From Opitutales bacterium (GTDB lineage: Bacteria; Verrucomicrobiota; Verrucomicrobiia; Opitutales; Opitutaceae), in assembly GCA_018700525.1 (NCBI GenBank), contig JABITN010000141.1, forward strand, positions 1 through 52,970: 52,970 nucleotides of DNA. Direction: 5' to 3'. Below, in pieces: positions 1 to 52,970 of this stretch (position 1 is the first letter of the stretch; each line of letters begins with the position of its first letter). The notes beneath the pieces were generated by a model. The model was not told where the DNA came from. It worked only from the letters and a program-made list of their open reading frames with translations, and ran no database searches. The translations under genes and the position numbers were made by a program.

Positions 1-90
1 TAAAACCTGACGGAGCGTAGCGGAGATGGCGAAGCAATCCTGAAATTGCTCGTTCTCCTGGTTTGTTTTTTGCGGGACAAGAAGAAGACG

Positions 91-383
91 TGAGAGTCGC
101 CAGGTAGGTCACCCTCTCGGAGGCTCAAGCACCGACCCATTTGACTGTTCTCTAGCGCCTGGACGCAAAAAGGGCCCCGCTAAGCGAGACCCTTTTAACA
201 AACTACAAACTAGAAATGAACAAACCCACTTGTCCTGCTTAAGCTAGACGGAGTAGGGAGCGAGGCGTTCAAAATCGGGTAAGTTTTTTTGAAGAGAGCT
301 CAGGATGCTTTAGAAGATGATGACCTGTGAGTCGCCAGGCGGGGCACTCCCTCAAGGCTCATGCGCTAACCTGTTTTGTCTCT
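91..383. repeat. Two degenerate direct repeats with hairpin potential
   Basis: Two related segments lie near positions 91-152 and 328-383. Both contain the 11-base core GAGTCGCCAGG (94-104 and 329-339), followed 26-27 bases later by AGGCTCA (121-127 and 355-361), and then similar pyrimidine-rich ends. Each begins TGAG and closes with CTCA, which can pair, and each has a small inner CCT/AGG stem, so a folded RNA or REP-like element is possible. I do not recognise the family. Confidence 0.5.
168..196 (+). terminator. Candidate rho-independent terminator
   Basis: AAAAGGG at 168-174 and CCCTTTT at 190-196 form a stem that continues inward with two mismatches to CGC/GCG around a three-base loop. 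The T tract on the plus strand suggests it ends a plus-strand transcript that starts outside the window. The A tract on the other side would let it act for minus-strand transcription too. Positions 1-467 hold no recognisable gene. Confidence 0.55.
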
Positions 384-392
384 ATGATCTTT

Positions 393-406
393 GTATCAAG
401 TGATAC
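393..406. repeat. Small palindrome GTATCA-AG-TGATAC
   Basis: A perfect 6+6 base inverted repeat with a 2-base centre. It lies downstream of the stop of the propeller gene, so it is not placed like an operator for that gene. It could be a weak hairpin at the transcript end or an orphan regulator site. The sequence itself is certain and its role is unknown. Confidence 0.35.
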
Positions 407-467
407 GATGGATATCAAAATTTAAGTACTGGCCCTTTCTATCTCCCGCGGAGGGGCAGTCAGTTGA

Positions 468-1388
468 CTAGCGGAGACCTAAGTTGTTTTTCTCTTTTAC
501 GTGTATAGCGGTTACAACACCGACGCCCTCTATGTTGAATTTATTCACTACTTCTTTCTGCTGATTCACTTCCACTACCTGGTAGTTGCCCTGGTAAACC
601 GCGAGAACGGTGTTTCCATTGGACAGACGCTGCAGTCCACAGATGAAGGTAATTTCCACTCCGTATTTTTCCTTCAGCTCTTCGGGATCCAATCTCCAGA
701 CAACGTTATCCTGTTCATCGATTTCGAATACGACTTTTCCTGCGCCGGATGATATTAGCAGATTGCCGTTCTTCAGTTTTACAACTGCGTGTACTTTCTT
801 GAAGGATACGCCTTCGGGTGGGCGCACGGTCCGGGTCTCGTTTCCATCGCGGTCGAATTCCTTGATGACCTGTTCGTCTGATAGGACCAGGACGAATCCG
901 CCATCATCAAGCTTTCGACACATTCGGAAGCGCATGTGACTATTATCGCTCGCGCTATGAATGGGGGTCTCCTTAACCACTTGGCCCTGGGAATCGACTT
1001 CAATCACCCTCGATGGGCCGTTTTCCGCAATCAGTACGTTTCCATTTTCGAGAGGCTGGCAGGTGTGGATCTCGTTTTCCTCGGGCGACAATAAGGAACG
1101 GTATTCCCATACGATTCTTCCATCCGGGTGAACGCGTTTTACGCCATTGCCGTCATTGAACAAAAAGGTATTGTCCTCCAGTATCCAAACGTCGTTCGAG
1201 TTTCGTGCATAAAAGGACTTTTTGATTTTTCCTTCCGGGCTGATTAGATGCATTTTCTTGCTGGTGTAATCTCCGACCAGGTAGTCGCGATCGAAGGTGT
1301 CGCTAGCAGACAGCGCCAGATGGGGCATCAGGCCCGCCAGCATGAGGTATTGGACTAGCCGGTAGGTCTTGATTATGAATGTATTCAT
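468..1388 (-). CDS. Exported beta-propeller protein (PQQ/NHL-like repeats)
   Basis: Predicted secreted protein of 306 residues. The start chosen is the ATG at 1388, which opens with a hydrophobic signal segment ending LALSAS. A TTG at 1406, overlapping the stop of the upstream regulator as TTGA, would add six residues and is the alternative. The mature part has repeated blades of the form DxxGxVVxE and NGNxLI or NGNVLIAE (for example GRIVWEYRS, ENGNVLIAENG, NGNTVLAVYQG), typical of PQQ-like or arylsulfotransferase-like propellers. No catalytic residue set was identified. It directly follows a LacI-type regulator gene, so it is probably cotranscribed with it. A role in binding or surface processing of a carbohydrate is only a guess from context. 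Confidence 0.75.
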   Translation of the reverse strand: MNTFIIKTYRLVQYLMLAGLMPHLALSASDTFDRDYLVGDYTSKKMHLISPEGKIKKSFYARNSNDVWILEDNTFLFNDGNGVKRVHPDGRIVWEYRSLLSPEENEIHTCQPLENGNVLIAENGPSRVIEVDSQGQVVKETPIHSASDNSHMRFRMCRKLDDGGFVLVLSDEQVIKEFDRDGNETRTVRPPEGVSFKKVHAVVKLKNGNLLISSGAGKVVFEIDEQDNVVWRLDPEELKEKYGVEITFICGLQRLSNGNTVLAVYQGNYQVVEVNQQKEVVNKFNIEGVGVVTAIHVKEKNNLGLR

Positions 1389-1402
1389 AGATTTCGTTCG
1401 AT

Positions 1403-2464
1403 TCAATCCTTCGGTTTGCTGCCGCAGCTCTGGCGGACGAGCAGTTTAGGTGGAGGCATGATGTTTACAGGCATGCAACCTGGCTCTTTGATGCGCTTGA
1501 TTATAAGTTGCCCCAGCTCGAAGCCGATGCGTTCTGGTGGGGTTGAGACCGTCGTAATCGGGATTGAGTGAATCGCAGCCTGGCGTATCCCGTCGAAGCC
1601 TATGACCGCGACATCCTTTCCGGCAACCAAACCTAAATCTCGCAAACCTCGAATAACCCCGCAGGCCACAATATCATTGTAAGCAATGATGGCGGTAGGA
1701 TGGGGCTCTTCCGCGAAAAGCTGTGTCACGGAATCGCGCCCTGTATCGAAGACGGGAGCGCCTGAAAGGATCCATTCCGGCACGATAGGAATAGATTCCA
1801 AATTCATGAATGAGGTGAAGCTGGAAAGCCTTTCGATATAGGCGGTATTGTTTTGCTCGCCTCCGACGAAAGCGATAGCCTTGTAGTCCAGATCGATGAG
1901 GTGCCGCACTGCCTGTTGCATTCCGGAGAAGTAATTGGGGCCGACGTAATCGAATTCGCCAAAGCCGAGATGGCGGATTCCCATTATAAAGGGAATTCCC
2001 GTCGCTTTGATTTTCTTCAGGCTTTCCTCGTCGGTTCCCGATGCTGGAATGATGACCAAACCGCTTAGGTTGAGGTGGTCCAGCGATTCCAGCAAGTGAT
2101 CCTGCCGTTTCTTGTCGCCATAGGTATTCAGAATAACCGACGCATAGCCCTCTTTGTTCAATACAGTCTCGAGGGGTTCTACCATTTCCGTGAAATAGGG
2201 GTTCTCCATGGTGTCGATCAGGACTCCAATGAAGCCGGTAGTTCGTTTCATGTCCGGACTGTTCGCGTATCGATAGCCTAGCTTTTGGCTGGCCGCGCGT
2301 ACCTTCTTCCTGGTTTCTTCAGATATTTCGCCTTTGTTCTGAAGGACCAGGGAAACGGTTGTCGCCGATACTTCGGACGCTTTCGCGACGTCTTGTATCG
2401 TGACTTTCTTTAGCCGTCTGGGGCGTTTCTTCTTGCTGTCTGCGCTGTCGATGCTGCTTGCCAT
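1403..2464 (-). CDS. LacI/GalR-family transcriptional regulator
   Basis: A 353-residue cytoplasmic DNA-binding regulator of normal family length. After a basic N-terminal tail, residues about 20-66 form the LacI helix-turn-helix (VTIQDVAKASEVSATTVS, then NKGEISEETRKKV). The rest is a periplasmic-binding-protein-like effector domain, with FIGVLIDTMENPYF at its start and AIIAYNDIVACGVIRGL and VAVIGFDG near the end. Members of this family repress sugar or sugar-acid catabolic genes and release DNA on binding a small ligand. Its gene lies 107 bp downstream of an aldehyde dehydrogenase on the same strand, and a divergent catabolic operon lies beyond. The palindromes between 4170 and 4365 are therefore its likely targets. 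The ligand cannot be read from the sequence. Confidence 0.93.
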   Translation of the reverse strand: MASSIDSADSKKKRPRRLKKVTIQDVAKASEVSATTVSLVLQNKGEISEETRKKVRAASQKLGYRYANSPDMKRTTGFIGVLIDTMENPYFTEMVEPLETVLNKEGYASVILNTYGDKKRQDHLLESLDHLNLSGLVIIPASGTDEESLKKIKATGIPFIMGIRHLGFGEFDYVGPNYFSGMQQAVRHLIDLDYKAIAFVGGEQNNTAYIERLSSFTSFMNLESIPIVPEWILSGAPVFDTGRDSVTQLFAEEPHPTAIIAYNDIVACGVIRGLRDLGLVAGKDVAVIGFDGIRQAAIHSIPITTVSTPPERIGFELGQLIIKRIKEPGCMPVNIMPPPKLLVRQSCGSKPKD

Positions 2465-2571
2465 TTTTTCCAGTTTTCTATCGGAGCCTGTTGGATGTGG
2501 GTTTTAGGTCAGTCTCTCAGGCTTTGCCGCAAGGCTCGCTCGGTCGCAATCGTATTTTGGCGCGACAGCTT

Positions 2572-4092
2572 CTATGACCTCGGAGCGAACCAGGACGTTC
2601 GAGGCCCCGTGTGCAGCAGAACCGTTTTCAATTCCGTGTATTCCTCGATGCTGAAGCGGCCGTTTTCGCGTCCAATGCCGCTTTCCTTGAAGCCTCCGAA
2701 AGGCACTTCGACAGGGCATTCTAAGTAGGTGTTCATCCACACCGTTCCAGCCTTGAATCCGCGAGCGAACTCCATTCCGGTGTCGATGTTCGTGGTCCAG
2801 ACAGAGGATGAAAGCCCGTAATCGACGCCATTGGCAATTCGAAGAGCCTCAGCCTTGTCTTTGAAAGTGAGGACGGAAAGCACTGGGCCGAATATTTCAT
2901 GCTGGGCGATGTCCATGTTTTCGGTGACGTCATCGAAAACGGTTGGCGTGATGAACAAGCCCTCTTCGCCGACGCTTTCTCCACCGAGTCGAAGGGTTGC
3001 GCTCTGTTTCCCGTTTTCGATAAATTCTAATATTTTTTCGTGCTGCTTATCGTTGATGATCGCTCCCACTTGCGTATCGTCATCCAAGGGATCTCCCACC
3101 TTCACGCGCTGCATCAGTTCGATTACCTTCTCGGTGAAATCCTTGGCAATGCTCTCGTGGATAATCAGGCGACTTCCGCCCACGCAGCATTGCCCGGCAT
3201 TGAAGAGGGCACCTAAGACAACCGCGTCAGCTGCTGCTTCGAGATCAGCGTCTGGAAATACAACTACAGGGTTTTTTCCGCCCAGTTCCGCCGTGACTTT
3301 CTTCAAGTTCGCAGAGCAGGCTTCTGCGGTTTTCTTGCCAACCGCCGTGGACCCAGTAAATGAAACCATATCGACGTCCGGATGGTTCACGATCCGCTTC
3401 CCGACTGGATCGCCGTAGCCCGTCACGCAATTCACTACGCCAGCCGGAAGTCCCGCTTCCGCTAGCAGTTCGCACAAACGCACAGTGGAGCTAGAGGTGA
3501 ATTCGCTGGGTTTGATGACTGCCGTGCAACCTGCTGCCAGAGCGTAGGGCAGCTTTTGCGAAATGATGACTAGAGGAAAATTCCACGGCGTAATCATGCC
3601 GATCACGCCCACGGGTTCTCTCATTACGAATCCAAGCGTGTCGCTTCCAAGTTGGTTATAGCTGTCCCCGCTCAAAGTTCGCGCTAGGCCTGCGGCGTAA
3701 TCCCAGGTATCAGCCGCGCCTCCCATTTCCGCGCGGGCTTGCCCAATTGGCTTTCCGCTTTCGAGGCAATCGTACAGCGCCAGTTCTTCCAAGTTCTCGC
3801 GGATTAAACTGGCAGTCTTCGCAAGTAGCTGAGCGCGTTCGCTCGCGGACGTGCCCGGCCAGGTGCCATCGTCAAACGTGCGGCGAGCGGCCGCAACCGC
3901 TGCGTCGACATTGGAAACGTCGCCCTCGGGGCTTAGGCTCACTAGAACATTATGAGCGGGGCTCTTTCGCTCAATGAGCTTGTCTCCTTCGACCCAGGCT
4001 CCGTCTATGAAATGGGCATTGCGCCGGGGCGTAACGGGGAGTTTCGGGTGGTTTTTGTTGGCGGTGATTTTGGTGGCTGTGGCGGTCGTCAT
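2572..4092 (-). CDS. NAD(P)-dependent aldehyde dehydrogenase (betaine-aldehyde type)
   Basis: A 506-residue soluble ALDH-superfamily enzyme oxidising an aldehyde to a carboxylate. Visible landmarks are the TPWNFP segment (about residue 169), IKPSEF, FTGSTAVGK, the general-base Glu269 in ELGGKNP, and the nucleophile in GQCC at Cys302/303. The C-terminal IFGPVL and WMNTY segments are also present. The length is normal. The start ATG at 4092 has a GGAG ribosome site six bases upstream. It resembles the betaine-aldehyde or gamma-aminobutyraldehyde branch, but substrate specificity in this superfamily cannot be assigned by eye. It is transcribed away from the CoA-transferase operon and shares its control region. 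It lies upstream of the LacI regulator gene, possibly in the same transcript. Confidence 0.93.
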   Translation of the reverse strand: MTTATATKITANKNHPKLPVTPRRNAHFIDGAWVEGDKLIERKSPAHNVLVSLSPEGDVSNVDAAVAAARRTFDDGTWPGTSASERAQLLAKTASLIRENLEELALYDCLESGKPIGQARAEMGGAADTWDYAAGLARTLSGDSYNQLGSDTLGFVMREPVGVIGMITPWNFPLVIISQKLPYALAAGCTAVIKPSEFTSSSTVRLCELLAEAGLPAGVVNCVTGYGDPVGKRIVNHPDVDMVSFTGSTAVGKKTAEACSANLKKVTAELGGKNPVVVFPDADLEAAADAVVLGALFNAGQCCVGGSRLIIHESIAKDFTEKVIELMQRVKVGDPLDDDTQVGAIINDKQHEKILEFIENGKQSATLRLGGESVGEEGLFITPTVFDDVTENMDIAQHEIFGPVLSVLTFKDKAEALRIANGVDYGLSSSVWTTNIDTGMEFARGFKAGTVWMNTYLECPVEVPFGGFKESGIGRENGRFSIEEYTELKTVLLHTGPRTSWFAPRS

Positions 4093-4175
4093 GCGGTTCT
4101 CCTTTTTGGATGAGGGTTAGAAAGATTCGATGTTGTTGGAATATTTGAACGAGTAATGACTGAGAATGCAACTAA

Positions 4176-4193
4176 ATTTAGTAAACGCTAAAT
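4176..4193. promoter_or_regulatory. Candidate operator ATTTAG-N6-CTAAAT
   Basis: A perfect 6+6 base inverted repeat with the 6-base centre TAAACG. It sits 84-101 bases upstream of the aldehyde dehydrogenase start, in the control region shared by divergent catabolic genes. The length and CG-containing centre fit a LacI-family operator, and a LacI-type gene lies nearby. Assignment to that regulator is inference. Confidence 0.45.
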
Positions 4194-4348
4194 CGCGTTG
4201 TCATTCAACGTGGGTAGCGACTCTTGGCAATGAGTGTTAATGTATCGGTAAATTGTTAAACAACAGTATCTAAAGATGCATTATAGTTTCGAATTTCGGT
4301 GGTTTTTTGCGTGAGTAAATACGTAATTCATGCTCTTTTTGCGAATTG

Positions 4349-4360
4349 TTTGCATGCAAA
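4349..4360. promoter_or_regulatory. Candidate operator, 12-base perfect palindrome
   Basis: TTTGCATGCAAA is a perfect palindrome immediately upstream of a possible -35 element for the hydratase operon. Its position suits an activator or repressor site. Its sequence differs from the 4176-4193 palindrome, so two regulators or a degenerate recognition sequence are possible. Confidence 0.4.
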
Positions 4361-4365
4361 TTGAC

Positions 4366-4392
4366 TTGACGAGGTAAAGGCATCACTAAATA
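4366..4392 (+). promoter_or_regulatory. Possible sigma-70-type promoter for the hydratase operon
   Basis: TTGACG at 4366-4371 and TAAATA at 4387-4392 resemble -35 and -10 boxes, with a short 15-base spacer. A second TTGACT at 4361 gives a 20-base spacing. The following stretch to 4428 is AT-rich. The match is weak and the transcription start is not established. Confidence 0.3.
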
Positions 4393-4427
4393 TTTACTGA
4401 ATAAATAAATAGTAACAGTAAAGAATA

Positions 4428-5237
4428 GTGCCCTTGGAAACCGATACCGTGAAATCTGCTGATAAAGCTGCAACGATTGAAACCGAAACGATCGAAGGCG
4501 TGATTCGTATCATACGAATTGCCCGTTATTCAGCTCGCAATGCCCTGGACGTCGCAACCGTAAGCGCTCTGGGGGCAGCCTTTGAATCGGCGGACAAGGA
4601 TCCTGCCATTCGGGTGATTGTCATCGCGGGCCATGAAAAGGTTTTCTGCGTGGGATCGGATATCAAGGAAATGCTGAAGGATGGACTAGCTCCCCTCGTT
4701 TCGGATGAACGGGTCGCAGGCTGGGCATCGATCGAGCAAACCGCCAAACCGGTTATTGCAGCGGTAAATGGATACGCTCTGGGCGCGGGCTTCGAGCTGG
4801 CCCTGACGGCGGATTTTATCGTGGCGGATGCCGGGGCCCGTTTCGGGCTTCCGGAAGTCAAGATTGGCGTCATGCCTGGCGACGGTGGAACGCAGCGCCT
4901 TACTCGACTCGTGGGGCGTAGCGTAGCCCTGCGCATGATTCTGACCGGCGACTTCTTCGACTCGGATCAGGCCGTGACGGCTGGATTTGTAACCGATATA
5001 GCGGAAGTCGGCGGTGCTCTGCCATGCGCTCTTCAATTGGCCGCAAAAATTGCTGCCAATGCGCCTCTCGCGACTCTCATGGCGAAGAAGGCGGTAGGAG
5101 CCGCCGGGGAAGATTCCCTCAAGGAAGGCCTAGCGACCGAGAGCCGGGGGTTGCGGCATCTTTTTGAGACATCCGACCAGAAGGAAGGGATGCGGGCATT
5201 CGTCGAAAAACGGGAACCGCGTTTCAAGGGGAAGTAG
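4428..5237 (+). CDS. Enoyl-CoA hydratase/isomerase family protein (CaiD/AcuK type)
   Basis: A 269-residue crotonase-fold enzyme, which typically adds water to or removes it from a CoA thioester. The oxyanion-hole region reads FCVGSDIKEM and GYALGAGFELAL. The two glutamates used by hydratases are present: one in GAGFELAL and one in FGLPEVKIGVMPGDGGTQRL. The catalytic pair therefore looks intact. The start is GTG at 4428 with a poor ribosome site; a GTG at 4449 is an alternative. It is the first gene of a plus-strand operon and is followed after 28 bp by a class III CoA-transferase. That pairing is seen in carnitine (CaiB/CaiD) and acrylate (AcuN/AcuK) metabolism. The actual acyl group is unknown. 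Confidence 0.9.
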   Translation: MPLETDTVKSADKAATIETETIEGVIRIIRIARYSARNALDVATVSALGAAFESADKDPAIRVIVIAGHEKVFCVGSDIKEMLKDGLAPLVSDERVAGWASIEQTAKPVIAAVNGYALGAGFELALTADFIVADAGARFGLPEVKIGVMPGDGGTQRLTRLVGRSVALRMILTGDFFDSDQAVTAGFVTDIAEVGGALPCALQLAAKIAANAPLATLMAKKAVGAAGEDSLKEGLATESRGLRHLFETSDQKEGMRAFVEKREPRFKGK

Positions 5238-5265
5238 AAACGCAATTTTCAAAGAAGGATAATCA

Positions 5266-6468
5266 ATGAGCTTACTAGAAGGTATCAAAGTCATCAGTTT
5301 CAATCATTTCTTGATGGGGCCACTCGCCGCTCAATTCCTGGCGGACCAGGGCGCGGACGTGATCATGATTGAATCTCCCAAGGGCAGTTTTCAACGTACC
5401 TGGGCTACGGGAGACATCTGGGTGGGGGGCGAAAGCGCTATGTATTTCTGCGCCAACCGCAACAAGCGGAGCATTGCGATCGACCTGAAGAGCGAAGGAG
5501 GACGCGAGATCATCCAGAAGCTTGTCAAGGACGCCCATGTGGTCATGGAAAATTTTCGCCCAGGGGTCATGGAGCGCCTTGGTTTTGGCTATGATGCGAT
5601 CAAGGCAGTCAACCCAGGCATCGTTTATGCGTCTGCATCGGGGTGGGGCAGTTCGGGGCCTTATGTTAAGAAACCCGGCCAGGACTTGCTCGCGCAGGCG
5701 TTTTCCGGCCTTGCCTATACTACGGGGCGCGATCGACCTACGGCAGCTTCCTCTTCCATCGTCGATCATCATGGAGGCACTATTCTAGCCGCAGCCATTC
5801 TCGGAGCTCTGGTTAAGCAAGCGCGAACGGGTGAGGGGACTCGCGTTGAAATCGACCTGCTTTCCGCCGCGCTCGATCTGCAGATGGAGCCGCTCACCGC
5901 CTATATGAATCAGAGCGATGGCAAGGATACCCGCCCGGCGGGTTACGCTTCCGGTTGGCATTATCCAGCCCCCTATGGAATCTACTCATGCAAAGACGGG
6001 CATGTTGGCATCTCGCTAGGACCTTTGGACGAAATGGCCAAGGCTCTAGAGGCTCCGGAATTAGGGGAATACGAACAGCATGAAACCTGGACGAAAACCG
6101 CGGAGATTTCGGAGATTATCGAACGGGAAACGGGAAAGTATGCGGTTGCTGAACTTATAGATCGTTTTGAATCGGCCGGACTCTGGATTTCCCCCGTCAA
6201 TGACTATTCGGCAGTGGCAAAGGATCCCCAGGTTATTCATAACGAAACATTCGACAGCGCCGCGCTGGCAAGCGGGGAAGAGGCCACCTTTGTCAGGCAT
6301 CCCGCGCGATATAATGAAAATCGTCCCGGCGTACGTATTGCCCCGCAGCCGCTTGGGGGGCAGTCAGGCGAAATTCTGAAGGAATTAGGGTATGGCGAAA
6401 GCGATATACAAAGCTATATAGAGAAAGGGGTCATCGCTATCGCGGGGGCGGTTAGTCAGAGCGATTAA
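5266..6468 (+). CDS. CaiB/BaiF-family (class III) CoA-transferase
   Basis: A 400-residue cytosolic CoA-transferase moving CoA between carboxylic acids. Family landmarks are the N-terminal LEGIKVISFNHFLMGPLAAQ, GADVIMIESP, the NRNKRSIAIDLKS block, NFRPGVMERLGFG, and GQDLLAQAFSG, which holds the Asp expected to form the acyl-anhydride. The C-terminal WISPVNDY is also present. Length is normal for a single-copy member, about half that of DddD, which has two such domains. The ATG at 5266 has AAGGA eight bases upstream. It probably supplies the CoA ester used by the preceding hydratase. The SDR gene follows after six bases, so the two are surely cotranscribed. The substrate acid is unknown. Confidence 0.92.
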   Translation: MSLLEGIKVISFNHFLMGPLAAQFLADQGADVIMIESPKGSFQRTWATGDIWVGGESAMYFCANRNKRSIAIDLKSEGGREIIQKLVKDAHVVMENFRPGVMERLGFGYDAIKAVNPGIVYASASGWGSSGPYVKKPGQDLLAQAFSGLAYTTGRDRPTAASSSIVDHHGGTILAAAILGALVKQARTGEGTRVEIDLLSAALDLQMEPLTAYMNQSDGKDTRPAGYASGWHYPAPYGIYSCKDGHVGISLGPLDEMAKALEAPELGEYEQHETWTKTAEISEIIERETGKYAVAELIDRFESAGLWISPVNDYSAVAKDPQVIHNETFDSAALASGEEATFVRHPARYNENRPGVRIAPQPLGGQSGEILKELGYGESDIQSYIEKGVIAIAGAVSQSD

Positions 6469-6474
6469 ATTAAA

Positions 6475-7251
6475 ATGAGTACCGATAACTATAATTATAC
6501 AGGGAAATCCGTTTTGGTTACGGGCAGCGCTCGGGGAATTGGTTTCGCCATTGCGGAAGGGTTCGCCAGAGCGGGTGCGACCGTCTTTGTCAATGATCGC
6601 TTAGCGGATTCCGTATCGTCGGCCATTGATCGAATATTGGCTTCCGTTGAAAATGCGAACGTATACCCATTGCCCTTTGATGTCACCGAAGAGTCTGCGG
6701 TCGTAGCGGCGTTTAAGGAAATCGAAGACAAAGCGGGTCAACTGGATATTTGTATCAGTAATGCGGGTACGCAGCACCGTGAAACGGTTGATACCCTCGA
6801 TCGGGAAACCTTTTCCCGCATTGTAGATGAGAATTTGGTATCGCATTTTGGAATAGCCAAACATGCGGGCGCGGAAATGGTGAAGCGTGGAGGTGGCCGT
6901 CTTATCTTTATCGCATCCATGTTGGCACTGCATGGTCGGTCGGGCTTGGCCCCTTATTGCTCGGCCAAGGCGGGTCTTGTCAATCTGATCCGCGTCTTGT
7001 CAGCCGAATTCGGAGAATCGGGGGTGACGGTAAACGGGATTGGTCCTGGGTTTATCGAAACGGAATTAACCGCTGACATTCGTAAAGACCAGGAAGTCGT
7101 CGATAAGGTGAACGGCCGCACACCCGTCGCGCGTTGGGGACGTCCCGAGGATCTGGTGGGACCGGCCCTCTTCCTTGCCTCCGACACGAGCAGCTTTATT
7201 ACCGGGCAGACGCTCTACGTTGATGGTGGGCTAACGTCCGTCTACATTTGA
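6475..7251 (+). CDS. SDR-family oxidoreductase
   Basis: A 258-residue short-chain dehydrogenase/reductase with all classical residues: the nucleotide-binding TGSARGIG at 16-23, NAG at 96-98, catalytic Ser148 in FIASML, and Tyr161/Lys165 in YCSAK. PGFIETELT follows the active site and the C-terminus reads ITGQTLYVDGG. It interconverts an alcohol and a ketone using NAD(P). Within the operon it precedes an FAH-family hydrolase. In the known L-rhamnose and L-fucose routes, an SDR oxidises a 2-keto-3-deoxy sugar acid to a 2,4-diketo acid that an FAH hydrolase then splits. That role is plausible here but unproven. It ends in a TGATG overlap with the next gene. Confidence 0.93.
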   Translation: MSTDNYNYTGKSVLVTGSARGIGFAIAEGFARAGATVFVNDRLADSVSSAIDRILASVENANVYPLPFDVTEESAVVAAFKEIEDKAGQLDICISNAGTQHRETVDTLDRETFSRIVDENLVSHFGIAKHAGAEMVKRGGGRLIFIASMLALHGRSGLAPYCSAKAGLVNLIRVLSAEFGESGVTVNGIGPGFIETELTADIRKDQEVVDKVNGRTPVARWGRPEDLVGPALFLASDTSSFITGQTLYVDGGLTSVYI

Positions 7252-7955
7252 TGGAACTAGGCATGACAGCGAAAAAGCGTAACTTAGGCGAGGGGCTGAT
7301 GGCTTTCTATTCGGATATCGATGAAGCGTATATCCCTAGATACAGGCAGTGGCACAATTTAGAGCACATGCCGGAACGCGTATCCATTCCGGGTTTTATT
7401 GAAGGGCGTCGTTACTTGGGGGCTGAAGGGGCTCCCGGTTTTCTCATGATGTACGAAACCGAAGCGGTAGACGTTCTGGAAAGTCAGGCCTATCTTGGCT
7501 CTTTGGACGATCCTACTCCGTGGACAAGCGAAGCCTTGGCTCATTTTCGTAAACCCTTGCGAGGGATCTATAGGCTGCTTTCCTCATGTGGCGAAAGCGA
7601 TTTTTTCAAGGCGACCTGGCTGCTGACGATTCGCCTGGATAGCGATGTGGAAATCACTGTCGAGCAGGCGGAAGCAATCCTCGAGGATCTTCAAGGGGAG
7701 GGCATTGGCTCTGTCCGGTTTTATGAAATCAACGACCACATTGCTCAGATAAAAACCGCTGAGAAGGCGATTTACGGCGAGAATAATTCCTACAAGCGAT
7801 ACCTGATTTTTATTGAGAATAGCTACTCTGCTGGGCGGAAAGCCATTGTTGAGGATCGGCATGAGGGAGCGTTTTCAGAACTCTTGAAGCGGGATGGAAA
7901 AGCCCTGGTCGATGAGTATTCAATCGAGTATTACCTTCGCTCTCCGGATGAATAA
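7251..7955 (+). CDS. EthD-like (dimeric alpha-beta barrel) protein, function unknown
   Basis: A 234-residue soluble protein. The N-terminal half contains WHNLEHMPERVSIPGFIEGRRY and a following YETE segment, the pattern of EthD/stress-responsive alpha-beta-barrel proteins in which a conserved His-rich WHN-EHMPER motif is shared. The C-terminal half looks like a second, diverged copy of the same fold. The start is ATG at 7251, overlapping the SDR stop (TGATG). ATG at 7263 is an alternative. Small proteins of this class act as lyases, isomerases or accessory factors in catabolic operons. No function can be assigned here, but its fixed place between SDR and transporter suggests it takes part in the same pathway. 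Confidence 0.75.
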   Translation: MELGMTAKKRNLGEGLMAFYSDIDEAYIPRYRQWHNLEHMPERVSIPGFIEGRRYLGAEGAPGFLMMYETEAVDVLESQAYLGSLDDPTPWTSEALAHFRKPLRGIYRLLSSCGESDFFKATWLLTIRLDSDVEITVEQAEAILEDLQGEGIGSVRFYEINDHIAQIKTAEKAIYGENNSYKRYLIFIENSYSAGRKAIVEDRHEGAFSELLKRDGKALVDEYSIEYYLRSPDE

Positions 7956-7988
7956 GCACTGGTAAGCAATAACAACTGAAGAATATAT

Positions 7989-9278
7989 ATGGATAAAGGA
8001 ACTCGAATAAAGCTGAGCATAATGATGTTTCTTCAGTATGCGTTTAATGGGATATGGATAATTCCGCTAGCCACCTACTTGAGTTTCGTTGGATACAGCG
8101 CGGACAATATTGGCAATGTGTACGGCACCTTTGCCCTGGGCGGCATTATCGCTCCGTTTTTCATCGGCATGTTCGCGGATCGCTTCTTTCAGGCTCAGAA
8201 GCTGCTAGCGACGCTTAATATTGTCGCGGGCGTTCTTCTCATCTTTGCAGCGAAGGCCTCGGTCGGCCCGGATGGGCTGGCGGTAAAAAATGCCTCCGGC
8301 GAGCCTGTTCTGGGAGTGTTCTATTGGCTGTTGTTGGCTCATTTTATCTGCTACATGCCTACCTGGGCATTGACCAACAGCATTGCGTTTCGCCAGATGA
8401 AGAATACGGCCAAGGAATTCCCGGCCGTCCGCGTTATGGGTACCTTTGGCTGGATTACGGTCAGCGCGGTTACGCTTTTCAGCGATCAAATCAATGCGGC
8501 GCTTGGAAATTCGATTCCCTTTGAGCAATCGGTCATTCCGCTTTATTTTGGAGCCGCGATCGGAATTGCCGCAGGTCTATTCGCGTTTGCCCTTCCGCAG
8601 ACGCTACCGGAAGGCAAGGGTGAAGAGGGCAGCTTCGCGGATATCCTGGGCTTGAAGGCCTTGCGTCTTTTCAAGGACAAGAACTTCGCCATCTTTGCGG
8701 TCTCGTCATTCCTCATCTTTTTTCCGGCAATGTTCTACTGGGCGTTCGCTAATATGTACCTCAATGAATTTCCCAGCATGAAGGGCGCTGCTTTCTGGCA
8801 AAGCACCGGACAGATGATGGAGGTTGTGTTTTTAGTCATCATGCCGTTCTTTTTCGTGCGTCTTGGGGTGAAGAAGATGTTGCTTATCGGCATGTTCGCG
8901 TGGATTGCCCGATTCGTCTGTTTCTCGTATGGCGATTGGGAAACCTCCGCTTGGATAATCGTCCTGATTGGCCTAATCCTGCACGGGCCGTGCTTCGATT
9001 TCTTCTTTGTCACCGGTCAATTGTATACGGACCAAAAGGCGGACAAGAGCATACAGTCTCAGGCCCAGGGTCTAAACTCGTTCATTACGTTTGGCCTTGG
9101 CTGGTTCTTGGGCAGCAAGGTGGCAGGACTTGTAGTGGATCATTACGCCATCGCGATTGGCGATGGAGTCGGGCATGACTGGCATACCATTTGGCTTATT
9201 CCCATCGGAATGGCGGCGGCATTGATCGTATTTTTCATGCTATTCTTTAAGGACAAAACCCTGATCGGACACGACTAA
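7989..9278 (+). CDS. MFS transporter, nucleoside:H+ symporter (NupG-like) group
   Basis: A 429-residue inner-membrane protein with about twelve hydrophobic segments and a charged central loop (LPEGKGEEGSFADILGLKALRLF) separating two six-helix halves. The opening MMFLQYAFNGIWIIPLATYL and GGIIAPFFIGMFADRFF resemble the NupG/nucleoside symporter branch of the major facilitator superfamily, which in this phylum often carries sugars or sugar acids. It sits inside the catabolic operon, 33 bp after the EthD-like gene and 17 bp before the FAH hydrolase, and so probably imports the pathway substrate. The substrate is not determinable from sequence alone. The ATG at 7989 is preceded by GAAG. Confidence 0.87.
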   Translation: MDKGTRIKLSIMMFLQYAFNGIWIIPLATYLSFVGYSADNIGNVYGTFALGGIIAPFFIGMFADRFFQAQKLLATLNIVAGVLLIFAAKASVGPDGLAVKNASGEPVLGVFYWLLLAHFICYMPTWALTNSIAFRQMKNTAKEFPAVRVMGTFGWITVSAVTLFSDQINAALGNSIPFEQSVIPLYFGAAIGIAAGLFAFALPQTLPEGKGEEGSFADILGLKALRLFKDKNFAIFAVSSFLIFFPAMFYWAFANMYLNEFPSMKGAAFWQSTGQMMEVVFLVIMPFFFVRLGVKKMLLIGMFAWIARFVCFSYGDWETSAWIIVLIGLILHGPCFDFFFVTGQLYTDQKADKSIQSQAQGLNSFITFGLGWFLGSKVAGLVVDHYAIAIGDGVGHDWHTIWLIPIGMAAALIVFFMLFFKDKTLIGHD

Positions 9279-9295
9279 AACGAAAGCAGCCTATA

Positions 9296-10156
9296 ATGAA
9301 ATTAATAAGATTTGGCCCGTTTGGGCAGGAAAAGCCGGGGATTGAAATCGATGGCGTTCGAAAGGACGTTTCCGCTCATTTCAGCGACTACGATCATGCG
9401 TTCTTCAGTCATGATGGACTTCATAAGTTGAAGGATGTTATTAAAAACGATGAACTCCCCGATGTTTCGGAGAATGAACGTTGGGGCGCCCCGATTAAAC
9501 GTCCCGGAAAGGTAGTATGCATCGGTCTCAATTATAGCGATCACGCCAAGGAGTCGGGTATGGCGATTCCCGAAGAGCCCATCGTTTTTCTCAAAGGGTC
9601 CAATACGGTTGTCGGTCCTTATGATGATGTCCAGATACCAAGAAATAGCAAAAAAACGGATTGGGAAGTGGAATTGGGTATCGTGATTGGGAAAGATGCC
9701 AGTTACCTGAACTCGGAAGCGGAGGCCGAGGACTGCATCGCTGGTTACGCTGTATCGCACGATGTTTCGGAGCGCGAATTCCAACTGGAGCGCGGCGGTC
9801 AATGGGTAAAAGGGAAGTCCTGCAATACCTTCAACCCTATCGGCCCTTACCTTGTGACGAAGGATGAGGTCCCTGATGTGAACGACCTCAAGATGAAGCT
9901 TCATGTGAACGGCGAGCAAATGCAGAATGGATCCTCATCTACGATGATTTTCAATTGCAATTTCATCGTTCATTATCTTTCGCAGTTCATGACGCTCGAA
10001 GCGGGCGACTTCGTCACTACTGGTACGCCGCCTGGTATTGGCGGTGGTATGAAACCGCCGCAGTTCCTGAAAAGGGGAGATGTCGTGGAACTTTATATCG
10101 ATCATCTCGGGTCGCAAAAACAGCAGGTTAAGGCGTGGGATGAGGGGTCCGATTAA
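9296..10156 (+). CDS. Fumarylacetoacetate hydrolase (FAH) family protein, probable 2,4-diketo-3-deoxy-sugar-acid hydrolase
   Basis: A 286-residue cytosolic enzyme. It shows the FAH-fold landmarks VVCIGLNYSDHAKESG, the metal-binding EVELGIVIG acid pair, YAVSHDVSEREFQ, GKSCNTFNPIGPYL and FVTTGTPPGIG. FAH-family hydrolases cut C-C bonds in beta-diketo acids using Mg2+. Members of this length and sequence style include 2,4-diketo-3-deoxy-L-fuconate or L-rhamnonate hydrolases (giving pyruvate plus lactate) and acylpyruvases. It is the last gene of the operon, and the SDR four genes earlier would make its substrate. The substrate call is inference; FAH-family membership is secure. A short hairpin follows the stop. 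Confidence 0.9.
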   Translation: MKLIRFGPFGQEKPGIEIDGVRKDVSAHFSDYDHAFFSHDGLHKLKDVIKNDELPDVSENERWGAPIKRPGKVVCIGLNYSDHAKESGMAIPEEPIVFLKGSNTVVGPYDDVQIPRNSKKTDWEVELGIVIGKDASYLNSEAEAEDCIAGYAVSHDVSEREFQLERGGQWVKGKSCNTFNPIGPYLVTKDEVPDVNDLKMKLHVNGEQMQNGSSSTMIFNCNFIVHYLSQFMTLEAGDFVTTGTPPGIGGGMKPPQFLKRGDVVELYIDHLGSQKQQVKAWDEGSD

Positions 10157-10171
10157 AAGTATCACTTGGTA

Positions 10172-10193
10172 GGACTGCTTGTCCCAAGCAGCC
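10172..10193 (+). terminator. Hairpin after the FAH gene
   Basis: CTGCTTG and CAAGCAG at 10175-10181 and 10185-10191 pair perfectly over a 3-base loop, extended by GG/CC with one bulged base. It lies 15 bases after the last gene of the operon. No clear T tract follows, so termination is likely but not textbook. Confidence 0.45.
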
Positions 10194-10355
10194 GTGAAAG
10201 CTACATCAAACACTGTGGTTCTTTGGAACAATGAACCCTACCACCTTACCCCTGTAAAATAATAGGTGACAGAAGTTATCGCACCCTGAGATGAGTAGCG
10301 GGGTATTATCTGAGATCCATAGCTTTAGATTTTACAGATCAATATTGGATATTAA

Positions 10356-10511
10356 ATGCCAATATATTGGCTGGCATACGTTTTATTGGTGGCCTACGCG
10401 AAGATCATCACTCGCGAGTTCTACGACCATCGCGATGGCAGCTTTTTTGAAACCAAAAACGTGATTGCCCAACCCGGCTTCGAATCAGCTTTCGATGACC
10501 TGAAGCGTTAG
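10356..10511 (+). other. Small open frame of 51 codons, possible gene remnant
   Basis: Starts ATG and ends TAG. The residues read like real protein in the second half (REFYDHRDGSFFETKN, then QPGFESAFDDLKR). No ribosome site, partner or family was recognised. It may be the tail of a lost gene. The surrounding stretch 10194-10658 otherwise holds only the palindrome cluster described separately. Confidence 0.25.
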
Positions 10512-10587
10512 CTGCATCGGATGGTTTCTCACAAGTAAAGGGTGCTGGATTTCTGCTGGGCGGCATGATTATTGCAGATTTCACGTC

Positions 10588-10617
10588 GCTATCGCGACGT
10601 AGCTACGTGGCGATAGC
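10588..10617. repeat. 30-bp near-perfect palindrome (REP-like)
   Basis: Arms GCTATCGC and GCGATAGC enclose the perfect 12-base palindrome ACGTAGCTACGT, with a single mismatched pair between. Fragments of the same words (AGCGATAG at 10639-10646, CTATCGC near 10660) follow up to the end of the AraC gene. It looks like a member of a dispersed intergenic repeat family and may also serve as a bidirectional transcript end. Confidence 0.6.
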
Positions 10618-10658
10618 CGCGTGGTTTTCAGCCCCTGTAGCGATAGAGGTCGAAGATC

Positions 10659-11546
10659 CTATCGCAGTCGATGATTCAATAATCTATAATGCTTCGGCGA
10701 ATATCCCATTTTCCGTTTGAACAAACGGGAGAAATAATAGGTATCCGAATAGCCCAGTTCATCTGCGATATCCCCGATGGACTTAGTAGTCGTGTCAAGG
10801 AGGAAGCAAGCGTGCTTTATCTTTCGAGAAATGAAATAGGCAATGGGAGAAGTGCCCGAGAGTTTCTGGTAGACTTTCGCGAAATTGAATCTCGACATAT
10901 TGAAATGCGACGCCAGCTCATCAAGGTCCAGAGTTTTCCTGATTTCATGCTGCATGTAGGCATGCACTTCATCTAGATTTAGATTGACGTATTCGTTTGA
11001 CTCTGGAGAAACCTGAATCTGGCCAAGGAAGCTGAGCATCTGCCTTAGTAGGCTGGATTCGTATATATAAGCGTCCATCCGATAGGATTTTTCTCTGATC
11101 TCAAATAGAGATTGGAAGCTTTCGATGAGATGCGCTTGTAGGCCTAAATGCCATACGGGGGAGTCGTCTGGTCTCTTTAGGTTTTGAAGGAAATCATTCG
11201 CTCTAATTCCTTCGAAATGAAGCCAGTAAACGGACCAGGGATCACCGTCATCTGCCCAGTACTTGTGGTTAAGTCCGAAGGGGAGGATAACCAAATCTCC
11301 CTTTTTGATAGAATACGTTTTCTCGTCCGCTTCGAGAGTGGCGCGACCTTCGACGCAATAGAGTAAAAGCCAGTCATCGTGAGCATTGCGCACCATTGAG
11401 TGCTCGGTTGCGTGCGGATAGTAGCCGAAACTCGTCGGGTATAATCCGGTGGTCAAGGGGTGTTTTTTCAATTCGTCCATCCATGTGCGAGGGATTATAT
11501 GACGAATGGCGTCAGGGGTTAGCTTCCAATGTGAAGGGCGACTCAT
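10659..11546 (-). CDS. AraC-family transcriptional regulator
   Basis: A 295-residue regulator. The N-terminal part (residues about 40-110) is a cupin-type effector domain with WLLLYCVEGRATL and KGDLVILPFGLNHKYW. The C-terminal part (about 190-290) has two helix-turn-helix units, LDLDELASHFNMSRFNFAKVY and KSIGDIADELGYSDTYYFSRLFKRKMGYSPKHYR, the second being the family hallmark. It is divergent from the TonB receptor gene, and two identical 22-bp direct repeats lie between the genes, as expected for AraC-type binding sites. It probably activates receptor and carbohydrate-use genes in response to a sugar. Its last codons run into the REP-like palindrome region. Confidence 0.94.
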   Translation of the reverse strand: MSRPSHWKLTPDAIRHIIPRTWMDELKKHPLTTGLYPTSFGYYPHATEHSMVRNAHDDWLLLYCVEGRATLEADEKTYSIKKGDLVILPFGLNHKYWADDGDPWSVYWLHFEGIRANDFLQNLKRPDDSPVWHLGLQAHLIESFQSLFEIREKSYRMDAYIYESSLLRQMLSFLGQIQVSPESNEYVNLNLDEVHAYMQHEIRKTLDLDELASHFNMSRFNFAKVYQKLSGTSPIAYFISRKIKHACFLLDTTTKSIGDIADELGYSDTYYFSRLFKRKMGYSPKHYRLLNHRLR

Positions 11547-11585
11547 CTTATTTGTATGGATGCGATATTCGATTTATTGGACGGT

Positions 11586-11647
11586 TTTTACCAAGATAGT
11601 CCATTATGTAGTCAAAGTTATACAGTTTTACCAAGATAGTCCATTAT
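11586..11647. promoter_or_regulatory. Paired 22-bp direct repeats, probable AraC-type binding sites
   Basis: The same 22 bases, TTTTACCAAG followed by ATAGTCCATTAT, occur at 11586-11607 and 11626-11647, identical and 40 bp apart (about four helix turns). They lie between an AraC-family gene (start 11546) and a TonB receptor gene (start 11789). Direct repeats on one face of the helix are the usual AraC-family operator layout. Binding is inferred. Confidence 0.7.
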
Positions 11648-11788
11648 TATGCCAACGATAGGCATTCATAATCAAGAATGATCTGATAAACTTTATGGCA
11701 ATCACCTGTCCATGTCGCACCCGTAGCGATTTCCCTCTTTGGAATCGAAACGTGGATGCTCCTAATCAATACAAATAAGTCACGATTC

Positions 11789-14095
11789 ATGAAAGAACTA
11801 ACCCTAATAGGCCCAAATATTCAAAAAGAGGATACGAAGGCCAAAAAACTGATTTCCAAGACCCTGAAGGGTCTTGCAGCTCTCGCATTTGCGAGCAGTC
11901 TAGCAACCGTAAGCGCCCAAGACGAGTCAGGAGACGAAACCGTCTATGAGCTCTCCCCATTCGAAGTTAACGAGTCCAACTCGCTAAATTATCTAGCTCA
12001 GGAATCCGTATCGGGGACTCGCATATCAATTCCTCTAACGCGTATTCCACTAAAGATCACTACTCTGACCAAAGATTTGCTTGACGACGTCAATGCGTTT
12101 GGCACTGACGAGGCCATCCAATACGGGGGTGCCGAGCGTTTCCGTTTTCAACAATCCGGTGTGTCCATCCGCGGATTTCGCGCGTCCTTCCAGGTAGACA
12201 ACCTCGATTGGGGTACGGATATAAAGATGGACAACATCATCACCGAACGTATTGACATTGCAAAGGGACCAGCTGGCACAATCTATGGCGTGGGTTCCCC
12301 GGGCGGTGCAATAAATCTCAGTACGAAAAAGACAAGTTTGGAAGAAAGTGGACACATCCGAGCCCTCTACGGAAGCAATGGTTCATACCGGATAGAGGGA
12401 GATGTTACCGGCTCATTCGATGAAGAAAAAAAATGGCGCTATCGGCTCTCTGGCGCGCGCAATAGAGAGGTGACGGACCTACTTTTCGGGGAAATGACCC
12501 TTGATACGCTCATGCCCCAGATCTCCTGGCATCCTTCAGACAAGACTAGTGTCGAGTTCCAGTTGATTTACCAAAATACGCCCGACTGGAATCCTTTTGA
12601 CGAACGCTTTCCGACGATTAGGGGAACACGCCAGCCAGCCAATCAGGATTTAGCTCCCCGCAATGTCGCCGTCGGCTTGGCGCCGGGCGTTCCCGAAAAC
12701 TTCAATGTTCCCGGACCGAACGCTGATCGGGCGGTTAAGACTTGGTGGTCAACGACAACGTTGAAACACCAATTCAACGAGTCCGTGAGCATGAAAGTGG
12801 CCCATCGAAAAACGTGGTTTGATGAAGAACGATGGACCCGTTTCCTGATGGGCGGCCCGAATTATGACGACTCGGGAAATATTACAAATCCCGACATTCG
12901 GATAGGAAACTGGTTTCAGGACAAGTATCGTACAACAGAGTCCATACAGGCCGATTTCAATATTGAGTGGGGAGGGCAAGGCGACATGCATGGCAGCATC
13001 GTAACAGGAGGAAATTACGCCTTGTTTGACCAGGATAATCTAATTTTTTGGGATATTGGGTGCTGCGGACAATCCACACCCCCGAGGGGCAACACTATCA
13101 ATATCGTAAATCCGTCCACGGACCCGAATAACCCAGACTGGGGCTTCTCGACGTTCAAGGAAGATTATGAGAAGAATAACTGGGAGGACCAAATAATACA
13201 CTCCGAGCGAGCCGGGCTCTGGGCGATAAGCAACACGTACTTCGCCGGCGACAGGGGAAATTTCGTCCTCGGCACGAGGCGCTCGTACTCAATAGCAGGT
13301 GAGAACTCTGTCTTACGCGGTACTCGATACGACAACCGAGGTAACCAGACTGACCAATTCGGAGGCAATACGCAAAGCCTTAATACCTACATGGCGGGGG
13401 GCACCTATGAGCTTGTCCGTAAGGAAAACGACTATGTCACCGCTTTTTTCGGCTATACCGAAACTAAGGATTTTAACAGATACCCGTACGAACCGAAGGC
13501 AGGTAGCGGCGTCGAGGGAGGTCTTCGCTTCTCAGGTATGGATCGGAAGTTTGTCGCCTCTGTTTCCTATTTTGATATCGATCAGGAAAATATCCTTCGA
13601 AGCGATCCCAATCTAGGAGGCGAATTAGTCCTCTCCGGAGCAGAATCTTCGAAAGGCCTTGAATTTGAGGCATTCTATTATCCCTTCGATGGAGCCACGC
13701 TCTTTTTCCAGTACGTAGATCAGGACACAGCCATAGTGAGCCATGTGCAGAGTCCCTGGTTGGAGGGCAATCCCGCTGGTGACGGCGGATATGAAACCGC
13801 CTTTAGCGGCGCCTTTACCTACAGGGTGCCAAAGGGAGAACATCAAGGTGCCGGTGTTACTCTGGGATTCATCAATCGTGGCGAAGTGGCTCCCTTTCCC
13901 GACAACAACAACTTGTGGGCATTGCGCCACCCTGGCTATACGGTGTTTAATCTGAATATGTGGTATCCGATTCCGGATACAAATGCCACTGTCGAGTTTT
14001 CCGTAAAGAACCTTACCGATGAGTTCTATTTCAGAGGAGCCATGATACCCGGCCCTCGGCAGCAGCTATACGCAGGCATGCGTTGGAGGTTCTAA
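11789..14095 (+). CDS. TonB-dependent outer-membrane receptor
   Basis: A 768-residue outer-membrane channel energised by TonB. The ATG at 11789 opens with a basic stretch and a hydrophobic signal ending ATVSAQ. An ATG at 11756 would add eleven residues. The mature N-terminus DESGDETVYELSPFEV is the extension I associate with Opitutia receptors. The plug domain follows (ITTLTKDLLDDVNAFG, SIRGFRASFQVDNL, ERIDIAKGPAGTIYGVGSPGGAINL). A beta-barrel fills the remainder and ends YAGMRWRF with a terminal Phe. It lacks an N-terminal carboxypeptidase-like domain and no SusD partner is adjacent. It probably takes up an oligosaccharide or related ligand under control of the divergent AraC regulator. A strong terminator follows. 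Confidence 0.93.
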   Translation: MKELTLIGPNIQKEDTKAKKLISKTLKGLAALAFASSLATVSAQDESGDETVYELSPFEVNESNSLNYLAQESVSGTRISIPLTRIPLKITTLTKDLLDDVNAFGTDEAIQYGGAERFRFQQSGVSIRGFRASFQVDNLDWGTDIKMDNIITERIDIAKGPAGTIYGVGSPGGAINLSTKKTSLEESGHIRALYGSNGSYRIEGDVTGSFDEEKKWRYRLSGARNREVTDLLFGEMTLDTLMPQISWHPSDKTSVEFQLIYQNTPDWNPFDERFPTIRGTRQPANQDLAPRNVAVGLAPGVPENFNVPGPNADRAVKTWWSTTTLKHQFNESVSMKVAHRKTWFDEERWTRFLMGGPNYDDSGNITNPDIRIGNWFQDKYRTTESIQADFNIEWGGQGDMHGSIVTGGNYALFDQDNLIFWDIGCCGQSTPPRGNTINIVNPSTDPNNPDWGFSTFKEDYEKNNWEDQIIHSERAGLWAISNTYFAGDRGNFVLGTRRSYSIAGENSVLRGTRYDNRGNQTDQFGGNTQSLNTYMAGGTYELVRKENDYVTAFFGYTETKDFNRYPYEPKAGSGVEGGLRFSGMDRKFVASVSYFDIDQENILRSDPNLGGELVLSGAESSKGLEFEAFYYPFDGATLFFQYVDQDTAIVSHVQSPWLEGNPAGDGGYETAFSGAFTYRVPKGEHQGAGVTLGFINRGEVAPFPDNNNLWALRHPGYTVFNLNMWYPIPDTNATVEFSVKNLTDEFYFRGAMIPGPRQQLYAGMRWRF

Positions 14096-14143
14096 TTCAT
14101 TCGGGCTAGCCAGCTTTTTAGTAGTAGTGTAGTTAAGTGTAGT

Positions 14144-14179
14144 TAAATGCCCCGACCGGGAATCCGGTCGGGGCATTTA
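14144..14179. terminator. Strong hairpin terminator after the TonB receptor
   Basis: Perfect 16-base arms TAAATGCCCCGACCGG (14144-14159) and its complement (14164-14179) enclose a 4-base loop. A/T-rich ends on both sides allow bidirectional action. Just upstream, AGTGTAGTTA is repeated twice in tandem (14126-14145). Confidence 0.85.
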
Positions 14180-14389
14180 GCCAGGTAATTTCGAACAATC
14201 AATTCGCGCTCCAATCTTGCAGTCGACGTTTTGAACAAAACATGTCTGAATTTATTTTTGTATGCATATTCAGCCTGCAATGTTTGCAGTCGAGTGGTTA
14301 AGCAGTCTGGGCAGACACCCTAGAGCGCATAGGTAATGCATCGCGTAAACTTCCAATTAGTACGAACTTTGTAATCGAAAAAATCGCCG

Positions 14390-15664
14390 GTGATTAAATA
14401 TTATATAATCCCCCTTCTTCTATTTTCAATCCTACCCTTAACGGCAAAAGAGATTGAATCGCCTAACGTAATACTGATATTTACAGACGATCAGGGTTAC
14501 AATGACCTTGGTTGCTATGGCTCAAAGACTATCAAAACGCCTAATCTGGACAAGATGGCAAACGAGGGCATCCGTTTCACGGATTTTTATGTAGGTTCCA
14601 GTTTTTGTTCTCCCTCAAGGGCGGCTTTGTTAACCGGTTGCTACCCTGGCAGAATTGGATTTGGACCCGGAGTGCTTCGTCCTGACGCGGACTATGGCCT
14701 GGCCAAAGATGAGTTCACTATGGCGGAAATGTTTAAGTCGAGAGGCTATGCGACAAAATGCATAGGGAAGTGGCATATTGGCTTTAAGAAACCATTTCTT
14801 CCTTTAGCTCAAGGATTCGATGAGTACTTTGGAATCCTTCACAATATGGACGCAAGGGAAGTGGATGATTTTGACGGAGTCATGCCATTGTATAGAAATG
14901 AGAAAATCATCAAAGAACTGGATACACCAGCAGAACTGACCGAGCTGTACACAAAAGAGGCCATCGAGTTCATTTCCAAGAACAAGAAGAAACCGTTCTT
15001 CCTGTACCTTCCTCACACCATGGCGCACAAGCCATTGGCTGTGACCAAACGATTTGAAGGTAAAAGCGAAGGCGGACTCTATGGCGATGTGTCCGAATGC
15101 CTTGACTGGAGCACCGGCGAAATCATCCGAGCGCTAAAGGAACACAAACTGGATAAAAACACCATTGTGCTGTATACCTCGGACAATGGTGGATATAATA
15201 ATAACAATGCTCCATTGAGAGGAGGGAAAGGAAGCAGCTGGGAAGGAGGCATGCGAGTACCTGCTATATTATGGGGTCCTGGTTTAATACCTTCGGGAAA
15301 AGTGGTAGAAGATATTGCCAGCACCATCGATCTGATGCCTACCTTTGCCAGCTGGCTCGATGTCGCCCTACCCAATTCGATTGATGGACAGGATATCTCA
15401 GATCTATTAACCGGAAAAGAAAATGCCGGCCGGGAATATTTTCATTATTTCGAAGGAATCATAGGCACTGGCATTCGAGACAAACGATGGAAGCTGCATA
15501 AAAACATCCATGGAGATTTCTTACTGTACGATCTTGAAAATGACATCGGGGAGAAAAAAGACGTCCTGTTGGAGAATAAGGAAGTAGCAAAACGACTCAT
15601 TAAAAAATTATTGGATTACGAAGCAGAACTAGGCATGAACCGACGGGTGGCTGAAAGATGGTAA
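14390..15664 (+). CDS. Type I (formylglycine) sulfatase
   Basis: A 424-residue exported sulfatase removing sulfate esters, here probably from an algal-type polysaccharide. A signal peptide ends near LTAKE. The metal site FTDDQG holds Asp33/Asp34. The formylglycine motif C-S-P-S-R has Cys73 in SSFCSPSRAALLTG, so it needs a formylglycine-generating enzyme. CIGKWHIG, the YTSDNGG metal motif and WEGGMRVPAILWGPG follow, and the C-terminus has the usual KWKLH and LYDLENDIGEKKDV. Slightly short but apparently complete. The start GTG at 14390 has no strong ribosome site. It begins a small polysaccharide cluster with a chimeric oxidoreductase gene and a GH105 hydrolase. The substrate sugar is unknown. 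Confidence 0.92.
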   Translation: MIKYYIIPLLLFSILPLTAKEIESPNVILIFTDDQGYNDLGCYGSKTIKTPNLDKMANEGIRFTDFYVGSSFCSPSRAALLTGCYPGRIGFGPGVLRPDADYGLAKDEFTMAEMFKSRGYATKCIGKWHIGFKKPFLPLAQGFDEYFGILHNMDAREVDDFDGVMPLYRNEKIIKELDTPAELTELYTKEAIEFISKNKKKPFFLYLPHTMAHKPLAVTKRFEGKSEGGLYGDVSECLDWSTGEIIRALKEHKLDKNTIVLYTSDNGGYNNNNAPLRGGKGSSWEGGMRVPAILWGPGLIPSGKVVEDIASTIDLMPTFASWLDVALPNSIDGQDISDLLTGKENAGREYFHYFEGIIGTGIRDKRWKLHKNIHGDFLLYDLENDIGEKKDVLLENKEVAKRLIKKLLDYEAELGMNRRVAERW

Positions 15665-15708
15665 GAGAGTGTCTAATAAGTCTCAATTAATCCTTCTTAA
15701 GACTCATC

Positions 15709-16776
15709 ATGAATACAACACGTCGTTCTTTTCTTAAAACGTCTGGCTCAGGCCTGGCAGCTATCCTGGCAACGTCTACCGCTCCATCAATGCTCCGCGG
15801 CGCTCACCATGCGTCGCAAAAGAAGCTGGGGCTCGCAATTGTTGGTTTAGGCGGCTACGCCACCAGATGCATCGCCCCCGAGATGGCTTCCACAACCAAC
15901 GTACGGGTCGCCGGGGTGGTCACCGGCAGTCCAGCCACCAAGGGCAAGGCCTGGGCGAAACAGTACGGTTTTGATGAGGATGCCATCTACACTTACGACA
16001 CCATCGAGAAGATCGCAAATGATGATCGGATCGATCTCGTCCACATTGCCTTGCCAAACTCGATGCACGCCGAATTCGCAATACGTGCCGCCAAGGCCGG
16101 AAAGCACGTGATGGTCGAAAAGCCCATGGCTACATCCAGCAAGGATTGCCAAGCTATGATCGACGCAGCGAAAAAGGCGGGCGTTCTGCTCGGAGTCAAC
16201 TACCGGCTCCACTGGGAGTCTCACCATGTCAAAGCAACCGAGCTGCTGGCTAGTGGCGCCCGGATAAATGCTCACGAGGTCCAAAGCCAGCTACGCGGAT
16301 CCAACACCAAGTCTTTCGAGCGCGCGAAAGAGTGGAGCGAAGTAGAGATCACATTTAGTTCCATGGAACGCACCGCACTGACGATTAACTGTCTTTTCGG
16401 AGGCGGGGGTAGAGCAACCGGAACCGCCTGGTGGGACGACGTGGCCCTTCACGAAGTCGAATACGAAACCACCATCGTAGAACCGGAACTTACCGAGGGA
16501 GATACCGCTCGTGGAAAGGAAATTTTCCTCACTCACCCGATCGCCGCCTGCAATCGTTGTCATGTCCTCGATGGAATAGGGGGACCCATCGGTCCCGCTC
16601 TTGACGGCATCGCCACCCGGAAGGGCGAAGAATATATACTGGAAAGCCTCGTAGAACCACAGGCCGCCATCGCCGAAGGATACCAGTCCGAGGTCTCCCC
16701 CATGCCTCCCATGGGTGTACTACTCAATCAGCAGGAAATGCGAGATATCATGAGCTACCTGACGACCCTGAAATAA
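15709..16776 (+). CDS. Chimeric protein: Gfo/Idh/MocA N-terminal half joined to a cytochrome c tail
   Basis: The 355-residue frame is open throughout but joins two families. Residues 1-30 are a twin-arginine signal (TRRSFLK). Residues about 38-180 are the NAD-binding half of a Gfo/Idh/MocA oxidoreductase (AIVGLGGYA, HIALPNSMHAEFAIRAAKAGKHVMVEKPMA, GVNYRLHWESHHVKATELL). From about residue 185 the text changes to the tail of a PVC-type heme protein. This comprises a carbohydrate-binding-like end (LTINCLFGGGG, TGTAWWDDVALHEV), then GKEIFLTHPIAACNRCH with heme motif CNRCH at Cys281, and SPMPPMGVLLNQQEMRDIMSYL. The substrate-binding half of the oxidoreductase is missing. The likely origin is an in-frame deletion between two neighbouring genes, and oxidoreductase activity is doubtful. 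Confidence 0.8.
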   Translation: MNTTRRSFLKTSGSGLAAILATSTAPSMLRGAHHASQKKLGLAIVGLGGYATRCIAPEMASTTNVRVAGVVTGSPATKGKAWAKQYGFDEDAIYTYDTIEKIANDDRIDLVHIALPNSMHAEFAIRAAKAGKHVMVEKPMATSSKDCQAMIDAAKKAGVLLGVNYRLHWESHHVKATELLASGARINAHEVQSQLRGSNTKSFERAKEWSEVEITFSSMERTALTINCLFGGGGRATGTAWWDDVALHEVEYETTIVEPELTEGDTARGKEIFLTHPIAACNRCHVLDGIGGPIGPALDGIATRKGEEYILESLVEPQAAIAEGYQSEVSPMPPMGVLLNQQEMRDIMSYLTTLK

Positions 16777-16941
16777 TAATATAATGAAAGGTAATTTCAT
16801 ACAACAAATTGCGACCCAATGCGATTCAATAGTATCAAGTTTCGCATTCAATAGTATTAAATCGAAAGGTTGGGGTCTGCGTAGCGGGATTTGCATGGGC
16901 AAACCTAATATCATACAGATAAAAACTAAATTTTTAAAACC

Positions 16942-18111
16942 ATGAAAACAACCGCTATCCTATCCCTTTTTCTGATTTTCTTAAATTCGTGTACTACTTC
17001 TGAAAACATATTCGAAAAAACAACCATCAAAGGGCTCGCCGATAGAGTGCGGAATTATAGAAATAAGCAATTGAATGATCCACCGCCCTACAACTGGGTA
17101 ACTGGAACCTACTACACGGGGTTGGTGGCGATGTACGAAACCACTTCGGATGAGGAGTATTTGAACCAATGCTTGAAGTGGGGCAAGTCATGCCATTGGG
17201 AAATTCCCGACAAGACAGAGCAAGAGTGGGGCAGTGAGTTTTATTCGCTCGTCTGTGGACAGATCTGGTATGCCTGTTATCAGGCAGTACACGATGAATC
17301 CATGTTATCGCCGACATTCGGCTATCTGGAAAATCCAAATAGGCTAAATCCCATCTCCGCTCCATCCGAATGGTATTTGGAAAACTGCGGATTGCGGTTT
17401 GTTGACGGTCTCTTCACTTCACCCCCCTTGTTTGCGATGTTGTACCAGCTTACCGGGGAGGAGAAATACGTCCGCTGGATGGATGCTTGTTTCTGGGATA
17501 CCTCCGAACCCCTGTATGACGAGGAAGAGGGGCTGTTTTATCGGGACGTTACTTACAGAAAAGGGTATCACAATAATTTCAAAGATGGATCCGATCCGGC
17601 CTCTGGCAGAATCAAAGGCTCCCATGAGAAACAAACTTCAAGGAATGGAAAGAAAGTGTTCTGGTCACGTGGAAATGGATGGGTTTTTGGTGGGCTGGTT
17701 AGGATTCTCACATACCTGCCAAAGGATCATTCTAGTTACGAACGATATAAGGCATTATATGTGCAAATGGCTAGTACCTTGAAAGCTTGCCAGCAAGCAG
17801 ACGGGTTTTGGAGACCGAACCTTGCGGATCCGTTGGATTATGATATGAACGAAAGCAGTGGAACGGCCTTTTTTACTTACGGAATCGCGTGGGGAATCAA
17901 CAACGGTATCCTTCCAGGTGAAAATTATCTTCCGATCGTAAGGAAGGGCTGGTCTAGCCTCGTTTCTGTTGTCGATGATAAAGGTGAGGTACAGTGGGGA
18001 CAACGCCCCGGCACCGAGCCCGCTTCGGTTGTTCAAGAAGATTCAACGACATATGGCTCAGGTCTCTTTTTGCTTGCTGCGAGTGAAGTCTACAAACTGG
18101 AGATTGAATAG
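16942..18111 (+). CDS. GH105/GH88-type unsaturated glycuronyl hydrolase, lipoprotein
   Basis: A 389-residue enzyme predicted to remove a 4,5-unsaturated uronic acid from oligosaccharides made by polysaccharide lyases. It has an alpha6/alpha6-barrel style sequence: WVTGTYYTGLVAMYE, the FVDGLFTSPPLFAMLY block that contains the family's catalytic-type Asp, and the hallmark FWSRGNGWVFGGLVRIL and STTYGSGLFLLAASE. The N-terminus is a lipoprotein signal with LNSC, so it is probably membrane anchored outside the cytoplasm. Neighbouring sulfatase genes suggest a sulfated, uronate-containing polymer such as an ulvan-like or rhamnogalacturonan-like glycan. The exact sugar is inference. The ATG at 16942 gives a clean signal peptide. 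Confidence 0.88.
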   Translation: MKTTAILSLFLIFLNSCTTSENIFEKTTIKGLADRVRNYRNKQLNDPPPYNWVTGTYYTGLVAMYETTSDEEYLNQCLKWGKSCHWEIPDKTEQEWGSEFYSLVCGQIWYACYQAVHDESMLSPTFGYLENPNRLNPISAPSEWYLENCGLRFVDGLFTSPPLFAMLYQLTGEEKYVRWMDACFWDTSEPLYDEEEGLFYRDVTYRKGYHNNFKDGSDPASGRIKGSHEKQTSRNGKKVFWSRGNGWVFGGLVRILTYLPKDHSSYERYKALYVQMASTLKACQQADGFWRPNLADPLDYDMNESSGTAFFTYGIAWGINNGILPGENYLPIVRKGWSSLVSVVDDKGEVQWGQRPGTEPASVVQEDSTTYGSGLFLLAASEVYKLEIE

Positions 18112-18230
18112 TGATCAAAGTGGATAACTTGTCTGCGCAGTACTACTTCAACTGCTATTGCTCTTATACAATGTTGAAAGAAGCCCTTTTTTCACAAACA
18201 CTTCTTGCTGGATAGCATAGTTTAGCGCGA

Positions 18231-18518
18231 TCAGAAGGGGTCGATCTCGTGCCTTACCTTACAGGAAAGCGTTCCGGCAACCCGCACGAGACTTTGTTCT
18301 GGCGCCAGGGTGGTAGAGCGGGCTTGTGTCACGGCGATTTGAAGTTGGTCCGCATGGGCGGGCGAAAGGATGTTGGCAATGCGAAGTGGGAACTCTACGA
18401 TCTTTCGAAGGATATTTCGGAGGAGACCAACCTGGCGAAAGCCAATCCCGAGCGCCTCGCCGAACTCGTCGCCATCTGGGAAAAGATGAACGGCGAAATG
18501 CGCGAACCGATGTTTTAG
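18231..18518 (+). pseudogene. C-terminal fragment of a sulfatase
   Basis: About 95 codons carry only the last part of a type I sulfatase: EGVDLVPYLTGK, HETLFWRQGGRAGLCHGDLKLVR, WELYDLSKDISEETNLAKANPERLAELVAIWEKMNGEM. The catalytic N-terminal domain with the formylglycine motif is absent, and upstream sequence does not continue the family. A GTG at 18249 could start translation, but a functional enzyme is impossible. It is a decay product, like the chimeric gene 1.5 kb upstream. The region 18112-18230 shows no other feature. Confidence 0.85.
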
Positions 18519-18530
18519 ATCAACAGTAGC

Positions 18531-18550
18531 ACAGGCTTCCGCCTGTTTTT
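18531..18550 (+). terminator. Rho-independent terminator
   Basis: ACAGGC and GCCTGT pair around a TTCC loop and are followed by four T residues. It lies 13 bases after the sulfatase fragment stop. The remainder to 18783 contains no gene. TAACGTTA at 18766-18773 is a small perfect palindrome just upstream of the next gene. Confidence 0.7.
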
Positions 18551-18783
18551 GCTGGAAAACCGCCGTGATGCATTCGAGTGATACTGTGGCTCCGAGAGGT
18601 TTAGCGAAGTAGACTTAATCTCCATTTGCTTTGTGGCTTTTGGGCCCTTGGAATTCAGAGCTGGATGATTGTCTGATCGGCGAACTGGCCTTAGCAAGAT
18701 TATCCATCAATTATACCAACAATCGACATTTCAATAGAGGATATATCTGTTAGAATGTGGCAAGATAACGTTAATTTTTGTTT

Positions 18784-20271
18784 ATGACAATACAAGCAAC
18801 CGCTTCAAGCGTCCCTGTGTTAATCGGAGGTAATTGGGAAAATCTCAGCGCTGACGAGTACACGGATGTTTACAATCCGTCGACCGGCGAGGTCATCGCT
18901 CAAACCCCGCATTGTCGCTCGGGCGATGTTGGGAGAGCGATCAAGGCCGCGAGCAAAGCTTTCGAAACTTGGTCCGTAACGCCGGTTACCAAAAGAGGGA
19001 ACTTGATGTTCCGATTTCGGGAGCTGCTGGTGGAGCATGCCGAAGAGTTGACTTGGCTAATCTGCAAGGAAAACGGAAAGACCTTTGACGAGGCAAAGGG
19101 CGATCTGGCTCGTGGAATGGAAACGGTCGAGTTTGCCTGTGGCATTGCCCACTTGTCCAAGGGGGAAGGACTGGGCCAGGTGGCTGCCCATATCGATGCA
19201 GTCACGACTCGGGAACCCCTGGGGGTCTGCGCTGGCATCACGCCATTTAATTTCCCGGCGATGATTCCGCTGTGGATGTTTCCGCTAGCAATCGCCACGG
19301 GTAATACATTCGTCTTGAAGCCTAGCCCGAAAGTGCCTCTCACGGTCAATCGCTTTGGCGAGCTTTTCCTGGAAGCCGGTTTCCCTGAAGGGGTCCTGAA
19401 TATCGTGCAGGGCGGCAAGGAAGTGGTTGAAACCCTCTGCGAGCATCCTGATATCAAGGGAATCAGTTTTGTCGGATCCTCGCGGATTGCGAAGCAGGTC
19501 TACAGCCTCGGATGCCAGCATGGCAAGCGTGTCCAGGCGGCAGGCGAAGCGAAGAACGTTCTTCTGGTCATGCCCGATGCAGACGTGGATACCACGGTCC
19601 GGGCGATCATCGGTTCTGCATTCGGCTGCGCCGGACAGCGTTGTATGGCAGGATCGCTCCTGATGGGAATCGGCGATATTGGCGAGGTGAAGGATCATTT
19701 GCTGGGGGCGCTTTCCGATCTGAGCTTGGGAAATACTTCCGAAGACCAGCAGGTAGGCATGGGACCGGTCATTGACGGGCATTCCCGCAACCGCCTTCTC
19801 AAGGTCATTGAAGATACTGATGGGGCCGGCAGAAATCCCATAGTCCGGGATGGTCGCCAATCCTTGCCCGATTCCGGCTTTTTCGTCGGACCGACCTTGA
19901 TAGATCAGGTCACGCCTGATCAGGACTTGTTTAAAACGGAACTCTTCGGGCCAATCCTGTCGGTGATGAATCCCAGTTCCCTAGATGAGGCGGTGGACTG
20001 GATGAATCGCCTGCCTTACGGAAACGGGGCCAGTATTTTCACTCAGAGTGGAGGCGCCGCCAGGGAGTTCGCCCGAACGATTCAGTGCGGCATGGTCGGC
20101 GTTAATATTGGAGTGCCGGCGCCGCCGCCATTGTTTCCCTTTGCGGGCTGGAATAATTCCTTCTTCGGAGATCTTCATATGCAGGGCACGGAAGGGGTGC
20201 AGTTTTATACGCGCCAGAAAGTAGTGCTCTCGCGTTGGGACAATACGTATAAACGGGTTAACGGATGGTGA
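18784..20271 (+). CDS. CoA-acylating (methyl)malonate-semialdehyde dehydrogenase
   Basis: A 495-residue ALDH-superfamily enzyme converting malonate or methylmalonate semialdehyde plus CoA and NAD to acetyl- or propionyl-CoA and CO2. The family-specific features are visible: GITPFNFPAMIPLWMFPLAIATGNTFVLKPS, Cys287 in FGCAGQRCMA, and AKN followed by VLLVMPDAD where ordinary ALDHs have the general-base Glu. The C-terminus has GVNIGVPAPPPLFPFAGW, FFGDLH and GVQFYTRQK, all typical of MmsA/IolA/DddC. Length is normal. ATG 18784 is preferred over a TTG two codons earlier. The gene overlaps the following iron alcohol dehydrogenase by 7 bp. The two would take a 3-hydroxyacid such as 3-hydroxypropionate to acetyl-CoA. 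Confidence 0.93.
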   Translation: MTIQATASSVPVLIGGNWENLSADEYTDVYNPSTGEVIAQTPHCRSGDVGRAIKAASKAFETWSVTPVTKRGNLMFRFRELLVEHAEELTWLICKENGKTFDEAKGDLARGMETVEFACGIAHLSKGEGLGQVAAHIDAVTTREPLGVCAGITPFNFPAMIPLWMFPLAIATGNTFVLKPSPKVPLTVNRFGELFLEAGFPEGVLNIVQGGKEVVETLCEHPDIKGISFVGSSRIAKQVYSLGCQHGKRVQAAGEAKNVLLVMPDADVDTTVRAIIGSAFGCAGQRCMAGSLLMGIGDIGEVKDHLLGALSDLSLGNTSEDQQVGMGPVIDGHSRNRLLKVIEDTDGAGRNPIVRDGRQSLPDSGFFVGPTLIDQVTPDQDLFKTELFGPILSVMNPSSLDEAVDWMNRLPYGNGASIFTQSGGAAREFARTIQCGMVGVNIGVPAPPPLFPFAGWNNSFFGDLHMQGTEGVQFYTRQKVVLSRWDNTYKRVNGW

Positions 20272-21434
20272 AAGCTATGATTAATTTTAATGTACCTTCG
20301 ACTCTGATCGTCGGTGGCGGCGCCAGCGGCGAAATCGGGAATCAGCTTCAACGTATTCGATGCAAACATGCGCTTATCGTAACGGATGCCTACATGCTCG
20401 AGTGTGGAATCGTCGATCGAATAGCGGGATATATAAAGGAAAAGGGCATATCGGTCAGCGTCTTCAGCGATGTCGTTCCGGATCCTACGGATAAGAATGT
20501 ATACGACGGCCTGGATAAATACAAAACGGTCGGCGCGGATGCGATTGTGGGCCTAGGGGGCGGTAGTCCCATGGATACCGCCAAAGCCATCGCGATCCTG
20601 GCGAATAATCCGCCACCCATTTCCTTGTACGCGGGCCTCCATAAAGTGGCCAATGCCGGCGCTCCGTTGGTTCTTATTCCCACGACGGCGGGGACAGGCA
20701 GCGAGGTGACTAAGGTCACTGTGATTACGGATACGGAGAGAGATGTTAAGATGATGATGCTCGATGTCTCCTTGCTCGCGCAGATCGCGTTGGTGGATTA
20801 CGAGCTGACGATGAGCATGCCTGCGACGCTTACCGCCCATGTCGGGATGGATACGTTTACGCATGGTCTTGAAGCCTACGTTTCTCAAAAGGCCAATCCC
20901 ATCAGCGATCCGATAGCCTTGAGTTGCATGAAGCTGGTGGCGGATAACATCTGCACTGCCTTCAATGAGCCTGATAATGCAAAGGCCCGTGAGGCCATGA
21001 TGCTGGCCGCTTGCCAAGGAGGTATGGCCTTTTCAAATAGCAGTGTCTGTTTGGTCCACGGAATGAGTAGGCCGATTGGCGCGAACTTTCACATTCCGCA
21101 CGGATTATCCAATTCAGTTCTACTGTACGATATCACGAAGTACTCGATAAATGGAAACCTCGAGCGCTACGCGACGATAGCGCGGACCATTGGCGCTGCT
21201 GATGAAGGCGATTCGGATAAGGATGCATCGGAAGCCTTGCCGGCTTACATCGAATCGCTCAACCAGCGGCTAAATATCCCTCGCCTTCGGAACCTGCTTA
21301 ACAATGACAAGGAGCTCTACGAGGGTAGGTTCGATTCCATGGCCCAAGCCGCCCTTGATTCCGGAAGCCCGCAGAACAATCCAGTGGTTCCCCTGCATTC
21401 GGAGATCGTCGAGTTGTATCAAGCCGCCTGGTAA
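20265..21434 (+). CDS. Iron-containing alcohol dehydrogenase
   Basis: A 389-residue group III (Fe-dependent) alcohol dehydrogenase. It shows the NAD site GGGSPMDTAKAIAILANN, TTAGTGSEVTKVTVI, and the metal-binding GMDTFTHGLEAYVS and CLVHGMSRPIGANFHIPHG histidines. Length is normal. ATG 20265 overlaps the preceding dehydrogenase; ATG 20277 is an alternative start. Paired with an acylating semialdehyde dehydrogenase it probably oxidises a 3-hydroxyacid or short alcohol. Fe-ADH plus MMSDH is the arrangement known for dddB-dddC in DMSP degradation and elsewhere for 3-hydroxypropionate. The substrate is inferred from neighbours only. Confidence 0.93.
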   Translation: MVKAMINFNVPSTLIVGGGASGEIGNQLQRIRCKHALIVTDAYMLECGIVDRIAGYIKEKGISVSVFSDVVPDPTDKNVYDGLDKYKTVGADAIVGLGGGSPMDTAKAIAILANNPPPISLYAGLHKVANAGAPLVLIPTTAGTGSEVTKVTVITDTERDVKMMMLDVSLLAQIALVDYELTMSMPATLTAHVGMDTFTHGLEAYVSQKANPISDPIALSCMKLVADNICTAFNEPDNAKAREAMMLAACQGGMAFSNSSVCLVHGMSRPIGANFHIPHGLSNSVLLYDITKYSINGNLERYATIARTIGAADEGDSDKDASEALPAYIESLNQRLNIPRLRNLLNNDKELYEGRFDSMAQAALDSGSPQNNPVVPLHSEIVELYQAAW

Positions 21435-21534
21435 GGATAATGGAAATCCGAATATCAAATTGAGAAGAGCGTGTTTATCGCTAATTTATAAAAGCAGGTA
21501 CGAGAAAAAATCCCAATTGGAGAAAGTCGCAGTT

Positions 21535-24500
21535 ATGAAAAGATATCTTATTCCCATCACCCTGTTATTGTTTTGGATATTGCAGGCAGGCGCTGTAGAA
21601 AATAGTGAGTTGCAAACGAGACTTGGTGAGGATTCCTCTGATTTGAATTGGCAGGTGAGGATCCTTGAGCAATCGATACGGAATCTCGATAAAAAATATC
21701 CCAATAGCTATGATGGCGAGCGCTATTTGAGGCGACTGAATAAACTCAAAAGGGACGCGCTGGGAGGATACGACATTGCGAGGAAGGATCTGGATGAATT
21801 GAAAAAGCAGGCGCTGCTCGCCCATCCAATGCTGAAGGATGCCTCTATTCTTGGGGTCAAGATGGCGATAATCAAGGGAACCCCCGGAAGCCCTACGCCA
21901 TTCTATGAGGCTATGAACGGCATTGGCCTGCCCGCGCCCCATCTTTCCATTAGCAGTGTCCCTCAGACGGCTCTCGCGGGTGGAATCGTGAAGCTGAGTT
22001 CTGTCGGGTCTACCCTGGAGGAGGAATTGGTTGTTAAGCCCAGAAAAGGTGAACCGGTAGCGGGGCTGGACTTGAACTGGAATGGCGATCGCCTGCTTTT
22101 CGCGAGGCGGGCTAATGAATCCTGGAAGATATACGAAGTCAACGTGGATGGTTCGAACCTGCGACAAGTAAGCCAGCACGACGATGACATCAGCTCTCAC
22201 GAGCCTTGCTATCTGCCCAATGGCGATATCGTTTTTGCGTCGGATGCCAATACTCAGGGAGTTCCCTGCTGGCACGGCATTCCCAATAAAGTGGCCAACC
22301 TCTATACCATGGACAGGGATGGCAAGGGCGTGCGTCAGCTTTGCTATGATCAGGGCCACAACGCGCAGCCGACTGTCCTCAAGGACGGCAGAGTCGTTTT
22401 CAATCGCTGGGATTACACCGGGATGAATCGCGTATTCAATCGTGTATCCATGGAAATGCGCCCGGACGGAACGGGGCAGAAGGCGTTTTTCGGGACGAAT
22501 ACTTGGTATCCGAATGGCGTTTACGGACATAAGGAGCTTCCCGGTTCAAGGAAGCTTGTCTGCATTGTGGGTGGTTATCATGATGGGAATCGCTGCGGGT
22601 ATCTTGGAATTCTCGATCCTTCGAAAGGAGACCGGGGAGACTCCCCGCTGGTCAAGATCATTACCGGCACTCAATTAGGTCCCAAGAGAATTATCGAGGA
22701 CAAATTGACTCAATCGGTTGTGCCTTTGTTTACCGATCCGGATCCGGTTGACGATGAATATTTCCTCGTGAGCGTAATGATGGAAAAGGGTTCCTACGAG
22801 TTTGGAATATACCTCGCGGATGTATTCGGAAATCTTGTTTTGATCAAGAACGATGACGACTATGCTTATCTTAAGCCGGCTCTTTTGAGGAAGCGTGAAA
22901 CCCCGAAGGTTATTCCGAGTCTGGTTAATCTGGAGAAGGATGATGCCACCGTCTATATACAGGATGTCTATATGGGCCCCGGCCTTAAAGAGGTGGAAAG
23001 AGGCGTCATTAAAAAGGTACGCGTCGTCGGCTATGATTACGGATATCCCACGCTTGCCGGAGTGGACAAGATCGGGATGACGGGACCGTGGGACGTTATG
23101 CAAATGATTGGCGAAGCGAAGGTGCATGCCGATGGATCCGCCTTTTTCAAGATTCCGGCCGATACGCCGGTTGCGTTTCAATTGATTGACGAAGAGGGGC
23201 AGGCCGTGCAGCTTATGCGTACTTGGACAACGGCCATGCCGGGCGAACGGATGTCTTGCGTGGGGTGTCACGAAGAAAGCGATACGGCTCCGCTCGCGAT
23301 CCCTACAATGGCGCTTCGGGACGTGCCGCAGGATTTGTATGAGTGGTTTGGTCCAGCGCGTGGTTTCGACTTCGCTCGAGAGATTCAACCTGTCCTTAAT
23401 AAGAATTGCGTTAGTTGCCACGATGGGGGAAATGACGCGATCGATCTGAGGCCAAAGGATCAGGTTCCTGGATACGTTGGGACGGCTCCTTCGTGGTTCG
23501 ATTATACACGCTTGAACCAAAAGTACAAAGATCTCTTCGATGGAAAGCCGATGGTGCCCTATACTCCGGCTTACGAGGCGCTGGTTCCTTATATCCGTCG
23601 CGTAGGCGCGGGCGATGATGTTTCCCTATTGGTTCCGGGCGAATATAAGGCGAACACCAGTCCGCTTATTCAGATCTTGAAAAAGGGTCACCACGGCCTT
23701 GAATTAAGCGCGGAGGATTTGGAACGCTTCTATGCGTGGATCGATCTCAACGGCCCTAGTCACGGCACTTGGAAGGAAGTCTATGGAGTGACGCCTGCGG
23801 ACGGCATGTATGAACTGAGACGGAAATACAAAGATCTCTATGGAAGCAAGCAGGTGAATTTGGATACGCCGGAAAAGCTGGCCTACGATGAAACTCCTAT
23901 TGCCGTGAAGAAGCCGAAGGGAGCAGCTCCTGTAAGCGTGAAGGGCTGGCCGTTCGATGCTTCGTCGCTTAAGCTAAAAACGATGGAGTTGGACATCGGG
24001 GATGGGGAGACAATTACCCTGAGCCGATTGCCGGCTTCCGCATTCGTGATGGGAGATGAGAAGGGTTTGCCCGACGAATTCCCTCTGTCAAAAGTGGATA
24101 TTAGAAAGACTTACTGGATGTCGGAAACGGAAATCAGCAACGAGCAATTCAGAATCTTCAAGGCGGAGCATGACAGTCGCTATTATAGCAAACGGCATGT
24201 CGAACGAACCGATAACCAAGGAATCCCTATGGACCACGATGACCAGCCTGCTATAAGAGTGTCGTGGAACGATGCTATGGATTTCTGTAAGTGGCTGTCC
24301 GCTAAAACGGGTATGAAAGTGAACCTGCCTACTGAAGCCCAATGGGAATTCGCCTGCCGAGCGGGTTCGGATGAAGCGTTTTCATTTGGCGCTCTCGATG
24401 GAGATTATTCGAAATACGCGAATGTTGCCGATAAGACGTTTGCGACGGGTGGAATTACAGGGAGAAGCGATCGGGGTCTCTTCGTGATTGCGGCTGATCT

Positions 24501-24867
24501 TGAATCCCTGATTTCGGAAGGGGTCGATCTTGCGGATAGGACGTTCGATGATAAGACGATCGTCACCGCTGCAGTCGATCAATTTAGGCCGAATGCGTTT
24601 GGCTTGAAGAATATGCATGGAAATGTGGCGGAATGGACACGATCGCTTTACAAAGCTTATCCGTATGATGCGGATGACGGTCGCAATGACGAGAGCGCAA
24701 TCGGCGATCGAGTCGTGCGTGGCGGCTCCTTCTTTGACCCGCCTCAGCGCAGTCGTTCCGCTTTTCGCCTTGCTTATCCTGCCTGGCAGGGCGTCCATAA
24801 CGTTGGATTTAGAATCGTGATTGAAGGCGGTTCGCCGCCCTTATTGAGCATGAATGAACATGAGTAG
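21535..24867 (+). CDS. Exported multidomain protein: PD40 propeller, two heme c sites, C-terminal SUMF1-like domain
   Basis: A 1,110-residue protein starting at ATG 21535 with signal peptide ending LQAGAVE. Order of parts: a charged helical segment (residues 30-105); a TolB/PD40-type propeller resembling hydrazine-synthase-alpha-related proteins (GLDLNWNGDRLLFARR, EVNVDGSNLRQVS, LPNGDIVFASDA, DGRVVFNRWDYTG); heme motifs CVGCH at Cys575 and CVSCH at Cys625; and a SUMF1/FGE-fold domain from about 836 (FVMGDEKG, LPTEAQWEFACRAGS, NAFGLKNMHGNVAEWTRS, RVVRGGSFFD, NVGFRIVIE). The cysteines needed by true formylglycine-generating enzymes near the RGGS motif are absent, so that activity is unlikely. 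It overlaps the next cytochrome gene by 14 bp. Probably a periplasmic redox protein; reaction unknown. Confidence 0.85.
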   Translation: MKRYLIPITLLLFWILQAGAVENSELQTRLGEDSSDLNWQVRILEQSIRNLDKKYPNSYDGERYLRRLNKLKRDALGGYDIARKDLDELKKQALLAHPMLKDASILGVKMAIIKGTPGSPTPFYEAMNGIGLPAPHLSISSVPQTALAGGIVKLSSVGSTLEEELVVKPRKGEPVAGLDLNWNGDRLLFARRANESWKIYEVNVDGSNLRQVSQHDDDISSHEPCYLPNGDIVFASDANTQGVPCWHGIPNKVANLYTMDRDGKGVRQLCYDQGHNAQPTVLKDGRVVFNRWDYTGMNRVFNRVSMEMRPDGTGQKAFFGTNTWYPNGVYGHKELPGSRKLVCIVGGYHDGNRCGYLGILDPSKGDRGDSPLVKIITGTQLGPKRIIEDKLTQSVVPLFTDPDPVDDEYFLVSVMMEKGSYEFGIYLADVFGNLVLIKNDDDYAYLKPALLRKRETPKVIPSLVNLEKDDATVYIQDVYMGPGLKEVERGVIKKVRVVGYDYGYPTLAGVDKIGMTGPWDVMQMIGEAKVHADGSAFFKIPADTPVAFQLIDEEGQAVQLMRTWTTAMPGERMSCVGCHEESDTAPLAIPTMALRDVPQDLYEWFGPARGFDFAREIQPVLNKNCVSCHDGGNDAIDLRPKDQVPGYVGTAPSWFDYTRLNQKYKDLFDGKPMVPYTPAYEALVPYIRRVGAGDDVSLLVPGEYKANTSPLIQILKKGHHGLELSAEDLERFYAWIDLNGPSHGTWKEVYGVTPADGMYELRRKYKDLYGSKQVNLDTPEKLAYDETPIAVKKPKGAAPVSVKGWPFDASSLKLKTMELDIGDGETITLSRLPASAFVMGDEKGLPDEFPLSKVDIRKTYWMSETEISNEQFRIFKAEHDSRYYSKRHVERTDNQGIPMDHDDQPAIRVSWNDAMDFCKWLSAKTGMKVNLPTEAQWEFACRAGSDEAFSFGALDGDYSKYANVADKTFATGGITGRSDRGLFVIAADLESLISEGVDLADRTFDDKTIVTAAVDQFRPNAFGLKNMHGNVAEWTRSLYKAYPYDADDGRNDESAIGDRVVRGGSFFDPPQRSRSAFRLAYPAWQGVHNVGFRIVIEGGSPPLLSMNEHE

Positions 24868-26674
24868 ACGTTTTCTCGGGTCTTTGCCGGTTTCGCTTGT
24901 TTTATTGCTGATTGCCAGTCTCCCTTCGCTTTTCGGAGGGGATGACGGAAGTCTGCCATTCTCGCCGACTGCGCTGGCCTTCGACGTTGACAGTCGTACG
25001 CTGGTCGTTGCTGAACAAACAGGAGCAAGCGTTGTCCTGCTTGACGAGCGAGGAAAGGAGCTAAAGCGCTATGACGTGCCGGGCCATCCTAGTGGCCTCT
25101 GCTCGTATGATGGGGATATCCTGCTGACCATCAAATCGGGGGCGGAGGGCTATCTCTTGCGCCTCGATCTGGGCAATGGTGAAATATTAAGCAAGCTCAG
25201 GCTTGGTCAGGGAGCTCGATCTCCCGTGGTCAATCCTGTGAAGAAGCAGGTTTACGTCTGCAATTATTTTGAAAACGACGTGTCGGTCGTCGATCTGGAT
25301 ACCTTTGAGGAAGTAGGTCGAGTCGCTGTCCCTCGAATGCCCGCTGGCGCGGTCGTGACCTTGGATGGAAGCCGCCTCTTCGTTACCAATTTTCTGCCGG
25401 ACATGCGGGCTGATCTAGCGCATGTCGCATCCAAAATTACTGTTATCGATGCCGATACGCTGAGTGTGTTGAAGCACATTGCGCTGGAAAACGGGAGCAA
25501 TGGACTGAGGGATATCGCGATAGCGCCAGATGGATCGACCGTGTATGTCACGCACAACCTCGGCCGCTATCAAGTGCCCACAACTCAGCTGGAGCGCGGC
25601 TGGATGGCCACGAACGCTCTGAGTGTGATCGATGTCGCCAGCCAGGAGTTGGAGGCTACGGTCCTGCTGGATGAAATGGATCGGGGAGCTGCGGGATCTT
25701 GGGGAGTAAGCGTGTCACCAGACAGTAAATACATTTATGTGGCTCATTCGGGGACGCATGATATCAGCGTTATTGATCGGGCGGGTATGCAAGCGAAAAT
25801 CGGGGCGCATTCCAACCCGGCTTCTATCAACGCGGACCTCGGTTTTCTGGTCGGGTTGCGAAAGCGTTTTCCGCTTGGAGGGAACGGGCCGAGAGAGATT
25901 CTAGCAATTGGGAATCGGATTTATGTTGGGGAATATTTCAGTGATAGCATAAGCATCCTAGATGTCGTGTCGATTGATGAAGTTGATACAATGCGCGTTG
26001 AATTGAATCCCAATATTTTGGTTACCATTGAACGAGAAGGAGAAATACTGTTCAACGATGCTAGTCACTGCTTTCAAATGTGGCAGTCCTGCAATAGTTG
26101 CCATCCTGATGATGTTCGAGGTGACGGTCTTAACTGGGACATTCTGAATGACGGCCTGGGAAACCCGAAAAACGTCAAGAGTCTCGTCTTTTCCCATGTG
26201 ACCCCGCCAACGACGATTACAGGTTGTCGGGCCAATGCGGAGGTATCCGTGCGGGCCGGTTTCAAATACATCCAATTCGCCGAAGTTCCCGAGGAGAAGG
26301 CTTTGGCGATGGATGCCTACCTCAAATCTCTGAGGCCTGAACCCAGTCCGTATCTTAGGAATGGCGAACTGAGCGAGGCTGCGAGGCTTGGGGAGGAACT
26401 GTTTCAAGGCAAGGCCCGGTGCAGCAAATGCCATAACGGAGAGTATCTAACCGACATGGAGATGCATGATCTTGAGAATGCAGGTCCTAAAGATAAAACA
26501 TCCATCTGGGATACTCCGACATTGCGTGAGGTCTGGCGTACCGGACCATACATGCACGATGGAAGAGCGGCTTCCTTATATGATGTTTTAAAACAGGAAA
26601 ATCATAATTACGCTGCAGATCGGCTTACAGAAGAAGAATTGCTGAATTTGGTGGAGTACGTTAAATCTCTGTAG
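24854..26674 (+). CDS. YVTN beta-propeller protein with MauG-like di-heme cytochrome c domain
   Basis: A 606-residue exported protein whose signal peptide ends near SLFGGDD. Residues about 35-375 form a YVTN-type propeller (VVNPVKKQVYVCNYFENDVSVVDLDTFE, VTLDGSRLFVTNF, VSPDSKYIYVAHSGTHDISVID). The C-terminal part resembles the cytochrome c peroxidase/MauG family, with heme motifs CNSCH at Cys413 and CSKCH at Cys523. The distal segment reads WDTPTLREVWRTGPYMHDGRAASLYDVL, where Met may ligate iron. It starts within the last codons of the preceding multiheme gene, so the two are translationally coupled and probably function together in periplasmic electron transfer or oxidation. The substrate is not predictable. 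Confidence 0.88.
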   Translation: MNMSRRFLGSLPVSLVLLLIASLPSLFGGDDGSLPFSPTALAFDVDSRTLVVAEQTGASVVLLDERGKELKRYDVPGHPSGLCSYDGDILLTIKSGAEGYLLRLDLGNGEILSKLRLGQGARSPVVNPVKKQVYVCNYFENDVSVVDLDTFEEVGRVAVPRMPAGAVVTLDGSRLFVTNFLPDMRADLAHVASKITVIDADTLSVLKHIALENGSNGLRDIAIAPDGSTVYVTHNLGRYQVPTTQLERGWMATNALSVIDVASQELEATVLLDEMDRGAAGSWGVSVSPDSKYIYVAHSGTHDISVIDRAGMQAKIGAHSNPASINADLGFLVGLRKRFPLGGNGPREILAIGNRIYVGEYFSDSISILDVVSIDEVDTMRVELNPNILVTIEREGEILFNDASHCFQMWQSCNSCHPDDVRGDGLNWDILNDGLGNPKNVKSLVFSHVTPPTTITGCRANAEVSVRAGFKYIQFAEVPEEKALAMDAYLKSLRPEPSPYLRNGELSEAARLGEELFQGKARCSKCHNGEYLTDMEMHDLENAGPKDKTSIWDTPTLREVWRTGPYMHDGRAASLYDVLKQENHNYAADRLTEEELLNLVEYVKSL

Positions 26675-26699
26675 TTTTATATGTAGAAAACGAATTTCT

Positions 26700-27890
26700 A
26701 TGAAACCTTTGGATTATGTCGCTGCACGCAGAAAAAATAGCGAGAACTGCCAGTTTTCGATTTACGAAAACGATAAAGGAGCAAGCGAGGTGTTCATCAC
26801 TATCGAAGCGCCTCGAAGACTGTCCTTCGCTGATTCCTTGGAAAATCTGACCGTTGAACTTGAACGTGTTTATGAGGAATGCGGGCTCACTGAACGTTCA
26901 CTCGTTTTTTCACGTTTCTATCTCAGGAATATAGACGAACAACAGGATGAGCTGCTGCAGTCCAATCTCTACAGAAGGCTTAGGGGAGGAGTCGTTTCTA
27001 TTGTGCAGCAACCGCCATTGGGAGAGGGTGATCTGGGCCTTTTTCTCTATCATATTAAGGGAAATGATTTTAAAAAGGAAGTTCTAGAATGGGGCGACGA
27101 TCATTGGAAAAGCGGCATTAAGATTTCTGGCGCCAACTATCAATTGTTATATGCATCGAACTTAACCGCGAAAGGAGAGAGCTCCTATGAACAGACTGAT
27201 GCTCTGTTCGCTTCCTACAGAGGATTGTTGGCGGAGCATGGGATGACTTTTGTCGAGAACGTGGTGCGTACTTGGATTTACATAAAGGATATTTACCAGC
27301 ATTATGCCGGAGTGGTTGATGCTCGCAATCGCATTTTCGATGAACTGGGACTGAATAGAGATACCCATTATATAGCTAGTACCGGGATTGAAGGTCGGTT
27401 GAAGGAAGCGAGCGTGTTTGTCCAGATGGATACATTGGCTATAGGCGGAATCAAGGGAGAGCAGATTGTTTATATGGAGGCTCCCGATTACCTGAGTTCG
27501 ACGGATGATTATGGAGTGGCTTTCGAGCGGGGAGCCAAATTGATGTTTGGAGACCGTAACCGTTTTTATATTTCAGGAACGGCGAGCATCGACAAGCGTG
27601 GGAATATCGTGCACCCGGAAGATGTATTGCTTCAGACTCGCAGAGCGCTCGAAAATATCAGAGCTCTTCTCAGACCCCATCAGGCAGACTTGAGCCATAT
27701 GGCCCACCTTATCGTCTATCTTAAGGACTTCGATCAAGCTAATGCCGTAAATCAAATCATCCGCGAAGCAGTGGGCGGGGATATTCCTATCAATACCGTC
27801 CAGGGATCCATCTGCAGGCCCGGATGGCTTGTCGAAATAGAGGGCGTAGCCATCGTTGATGCTATGAATGCTTATCCGGATTACTTGTAG
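26700..27890 (+). CDS. Double-domain RidA/YjgF-superfamily protein
   Basis: A 396-residue cytosolic protein without signal. The C-terminal 130 residues are a clear RidA/YjgF domain (RNRFYISGTASIDKRGNIVHPEDVLLQTRRALENI, DLSHMAHLIVYLKDF, GWLVEIEGVAIV). The N-terminal two thirds contain a diverged second unit (QTDALFASYRGLLAEHGMTFVENVVRTWIYIKDI), so the layout is like chorismatase/FkbO-type or other large RidA relatives. Stand-alone RidA proteins deaminate reactive enamine/imine intermediates, while the long forms may hydrolyse other compounds. It lies 25 bp after the propeller-cytochrome gene and ends the operon. The function is unassigned, and the long form with two units is the notable point. 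Confidence 0.8.
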   Translation: MKPLDYVAARRKNSENCQFSIYENDKGASEVFITIEAPRRLSFADSLENLTVELERVYEECGLTERSLVFSRFYLRNIDEQQDELLQSNLYRRLRGGVVSIVQQPPLGEGDLGLFLYHIKGNDFKKEVLEWGDDHWKSGIKISGANYQLLYASNLTAKGESSYEQTDALFASYRGLLAEHGMTFVENVVRTWIYIKDIYQHYAGVVDARNRIFDELGLNRDTHYIASTGIEGRLKEASVFVQMDTLAIGGIKGEQIVYMEAPDYLSSTDDYGVAFERGAKLMFGDRNRFYISGTASIDKRGNIVHPEDVLLQTRRALENIRALLRPHQADLSHMAHLIVYLKDFDQANAVNQIIREAVGGDIPINTVQGSICRPGWLVEIEGVAIVDAMNAYPDYL

Positions 27891-28076
27891 AGAGTTGCAA
27901 TAGAACTCCACAAGCCAACCAGTAGCAGGCGTTGGCCCAACTTTTTCAGTGAATGCGATCTGACCAGATTCTTGAGCAAGAACTACGATTTTTCCGAGAT
28001 TCCTGTTGAGCTGATCGGTCTAGGCAGGAGTTCCTATTCGGAAATATCCAACGGCTACGAGATGAGCGATTGCTAG
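27891..28076 (+). other. In-frame open stretch after the RidA stop, possible gene remnant
   Basis: The RidA frame stays open for 61 further codons after its TAG. The latter half reads like protein (WPNFFSECDLTRFLSKNYDF, then SEIPVELIGLGRSS). No start or family was recognised. It may be a remnant of another gene, or a coincidence. The rest of the gap 28077-28347 shows no gene I can support on either strand. Confidence 0.25.
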
Positions 28077-28347
28077 AGAGAATTAGTCTTATCGTGTAAA
28101 AGTACCATTATTCGTCCGAACTTCTCGACGCCATGCCCGCCGCCGAGCGCTGTTTTCAAGTAGGTCTCCGCGTCGTTGTCCGATCTCTTTTTCGGGAGGC
28201 AGTGCCTGATATGTGGATAGGAGCAAGGGCTCCACTGCTTTTGCCAATTTGAACAATTTGGTAGTCGTTGCTGAGCTCTCAATGGGAGAGAGCGATTGAG
28301 TTTGCTTGATATCGGTTCGCTTTCCTATGATGCTCTTCGTCCTAGCA

Positions 28348-28530
28348 ATGGAATCAAAGCAACCAGTTCGTTTCATTACCCATGAGGCTCTTTCTAAGCG
28401 TAAAGCAAAAGAGAGAAGGGAATCTGCGTCAGCGATTGCGAGCGGAAAATCGACGCGGAAAGAAATCCAGCTACGCAATGCTCCTTATAGCGAATCGGAT
28501 ATTCGAGTTTCCAAACTTTTCGGCGCTTGA
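28348..28530 (+). CDS. Small basic protein, possible antitoxin partner
   Basis: About 60 residues, rich in Lys and Arg in the middle (HEALSKRKAKERRESASAIASG) and ending ESDIRVSKLFGA. No recognised domain. Its TGA overlaps the ATG of a nucleotidyltransferase gene (TGATG), which implies coupled translation. A small gene directly before a nucleotidyltransferase is the common layout of toxin-antitoxin modules. The ATG at 28348 is chosen; in-frame starts at 28327 or 28306 would add an unconvincing leader. The role as antitoxin is inference from position, size and charge. Confidence 0.55.
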   Translation: MESKQPVRFITHEALSKRKAKERRESASAIASGKSTRKEIQLRNAPYSESDIRVSKLFGA

Positions 28531-29258
28531 TGGAAGGCGAACCCAGGCCAGTTGAAGATTTCAATGAAGTCTTTGCTGCTTTCGGAGATTCGGATGAGCC
28601 GATATTGTTGGTTGGTGGGCATGCGGTAAATGTCTGGGCATTGAATTACTATGGACGGGTCCGGTCTGAGATAGTGCTCCACGAACCATTAACGAGTTCG
28701 GATATGGATATCTATGCGACTCGAAATGCGTTGGTTTGGCTGCATTCGGAGCTCGGGGGCAAGCTCTATTCTGGTGACCCGAGGGAGGTCGTTCTCGGCG
28801 CTATCGAACTGAAAGTCGGCAAAAATGATCTACTGATTGAAGCTCTTCGAAGTGTGAAGGGAGTTGAAGACAAGGAACTTGAAGATAGGGCGTCACTCTT
28901 TGTTGCGAGCCATGAAATATTGGTTCCGCTGCCGCATGTAATGCTGAAAGCCAAATTAGCAAATGCGGTCGAGTTGGATCAGCAAGATCGTCAAGACGTG
29001 AAGCACGTTCGCCTGTTAGCGATCGTTCTTCGTGAATACCTTATTGATCTTGCTCGGGCAGCGACCGAAGAAAATGAACGTGAGTCGCTTAGGATCGTGA
29101 GGGAAGCGGTCGAAGTTGCGAATTCCGCCAACTCGAAGAAGTTCGAGGAAGATTATGGCATTCGGTTCGGTGAATATATTCCGCTGGAGCGCTTGGAGAA
29201 TTCGACCGCAAGACTAGCTTCTTTCGCTCGAATCGAATACAAGAAACGATTTGAATAG
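28530..29258 (+). CDS. Nucleotidyltransferase-fold protein, candidate toxin
   Basis: A 242-residue soluble protein. The N-terminal LLVGGHAVNVWA (GG at 29-30) and SSDMDIY (Asp58, Asp60) form the G-G...D-x-D active-site pattern of nucleotidyltransferases such as AbiEii, MNT and related toxins. LPHVMLKAKLANAVELDQQDRQDVKHVRLL and a helical C-terminus follow, as in the longer stand-alone families. Some members modify tRNA or proteins with nucleotides. It is coupled to a small basic gene upstream, and a Sel1 gene remnant begins three bases after its stop, which marks this pair as a recently inserted or degraded island. The exact family and activity are not established. Confidence 0.75.
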   Translation: MEGEPRPVEDFNEVFAAFGDSDEPILLVGGHAVNVWALNYYGRVRSEIVLHEPLTSSDMDIYATRNALVWLHSELGGKLYSGDPREVVLGAIELKVGKNDLLIEALRSVKGVEDKELEDRASLFVASHEILVPLPHVMLKAKLANAVELDQQDRQDVKHVRLLAIVLREYLIDLARAATEENERESLRIVREAVEVANSANSKKFEEDYGIRFGEYIPLERLENSTARLASFARIEYKKRFE

Positions 29259-29260
29259 CC

Positions 29261-29491
29261 GAGGAAGGGTACGCTCTAGCGCAATTCAACCTCGGTGTTT
29301 CATATGACAATGGCGAAGGCGTCCTACAGGATGACGCTAAAGCTCATATGTGGCTCAATCTAGCCGCTGCCAATGGTATCGACGTAGGCAGCAAAGCCCG
29401 AGATCTCGTCGCCAAAGAAATGACCTCCGAGCAAATCGCCGAAGCCCAGAAGATGGCGCGGGAGTGGATGGAGGAGCATGAGAAGGATTAG
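29261..29491 (+). pseudogene. C-terminal remnant of a Sel1-repeat protein
   Basis: 76 codons read EEGYALAQFNLGVSYDNGEG, then DDAKAHMWLNLAAANG and EMTSEQIAEAQKMAREWM, and end in TAG. This is the unmistakable end of a Sel1-like (TPR-type) repeat protein, in which whole proteins carry many such units. There is no start codon, and the frame is cut exactly at the end of the nucleotidyltransferase gene. The upstream part of the Sel1 gene is missing. It supports insertion or deletion at this point. The gap 29492-29648 up to the tRNA holds nothing else. Confidence 0.85.
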
Positions 29492-29648
29492 TGAGGGCCG
29501 TGAGCATGGATGCTCAAACGACGTCATGCGTTCTCGGCTATGATTCTAACCGCTTGTCTTGGCGAATAGTTCAATTGTGTATGGGATTTGTGTGAACTAA
29601 ATTCATTAATTCTCAAGTGGCTTATGAATAGCTACTTGCGAATTGAAT

Positions 29649-29733
29649 TGGTGCCCAGGGGGGGACTCGAACCCCCACACCTCGCGGCACATGATTCTGA
29701 GTCATGCGTGTCTACCAATTCCACCACCTGGGC
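29649..29733 (-). tRNA. tRNA-Leu (CAG anticodon)
   Basis: An 85-nt cloverleaf read on the minus strand. The acceptor stem GCCCAGG pairs with CCTGGGC, CCA is encoded, and the anticodon stem CATGA/TCATG encloses loop CTCAGAA with anticodon CAG. There is a short variable arm and a T-arm with GTTCGAGTC. It decodes CTG. I saw no second copy of its 3' end in the window, so there is no evidence of an integrated element here. Confidence 0.97.
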
Positions 29734-29858
29734 ATTTAGTTGATGATGGGTGGGGAAAGAAGCGGATTTAACTGGGGCGAGCAAGGAAAATTGAATAGGG
29801 AATTCGAACATCATGCGACGAATCTTGCATCTTAAGTTTTCAATTCTAAATTGCGTGA

Positions 29859-30266
29859 ATGTTCGAGTCATATGGAATGGCGATTTTAGGCGGAGCGCTA
29901 ATTGGTGGAGCTGCTTCGCTGGCGCTTTTGAAGGTGGGGTATCCTGTGGGTATTTCTGGTTTTTTGAGTAAAGCGATTGGGACTCCTGGTTCGGCGGGTT
30001 GGCGATTGAGCTTTCTTGGGGGGATGTTGATTGTCGCTCTTGTCGTTGGCGTTGTTCAGGAAGGTGCACTGGTCACGGCATTGGATGGCGATTTATGGAA
30101 AGTCATTGTCGGCGCGGCATGTGTCGGATTGGGAGCTCGGCTGGCGGGTGGATGTACGAGTGGACACAGCCTGTGCGGCATGGCGCGAATGGATAGAGAT
30201 TCGATCGTGGCAACTTTGGTCTTTATCGGAGCAGGAGCTTTAACGGTGATCGTTTTTGGAGCGTAG
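29859..30266 (+). CDS. YeeE/YedE-family membrane protein, first half
   Basis: A 135-residue inner-membrane protein with about four hydrophobic segments and the family motif GARLAGGCTSGHSLCGMARM. YeeE/YedE proteins take up thiosulfate or related sulfur species, and here the protein is encoded as two small genes rather than one. The second gene begins one base after this stop, and together they would make one transporter unit. The ATG at 29859 opens with a short soluble leader. The plus-strand gene starts 125 bp from the divergent tRNA-Leu. Sulfur uptake is a family-level inference. Confidence 0.87.
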   Translation: MFESYGMAILGGALIGGAASLALLKVGYPVGISGFLSKAIGTPGSAGWRLSFLGGMLIVALVVGVVQEGALVTALDGDLWKVIVGAACVGLGARLAGGCTSGHSLCGMARMDRDSIVATLVFIGAGALTVIVFGA

Positions 30267-30267
30267 T

Positions 30268-30696
30268 ATGACTTCTATGAAAACGCATTTTTGGGCGATG
30301 ATATCGGGAGCGGTGTTTGGAGGTGGTTTGATTGCCTCTGGTATGACTGATCCGAATAAAGTGAAAGGTTTTTTGGATTTCTTCGGCAATTGGGATCCGA
30401 CGCTGATGTTCGTGTTGGGAATCGCTGTTGGCATTTATTTGGTGGCAGCGAAAATCGCTCGGCTAATGTTAAAAACGAGACCGAAGCTTCCGTTTGTTTG
30501 GTTAGAGCCTGAGCGGATGACTCCGCGCTTTTTCGTGGGATCTATTCTGTTCGGGATTGGCTGGGGTTTAATGGGTCTGTGTCCGGGACCGGCTCTGATG
30601 TCTCTTGGCGGTTTGAGCGGCGATGCAGGGTTGTTCTTTCTGGTGATGCTCGTTAGTATTTGGCTAACCGATACTATATTAAAGCGACTGGGTTAG
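30268..30696 (+). CDS. YeeE/YedE-type membrane protein, second half (DUF6691-like)
   Basis: A 142-residue partner of the preceding gene with four hydrophobic segments: MISGAVFGGGLIASGMTDPNKVKGFLDFFGNWDPTLMFV near the start, then RFFVGSILFGIGWGLMGLCPGPALMSLGG, the motif with the conserved Cys-Pro-Gly-Pro. ATG 30268 lies one base after the upstream stop, and an in-frame TTG at 30256 is less likely. Split pairs of this kind are often found near rhodanese or sulfur-stress genes; none is adjacent here. Role in thiosulfate/sulfur import is inferred. Confidence 0.87.
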   Translation: MTSMKTHFWAMISGAVFGGGLIASGMTDPNKVKGFLDFFGNWDPTLMFVLGIAVGIYLVAAKIARLMLKTRPKLPFVWLEPERMTPRFFVGSILFGIGWGLMGLCPGPALMSLGGLSGDAGLFFLVMLVSIWLTDTILKRLG

Positions 30697-30801
30697 GTAG
30701 GTGCTTTATTTGGTTCAGGAAGAGGCGAACCACAGTAGCTGGTTTTATGGGCTTTTGCGCTTGGCTGATTGGATATTCTGGTCACTTTAGACTGGAAACC
30801 T

Positions 30802-31632
30802 ATGTTTTTAGACGTTAACGATCTCAAAGTTTCATTTCATTCGCGCGATGGTGTGAATGAGGCGGTTAAGGGCATCTCGTTCCAGTTGGACGAGGGCAAA
30901 ACGTTGGCGATCGTGGGTGAAAGCGGTAGCGGTAAGAGCGTTACTTCGATGGCTTTGACAAAGTTACTGCCTCCCGAACCGCTTTGTCGGGTGTCGGGAA
31001 AAGCGACTCTCGATGGGAAAAGCCTCTTTGATTTGTCAGCGAAGGAGATGCGTTCGGTTCGAGGCAAGGAGATCGCTTACATTTTCCAGGAGCCGGGGAC
31101 GTCGTTGAACCCTTACTACACGGTGGGCAATCAGATTGCGGAGGCTATCAAGTATCACCGTACTGATGTGACGGATGTTTGGTCTGAAGTGGTTTCGCTA
31201 CTCGATCAGGTGGGTATTCGCGATCCAGAGAAGCGTGCGAAGGATTACCCGCATCAAATGAGCGGGGGAATGAAGCAGCGCGTTATGATCGCGATCGCTT
31301 TGGCTTGTCGGCCCCGAATATTGGTGGCGGACGAACCGACTACGGCGCTGGATGTGACGATTGAGGCGCAGATAATCGATTTGCTTAAGGACCTGCGGAC
31401 AAAGCTGAATATGTCGATCATCTTGATCACTCACAACTTTGGCATTGTGGACGAGTTTGCGGACGATATCGCGGTCATGTTTCGCGGCGAAATCGTAGAG
31501 ACTGGGCCGGCGGAGTCGATTCTTGCGAATCCGCAGCACTCGTACACGAAGGCCTTGATCAAATGTATCCCGAAAATGGGGGCTAATCTAAAGCGGCTGC
31601 CTGTGGTAGACTACGCTAGCTTGGAAGGATGA
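30802..31632 (+). CDS. Oligopeptide/dipeptide ABC transporter ATP-binding protein (DppD/OppD-like)
   Basis: A 276-residue ATPase. Walker A GESGSGKS is at 39-46, the Q-loop is in [10 protein letters not shown], the signature is [15 protein letters not shown], Walker B is [12 protein letters not shown], and the switch His is in LITHNFGIV. The C-terminal [15 protein letters not shown] is the peptide-transport type. The ATG at 30802 is preferred because it begins the conserved [10 protein letters not shown]. The DppF-like subunit follows after 43 bp. Together with the solute-binding protein and two permeases encoded from 36292 it should form a complete importer; a 1,156-residue unknown gene separates the two groups. 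Confidence 0.94.
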
Positions 31633-31675
31633 GGGGGTGAGGGATGAAAGTTCAAGTATGAGGAATGAATTTTAG

Positions 31676-32512
31676 ATGGTGAATGTTGAAATGGATTTGA
31701 ATGGAGAGCCATTATTGGAGGTGAGGGACATGAAGGTGACTTACGAGGCTCAGCGTGGGTCGTTTTTCAAGCATGTCGAATATGTACATGCGGTGAAGGG
31801 GGTGTCGTTTAAGGTGGCTCGAGGCACGACCATGGGATTGGTCGGTGAAAGCGGCAGCGGCAAGAGTACGATTGGCAAGTCGATCTTGAGGCTGGCTCCG
31901 ATGGCGAGTGGATCGATTAGCTATGAAGGCCAAGTGATTTCGTCGCTGAGCGATAAGGAATTCATGCCTTATCGAAAGAAGATCCAAACGATTTTTCAGG
32001 ATCCGTATGCGTCGATGAATCCACGATTGACTATTGCGTCGATCGTAGCGGAGCCATTGATGGTGCATGCGAAGGAGATGTCGAAGTCACAGCGTCAGGA
32101 GCGGGTAGCGGATTTGCTGGAAAAGGTGGGATTACCATCGGATGCGATGAATCGGTACCCGCATCAATTTAGCGGCGGACAGCGCCAACGGATTTGCATT
32201 GCTCGGGCATTGAGCTCGAGTCCGGAATTCATTATCTGCGACGAATGCGTGAGCGCTCTCGATGTGAGTGTGCAGGCCCAGATCGTAAATTTGCTGCAGG
32301 ACATTCAAGAGGAGATGGGGATTACCTACCTCTTCATTGCTCACGACCTGGCGGTCGTGGAGCATATTTGCCAGGAAGCTTTGGTGATGGAGTTGGGCGA
32401 AATCGTCGAGAAAGGGCCGACTGATACGCTTTACCATTCGCCACAACATCCATACACGCAGCGTTTGCTGAATGCCGTACCGAAAATGCCGACGATTGTT
32501 GGCGCGGGTTAG
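31676..32512 (+). CDS. Oligopeptide/dipeptide ABC transporter ATP-binding protein (DppF/OppF-like)
   Basis: A 278-residue ATPase with GESGSGKST (Walker A), FQDPYASMNPRLTI (Q-loop), FSGGQRQRICIARALS (signature), IICDECVSALDVSVQAQ (Walker B), and AHDLAVVEHI. YHSPQHPYTQRLLNAVPK at the end is the OppF-type tail. It couples ATP use to transport with the DppD-like subunit encoded just before it. The 43-bp gap before it is purine-rich and shows repeated TGAGG words without clear function. The transporter substrate is probably a peptide, though nickel or opine importers share this family. Confidence 0.94.
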   Translation: MVNVEMDLNGEPLLEVRDMKVTYEAQRGSFFKHVEYVHAVKGVSFKVARGTTMGLVGESGSGKSTIGKSILRLAPMASGSISYEGQVISSLSDKEFMPYRKKIQTIFQDPYASMNPRLTIASIVAEPLMVHAKEMSKSQRQERVADLLEKVGLPSDAMNRYPHQFSGGQRQRICIARALSSSPEFIICDECVSALDVSVQAQIVNLLQDIQEEMGITYLFIAHDLAVVEHICQEALVMELGEIVEKGPTDTLYHSPQHPYTQRLLNAVPKMPTIVGAG

Positions 32513-32611
32513 GAAAATCGAGCTCAGGCGGAATTGGTCGCCTATTTTTTATTCAGAAAGGGTCGTGCTGCTTATTTTTAAGCAATTGTGAGCGTTTTAA
32601 GTTACAACGGT

Positions 32612-32642
32612 TGCCTGGAACAGGGAGCCCTTCTTCCAGGCA
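32612..32642 (+). terminator. Hairpin between ATPase genes and the large unknown gene
   Basis: TGCCTGGAA (32612-32620) pairs perfectly with TTCCAGGCA (32634-32642) over a 13-base loop. It lies 100 bp after the DppF-like gene and 108 bp before the next start. No T tract follows, so it could attenuate, terminate or sit in the leader of the large gene. Confidence 0.45.
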
Positions 32643-32750
32643 AAACGGAAAGTCCCTGATTTTGGGCGCCGCCTCGGTTCTGGCTTGAATGGCGAGCGGC
32701 AATCAATCGTTATGGCGTTAACTTGCCAAAATTCATTTTTAAAATTAACT

Positions 32751-35700
32751 ATGGACAACGATTGGACTGACTTAAAAACCCGTATTGGATTCGACCTGGA
32801 GACGGGCGAAAATTCTTATGACGAAGAGGCATTGGTAGAATACTTGAATATCAAGCTTCGCTCGAAGGGATACCCGATTTTTGGCGATGAGAAGGACTAT
32901 CCTTTTCTTCAGATAGGCAGTTCGCTCTTACAGAGCGTAGCTGAGAAAAACCGGCTCCTTCGCGAACACCTTTGCCCTGTGGATCAGCGGATCCAGGATT
33001 ACGTGACGCGCCTTTTCGCTGGATTGGACGTAGAGAATCGGAAGTGGGTGCCGACCGATTCCCTCATTTTGGAGCGCCATGGACTGGCTCGAGCGTTGTC
33101 GCTCGCTCCAGATGCCGATTCGTTCGAATCGAATATCGTGAGCAGCTATCGGGTGAAGCAGGGCGTCTTGAATAACCCTTCTAGCGATCGCAGAACGACC
33201 AAGGGCGTATTTCATGTCGCGGAAGGCGGTTTGCCGATTCCCGCGGACAAGAAGTCCGTTCCGCTTCCAGTATTCGCTAAGTTGCTCGAAAGGGCGCTGA
33301 ATCCTCCGGAAGATCTCTTGGAGTTGCCGTTTACGTCGACGCAGGAAGACAAAGCTCGCTTGTTCGTCTCGCTCATGTTACGACCTATTGTACAGCCTGG
33401 AGTGGAGGACCTTACTGAGGAAAAACGGATGGAAGTTCGCTTTTTCGCGCCTGGCAACCTGACAAGTAATTTGGATTTCGTGGAGAGTATTTTCGGCAAT
33501 GCCGGCGATCCGTACTTGTCTGAAAACGATAGCGGCTTGGATGTTAAGCGCTGGTCGGGACATACGGGTTGCGTGATTCTCGCTCCTCACCTGGTTACCT
33601 TCACTAAAAAGGAGTTAGGGTTGCCGAATATCGCTGACGCAACCGACCGCCAAAAGCAGGATAGCATGTACTGGGAGTCCGAGGACGAGCTCTACAATGA
33701 CGGCGGCGCGTTTAAAGTCACTTCGCGCGACAGCAGTGGCGTGGTGGTCACGCTTATTGCAGATAATTATTACGGTTATTGCAAGAAGGAGGTTAAGACC
33801 CAGATATCCTATTCCGCTAATCTATTGGGCAACGTGGAAGAAGAGCATGCGGGTGGAGCTATTTCATTCGCGAGCTATGACTTGGGAGAAGAATTTCATT
33901 TGAGCGAGTATATCCAAGAAGTGGATCATACGTTCGAGGAAACAGTGGCTGCGTTAGAGGAAGAGATAGATGTGCATGACGATGGGTATGCTATTGATAA
34001 AAAGTATCCAAATATAAAATACATACCAAGTCGTTCTCATATTCAGCTGCATGATCAGACTATACAATGGGAGAAGGATGGAGCTCAGCGAACGTTGCAG
34101 CTCCAGTCGGATGTCACTTACATTTTGCCTTCTGGTTATAAGGTCGAAATGGTGAGGCCGATGGTCGGTCGGCGCTGGCGTTTGATTGGTACTGGCGCTG
34201 TGGGCACTTACTGTCACAAGCCATGCACGGTTTCAGGCGGGGGGAAGTCTGAGATTTCAAAGTCGCTTGCCGATGCGATTGTCGCAGGGCCTGTCTTTAC
34301 GGCGGACATTAAAAAGGACTTCGATCTAGTCGAAGAAGTCGTTAACAGAGGATTTGGCTCACGCTTTAGAGATTCGTCCTTGAATAAGGATGACGGACGC
34401 CCGATTCTTGGCGATTCACGATCTCTTGGGTCGGTTATTAAATTACTCTCCGTGTCGCCTTCCTATAGCGACGAGTATAACGATTGGCTGAAGTCGATTC
34501 CTGGATACGTTATAGATATTGTGTTAGTGGTGAAGCGATTCTTCAAGCCTGATTGGGGAGAAGGGTGGCGCGATCGTTTCAGCGTGGATGTCGTCAATGG
34601 CAAGCCAGGCAACGAACTGAAGTATCGCGATCAGAAATTGATCAGCCAGTACTTGCGCGTCGGTTTCGCCGAGGATGGCTCTTGGCGCGTGTTTAGCTTG
34701 CGCAAGGACTTCTCTCCTGCTGCGAAAATTCAAACCGAAGACGATATTTCAGCTTCGGTGGTCGTGCCGGCTCAGCTTGTAAAAGGCTTGAATACCGGGA
34801 TGGATAACGAGCGTTCGCTTAAATTTATTCTTAATTGCGAGTACCGATTATTCCAGCGCCCAGACGATGCTATTCATCGCGGTTACGATAAAACTACTGA
34901 GAAAGATTTTTCGCGTAACGGATTGTTCTTTTCCAATTTCGAACCGTTGACGCGCGAACAGACGCAGGCCATTGAGAACGATGCGATTCGATTCGGCAAT
35001 TTCACCGAACCAATGCAGAAAGCGATTCGCGATTTCAACTGCGCTGAAAATCCAGAATTTGCGGTTTCTTCATCAGAACCTCGGATTGTGGATGGCTTGC
35101 CGTCTAAGAATCCTCGATACCTTCAGAATCGATTGGATATGGAGGATGGGCGCAAGACTTACATCGCGAAAGTGGGGGCGCGACTATATCGTAGATTGCC
35201 GAAAGGTAGAACTCCGCCGTTTCCGGTTAACGCTGTATTGCCGGGCCGGCGAAATAATCCGCCATCGAAAGGCGTACGCGCTTTGGCGGTTTACAATCCG
35301 ATTCACTACCAGGAGCTGCCGGAACTGTTGATGGACTTCACTGCTAGTTTGACTGGCAAGTCGCCCTCGACTACAGGGGCTGGGTCCGAAGGCGCTTTGA
35401 CGAAGGGACCATTTAATGCGCTGCTTCCGATCGTGGATTTGAATAACGCGTTGGTTTCCTATTTGACGACCGGTTATCAGTGCTTTACGTCATCGGCTGG
35501 TTGCATCGGACCGAAGTTTCGTTGCGATCATGATATTAGTTTGTTGATTCCCGAGTTGTGGAGTCGGATGCGTCCCGAGGAACGCAAAGCGGAATATATG
35601 CTTGAGAAGGGCTATTTGAAATCGTGTGAGGATTTTGAATACGAAGGTGAAAAGGTTCAGGCATCGCGCCTGGGTTATCGAATTACGAGCGAGTTTGTTC

Positions 35701-36221
35701 AGGAATTTGGGGGGAGGATCTTCAGTAATCCACGTTCAGTGTTTTCAGACGATATTTTGCGTCCGGAGTTGCAAGACCTGGATACGTTTGTCGATGGGAT
35801 TCGCAATATAGTCGATACTCAGCGCCGCGTAGCATTGAACTACTTCAAGGACGGATCGATTGATGCGGCTTGTCCTCCGCTTAAGGCTCTGCTGCACGTG
35901 ATGGCCCATGGCGAATATGAAGGGATGAAATATACCGATCCGGATTTTCGAGCGATGTTCTCCGTCGAGTCTTTCGAGTCTAGCGATTGGTATAAGGAAC
36001 GTTTGGATGCGAAGCAGAAAGTCGATATTCAACTTTGGGAGCGTCACCAGGATTACTTGGAGGAATTTCTCAAGAAGGATATCAATGAAGGCATGGGAGA
36101 GCGTATCGATGAATCGGGACTGCGTCGTCGCATTGCGCGCCGGCTCAAGACCTTTCGGTCGCAGGAGTATAGGGACAACCTTGAGGGGTGCCTTGGGGTT
36201 GATCCGAGTTTGTTTCAATAG
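32751..36221 (+). CDS. Large conserved-looking protein of unknown function (1,156 residues)
   Basis: A soluble-looking protein without signal or membrane segment. I do not recognise the family. Segments with the look of strong conservation are NPSSDRRTTKGVFHVAEGGL and the following acidic-basic PIPADKK; RFFAPGNLTSNLDFVESIFG; WSGHTGCVILAPHLV; NYYGYCKKEVKTQISYSANL; and a glycine-rich loop CTVSGGGKSEISKS with Lys499 that could be a phosphate-binding loop. It begins at ATG 32751, and an upstream in-frame start at 32685 would add 22 unconvincing residues. Its gene lies between the ATPase and the binding-protein/permease genes of a peptide-type ABC transporter. Whether it belongs to the transport system is unknown. 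A metabolic or ATP-using enzyme is possible; no activity is claimed. Confidence 0.82.
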   Translation: MDNDWTDLKTRIGFDLETGENSYDEEALVEYLNIKLRSKGYPIFGDEKDYPFLQIGSSLLQSVAEKNRLLREHLCPVDQRIQDYVTRLFAGLDVENRKWVPTDSLILERHGLARALSLAPDADSFESNIVSSYRVKQGVLNNPSSDRRTTKGVFHVAEGGLPIPADKKSVPLPVFAKLLERALNPPEDLLELPFTSTQEDKARLFVSLMLRPIVQPGVEDLTEEKRMEVRFFAPGNLTSNLDFVESIFGNAGDPYLSENDSGLDVKRWSGHTGCVILAPHLVTFTKKELGLPNIADATDRQKQDSMYWESEDELYNDGGAFKVTSRDSSGVVVTLIADNYYGYCKKEVKTQISYSANLLGNVEEEHAGGAISFASYDLGEEFHLSEYIQEVDHTFEETVAALEEEIDVHDDGYAIDKKYPNIKYIPSRSHIQLHDQTIQWEKDGAQRTLQLQSDVTYILPSGYKVEMVRPMVGRRWRLIGTGAVGTYCHKPCTVSGGGKSEISKSLADAIVAGPVFTADIKKDFDLVEEVVNRGFGSRFRDSSLNKDDGRPILGDSRSLGSVIKLLSVSPSYSDEYNDWLKSIPGYVIDIVLVVKRFFKPDWGEGWRDRFSVDVVNGKPGNELKYRDQKLISQYLRVGFAEDGSWRVFSLRKDFSPAAKIQTEDDISASVVVPAQLVKGLNTGMDNERSLKFILNCEYRLFQRPDDAIHRGYDKTTEKDFSRNGLFFSNFEPLTREQTQAIENDAIRFGNFTEPMQKAIRDFNCAENPEFAVSSSEPRIVDGLPSKNPRYLQNRLDMEDGRKTYIAKVGARLYRRLPKGRTPPFPVNAVLPGRRNNPPSKGVRALAVYNPIHYQELPELLMDFTASLTGKSPSTTGAGSEGALTKGPFNALLPIVDLNNALVSYLTTGYQCFTSSAGCIGPKFRCDHDISLLIPELWSRMRPEERKAEYMLEKGYLKSCEDFEYEGEKVQASRLGYRITSEFVQEFGGRIFSNPRSVFSDDILRPELQDLDTFVDGIRNIVDTQRRVALNYFKDGSIDAACPPLKALLHVMAHGEYEGMKYTDPDFRAMFSVESFESSDWYKERLDAKQKVDIQLWERHQDYLEEFLKKDINEGMGERIDESGLRRRIARRLKTFRSQEYRDNLEGCLGVDPSLFQ

Positions 36222-36291
36222 GCTGTTGAGAGAATCGATTCCTCGGGATCGATTCTTGCCCTCTGTAGACGAAGTAACATTGTCGCAGGTT

Positions 36292-37911
36292 ATGAATCGA
36301 ATTCTTGGCATGCGTGCGAATGACTGGCTAACCAGGGCTTCCATTTCCGTTCTCGGTTTTATGGGCCTCGCGTTATTGGCGGGTTGTTCGGGAGGGGGTG
36401 GTTCAGAGCGTTCGGACGTGTTCGTGTTTGCCCGTGGTAGCGATGCTCAGAAATTGGATCCGGCGGACGTGGATGATGGCGAATCGGTTAATACCTTGAC
36501 CCAAATTTGCGAAGGTTTGGTTCGTTTCAAGAGCGGGACGTTAGAGATTGAGCCCTGCCTAGCGGAGTCGTATTCGATTTCCGAGGATGGGATGATCTAC
36601 CGGTTTACGTTGCGCCCGAATGTACGATTCCATGATGGAACCCCTGTAAATGCGGAAACAGCTCTCTTTTCCTTTCATCGCCAAATGGATCCCGAGCATC
36701 CGGGGCATTTGAAGGAAGCGTCGTTTTCCTATTGGAAATATTTGTATCAGGATATTGAGGAAGTAAATGCGGTTGGTGAAATGGAGTTGGAGTTCAAGCT
36801 CTCAAAGCCAAATGCGTCGCTGCTTCATTCTTTGGCAGTTTTTCCTGCGTCCTTGCTAAGTCCTGCTTCTTTAGAAGCTCATGGGGCGGCTTTTCAACGG
36901 CATCCGGTGGGTACGGGACCTTACATATTTTTAGACTGGCGTCCGAACCAGGTGATCATGCTGGAGCGCAATGACGATTACTGGGGCGAAGCCCCGACTT
37001 TTAAGCGAATTGCGATGACGGTAGTCCCTGACAGCACGGTGAGATTGTTAAAACTGAAGACTGGAGAGATCCACGCAATGGATGGGGTACAACCTGCTGA
37101 ATTGGCTGCACTGCAGAGCGACCCGAAGATTCAGGTGTTTCAAGAAGCGGGTCTCAATGTTGGCTATTTGGCGTTCAATATGGACAACGAACGCATGGCG
37201 AATCGTGAGTTTCGAGAAGCAGTAGCTTTGGCTATCGATCGAGAGACTTTGGCGAAAGTGGCTTTAAAGGGAGCTGGACGGTCGGCGAGCTATCCAGTGC
37301 CGAAAGGGTTTTTGGGTTATCCGGATCGCGAAGAGGGGATCCCGTTGAATGTCGAAAAGGCTCGAGAGATTGTAGCGGCCCATCCTAATTGGTTTTTGGA
37401 GCCATTGGAGATTCAAGTAATGAATGCGCCGCGACAGTACTTTCCGGATCCGGTGACGATCGCCACTTTCATTAAAGGGCAACTTGATGCGGTGGGTATT
37501 CCGACTAAGGTGGTTTCGAGCGATTTCAAAGCTCACTTGAACAACTTGCGCAATGGGGATTTCGAAGCAGGTTTGATTGGTTGGATGGGCGATAATGGAG
37601 ATAGCGATAACTTTCTTAGCGTCTTTTTCGCTAGTTGGGCCGCCGAAAAGGGAACGGCCACGAATTACAGTTTTTATCGAAGCAACGAAATGGACCGTCT
37701 TCTGCTGTCTGGCAGGGTGGAGGCGGACCTTGAAAAACGGGCAGTAATTTATGGAGATGCTTTGAGACTTTGGAGGAAGGATCTGCCGATCCTTCCGCTA
37801 GTGCACGGTGATAATATCGTCGTCATGCAATCCGGATACGAAGGATTCGAACTTCAGAAAATCGGCGAATTGCGCCTAGGTTGGATCAAGAAGTCCAAGC
37901 CTGAAGAGTAA
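36292..37911 (+). CDS. Peptide ABC transporter solute-binding lipoprotein (SBP_bac_5)
   Basis: A 539-residue lipoprotein that would capture the substrate of the DppBCDF-type importer. The signal ends LLAGC, giving a lipidated Cys. Family segments are KLDPADVDDGESVNTLTQICEGLVRF, YRFTLRPNVRFHDGTPVNAETALFSF, GTGPYIFLDW and LERNDDYWGEAPTFKRI, then EFREAVALAIDRETLAK. ATG 36292 gives the best signal peptide; ATG 36310 is an alternative. Its start is 70 bp after the large unknown gene and two permease genes follow. The hairpin after its stop may reduce expression of the permeases relative to this protein. Confidence 0.93.
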   Translation: MNRILGMRANDWLTRASISVLGFMGLALLAGCSGGGGSERSDVFVFARGSDAQKLDPADVDDGESVNTLTQICEGLVRFKSGTLEIEPCLAESYSISEDGMIYRFTLRPNVRFHDGTPVNAETALFSFHRQMDPEHPGHLKEASFSYWKYLYQDIEEVNAVGEMELEFKLSKPNASLLHSLAVFPASLLSPASLEAHGAAFQRHPVGTGPYIFLDWRPNQVIMLERNDDYWGEAPTFKRIAMTVVPDSTVRLLKLKTGEIHAMDGVQPAELAALQSDPKIQVFQEAGLNVGYLAFNMDNERMANREFREAVALAIDRETLAKVALKGAGRSASYPVPKGFLGYPDREEGIPLNVEKAREIVAAHPNWFLEPLEIQVMNAPRQYFPDPVTIATFIKGQLDAVGIPTKVVSSDFKAHLNNLRNGDFEAGLIGWMGDNGDSDNFLSVFFASWAAEKGTATNYSFYRSNEMDRLLLSGRVEADLEKRAVIYGDALRLWRKDLPILPLVHGDNIVVMQSGYEGFELQKIGELRLGWIKKSKPEE

Positions 37912-37916
37912 AGGGC

Positions 37917-37976
37917 GCGGCCGATCTCCGAGCGGTCATTTATAGTTGTTGCGGTGGCCGCTCGGAGATCGGCCGC
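37917..37976. repeat. Hairpin repeat with perfect 19-bp arms
   Basis: Left arm 37917-37935 and right arm 37958-37976 are exact reverse complements (GC-rich, containing CGATCTCCGAG) with a 22-base loop. It lies in the 90-bp gap between binding-protein and first permease genes, where it could stabilise the upstream mRNA or partly terminate transcription. It has the look of a dispersed REP/BIME-like element. Confidence 0.75.
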
Positions 37977-38001
37977 TACCTAACGGTTAAACGAATTCTA
38001 C

Positions 38002-39024
38002 TTGGCCAAATTCATAATAGGAAAATGCATCTATTTGATCGCCGTTTATTTGATGGCGAGCGGATCGCTATTTCTTGCGATGAAGGCGATCCCGGAAGAT
38101 CCGATCGAATTGAAGTTCGAGAAATTTCCCGATCTAGAACAAATTGCTTCGGAGCGCGAGAGGATGGGGTTGAATCGGTCGTGGTTGTATCAATACGGGC
38201 TTTTTCACCTGAAATTCCTGACTGGCAATTGGGAGCGTAGCCTGCAGACGGGTCGGTTGGCTACGGATGATGTGAAGCTGTTTTTTCCCGCGACGTTAGA
38301 GCTTAGTTTGATCGCGATGGCGATTGGCATTTTTTTCGGATCGAGCGCGGCCTTATTCGCCCGAGTTAGTCCGAGTCGGTGGAGTCAAAACCTAGCGATG
38401 TCGTTTGGCACGATTGGTCTTACGGTCCCAATATTCTGGATTGGCTTGCTTGCGCTTGTAGTGGGTTCGCTTTGGCTTGGAATCTTTCCTCTGGGAGGGC
38501 GATTCGACCTAGCGGCAATTCCTCCGCCGGATCGTACGGGTTTCTTGCTAATCGATAGTTTGCTAGCCATGGATGGTAGGGCTCTGGGGATGACGGTTCG
38601 CTACCTGACCTTGCCAGCTCTTTGTCTGGCCGTGTTTCCAGCGGCCAACGTCTCTTCCGTTCTGTATGCGCGTTTGAACGAGCCAGAAGTGAACGCTCTG
38701 TATACCGCTTTGAGGGCGAGGGGGTTTGGGTCGGTTCGAATCGTGTTCAGGCATTTGTTGCGAGTGGCAGGAGCTCCGGTAGTCACTGTTATTGGAACCT
38801 CGATAGGTGCGTTGCTTGGGGGTGCGTTTTTGACCGAAACGGTTTTTTCGTGGCCAGGGATTGGGCGTTATGTGGTGACGGCGATTATCGACCGGGACCT
38901 ATTTGTCGCTCAATACCTTTTGTTGATGTTAATCATGTTGGTATTTGGCGTCGCGTTTCTTTCGGATATCGTAGCTCGCTGGCTTGATGTGGTCAGCGAT
39001 TCTCAGGAAGGTGGCAAGGGATGA
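38002..39024 (+). CDS. ABC transporter permease (DppB-like)
   Basis: A 340-residue inner-membrane subunit with six hydrophobic segments and a periplasmic loop after the first. The region LEPEVNALYTALRARGFG (actually NEPEVNALYTALRARGFG) with FRHLLRVAGAPVVTVIG is the cytoplasmic EAA-type loop that contacts the ATPases. LGGAFLTETVFSWPGIGRYVV is typical of the DppB/OppB branch. The start is TTG at 38002 with no nearby ATG in frame. Its end overlaps the next gene by four bases (ATGA). It forms the channel with the DppC-like protein. Confidence 0.92.
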   Translation: MAKFIIGKCIYLIAVYLMASGSLFLAMKAIPEDPIELKFEKFPDLEQIASERERMGLNRSWLYQYGLFHLKFLTGNWERSLQTGRLATDDVKLFFPATLELSLIAMAIGIFFGSSAALFARVSPSRWSQNLAMSFGTIGLTVPIFWIGLLALVVGSLWLGIFPLGGRFDLAAIPPPDRTGFLLIDSLLAMDGRALGMTVRYLTLPALCLAVFPAANVSSVLYARLNEPEVNALYTALRARGFGSVRIVFRHLLRVAGAPVVTVIGTSIGALLGGAFLTETVFSWPGIGRYVVTAIIDRDLFVAQYLLLMLIMLVFGVAFLSDIVARWLDVVSDSQEGGKG

Positions 39025-39791
39025 TTGAAGGACTGAAGCGCAATGCGGCGCCGGTAGTATTTTTGGTTTTCTGTATGCTTGGGTTCGCGCTGGTGCCGTT
39101 CGATCCTTACGGACAGATTTTCTTGGAAAAAGCCGACGGTGGATTTAGTTGGTCGCATTTATTCGGTATTGATGAATTGGGTCAGGATGTGACGAGTCGC
39201 GTTTGGCGTGGTTCGGCGAATACGATTAGCTATGCACTGTTGGCGAGTTTCGGGACATTGTTGTTGTCGAGCGGTTTATTGACTGTGGAGCGTAATGGTG
39301 GATCGAATGTTTCGAAATTAATCTTAGCTATGGTTTCTTTAGGGATTGCGGTTCCGGTGATGTTTTTGGGACTGCTTTTTATGATTTTTATGGATCGTTC
39401 TCCGGCGACGCTTTCGATCGCAATCGCTATTGCGGGAGTGCCGTTGGCGTTTCGGCAATTGCGAATATTGTGGATCGAGCAGAATACTGCGTTGCATGTC
39501 GAAGCGAGTCGGGCCATTGGCGGAAATAGGCGTCACCTTTTCTTCTTTAGTTTAATGCCGAACATACGGCCTCAGTTAGTGGAGATTTGGAAACTCGTAT
39601 TTGCCATTGCTATACTTGAGCTAAGTGCTCTTACGTTTCTTGGTCTAGCGGGCGATCCGAATTGGGCAGAACTAGGAACGTTGTTGCATAAGCATCAGAA
39701 ACACCTTCTTCAGCAGCCGACACTTGTGATTTGGCCGGGAGTAACCCTGTGTGCGATCCTCTGGACGATTCGAAGAATTAGAGCGGAGTAG
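39021..39791 (+). CDS. ABC transporter permease (DppC-like)
   Basis: A 256-residue inner-membrane protein, slightly short for DppC because the N-terminal cytoplasmic segment is reduced. HLFGIDELGQDVTSRVWRGSANTISYAL is the conserved DppC entry. HVEASRAIGGNRRHLFFFSLMPNIRPQLVEIW is the EAA-type loop, and ELSALTFLGLAGDPNWAELGTLL with VIWPGVTLCAILWTI closes the protein. It is translationally coupled to the DppB-like gene by an ATGA overlap. Last gene of the transporter set; gluQ begins 43 bp further on. Confidence 0.92.
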   Translation: MIEGLKRNAAPVVFLVFCMLGFALVPFDPYGQIFLEKADGGFSWSHLFGIDELGQDVTSRVWRGSANTISYALLASFGTLLLSSGLLTVERNGGSNVSKLILAMVSLGIAVPVMFLGLLFMIFMDRSPATLSIAIAIAGVPLAFRQLRILWIEQNTALHVEASRAIGGNRRHLFFFSLMPNIRPQLVEIWKLVFAIAILELSALTFLGLAGDPNWAELGTLLHKHQKHLLQQPTLVIWPGVTLCAILWTIRRIRAE

Positions 39792-39834
39792 GGGTGGCTT
39801 GAGGTTAATTGGAATCAGGCTAGTAACCACATAA

Positions 39835-40689
39835 ATGAAATTTGGAGTGAATAAAAGCGGTGAGTATAGAGGTCGGATTGCTCCGACGCCGACCGGCTTG
39901 ATGCACTTAGGGCATGCAAAAACCTTTCTGAAGGCTCAAACTCGGGCGAGAGATGCCAGCGGAACTCTAATATTGCGAGTGGAGGATTTGGATAAGGAGC
40001 GGTGCAAGAAAGAGTTTACTGGATCCTTGATTGAGGATTTGCGTTGGGCTGGCTTGGATTGGGAAGAGGGCCCGGATATTGGAGGAGATTGCGGTCCTTA
40101 TCGTCAAAGTGAACGCGATGGAGTGTTTCGAAAGGCCTGGAATGCGTTGATAGCGAATGGAAGTGTCTTCCCGTGCAAGTGTTCTCGCAAAGATGTTCAA
40201 GAATCCGTCACGGCCCCTCATGAATCTACTGGAGAATTGATCTACCCTGGGACCTGTCGTGAACGGGCAATCGGTTTTGAATCTGAAGAATCGGCTGGTG
40301 CGATGAATTGGCGGTTTCGGGTTCCGGATGGCGAAGCGATAGAGTTCATCGATGGTAATTTGGGGGCTCAGTGTTTTGTTGCGGGTCGCGATTTCGGAGA
40401 TTTTCTCGTGTGGCGCAAAGATGGGATGCCTTCTTATGAGTTGGCGGTAGTGGCGGATGATGTTGCGATGGGTATTACGGAAGTGGTTCGCGGTGAGGAT
40501 CTACTCCTATCGACTGCCCGTCAGATTTTGTTGTATCGATCGCTTGGCTACGAGATTCCAGGTTATTTTCATTGCCCATTGGTTTTGGATGAATCGGGGA
40601 AACGGCTCGCTAAACGTCACAAATCGCTTGGACTACGCGAGCTGCGTGAACGTGGAGCGGACTTGGGTGCCTTGCTTAGTGTAAGCTGA
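39835..40689 (+). CDS. gluQ: Glutamyl-Q tRNA(Asp) synthetase
   Basis: A 284-residue truncated relative of glutamyl-tRNA synthetase that attaches glutamate to the queuosine base of tRNA(Asp). It carries the catalytic domain only: RIAPTPTGLMHLGHAKT with the HIGH-type HLGH at 24-27, the Zn-binding Cys114, Cys116, Tyr137 and Cys141 (FPCKCS, YPGTC), and a KMSKS-like KRLAKRH near residue 260. The anticodon-binding domain of full GluRS is absent, which separates it from gltX. The spacing of the Zn ligands matches the family. GAMNWRFRVPDG and GEDLLLSTARQILL are also family segments. It is 43 bp after the transporter permease gene and may be cotranscribed with it by chance. Confidence 0.95.
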   Translation: MKFGVNKSGEYRGRIAPTPTGLMHLGHAKTFLKAQTRARDASGTLILRVEDLDKERCKKEFTGSLIEDLRWAGLDWEEGPDIGGDCGPYRQSERDGVFRKAWNALIANGSVFPCKCSRKDVQESVTAPHESTGELIYPGTCRERAIGFESEESAGAMNWRFRVPDGEAIEFIDGNLGAQCFVAGRDFGDFLVWRKDGMPSYELAVVADDVAMGITEVVRGEDLLLSTARQILLYRSLGYEIPGYFHCPLVLDESGKRLAKRHKSLGLRELRERGADLGALLSVS

Positions 40690-40796
40690 AGAGCGGCGAG
40701 TCCGTAGAGTCGGCGCTTGTGCTGTTCAGCAATCGAAATATTTCTCTAACTACACGGTATGGGGCAAGCGCCAGCCCTGCGTAGAGTTCAGAGTCG

Positions 40797-42410
40797 CTAA
40801 TTCGCCACTGCAGAGATGAGTTTAATCGTGTAGTCGTAGAAGGCGAAGTTGAGGTCACGTGGATCTTGGCCGACGCGAATGGGTGGTTGCGGGCTGGATA
40901 TTCGTAAAACGTTGTCACCAGGTTTTAGGATAAAGGATGTGGTGTGAGTTTCGCTGTATCCTCCTGGGCTCTGATATTGCCAAACGCGTTTTCCGTTTAC
41001 TTCGAGGTTTAATTCTCTAGAATCAATCGTTTTTGTGAGGAAAGAAATTGTCGCGTTGACGCTGCGTTCGCCGGGTATTCGAAAACTCATTTCTCCAGAA
41101 CCGCTGGACCATCTCCAATAGCGTTTTGGGTTGCCTTGATATGGATGCCAACCGTTGTGGAATTCGAGTTGCTCGTATTCGTTGGTCTCTTCGACGTATG
41201 CGAGAATTCCTTGTCCCTTCACTGTAAATCGCTCTGGCACGCTAGGCGGTTGCATGGAAAAGAGACCGACAATCGAAAGCGTGTTCGCGAAAATGAGAAT
41301 TGGTAGAAGAGCGAGTTTTCGTGAGAAAAGAAGATTAAAAGCGAATGTCATCGGTAGGAGGACGCGTGGGGCCGCTTCGATTCCCTCCCAAACCGCGTCG
41401 CCAAGTACGAGCATCAAAACAGCGAAGGTAGCGCCTACTCGCCACCAAGGACGATCTGGCTTCGGACGAAAGAGTATGTAGGCAGCTTGAATTAGCAGGC
41501 TGCCGAGCATCGCGAATTGAATGAAGGTGCTCGCGGGAAAACCAGTTTCGCCGCCTTTTTTGAGGATACCCAATGCGGTTGAGAAAATGCCGACGAGGGG
41601 TAGAGCGAAGTTATTGCTTCCTGCAGCTTGGGATAGTGATTCGGTATTCGAGTTTAGGATATAGGCGTACCAAAGGAGGAACGGCAAGCTTGCTAGGATT
41701 GCCTGGAAAGCGAAACGCGTCTTGGCGTTTTCGGTTCCTGGTTTCCATAAAGCCGAGATGGCGAGAAGATTGGTTTCTTTGCCAATGCCTGCAAGGCCAA
41801 GTATGGCTGTGCCGAGCCAAGAGCGATTGGCTTCTATGCAAGCGATACCAAGAGCTATTAGAAATAAGCTAGGTCCATCAAGGAGCGCTCTATTTAGACT
41901 ATAAACTAGACCGGCTGTGAAGAGGCTAAATAGGTACCGCAAAGTGTTTTGCCAGGAATTGGGCGGGAGCCATCGGAGTAAGAGCGCTGCTATTAGGAGC
42001 CAGAATAGAGAATTTTGGATGCCATAAGCTTGAATGCTCCAGTAGGGATCACCTAGGCCGATTGCCCAGGCTGTCCAAGAAAATAGAATACGCCTTGCCC
42101 GGTAGTTGTAGTTGTCGAGGGCTTCTTGGATCTCTAGGCTGTTCGCTTTGGGTTCAAGTGCGAGTTGGGCATAGAACTGTCCATCATAACCAATGTCGCC
42201 TGGAAAGGTATAGTGAGAGGTGGTTTTGAGTGTCTCCACCGATTGCTCGTAGTTGTTTTGGCTGAACATCGGGAGGGCGCTGTAGCCGAAATCCGGATGT
42301 CGGTATTGGTATACTTTGAAGAGAAAGAATCCGAAGATGAAAATATATAGCGATTTGTATAGCAATCGCTGTGAATTCGTTATCAATGAGTTGGGCTGAT
42401 GGGGTTTCAC
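40797..42410 (-). CDS. Polytopic membrane protein, GT-C-like, unknown function
   Basis: A 537-residue inner-membrane protein with about ten hydrophobic segments. The first external loop contains GDIGYDGQFYAQLALEP, a motif seen in GT-C-fold glycosyltransferase-like membrane proteins, with an acidic pair near DPYWS. The C-terminal 150 residues are soluble and beta-rich (RYWRWSSGSGEMSFRIPGE, KPGDNVLRISSPQPP), like a carbohydrate-recognising domain. It starts 8 bp after ybeY and ends the operon with HIT, phoH and pgpH. It might transfer or assemble a cell-envelope sugar, but this is inference from fold style. The 107-bp gap to gluQ is the convergent end of both transcripts. Confidence 0.75.
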   Translation of the reverse strand: MKPHQPNSLITNSQRLLYKSLYIFIFGFFLFKVYQYRHPDFGYSALPMFSQNNYEQSVETLKTTSHYTFPGDIGYDGQFYAQLALEPKANSLEIQEALDNYNYRARRILFSWTAWAIGLGDPYWSIQAYGIQNSLFWLLIAALLLRWLPPNSWQNTLRYLFSLFTAGLVYSLNRALLDGPSLFLIALGIACIEANRSWLGTAILGLAGIGKETNLLAISALWKPGTENAKTRFAFQAILASLPFLLWYAYILNSNTESLSQAAGSNNFALPLVGIFSTALGILKKGGETGFPASTFIQFAMLGSLLIQAAYILFRPKPDRPWWRVGATFAVLMLVLGDAVWEGIEAAPRVLLPMTFAFNLLFSRKLALLPILIFANTLSIVGLFSMQPPSVPERFTVKGQGILAYVEETNEYEQLEFHNGWHPYQGNPKRYWRWSSGSGEMSFRIPGERSVNATISFLTKTIDSRELNLEVNGKRVWQYQSPGGYSETHTTSFILKPGDNVLRISSPQPPIRVGQDPRDLNFAFYDYTIKLISAVAN

Positions 42411-42418
42411 TGACTGTA

Positions 42419-42898
42419 CTATGGCTGGAATTCGAATGCCGGAATGGCGTTGTGCTCTTTGAGCGTGGACATGGCATTAGTTTCGGCTTTTCGCATTTCT
42501 GATCGATCATCATCATTAATATCGTCGAATCCGCACAAATGTAAGTATCCATGAGTTAGGTACAATGAAAGTTCTTCGGAAAAATTTGTTTGATGGATTT
42601 TTGAGTAATCGAGAGCAACTTGCGGGCAAACGCAGATTTCACCGGCTATTCCATCTTTAGGGTCGCCTGGAAAGGTGATGACGTCCGTGACGGAATCGTC
42701 TTGCATGAATCGATGGTGGACTAGAGCTATTTCCTCTTTGGAGAGAAAGGCGATGGAGAGTTCTCCAGAAGGGGCATCGAAGCCTCCAAATCGATCGAGG
42801 ACGGTAAAGAGGCGTTCTATTTGTTTTGGGTTCGCTTGAAGTTGAGGGCAGGCGTTACTGACTTGCACTCGCTTCGACTCGTTCGGACTTTCGTTCAT
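42419..42898 (-). CDS. ybeY: Endoribonuclease YbeY (rRNA maturation factor)
   Basis: A 159-residue single-domain metal-dependent RNase used in 16S rRNA 3' end maturation and ribosome quality control. Family landmarks are LSIAFLSKEEIALVHHRFM, the VTDVITFPGD block, GEICVCPQVA, and the metal motif HGYLHLCGFDD. The usual third zinc His (GYDH in E. coli) is Asp here. ATG 42898 is preferred; 42925 is possible. The gene overlaps the end of pgpH by 44 bp on the same strand. This order (phoH, pgpH, ybeY) is widely conserved in bacteria, which supports the call. Confidence 0.94.
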   Translation of the reverse strand: MNESPNESKRVQVSNACPQLQANPKQIERLFTVLDRFGGFDAPSGELSIAFLSKEEIALVHHRFMQDDSVTDVITFPGDPKDGIAGEICVCPQVALDYSKIHQTNFSEELSLYLTHGYLHLCGFDDINDDDRSEMRKAETNAMSTLKEHNAIPAFEFQP

Positions 42899-45233
42899 GC
42901 GTCGTCTTTTTTCCGGATGCCGCATCCTGGCTCTTGGAGCCTGGGTAGGCGATGCGTGAGTGGAGCGAATTGAGCAATGTGAATATGAAGCTCTCTTTGA
43001 CCTTCGCTAGTTCTGACATCGTTATGGAGCATTCGTCTAATTGTCCGTCGTCTAAGTTGGTCTTGAAAATGCGATCTACCAGTTCTTCGATGTTTTGAGG
43101 CGTTGCTTTGGGTAGCGAACGACTGGCGGCTTCGATGGAGTCGGCGAGAAGAATAACGGCGCTTTCTTTGAATTGCGGTTTGGGGCCGTCGTAGCGATAG
43201 GTCGATTCGAGGACAGCTACCTTGCCTGGGTCGCGGGCTTCTTCTTCGGCTTGCTGAACGGCTTTGTGGTAGAAATAGCGAACGAGGTTGGTTCCGTGAT
43301 GTTGTCGTATGACGTCGATTATCGGGCGGGGAAGTTTGAAAGTGAGGCCGAGGTCGACGCCCTCTTTTACGTGGCTCTTGATTATCAGAGCGCTGAACGA
43401 GGCGGTCTTCCGGTCGTGCGGATTGTGTCCGTCTAGTTGGTTTTCGGTGAAGTATTCCGGTTTCACTATTTTTCCGATGTCGTGAAACATGCAACTGACG
43501 CGAGCGAGCAGGGCATTGCTCTCAATCGCGTTACAGGCGTTTTCGGCGAGATTGGCGACCATGAGACTGTGGTGCCACGTGCCGGGCGCTTCGAGTTGAA
43601 GGCGTCGCAGAATAGGGTGATTATAGTCGCTCAGCTCGAGCAGGGTGATGTCGGTGGTGCGGTTGAATAGTCCTTCGAGGATGGGTAGCACGCCTAGAAT
43701 GATGACGCCTTCGAGCAATCCGGTAACGATGGCTGCTACGATCTGGCTGAGGATAGTTTCTATTGGGAGGCCTTCGGACCAGTTGAATAGGAAAGTGAAG
43801 ACGGCTATGCATAATCCGCTTACGACACCGGCAGTCACGACGCGGCTACGTTTGCGGATATTACGGCAGATAAATATCGCTACGCAGGAAGCCAGGAACG
43901 TCATCACCATGAGTTCCAGCCGATTGCCGAACATAACGGCGGAAAATAGACTGACCATGAGCGCCGTTAGGAGTCCAGGTCCGCTTCCCATTAGAATGGC
44001 GATTAGTAGCGGAGCGAGTGTGGTTGGGGTGATGTATGGAAGAATAGCCGAGAGGCCGCTGTCGTAGAGAAATCGTTCTTGGTTTCCGAGTTCGAAGCAA
44101 AGACGGACGATTGCTAGATTGCAGACGACGACTAGAGCGAGCAGACCGAGGCGGGCGTTACTTTGCAGCGTGGGTCGGTCTTCGAGCCGAATGTAGAAGG
44201 TGGCCGCAATGAGCATGGCCATTACTATCAGGGCTCGGCCGATGAGCTGGTAATCGAGCAATTCTGCTTTTTTGCCGTCGAGGTGGCGTATGTAGGCGAC
44301 GTGTTGCTCGTATTGCTCTTGGGTGACGCGCGTATTTGGTTCAATGATACTGGCTCCCTTGCGAACGCGAACGATGACGGGTTCGAAGGACTCGAGCATT
44401 TTGGTTCGAAGGGCTTGGATTTCAATTTCGTCGCGATCGAAGTTCGGCTGTACGCCATCTCGGAAAAAGCGTCCTAGAGCACTGGATACGAGAGGGGAAA
44501 CGTTCTCTGCGTTAAAGGCGATACGAAGCGTGGTTAGCGTGGACTCGGTGGATTCGAGGCGACGTTGGCCGATGCCCCGTTCCGTTTTGAAAAGGGCGAC
44601 GGATTGGTCGCCGAAGTCGAAGTTGGGATCGTCCTTGTCGTAGATGCCGATTTTGTAGCTTTCGCGCAGGCTAATGAGACCGGTCTGGATCAAGTCGCGG
44701 CGCGTTTCGGCGTCTCTGAATTCTACGATGGTCGTCAGGTCGGAATCGGAGAGGCGATAGTCGCCTTTCATATTGAACCGTTCGGCGATCCGATGAATGT
44801 AATCTTGAGCGCCTATAGCGGAAAGGTCGTGGGCTAACGCAGCGTAGGAATCCATATCCTTCAACAGTTCTTTCACGTGTTGGCTATAGCTGTTGAAGTA
44901 GCTCATGTTCGTCTTGTAGACGGGAGAGACATCTGTGAGCAGCTGTTCGCGCTTTCTGTCCGTGAGGATGGCGCTTTGGTAGGTGAAGTCCTCGGAGGCG
45001 GCGATCAGAATCGTTGCGAGCTGGTTGGGAAGGAACTTGAAGCCGGAATGCTTGATGCCAATAAAGCTGGTGACGACGATCGCCGCCACCGTGGTCACGA
45101 AGATTCCGAGCGAAATGGCCGAGCTTTTCTCGAGGAAAATCAGAACTGATGAAGACGCTTCGGTTTTGCGCTTCTTGTGCTTTTTTCGGAAAACCCGGTT
45201 TAGAAGCGCTTTAAACTGCTCGGAAAGTGGCAT
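42855..45233 (-). CDS. pgpH: PgpH-type membrane HD phosphohydrolase (cyclic di-AMP phosphodiesterase family)
   Basis: A 792-residue 7TM-HD family protein. A first membrane segment near residues 35-55 is followed by a long extracytoplasmic 7TMR-HDED domain (about 60-325), then about seven membrane helices (330-525). The C-terminal cytoplasmic HD domain carries HSLMVANLAENACNAI, FHDIGKIVKPEYF (near residue 580), a GHNPHD segment, RQHHGTNLVRYFYHKA and ADSIEAASRS. These are the metal ligands of PgpH-type phosphodiesterases, which hydrolyse cyclic di-AMP in Gram-positives. In this organism the nucleotide substrate is inferred. Upstream of ybeY and 55 bp downstream of phoH. The K+ transport genes trkA-trkH are nearby, and such systems are common c-di-AMP targets. 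Confidence 0.92.
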   Translation of the reverse strand: MPLSEQFKALLNRVFRKKHKKRKTEASSSVLIFLEKSSAISLGIFVTTVAAIVVTSFIGIKHSGFKFLPNQLATILIAASEDFTYQSAILTDRKREQLLTDVSPVYKTNMSYFNSYSQHVKELLKDMDSYAALAHDLSAIGAQDYIHRIAERFNMKGDYRLSDSDLTTIVEFRDAETRRDLIQTGLISLRESYKIGIYDKDDPNFDFGDQSVALFKTERGIGQRRLESTESTLTTLRIAFNAENVSPLVSSALGRFFRDGVQPNFDRDEIEIQALRTKMLESFEPVIVRVRKGASIIEPNTRVTQEQYEQHVAYIRHLDGKKAELLDYQLIGRALIVMAMLIAATFYIRLEDRPTLQSNARLGLLALVVVCNLAIVRLCFELGNQERFLYDSGLSAILPYITPTTLAPLLIAILMGSGPGLLTALMVSLFSAVMFGNRLELMVMTFLASCVAIFICRNIRKRSRVVTAGVVSGLCIAVFTFLFNWSEGLPIETILSQIVAAIVTGLLEGVIILGVLPILEGLFNRTTDITLLELSDYNHPILRRLQLEAPGTWHHSLMVANLAENACNAIESNALLARVSCMFHDIGKIVKPEYFTENQLDGHNPHDRKTASFSALIIKSHVKEGVDLGLTFKLPRPIIDVIRQHHGTNLVRYFYHKAVQQAEEEARDPGKVAVLESTYRYDGPKPQFKESAVILLADSIEAASRSLPKATPQNIEELVDRIFKTNLDDGQLDECSITMSELAKVKESFIFTLLNSLHSRIAYPGSKSQDAASGKKTTHERKSERVEASASQ

Positions 45234-45288
45234 ACGTGTTCGACGTTTGAACGACTAGAAGATTCAAAATCGATTAGAGACGCAACCT

Positions 45289-46269
45289 TTAGTTAGTGGC
45301 GCCCCGGGGGAAACTATCGGCATTTCTGTACTCCTCGTAAGCTTCTACGATCTTTTGAACGAGGTGATGTCGGACGACATCCTTGGCTTCGAATGTATGA
45401 AAGTTTATGCCTTCCAGGGATTTAAGTACTTTTTGGATTTCGAGTAGTCCCGAGGTCTTGGAGCGTGGAATATCAATCTGGGTGATGTCGCCAGTGATGA
45501 CCATTTTACTTTCATTTCCTAAACGCGTGAGGAACATCATCATTTGTTCGGGGCTCGTATTTTGGGCTTCGTCGAGAATGATAAACGAATCGCTTAACGT
45601 ACGGCCTCTCATGTAGGCAAGCGGGGCGATTTCAATGACCCCTTTTTCAATGAGTTTGTCGACGTCGCTACGGTCGATCATGTCGTAAAGCGCGTCATAT
45701 AAGGGCCTTAGGTATGGAAGGATCTTTTCGTGCAGGTCGCCTGGAAGGAATCCGAGGGTTTCGCCGGCTTCCACGGCAGGGCGGCTAAGAATCAGGCGTT
45801 TGATATTGCCTGCGAGCAATTCCGAGACGGCGGCTGCCATAGCCAGATAGGTTTTTCCAGTTCCTGCGGGCCCGATCCCGAAGACGATATCGTTGTCGAA
45901 AATCGCTTGGAGGTACTTCTTTTGGCTGATCGTTTTAGGAACGATGCTTCCGCGGCGCGTTTTGATGATCGTTTTATGATCAAATAGGCTCCGCAGTTCT
46001 TCTTCCTTATTTTCCGAGACACCGGTGACCATATTCAAGAAATCAGGCCGTTTAATATTAAGTCCCTGTTCTCGAGCAAGTTGGAGAAGTTCGAAAACGA
46101 TCGTCACTCGTTCGATAGCTCTTTCTTCACCATCGACCTGGAGCCAGCCATCGCGTGTGACTACTGTGACGCCAAAGAGCTCCTCAACGAGGCTGAGGTT
46201 CTCCTCTTTGCTGCAATAAAGTTGCGAGAGCTGTCTTGGGTTTTGAAAATGTAGCTTGCTAGTAGCCAT
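45289..46269 (-). CDS. ybeZ: PhoH-family ATPase (YbeZ-like)
   Basis: A 326-residue P-loop ATPase/helicase-like protein acting with YbeY in RNA metabolism. Walker A GPAGTGKT is at 133-140, Walker B is ILDEAQN at about 231-237, and VITGDITQIDIP is the conserved box following it. ILSRPAVEAGETLGFLPGD and LAYMRGRTLSDSFII are diagnostic for PhoH. The N-terminal 100 residues are the usual KH-like extension. The gene is 33 bp after the HIT gene and upstream of pgpH and ybeY in the same operon, the conserved arrangement. Confidence 0.94.
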   Translation of the reverse strand: MATSKLHFQNPRQLSQLYCSKEENLSLVEELFGVTVVTRDGWLQVDGEERAIERVTIVFELLQLAREQGLNIKRPDFLNMVTGVSENKEEELRSLFDHKTIIKTRRGSIVPKTISQKKYLQAIFDNDIVFGIGPAGTGKTYLAMAAAVSELLAGNIKRLILSRPAVEAGETLGFLPGDLHEKILPYLRPLYDALYDMIDRSDVDKLIEKGVIEIAPLAYMRGRTLSDSFIILDEAQNTSPEQMMMFLTRLGNESKMVITGDITQIDIPRSKTSGLLEIQKVLKSLEGINFHTFEAKDVVRHHLVQKIVEAYEEYRNADSFPRGATN

Positions 46270-46302
46270 AAAGGAATCGGCGAAGATAGGAGCCGAAAGC
46301 GC

Positions 46303-46794
46303 TTAGTCGAGCTTTTCGGAAACCGATTTCAAATGATTCCACATGGCTTCGAGCGATTGGGGAAGCACCCGCGTAGAGCCAAGTACTGGCATGAAGTTGG
46401 TGTCGCCCATCCAGCGTGGCACTACGTGCTGGTGCAGGTGGCGAGGTATTCCCGCACCTGCGGCTTCGCCCAAATTGATGCCGATATTGAATCCGTCTGG
46501 CTTGAGAGCAGCTTTGAGAATGCGTTTAGCTTTGATTGTGGTGTCGGCGAAGCAAACGCGTTCTTCTGCGGTCAAGTCTTCAATGTCGGGGATTTCGCGA
46601 TAGGGTAGAATGAGCAAGTGCCCGGCGTTGTAAGGGTAGCGATTCATGAGGATGAAGCTGTGCACTTCGCGAGCGATGATGAGCGTGGTTTTGTCGTCAT
46701 CCATTTTCGGAAGATCGACGAAGGGGCGGCGGGACTCGGGAGATTTCTCCTGAGTGACGTATTCCATTCTCCAGTAGGCGTGCAGGTGATCCAT
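46303..46794 (-). CDS. HIT-family nucleotide hydrolase/transferase
   Basis: A 163-residue cytosolic HIT protein. The catalytic triad is HLHQHVV with His119, His121 and His123. LMNRYPYNAGHLLILPYRE and FNIGINLGEAAGAGIPRH are family blocks, and the opening MDHLHAYWRMEYV is typical of bacterial Ap4A-phosphorylase-like HIT proteins. It probably hydrolyses dinucleoside polyphosphates or adenylated metabolites. First gene of the phoH-pgpH-ybeY operon and divergent from waaA. The promoter must lie in the roughly 100 bp between them. Confidence 0.93.
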   Translation of the reverse strand: MDHLHAYWRMEYVTQEKSPESRRPFVDLPKMDDDKTTLIIAREVHSFILMNRYPYNAGHLLILPYREIPDIEDLTAEERVCFADTTIKAKRILKAALKPDGFNIGINLGEAAGAGIPRHLHQHVVPRWMGDTNFMPVLGSTRVLPQSLEAMWNHLKSVSEKLD

Positions 46795-46901
46795 AGGTAT
46801 GGGCGGAAACTGGTGGATTGAATGGGGCCTGTCAAAGGCATCGTGGGGATAAAAGAGGTAGGGCTTGCATTCGCTGTAGGAAGTGGGTTTCTAAGCGGGA
46901 G

Positions 46902-48203
46902 TTGTTTATTTGGATCTACAGGCTGATTTTCGCGCCTTTCGCCTTATTATTGTCGCCGAAGTACCTGCTCAAGATGAAGCAGAGGGGCGACTATGAAGGG
47001 GCGTTTTCGATGCGTTTGGGGATGGGACTCGAGGCGTGGCCTAAGCGGGAAGGGCATTATCGGGTTTGGATTCAGGCGGTCAGTTTGGGCGAAATGTTGG
47101 TGATTGAATCGTTGCTCAGAAAATTGGCTTCGGACGATAGCATAGAGATTTTCTTGACGACGACGACGAGTACGGGTTATCGTTTGGCGAAGGAGAGGTA
47201 TTCGGAAATTTGTGACCGAATTGTTTATTTCCCCTTGGACTTTTGGCCATTCAGTCGCCGCGTTTGGAAACACGTTCAACCGGATTTGGCGATTTGCGCG
47301 GAAACGGAATTGTGGCCGGAGCATATTCAACAGGCTTTGAATTCGAATACGCCGATGATTTTGGTCAATGGCCGCTTGTCGGACAATTCCTTTCGATACG
47401 CGCGGCGCTTGGCTTTTTTGTTTCGCAGCCACTTCGTTGGCATCAGTCGAGTTTTGGCGATTTCGGAGCACGATGCACAGCGATTCGAAGTGATTGGCGT
47501 AAACCGGAGTAAAATGGTCGTTACTGGGAATTTGAAACTGGATGTCTCGATTGGCGAACGTCTGGGTACAAGCGAGCGGGCGGAGATGAAAGCGCGTTTG
47601 GGTTTGGGCGATGGGTTCGTGCTTTTAGGTTCGTCGACTTGGCCAGGCGAGGAAACGATGTTGCTCGAAGCGTTCAAGCGTTTGCGGAAAAAGCTTCCGA
47701 AGAGCCGTTTGATGTTGGTGCCGCGCCACGCGGAGCGTCGCGGGGAGGTACGTTCGCTTCTTGAAAGCGCTAGCGAGGGATTGAATTGGCATTTCAGGTC
47801 GGAGGGCGATCCATTTGGGGATGTCGATATCTTGGTAGGCGACACGAGTGGAGAGCTACGTGTCTTGACGCAATTGGCGGACTTGGCATTTGTCGGCAAG
47901 AGCTTGGCGCCCCATAAGGAAGGGCAAACGCCGATTGAATGCGGTTTGCTGGGAGTACCGATGGTTTTCGGCCCGGGCATGAATAATTTTCGGAGCATTC
48001 GAGATGGCTTGCTGGAATCGGGCTCTGCAGAAAGCTTGACTGATGCTGAGGCGCTCAAGATGAGGTTAGTTGCACTCGCCCTAGACGATGAGGCTCGGGA
48101 GAAGCAGAAACGCAATCAGGCGATTTGGGTGAAGAATAGTCGGGGGGCCTTGGAGCGTACGTTCGAGGAGATTGATAAAGTATTGCGCCAGAAAGGCCGA
48201 TAG
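46902..48203 (+). CDS. waaA: 3-deoxy-D-manno-octulosonic acid (Kdo) transferase
   Basis: A 433-residue GT-B glycosyltransferase adding Kdo to lipid A precursor at the inner membrane. The N-terminal membrane anchor WIYRLIFAPFALLLSPKYLLKM is followed by MRLGMG and VWIQAVSLGEMLVIESLLRKL. TTTTSTGYRLAKE, LAICAETELWPEHIQQA, PMILVNGRLSDNSF, LLGSSTWPGEE and FVGKSLAPHKEGQTPIE are diagnostic. The start is uncertain. TTG at 46902 sits right against GGGAG, while ATT at 46908 has ideal spacing from the same site. A far upstream ATG at 46818 would add a non-conserved tail. The organism therefore makes Kdo-containing lipopolysaccharide. The gene is divergent from the HIT operon. Confidence 0.94.
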   Translation: MFIWIYRLIFAPFALLLSPKYLLKMKQRGDYEGAFSMRLGMGLEAWPKREGHYRVWIQAVSLGEMLVIESLLRKLASDDSIEIFLTTTTSTGYRLAKERYSEICDRIVYFPLDFWPFSRRVWKHVQPDLAICAETELWPEHIQQALNSNTPMILVNGRLSDNSFRYARRLAFLFRSHFVGISRVLAISEHDAQRFEVIGVNRSKMVVTGNLKLDVSIGERLGTSERAEMKARLGLGDGFVLLGSSTWPGEETMLLEAFKRLRKKLPKSRLMLVPRHAERRGEVRSLLESASEGLNWHFRSEGDPFGDVDILVGDTSGELRVLTQLADLAFVGKSLAPHKEGQTPIECGLLGVPMVFGPGMNNFRSIRDGLLESGSAESLTDAEALKMRLVALALDDEAREKQKRNQAIWVKNSRGALERTFEEIDKVLRQKGR

Positions 48204-48321
48204 GCCTCGAATGGCGAAAGTACGTCGGAATTCCTTCGCTTAAGTGAAATTGAAGGCAAATTCGCGAAAACGGCTCTCTCTCCGCTTGACAGGTCACATC
48301 CATATTGGATTTATACGCGTT

Positions 48322-48558
48322 ATGGCAGATAAAGAAGAAAAGTGGGCAGATAACGTCGCAGGAAAATTCTACGTCGACGAACAGTGCATCGATTGCGATC
48401 TCTGTCGTGAGACCGCGCCGGATTTCTTTACTCGGAATGACGACGAAGCATTTTCATTTGTCCATAAGCAACCTACGACTCAAGAAGACATCGATCTTTG
48501 TATGGAAGCTCTCGAAGGCTGTCCAGTAGAGGCTATTGGCGACGACGGTTCTGAGTAG
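48322..48558 (+). CDS. Small 4Fe-4S ferredoxin
   Basis: A 78-residue cytosolic electron carrier. Cluster ligands are Cys22, Cys25 and Cys28 in CIDCDLC, plus Cys67 in GCPVEAI. Cys60 is extra and could form a disulfide, as in some single-cluster ferredoxins. The acidic surface and length are typical of a single [4Fe-4S] cluster protein. The ATG at 48322 opens MADKEEKW. It follows waaA by 118 bp and ends at a strong terminator. Its redox partner is not encoded in this window. Confidence 0.93.
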   Translation: MADKEEKWADNVAGKFYVDEQCIDCDLCRETAPDFFTRNDDEAFSFVHKQPTTQEDIDLCMEALEGCPVEAIGDDGSE

Positions 48559-48584
48559 TCGACTGTTTAGCTATTTGAATTTTT

Positions 48585-48616
48585 AAAGCGCGTTCCGGAC
48601 GGAACGTGCTTTTTTT
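48585..48616 (+). terminator. Rho-independent terminator after ferredoxin
   Basis: AAAGCGCGTTCC (48585-48596) and GGAACGTGCTTT (48601-48612) pair with a single G-T wobble over a GGAC loop, followed by a run of seven T residues. It ends the waaA/ferredoxin transcript. Positions 48617-48709 hold no gene. Confidence 0.92.
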
Positions 48617-48709
48617 GCGTCCGTAGACCAGAGCCGAGACGGTATACGCTGCTTGCCGTGATCCACGCGAGTCCCTCGCGCAGCTAGAATGTAGCGTTTT
48701 GATGCGAGA

Positions 48710-50185
48710 TCAGTCCAAGCTGCGCCAAAGGGATGGGGCGAAGAGGGCTAGGATGGCGTAGAGTTCGAGTCTCCCCATAATCATCAGGAGGGAAAGCAGA
48801 AGCTTGGTGCGGGTATGGAACGGGGCGTAGGTCTCGGTCGGGCCCACCTCGGCGAACCCAGGGCCGATGTTGAAGAAACAGGCGTGTACCGCGCTGAGAT
48901 TCGTACCCATTTGGAAGTTGGTTTCAAATAGGGATGCGAGCTGAACTGAAAAAAGGAAAATAACACCGGTCAATATGAGATACATGACGATGTCTTGAGT
49001 GGCTTGTTCGCTCAGGACTCGATTGTTCATGCGTACTTGACGCACCACGCGGGAGCGAAAGGACCGTTCGATTGTGAGCGCACAAAGGCGCAGGGCGACG
49101 ATTAACCGGTTTACTTTGATGCCGCCAGCAGTTGACCCAGAGCAGCCGCCGATGACCATCAGAACGAGCAACAACGACTGAGGTAGGGCTGACCATTGCG
49201 CGAAATCCTCGGAGGCGAATCCGGTCGTGGTCATGATGGAAACCGTTTGGAAAGTACTGGATCGGAGGGAGTGAAGCAGGTTTTGATCGGTACCATCAAT
49301 GATGATTACACCTGCGATAGTGACTACCGATAGTCCGAGGATTAGGAAGAAACCAATGAGTTCGGTGTTTGATTTAACACGATTCCAGCGTCCGTAAAGC
49401 ATGCTGAGGATTAAGGGAAAGCTGATTGCTGCCAGGATCATGAATACTATCCCCACCATTTCAATGGCTGGGCTGTGGAAATCCATAATGCTGCCTGAGC
49501 GTGTGCTGAATCCTCCCGAAGCGACGGTGGCGAACATGTGGCAGATCGAGTCGAACCAGTTCATGCCGGCGAGCCGGTAGGCAATGGCACAGGCAACCGA
49601 TAGGCCGGCGTAAATGTAAATGAGCTTAAGGATCGTCGATTGGACGCGGCTTTCCTCGAATTCGCTGGTCGATCCGGAGGCTTCGTTGGAGTAGAGCAGT
49701 TTTGCTCCGGCTCCGAGAAAACCGAGAATGGCGACGAAGAAGACAACGACTCCCATCCCTCCGATCCATTGGCTGAGGCTGCGCCAAAATAGTAGGCTCT
49801 TCGGAAGTTCTTCTAGGTTGGTGAGAACGCTGGCGCCTGTAGTGGTCAATCCAGACACGCTCTCGAAAATCGCGCCGGCTATGCCGATTTCGGGTGTGAT
49901 GAGTAGGTAGGGGACGCACCCGACCAGGCTAGATAGAATCCAGCCGAGGCCGATTATACTGAGTGCCTCGCGTCTGAAGAACCGGGAAGAGGCTTTACGT
50001 CCGATGAAGTAGAGTCCTAATGCGGCGACTATTGAGATCGCGATGGAAAAAAGAAAAGCATTACTTGTGACCGGTTCTTCCGATCCGGTATCCAACAAAA
50101 GGGTAACGGCGTAGCAGGTAGCGAAGGCCAGGGCCAGAATGACCATGACGACGCTCAATAATCTGGATACGAGCGCGAAATTCAT
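48710..50185 (-). CDS. trkH: Trk-type potassium uptake protein TrkH
   Basis: A 491-residue inner-membrane K+ channel subunit. Four selectivity-filter-like loops are visible in order: SGLTTTGASVLTN, MFATVASGGFSTRSG, SIMTTTGFASEDFAQW and FFNIGPGFAEVGP. These are the four pore repeats of the Trk/Ktr/HKT superfamily, each between two membrane helices. The ATG at 50185 overlaps the trkA stop by four bases (ATGA), so the two subunits are made together. Potassium uptake is driven by membrane potential and gated by TrkA. Confidence 0.95.
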   Translation of the reverse strand: MNFALVSRLLSVVMVILALAFATCYAVTLLLDTGSEEPVTSNAFLFSIAISIVAALGLYFIGRKASSRFFRREALSIIGLGWILSSLVGCVPYLLITPEIGIAGAIFESVSGLTTTGASVLTNLEELPKSLLFWRSLSQWIGGMGVVVFFVAILGFLGAGAKLLYSNEASGSTSEFEESRVQSTILKLIYIYAGLSVACAIAYRLAGMNWFDSICHMFATVASGGFSTRSGSIMDFHSPAIEMVGIVFMILAAISFPLILSMLYGRWNRVKSNTELIGFFLILGLSVVTIAGVIIIDGTDQNLLHSLRSSTFQTVSIMTTTGFASEDFAQWSALPQSLLLVLMVIGGCSGSTAGGIKVNRLIVALRLCALTIERSFRSRVVRQVRMNNRVLSEQATQDIVMYLILTGVIFLFSVQLASLFETNFQMGTNLSAVHACFFNIGPGFAEVGPTETYAPFHTRTKLLLSLLMIMGRLELYAILALFAPSLWRSLD

Positions 50186-51537
50186 TTGATGAGCTTCAGC
50201 AGTTCTTTGATCTTGGACTTGCTGATGATGGCGATAATCGAGTCGCCTGCTTGGATGATGTCGTCGCCGGTAGGTGTCTTGGGGTTGTAGTTGCTTTCTT
50301 GGCCGACGATTACGCACTCATCGGGCCAGCTGATGTCCCGTATCCGTTTTCCGGTGATGGACGATTTCGAGCTGATATCAAGTTCGATGATACAGCTCTT
50401 TTCTGCGTTGTTGCCTTCTTCGAGTTCGATGAAGGACTTCTTGCCGATGTAGCGTAGGATTTCGTTGGCGGTAGCAACCCGCGGCGAAACTGCGAGTTCG
50501 AGCCCGAGGGTCCAGCTGAGCTTGTCGATTACTTCGATGTAGTCTGCTCGATTGATTGCGAGCATCGTATGTTGTGCTCCAAGTTTAAAGGCCTGCAGGC
50601 AGGTCATGATGTTGTCTTCGTCATCTTTTGAACAGGCGACGAAGAAGTCGGAACTGCCAATTTCCTCTTCTTCCAAAACGCGTAAAGAAGTACCTGCTCC
50701 GTGAATAAACGTGACCGCGGGGTGTTGGTCAGCGAGGTCGCGACAGATTTTGATATCTTTCTCGATAACTCGGATTTTAAATCGTGGATTGCTGAGCAGG
50801 CGAATCAGTGAAATAGCGATTTCGCTGCCGCTGAGCAAGGTGACTGAGATTTTTTTTGATAGTTTGGAATCCGGTCGAAAGAAGGGTTTGGCTTCGAAAA
50901 GGGAATCGGGATGACCGAATAGAGTGACGTGGTCGCCTTCTTGGATGACTGATTCAGCGTGTGCGACGCATGTATTGGTACCGCAATTTATCAGTCCGAT
51001 TCGAATATTTCCAGGGAGTCGGATTTCTTTAAGTGGTACGCCGATGACCTTGGAGCCTTTTCGGATTTCGATCGACTGGACTTCGATTTGGCCGCGACCG
51101 AAGCCTTCGACAGCCACGCGGCCAGGATTGCGAATACACTTGGCAAGTTCAACGGCAGCAAGGGCTTCGGGATTGACGAGATGGTCAATGCCGAAGTGGC
51201 TTTGGTGATTGATAAGCGAGTTGTCGCGGAAAGTGGTGTCGTGAACGCGAGCGAAAGTCGTCTTGGCTCCGAGGGCCTTGGCGAGCGATGAGGAAACGAG
51301 ATTCGTTTCGTCGCTACTAGTCATCGCCAGGAAAAAGTCGCATTTTTTCACGCCAGCATTGAGCAGGGCGTTCGCGGAGCTGCCGTTGGCTGTAATGACG
51401 CGAACATCGAGTTGCTCGTGCAAGGTTTGCGCGAGTTGTTTGTCCCTTTCGATGACGGTTACGTCATGGTTGGCTAGACTAAGCGTTTCGCTCAAATGAG
51501 AGCCAACTTCGCCAGCTCCTACGATTACGATTTTCAT
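50182..51537 (-). CDS. trkA: Trk system potassium uptake regulatory protein TrkA
   Basis: A 451-residue cytoplasmic gating subunit with two RCK units. The first begins MKIVIVGAGEVGSHLSETL and the second near VTLLSGSEIAISLIRLLSN, each followed by a nucleotide-binding Rossmann fold (IERDKQLAQTL, IEKDIKICRDL) and a C-terminal RCK_C part. In known TrkA proteins NAD(H) or ATP/ADP binding controls the TrkH pore. ATG 51537 is chosen because it starts the conserved MKIVIVGAG. An upstream in-frame start would add eleven residues. Confidence 0.95.
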   Translation of the reverse strand: MKIVIVGAGEVGSHLSETLSLANHDVTVIERDKQLAQTLHEQLDVRVITANGSSANALLNAGVKKCDFFLAMTSSDETNLVSSSLAKALGAKTTFARVHDTTFRDNSLINHQSHFGIDHLVNPEALAAVELAKCIRNPGRVAVEGFGRGQIEVQSIEIRKGSKVIGVPLKEIRLPGNIRIGLINCGTNTCVAHAESVIQEGDHVTLFGHPDSLFEAKPFFRPDSKLSKKISVTLLSGSEIAISLIRLLSNPRFKIRVIEKDIKICRDLADQHPAVTFIHGAGTSLRVLEEEEIGSSDFFVACSKDDEDNIMTCLQAFKLGAQHTMLAINRADYIEVIDKLSWTLGLELAVSPRVATANEILRYIGKKSFIELEEGNNAEKSCIIELDISSKSSITGKRIRDISWPDECVIVGQESNYNPKTPTGDDIIQAGDSIIAIISKSKIKELLKLIK

Positions 51538-51670
51538 TGGAAAAGCCTCTAGGCTAAAGTTTTGAGCCAAGCAAGCGTGTTTGCGTCCATATTAGCCCAC
51601 CTATGCGGAGAATCCTTCTTTACTTCGGGCTTTGGGGCAGCGTCTCGCAAAGCAGGGCGATTGCTCAAGA

Positions 51671-51931
51671 ATGCCAAAATTAGGCAAGAAAGCGTTTCAG
51701 CTTAAAGCTGTTGCGGTGACTTCGATATCGATCGAAGATTCGTTTCTCAATGTGCCTGAAGACTTCAAACTTCAAGGCGGAGGCATTCGGGCCCGTCCGT
51801 CCGTGCCCGGTCCGGTTAATAGTTCAAGAGAGGAAAAGGACGCCAAGGCGGCCGATGGCCAAGGTAAGAGGGTGAAGGGTTTGCGAATTGTTTTGGCCGC
51901 AAAAAGCCGCAAAAAGGCACAAGAAAAGTAA
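51671..51931 (+). other. Doubtful open frame of 86 codons, possible gene remnant
   Basis: The frame reads MPKLGKKAFQLKAVAVTSIS, then IEDSFLNVPEDFKLQ, and ends in a Lys/Arg-rich tail from A-rich repeats. A separate 26-codon frame at 51603-51683 starts MRRILLYFGLWGSV like a signal peptide and overlaps it in another frame, so a frameshifted small exported protein is possible. No family was recognised. A hairpin follows downstream. The rest of 51538-52067 shows no gene. Confidence 0.25.
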
Positions 51932-51990
51932 AGAACGAGGAATGATAGTTTCTGTATCCGTTATTCAACTATAGTGTCTTGATTCGGTAG

Positions 51991-52018
51991 GGAGGACTGA
52001 GCCGGTCCTCCTGCTTTT
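51991..52018 (+). terminator. Candidate rho-independent terminator
   Basis: GGAGGAC (51991-51997) pairs perfectly with GTCCTCC (52005-52011) over a 7-base loop, followed by TGCTTTT. The T tract is on the plus strand, so it suits a plus-strand transcript from the small frame region 51600-51931, not the convergent sulfatase. Confidence 0.55.
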
Positions 52019-52067
52019 GATTGCTATATTGGATTCGCCTGGTTGGTCATGCGAGTCCGTCGCGTAC

Positions 52068-52970
52068 CTACTTGTCTAGGAATCGTTCTTGATTTCGTTT
52101 GAATTCGGCGGGTTTGTCGTGATTGGCTTTTGCCGATCCGTAGGCTGGCAATCCTTCCCAGACTACGGAGTCCTTTTGGGTGGCTTCGAATAAGGCGAGG
52201 TAGCGGGCCTTCATTTCGCCGAGCTTTTCGGGCGACTTGAAGGCTAGGTCATTTTTCTGACTGGGGTCTTTGACGACGTTGTACAGCTCGAAAAAGTCGG
52301 CTTTGAAATTTTCGATGAACGGCATGTCGAGGTCGGACAATCCGTGCGTGCGAGGAGTCGAGTCATTGGAGCGAGCGGTCAGAATGTAGTTGCCGTGGCA
52401 CATGGCGACTTCTGGCGAACCGCGATAGAAAAACCATAACATGGGTTGCTTACGCGTTTTCAATTTTCGTCCTTTGAGAAGCGGGAGCAGGCTCATTCCA
52501 TCATAAGCCCGGTCCTTGGGGAGTTTTGCGCCAACCAAGGAGCTGACAGTGGGAAGGAGATCGGGAAACCAAACGGCATCGTCGAGTTCGCGTTTTCCGG
52601 GGAATGCATCTGGGTAGGAGACGATAAGTGGAACGCGGATACCGCCATCGTAGACGTCGGCTTTCAATCCGCGAAAATTCCGGTTGGAACCCATTCGGTA
52701 GGATCCGTGATCGGAGGCGAAAAGGACCAATGTATTTTTATCGAGGCCATTCGCTTTCAAAGTAGCAAGTACGCGACCGACCGCTTTATCCAGGTTTTCC
52801 ACACTGGCGAAGTAGTTGGCGGATTTGTCGTCGACGTCAGGGTAGTGGGCAATCAGTTCCGGGGGAGAGACGATTTTCGCGTGTGGCTCGTGAAAGGGAA
52901 GGTAGACGAAGAACGGTTGGTCGGCTTTGCGTTCGGTCTTGAACCAAAGCTGAAATTCGTCGGCCAGCAA
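52068..52970 (-). CDS. Type I sulfatase, C-terminal part (cut by window end)
   Basis: 300 residues of the C-terminal two thirds of a sulfatase; the 5' part including the formylglycine motif lies beyond position 52970. Visible blocks are PFFVYLPFHEPHAK, DKAVGRVLATLKANGLDKNTLVLFASDHGS, NRNFRGLKADVYDGGIRVPLIVSYPD, and FELYNVVKDPSQKNDL near the end. These are metal- and substrate-site regions and the usual C-terminal subdomain. The ATG at the edge is internal, not the true start. It hydrolyses a sulfate ester; the sugar is unknown. It is separated from the potassium genes by about 530 bp. Confidence 0.93.
   Translation of the reverse strand: MLADEFQLWFKTERKADQPFFVYLPFHEPHAKIVSPPELIAHYPDVDDKSANYFASVENLDKAVGRVLATLKANGLDKNTLVLFASDHGSYRMGSNRNFRGLKADVYDGGIRVPLIVSYPDAFPGKRELDDAVWFPDLLPTVSSLVGAKLPKDRAYDGMSLLPLLKGRKLKTRKQPMLWFFYRGSPEVAMCHGNYILTARSNDSTPRTHGLSDLDMPFIENFKADFFELYNVVKDPSQKNDLAFKSPEKLGEMKARYLALFEATQKDSVVWEGLPAYGSAKANHDKPAEFKRNQERFLDK

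Follow-up and report, generated by a model that had tools for sequence, protein, structure and literature searches.

A single open reading frame of 355 codons (P0001, 355 aa, no stop in its translation), lying in the window, i.e. the whole 52,970-nucleotide stretch of Opitutales bacterium DNA that was analysed, joins the front of a Gfo/Idh oxidoreductase gene to the end of a PVC-type heme gene, and is probably a young chimeric gene remnant left by illegitimate recombination, open by chance and not selected as a fusion. Residues 1-184 comprise a Tat-type leader and the NAD-binding half of a Gfo/Idh oxidoreductase, and residues 185-355 the end of a ThuA/PVC-type heme protein, consisting of half a CBM-like sandwich and a complete CxxCH cytochrome c domain. 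This in-frame pairing of head and tail had been proposed from the letters of the DNA without database searches (hereafter the sequence-only reading) and is borne out, with both parents now located apart from one another in relatives. Features of the region are collected in Table 1.

Profile searches showed the domain at each end of the chimera to be intact. The GFO_IDH_MocA family (PF01408) matched residues 42-165 (E 3.7e-26, 92.6 bits against a Pfam cut-off of 24) over positions 3-120 of a 120-position profile, indicating a complete Rossmann domain, and Cytochrom_C (PF00034) matched residues 267-355 (E 3.2e-10, 41.6 bits against a cut-off of 21.3) over positions 2-90 of 90, likewise complete. 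Heme and methionine motifs are retained, the CNRCH named in the sequence-only reading being present at residues 281-285. The twin-arginine signal that it described as kept is a candidate one: an RR pair at residues 5-6 is read directly in TTRRSFLK, and the Tat-signal family PF10518 scores a weak 16.8 bits against a cut-off of 22.7. There was no Pfam match in P0001 to the alpha/beta substrate domain of the Gfo C-terminus (PF22725/PF02894), no profile match to the TIGR02604/DUF7133 domain, and no Pfam family match between the Rossmann and cytochrome c domains. TIGR02603 scored 56.1 bits, under its cut-off of 68.15, as it did in the parent of the tail (47.7). The foreign part of P0001 is more than a cytochrome, residues 185 to about 252 being the second half of a CBM-like sandwich. 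A search of the + strand from 15500 to 17000 found no promoter-like site, a result that says little for this phylum.

Table 1. Positions of the chimeric frame, its parts and its neighbours in the window.
Feature	Position	Strand	Details
TonB-dependent receptor, left neighbour	11756..14095	+	Pfam Plug; 3' part matches G003:C82
SMP30/gluconolactonase leader remnant	14245..14394	+	50 codons, one internal stop, no SGL domain
Sulfatase	14390..15664	+	Pfam Sulfatase; start abuts SMP30 remnant; own contig C187 has a copy at 85% identity
Dispersed-repeat end	15662..15682	+	Between sulfatase stop and Gfo leader
Gfo/Idh leader and 5' part	15687..16254	+	Tat-type signal and NAD-binding domain, residues 1-182; identity to G003, Pfam
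Chimeric ORF (P0001)	15709..16776	+	Single open frame
Junction	16243..16262 (about)	+	Placed by codon-level comparison against two Gfo relatives and four PVC parents
Second half of CBM-like sandwich	16261..16464	+	4 of 8 predicted strands; alignment, predicted structure, fold comparison
Block shared with G006 (tail and GH88 gene)	16288..18120	+	96.7% identical to G006:C379 over 1833 bases
Complete cytochrome c domain	16507..16773	+	PF00034; CNRCH at 16549-16563, SPMPPMG close to end
GH88-family hydrolase in shared block	16942..18111	+	PF07470, E 2.3e-62; 97.9% DNA identity to G006
Sulfatase 3' remnant	18234..18518	+	About 95 codons; 5'-truncated, about 380 front codons missing

Comparison of the parent genes in relatives, which the sequence-only reading had suggested, located an intact Gfo/Idh gene in genome G003, and the PVC gene in genome G006 and in four Verrucomicrobiales/Akkermansiaceae MAGs; G003 and G006 belong to the genus of the window's own genome. 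The nearest intact relative of the head (G003 contig C82, JAPKDW010000045.1) encodes 389 aa, is 88% identical in amino acids over residues 1-184, and carries both C-terminal Gfo domains (PF22725 and PF02894, at 69.6 and 42.4 bits); a paralogue of 398 aa on contig C232 of the window's own genome is 75% identical over residues 3-183, with the same domains at 63.3 and 53.7 bits, and could cover the original oxidoreductase role. An SMP30/gluconolactonase gene stands directly before Gfo/Idh in G003, on C232 and in genome G112, and the SGL domain was confirmed in all three of these intact SMP30 genes. P0001 resembles this SMP30-linked subfamily of Tat-leader Gfo/Idh/MocA oxidoreductases throughout residues 1-184, in its Tat-type motif, its Rossmann domain and its EKP motif, but lacks the PF22725 and PF02894 domains found in the subfamily. 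Two other frames in the searches were set aside: an apparent second truncated Gfo gene (G112:C54, a 257-codon frame) is merely cut by the contig end, and a 713-codon Gfo frame in G016, considered as a heme-domain fusion, reads on inspection as having an overlong frame start.

The tail matches the C-terminus of long proteins with the order ThuA, DUF7133/TIGR02604, CBM-like sandwich and cytochrome c. Residues 185-355 are held in common with these PVC-type heme-binding CxxCH proteins (TIGR02604; loci L067, L068 and L062, and G006:C644 with C379), with tail identity of 65-70% in L067, L068 and L070 and of 54% over a longer stretch in L069, these four loci being those of the Verrucomicrobiales/Akkermansiaceae MAGs. 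The parents have ThuA, DUF7133/TIGR02604 (238 bits for TIGR02604 in L067) and the first half of the CBM-like sandwich, whereas P0001 has none of these, and it is outside the TIGR02604 family of its tail parent because the defining domain is gone. The parent is a single frame of 1724 aa in L067 (3432-8606) and of 1577 aa in L068 (3846-8579), and has a 1093-aa form in L062 (from genome G053). In L067 a sulfatase stands in front of ThuA, DUF7133/TIGR02604, a sub-threshold CBM_4_9 and cytochrome c, and L068 is alike by inspection. In freshwater Verrucomicrobia, planctomycete-type cytochrome genes are described in many domain combinations and often near sulfatase genes (PMC5615132). The gene in G006 is split over two contigs, C644 ending and C379 starting within it, and by comparison with L067 these contigs would be neighbours about 14 codons apart. 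Among the matches listed, the best in the window's own genome to the ThuA/DUF7133 region reached 41%, against 76% in G006. A second deletion inside the cytochrome domain, considered on account of a split match on contig C267, was rejected, the copies in G006 and L067-L070 being equally short.

The two parental sequences meet precisely. Likeness to the intact 389-aa Gfo parent ends at residue 184, and from Gly183-Ala184 onward the tail is in register with the PVC parents with no residues added; residues 183-184 are Gly-Ala in the Gfo gene of G003 and in each of the four PVC parents (Gly-Gln in the C232 paralogue), and at this Gly-Ala the switch from Gfo to PVC neither gains nor loses a base relative to the parents' frames. 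The junction thus placed lies inside the range of 16,240-16,300 given by the sequence-only reading. Tail matches beginning at residue 156 had suggested that the sequence of the tail parent continued into the Gfo segment; extension before about residue 183 is weak, and a start at 156 was ruled out by the codon alignment, which puts the switch at residues 183-185.

A join created in assembly or library preparation, and absent from the cell, was considered and appears highly unlikely. The source genome is a draft (268 contigs, 4.8 Mb, 96.5% complete) of which the window is one whole contig, no second genome has the join, and the G006 assembly breaks at the same place as the junction region, a coincidence that also counts against the remnant reading. 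Against an artefact, the window has no second copy of any word of at least 12 bases from 16200-16330, and the longest words that Gfo and PVC relatives have in common at any position measure 10-14 bases, so that a k-mer assembler would have had little to join on, with the available relatives standing in here for the true parents. Several similar small scars on the same contig also argue against it.

These scars flank the chimera on both sides. Within 4.3 kb, the other scars are the SMP30 piece, the repeat end and the truncated sulfatase, and since the chimera is one of several such pieces, a chance origin is more likely. To the left, the window at 13148-14135, the end of the TonB receptor gene, is 90.2% identical in DNA to G003:C82. 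The SMP30 remnant sits between this receptor and the sulfatase, is cut at the sulfatase start, and matches the G003 gene at 54% over its residues 47-96 (tblastn, E 2e-11) with one stop. The sulfatase itself begins with a GTG that the SMP30 remnant seemingly supplies. The repeat end that follows looks IS- or MITE-like; at E <= 0.01 it has one match in the window's own genome, 16 in G006 and six in G004, and it is present in seven of the 11 genomes of the genus. One of the G006 copies is adjoined by an inverted partner (L079, G006:C631). On the right, the sulfatase 3' remnant is 80-83% identical in DNA to the 3' ends of intact sulfatase genes of 513 and 475 aa, and the gap of 113 bases that separates it from the shared block (18121-18233) matched none of the six loci compared.

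The block common to the window and G006 bears on how the two parents were brought together. It ends nine bases past the GH88 stop; its left edge coincides with the start of the G006 contig, and the true left end may lie further out. Elsewhere on the contig, between 33000 and 52900, six matched stretches to G006 are 68-79% identical and eight to G003 are 74-84% identical. Given identity of 96.7% in the block against 68-79% to G006 in the other stretches compared, the tail and GH88 gene look to have been recently common to the two lineages, apparently by transfer. At silent sites the window and G006 have diverged by 0.029 in GH88, 0.030 in the heme part and 0.167 in the half sandwich. The tail has 28 differences from G006, ten of them crowded into 31 bases (16348-16378), a cluster that hints at gene conversion or error-prone repair. 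The history of the head is less simple. The TonB end adjacent to the Gfo piece is 90% identical to G003, unlike the Gfo piece itself, in which dS is about 2.3 and dN 0.09, most silent sites being different; with such a silent-site distance despite the TonB end, it is not certain that the Gfo piece is an old resident gene, and the piece from 15687 to 18120 may have arrived already fused. In G003, the TonB receptor ends 9.8 kb upstream of the Gfo gene.

The sequence-only reading had named deletion between neighbouring genes as the simple explanation. On such an account an ancestral cluster with Gfo/Idh upstream of the PVC heme gene would have lost several kilobases internally, fusing the two genes. 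This is not borne out, the two parents never being side by side in the loci read, and it is now judged unlikely. In L067 and L068 the PVC gene does have a Gfo/Idh gene as its immediate upstream neighbour, and in G006:C644 a Gfo/Idh with a Tat signal lies upstream of it. These Gfo/Idh genes belong, however, to other subfamilies: those of L067 and L068 match P0001 at 32-33% along 122-125 residues, and that of G006 at 30% along 158. The close relative of the head in G003 has SMP30 before it and, after it, another long ORF, not this PVC gene. The identity of the block to G006 points instead to transfer. On the sequences compared, transfer followed by illegitimate joining fits better than loss between neighbours, because the parents are apart in the loci read and the tail lies at the edge of the 96.7% block.

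What the sequence shows is a Gfo/Idh gene broken at about codon 184 and followed in frame by the last 171 codons of the ThuA/PVC-type heme gene. Under this preferred account of transfer and illegitimate joining, the 3' end of the PVC gene and GH88 would have arrived on one segment by horizontal transfer. End joining, or microhomology at the few bases that the sequences have in common, would then have attached this segment to the Gfo gene, in a single illegitimate event or several, close to a repeat. That the frame is still open would follow from the one-in-three odds of an in-frame join and from the short time available since then for breaking it. Illegitimate recombination and horizontal transfer leave chimeric or truncated ORFs. 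Compared with such relics, P0001 has known parents, a junction of microhomology scale, adjoining relics and a single host genome, and differs from relic ORFs in general in that its frame happens to remain open.

The open frame in register, the complete Rossmann and cytochrome c domains and the retained motifs are points that count against a remnant. However, the tail has a single open frame among three, the true one, so a random join would be open about one time in three. Moreover, about 0.55 stop-making changes are expected in 1065 bases under neutral drift since the split from G006 (taking half of the 0.03 silent divergence to lie on the window line, with no insertions or deletions), and the open frame is therefore no evidence of selection. 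Since that split, the tail has accumulated six amino acid changes on the window line and five on the G006 line, with six assigned to neither, and one and five silent changes respectively, with two assigned to neither; one against five silent changes beside six against five amino acid changes hints weakly that constraint on the window tail has relaxed. The corresponding amino acid changes in GH88 are three, four and ten (window, G006 and neither line), and in the head, compared with G003 and with C232 as outgroup, four on the window line, 11 on the G003 line and seven on neither. Against G006, dN/dS is 0.63 for the tail, 1.1 for its cytochrome part (nine changes), 0.47 for the half sandwich and 0.69 for GH88. 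These ratios and per-line counts are too small in number to show or exclude constraint on the fusion, and there is no clear decay in the change counts of head or tail.

Structure models placed the join in the midst of a domain. Eight strands are predicted for the parent sandwich, with the join at the beginning of the fifth. Solved structures similar to this sandwich include a hyaluronan-binding module and carbohydrate-binding modules from families 16, 4 and 22, as well as phage fibres and further sandwich proteins that are unrelated. The chimera as modelled has pLDDT under 50 at residues 159-259 and no predicted helix or strand at residues 168-265, and in the model of the parent fragment the matching residues 111-160 have pLDDT of 59-64 with strands formed (46 and 35 for residues 91-110). 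Both models are of low confidence, built on eight sequences for the chimera and five for the parent fragment, with mean pLDDT of 48.0 and 54.3. As modelled, the half sandwich is unlikely to fold.

The sequence-only reading had also raised a new exported heme protein. In a functional fusion of this kind, electrons would pass from the Rossmann oxidoreductase half, exported by Tat, to the heme domain of the same protein. The open frame, the Tat-type motif, the complete Pfam matches at both ends, the unchanged heme motif and the few changes in the head are in favour of such a fusion; set against these are the loss of the substrate/dimer domains, the half sandwich in mid-chain, the restriction to one genome among those searched and the relics on both sides. 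In addition, a Tat signal sits badly with c-type apocytochromes, whose export runs through Sec in the unfolded state. With two domains cut, no other searched genome carrying the fusion and an open frame that needs no selection, the claim is unsupported, and a functional fusion is very improbable. That P0001 yields an expressed, exported heme protein would, from what its sequence offers, be just as improbable. Slighter still is the chance of a gene being born, in which the freshly welded Tat-exported NAD-binding and cytochrome c domains would act as a heme-loaded short-range electron carrier unlike either parent. The product of the remnant, if made, would have a Tat-type signal, a Rossmann domain, half a sandwich and a cytochrome c, and most likely no function as a fusion.

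The same fusion was sought in other genomes, another comparison suggested by the sequence-only reading, and a single match extending across both halves was found in the window's own genome only: one of 57, one of 11, one of 252 (the family) and one of 387 genomes in overlapping sets, in every case that same genome. Nor was it present at any of seven loci in a scan of GTDB contigs, which may omit the window's own genome. The conservation in more than one genome expected of a functional fusion is thus not seen in the genomes searched. The searches of 57, 252 and 387 genomes scored no more than 36, 8 and 5 candidates in each genome, with E limits set at 1e-30, 1e-40 and 1e-45, and at these settings a similar but distant fusion may have escaped notice. 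Among the open-licence papers searched, none was found that describes such a fusion.

Read as a relic, P0001 is a caution against taking domain fusions in draft genomes for new enzymes. It would also provide a roughly dated case (silent divergence of about 0.03 from G006 in GH88 and the heme domain) in which transfer into a sulfatase-rich cluster led to an in-frame chimera, and, if expressed, a rare view of a redox fusion at its first stage. Further along the window, at 21304-24867, lies a frame of 1187 aa with matches to the middle domain of hydrazine synthase alpha and to a sulfatase-modifying-factor domain, together with a weak heme-domain match.
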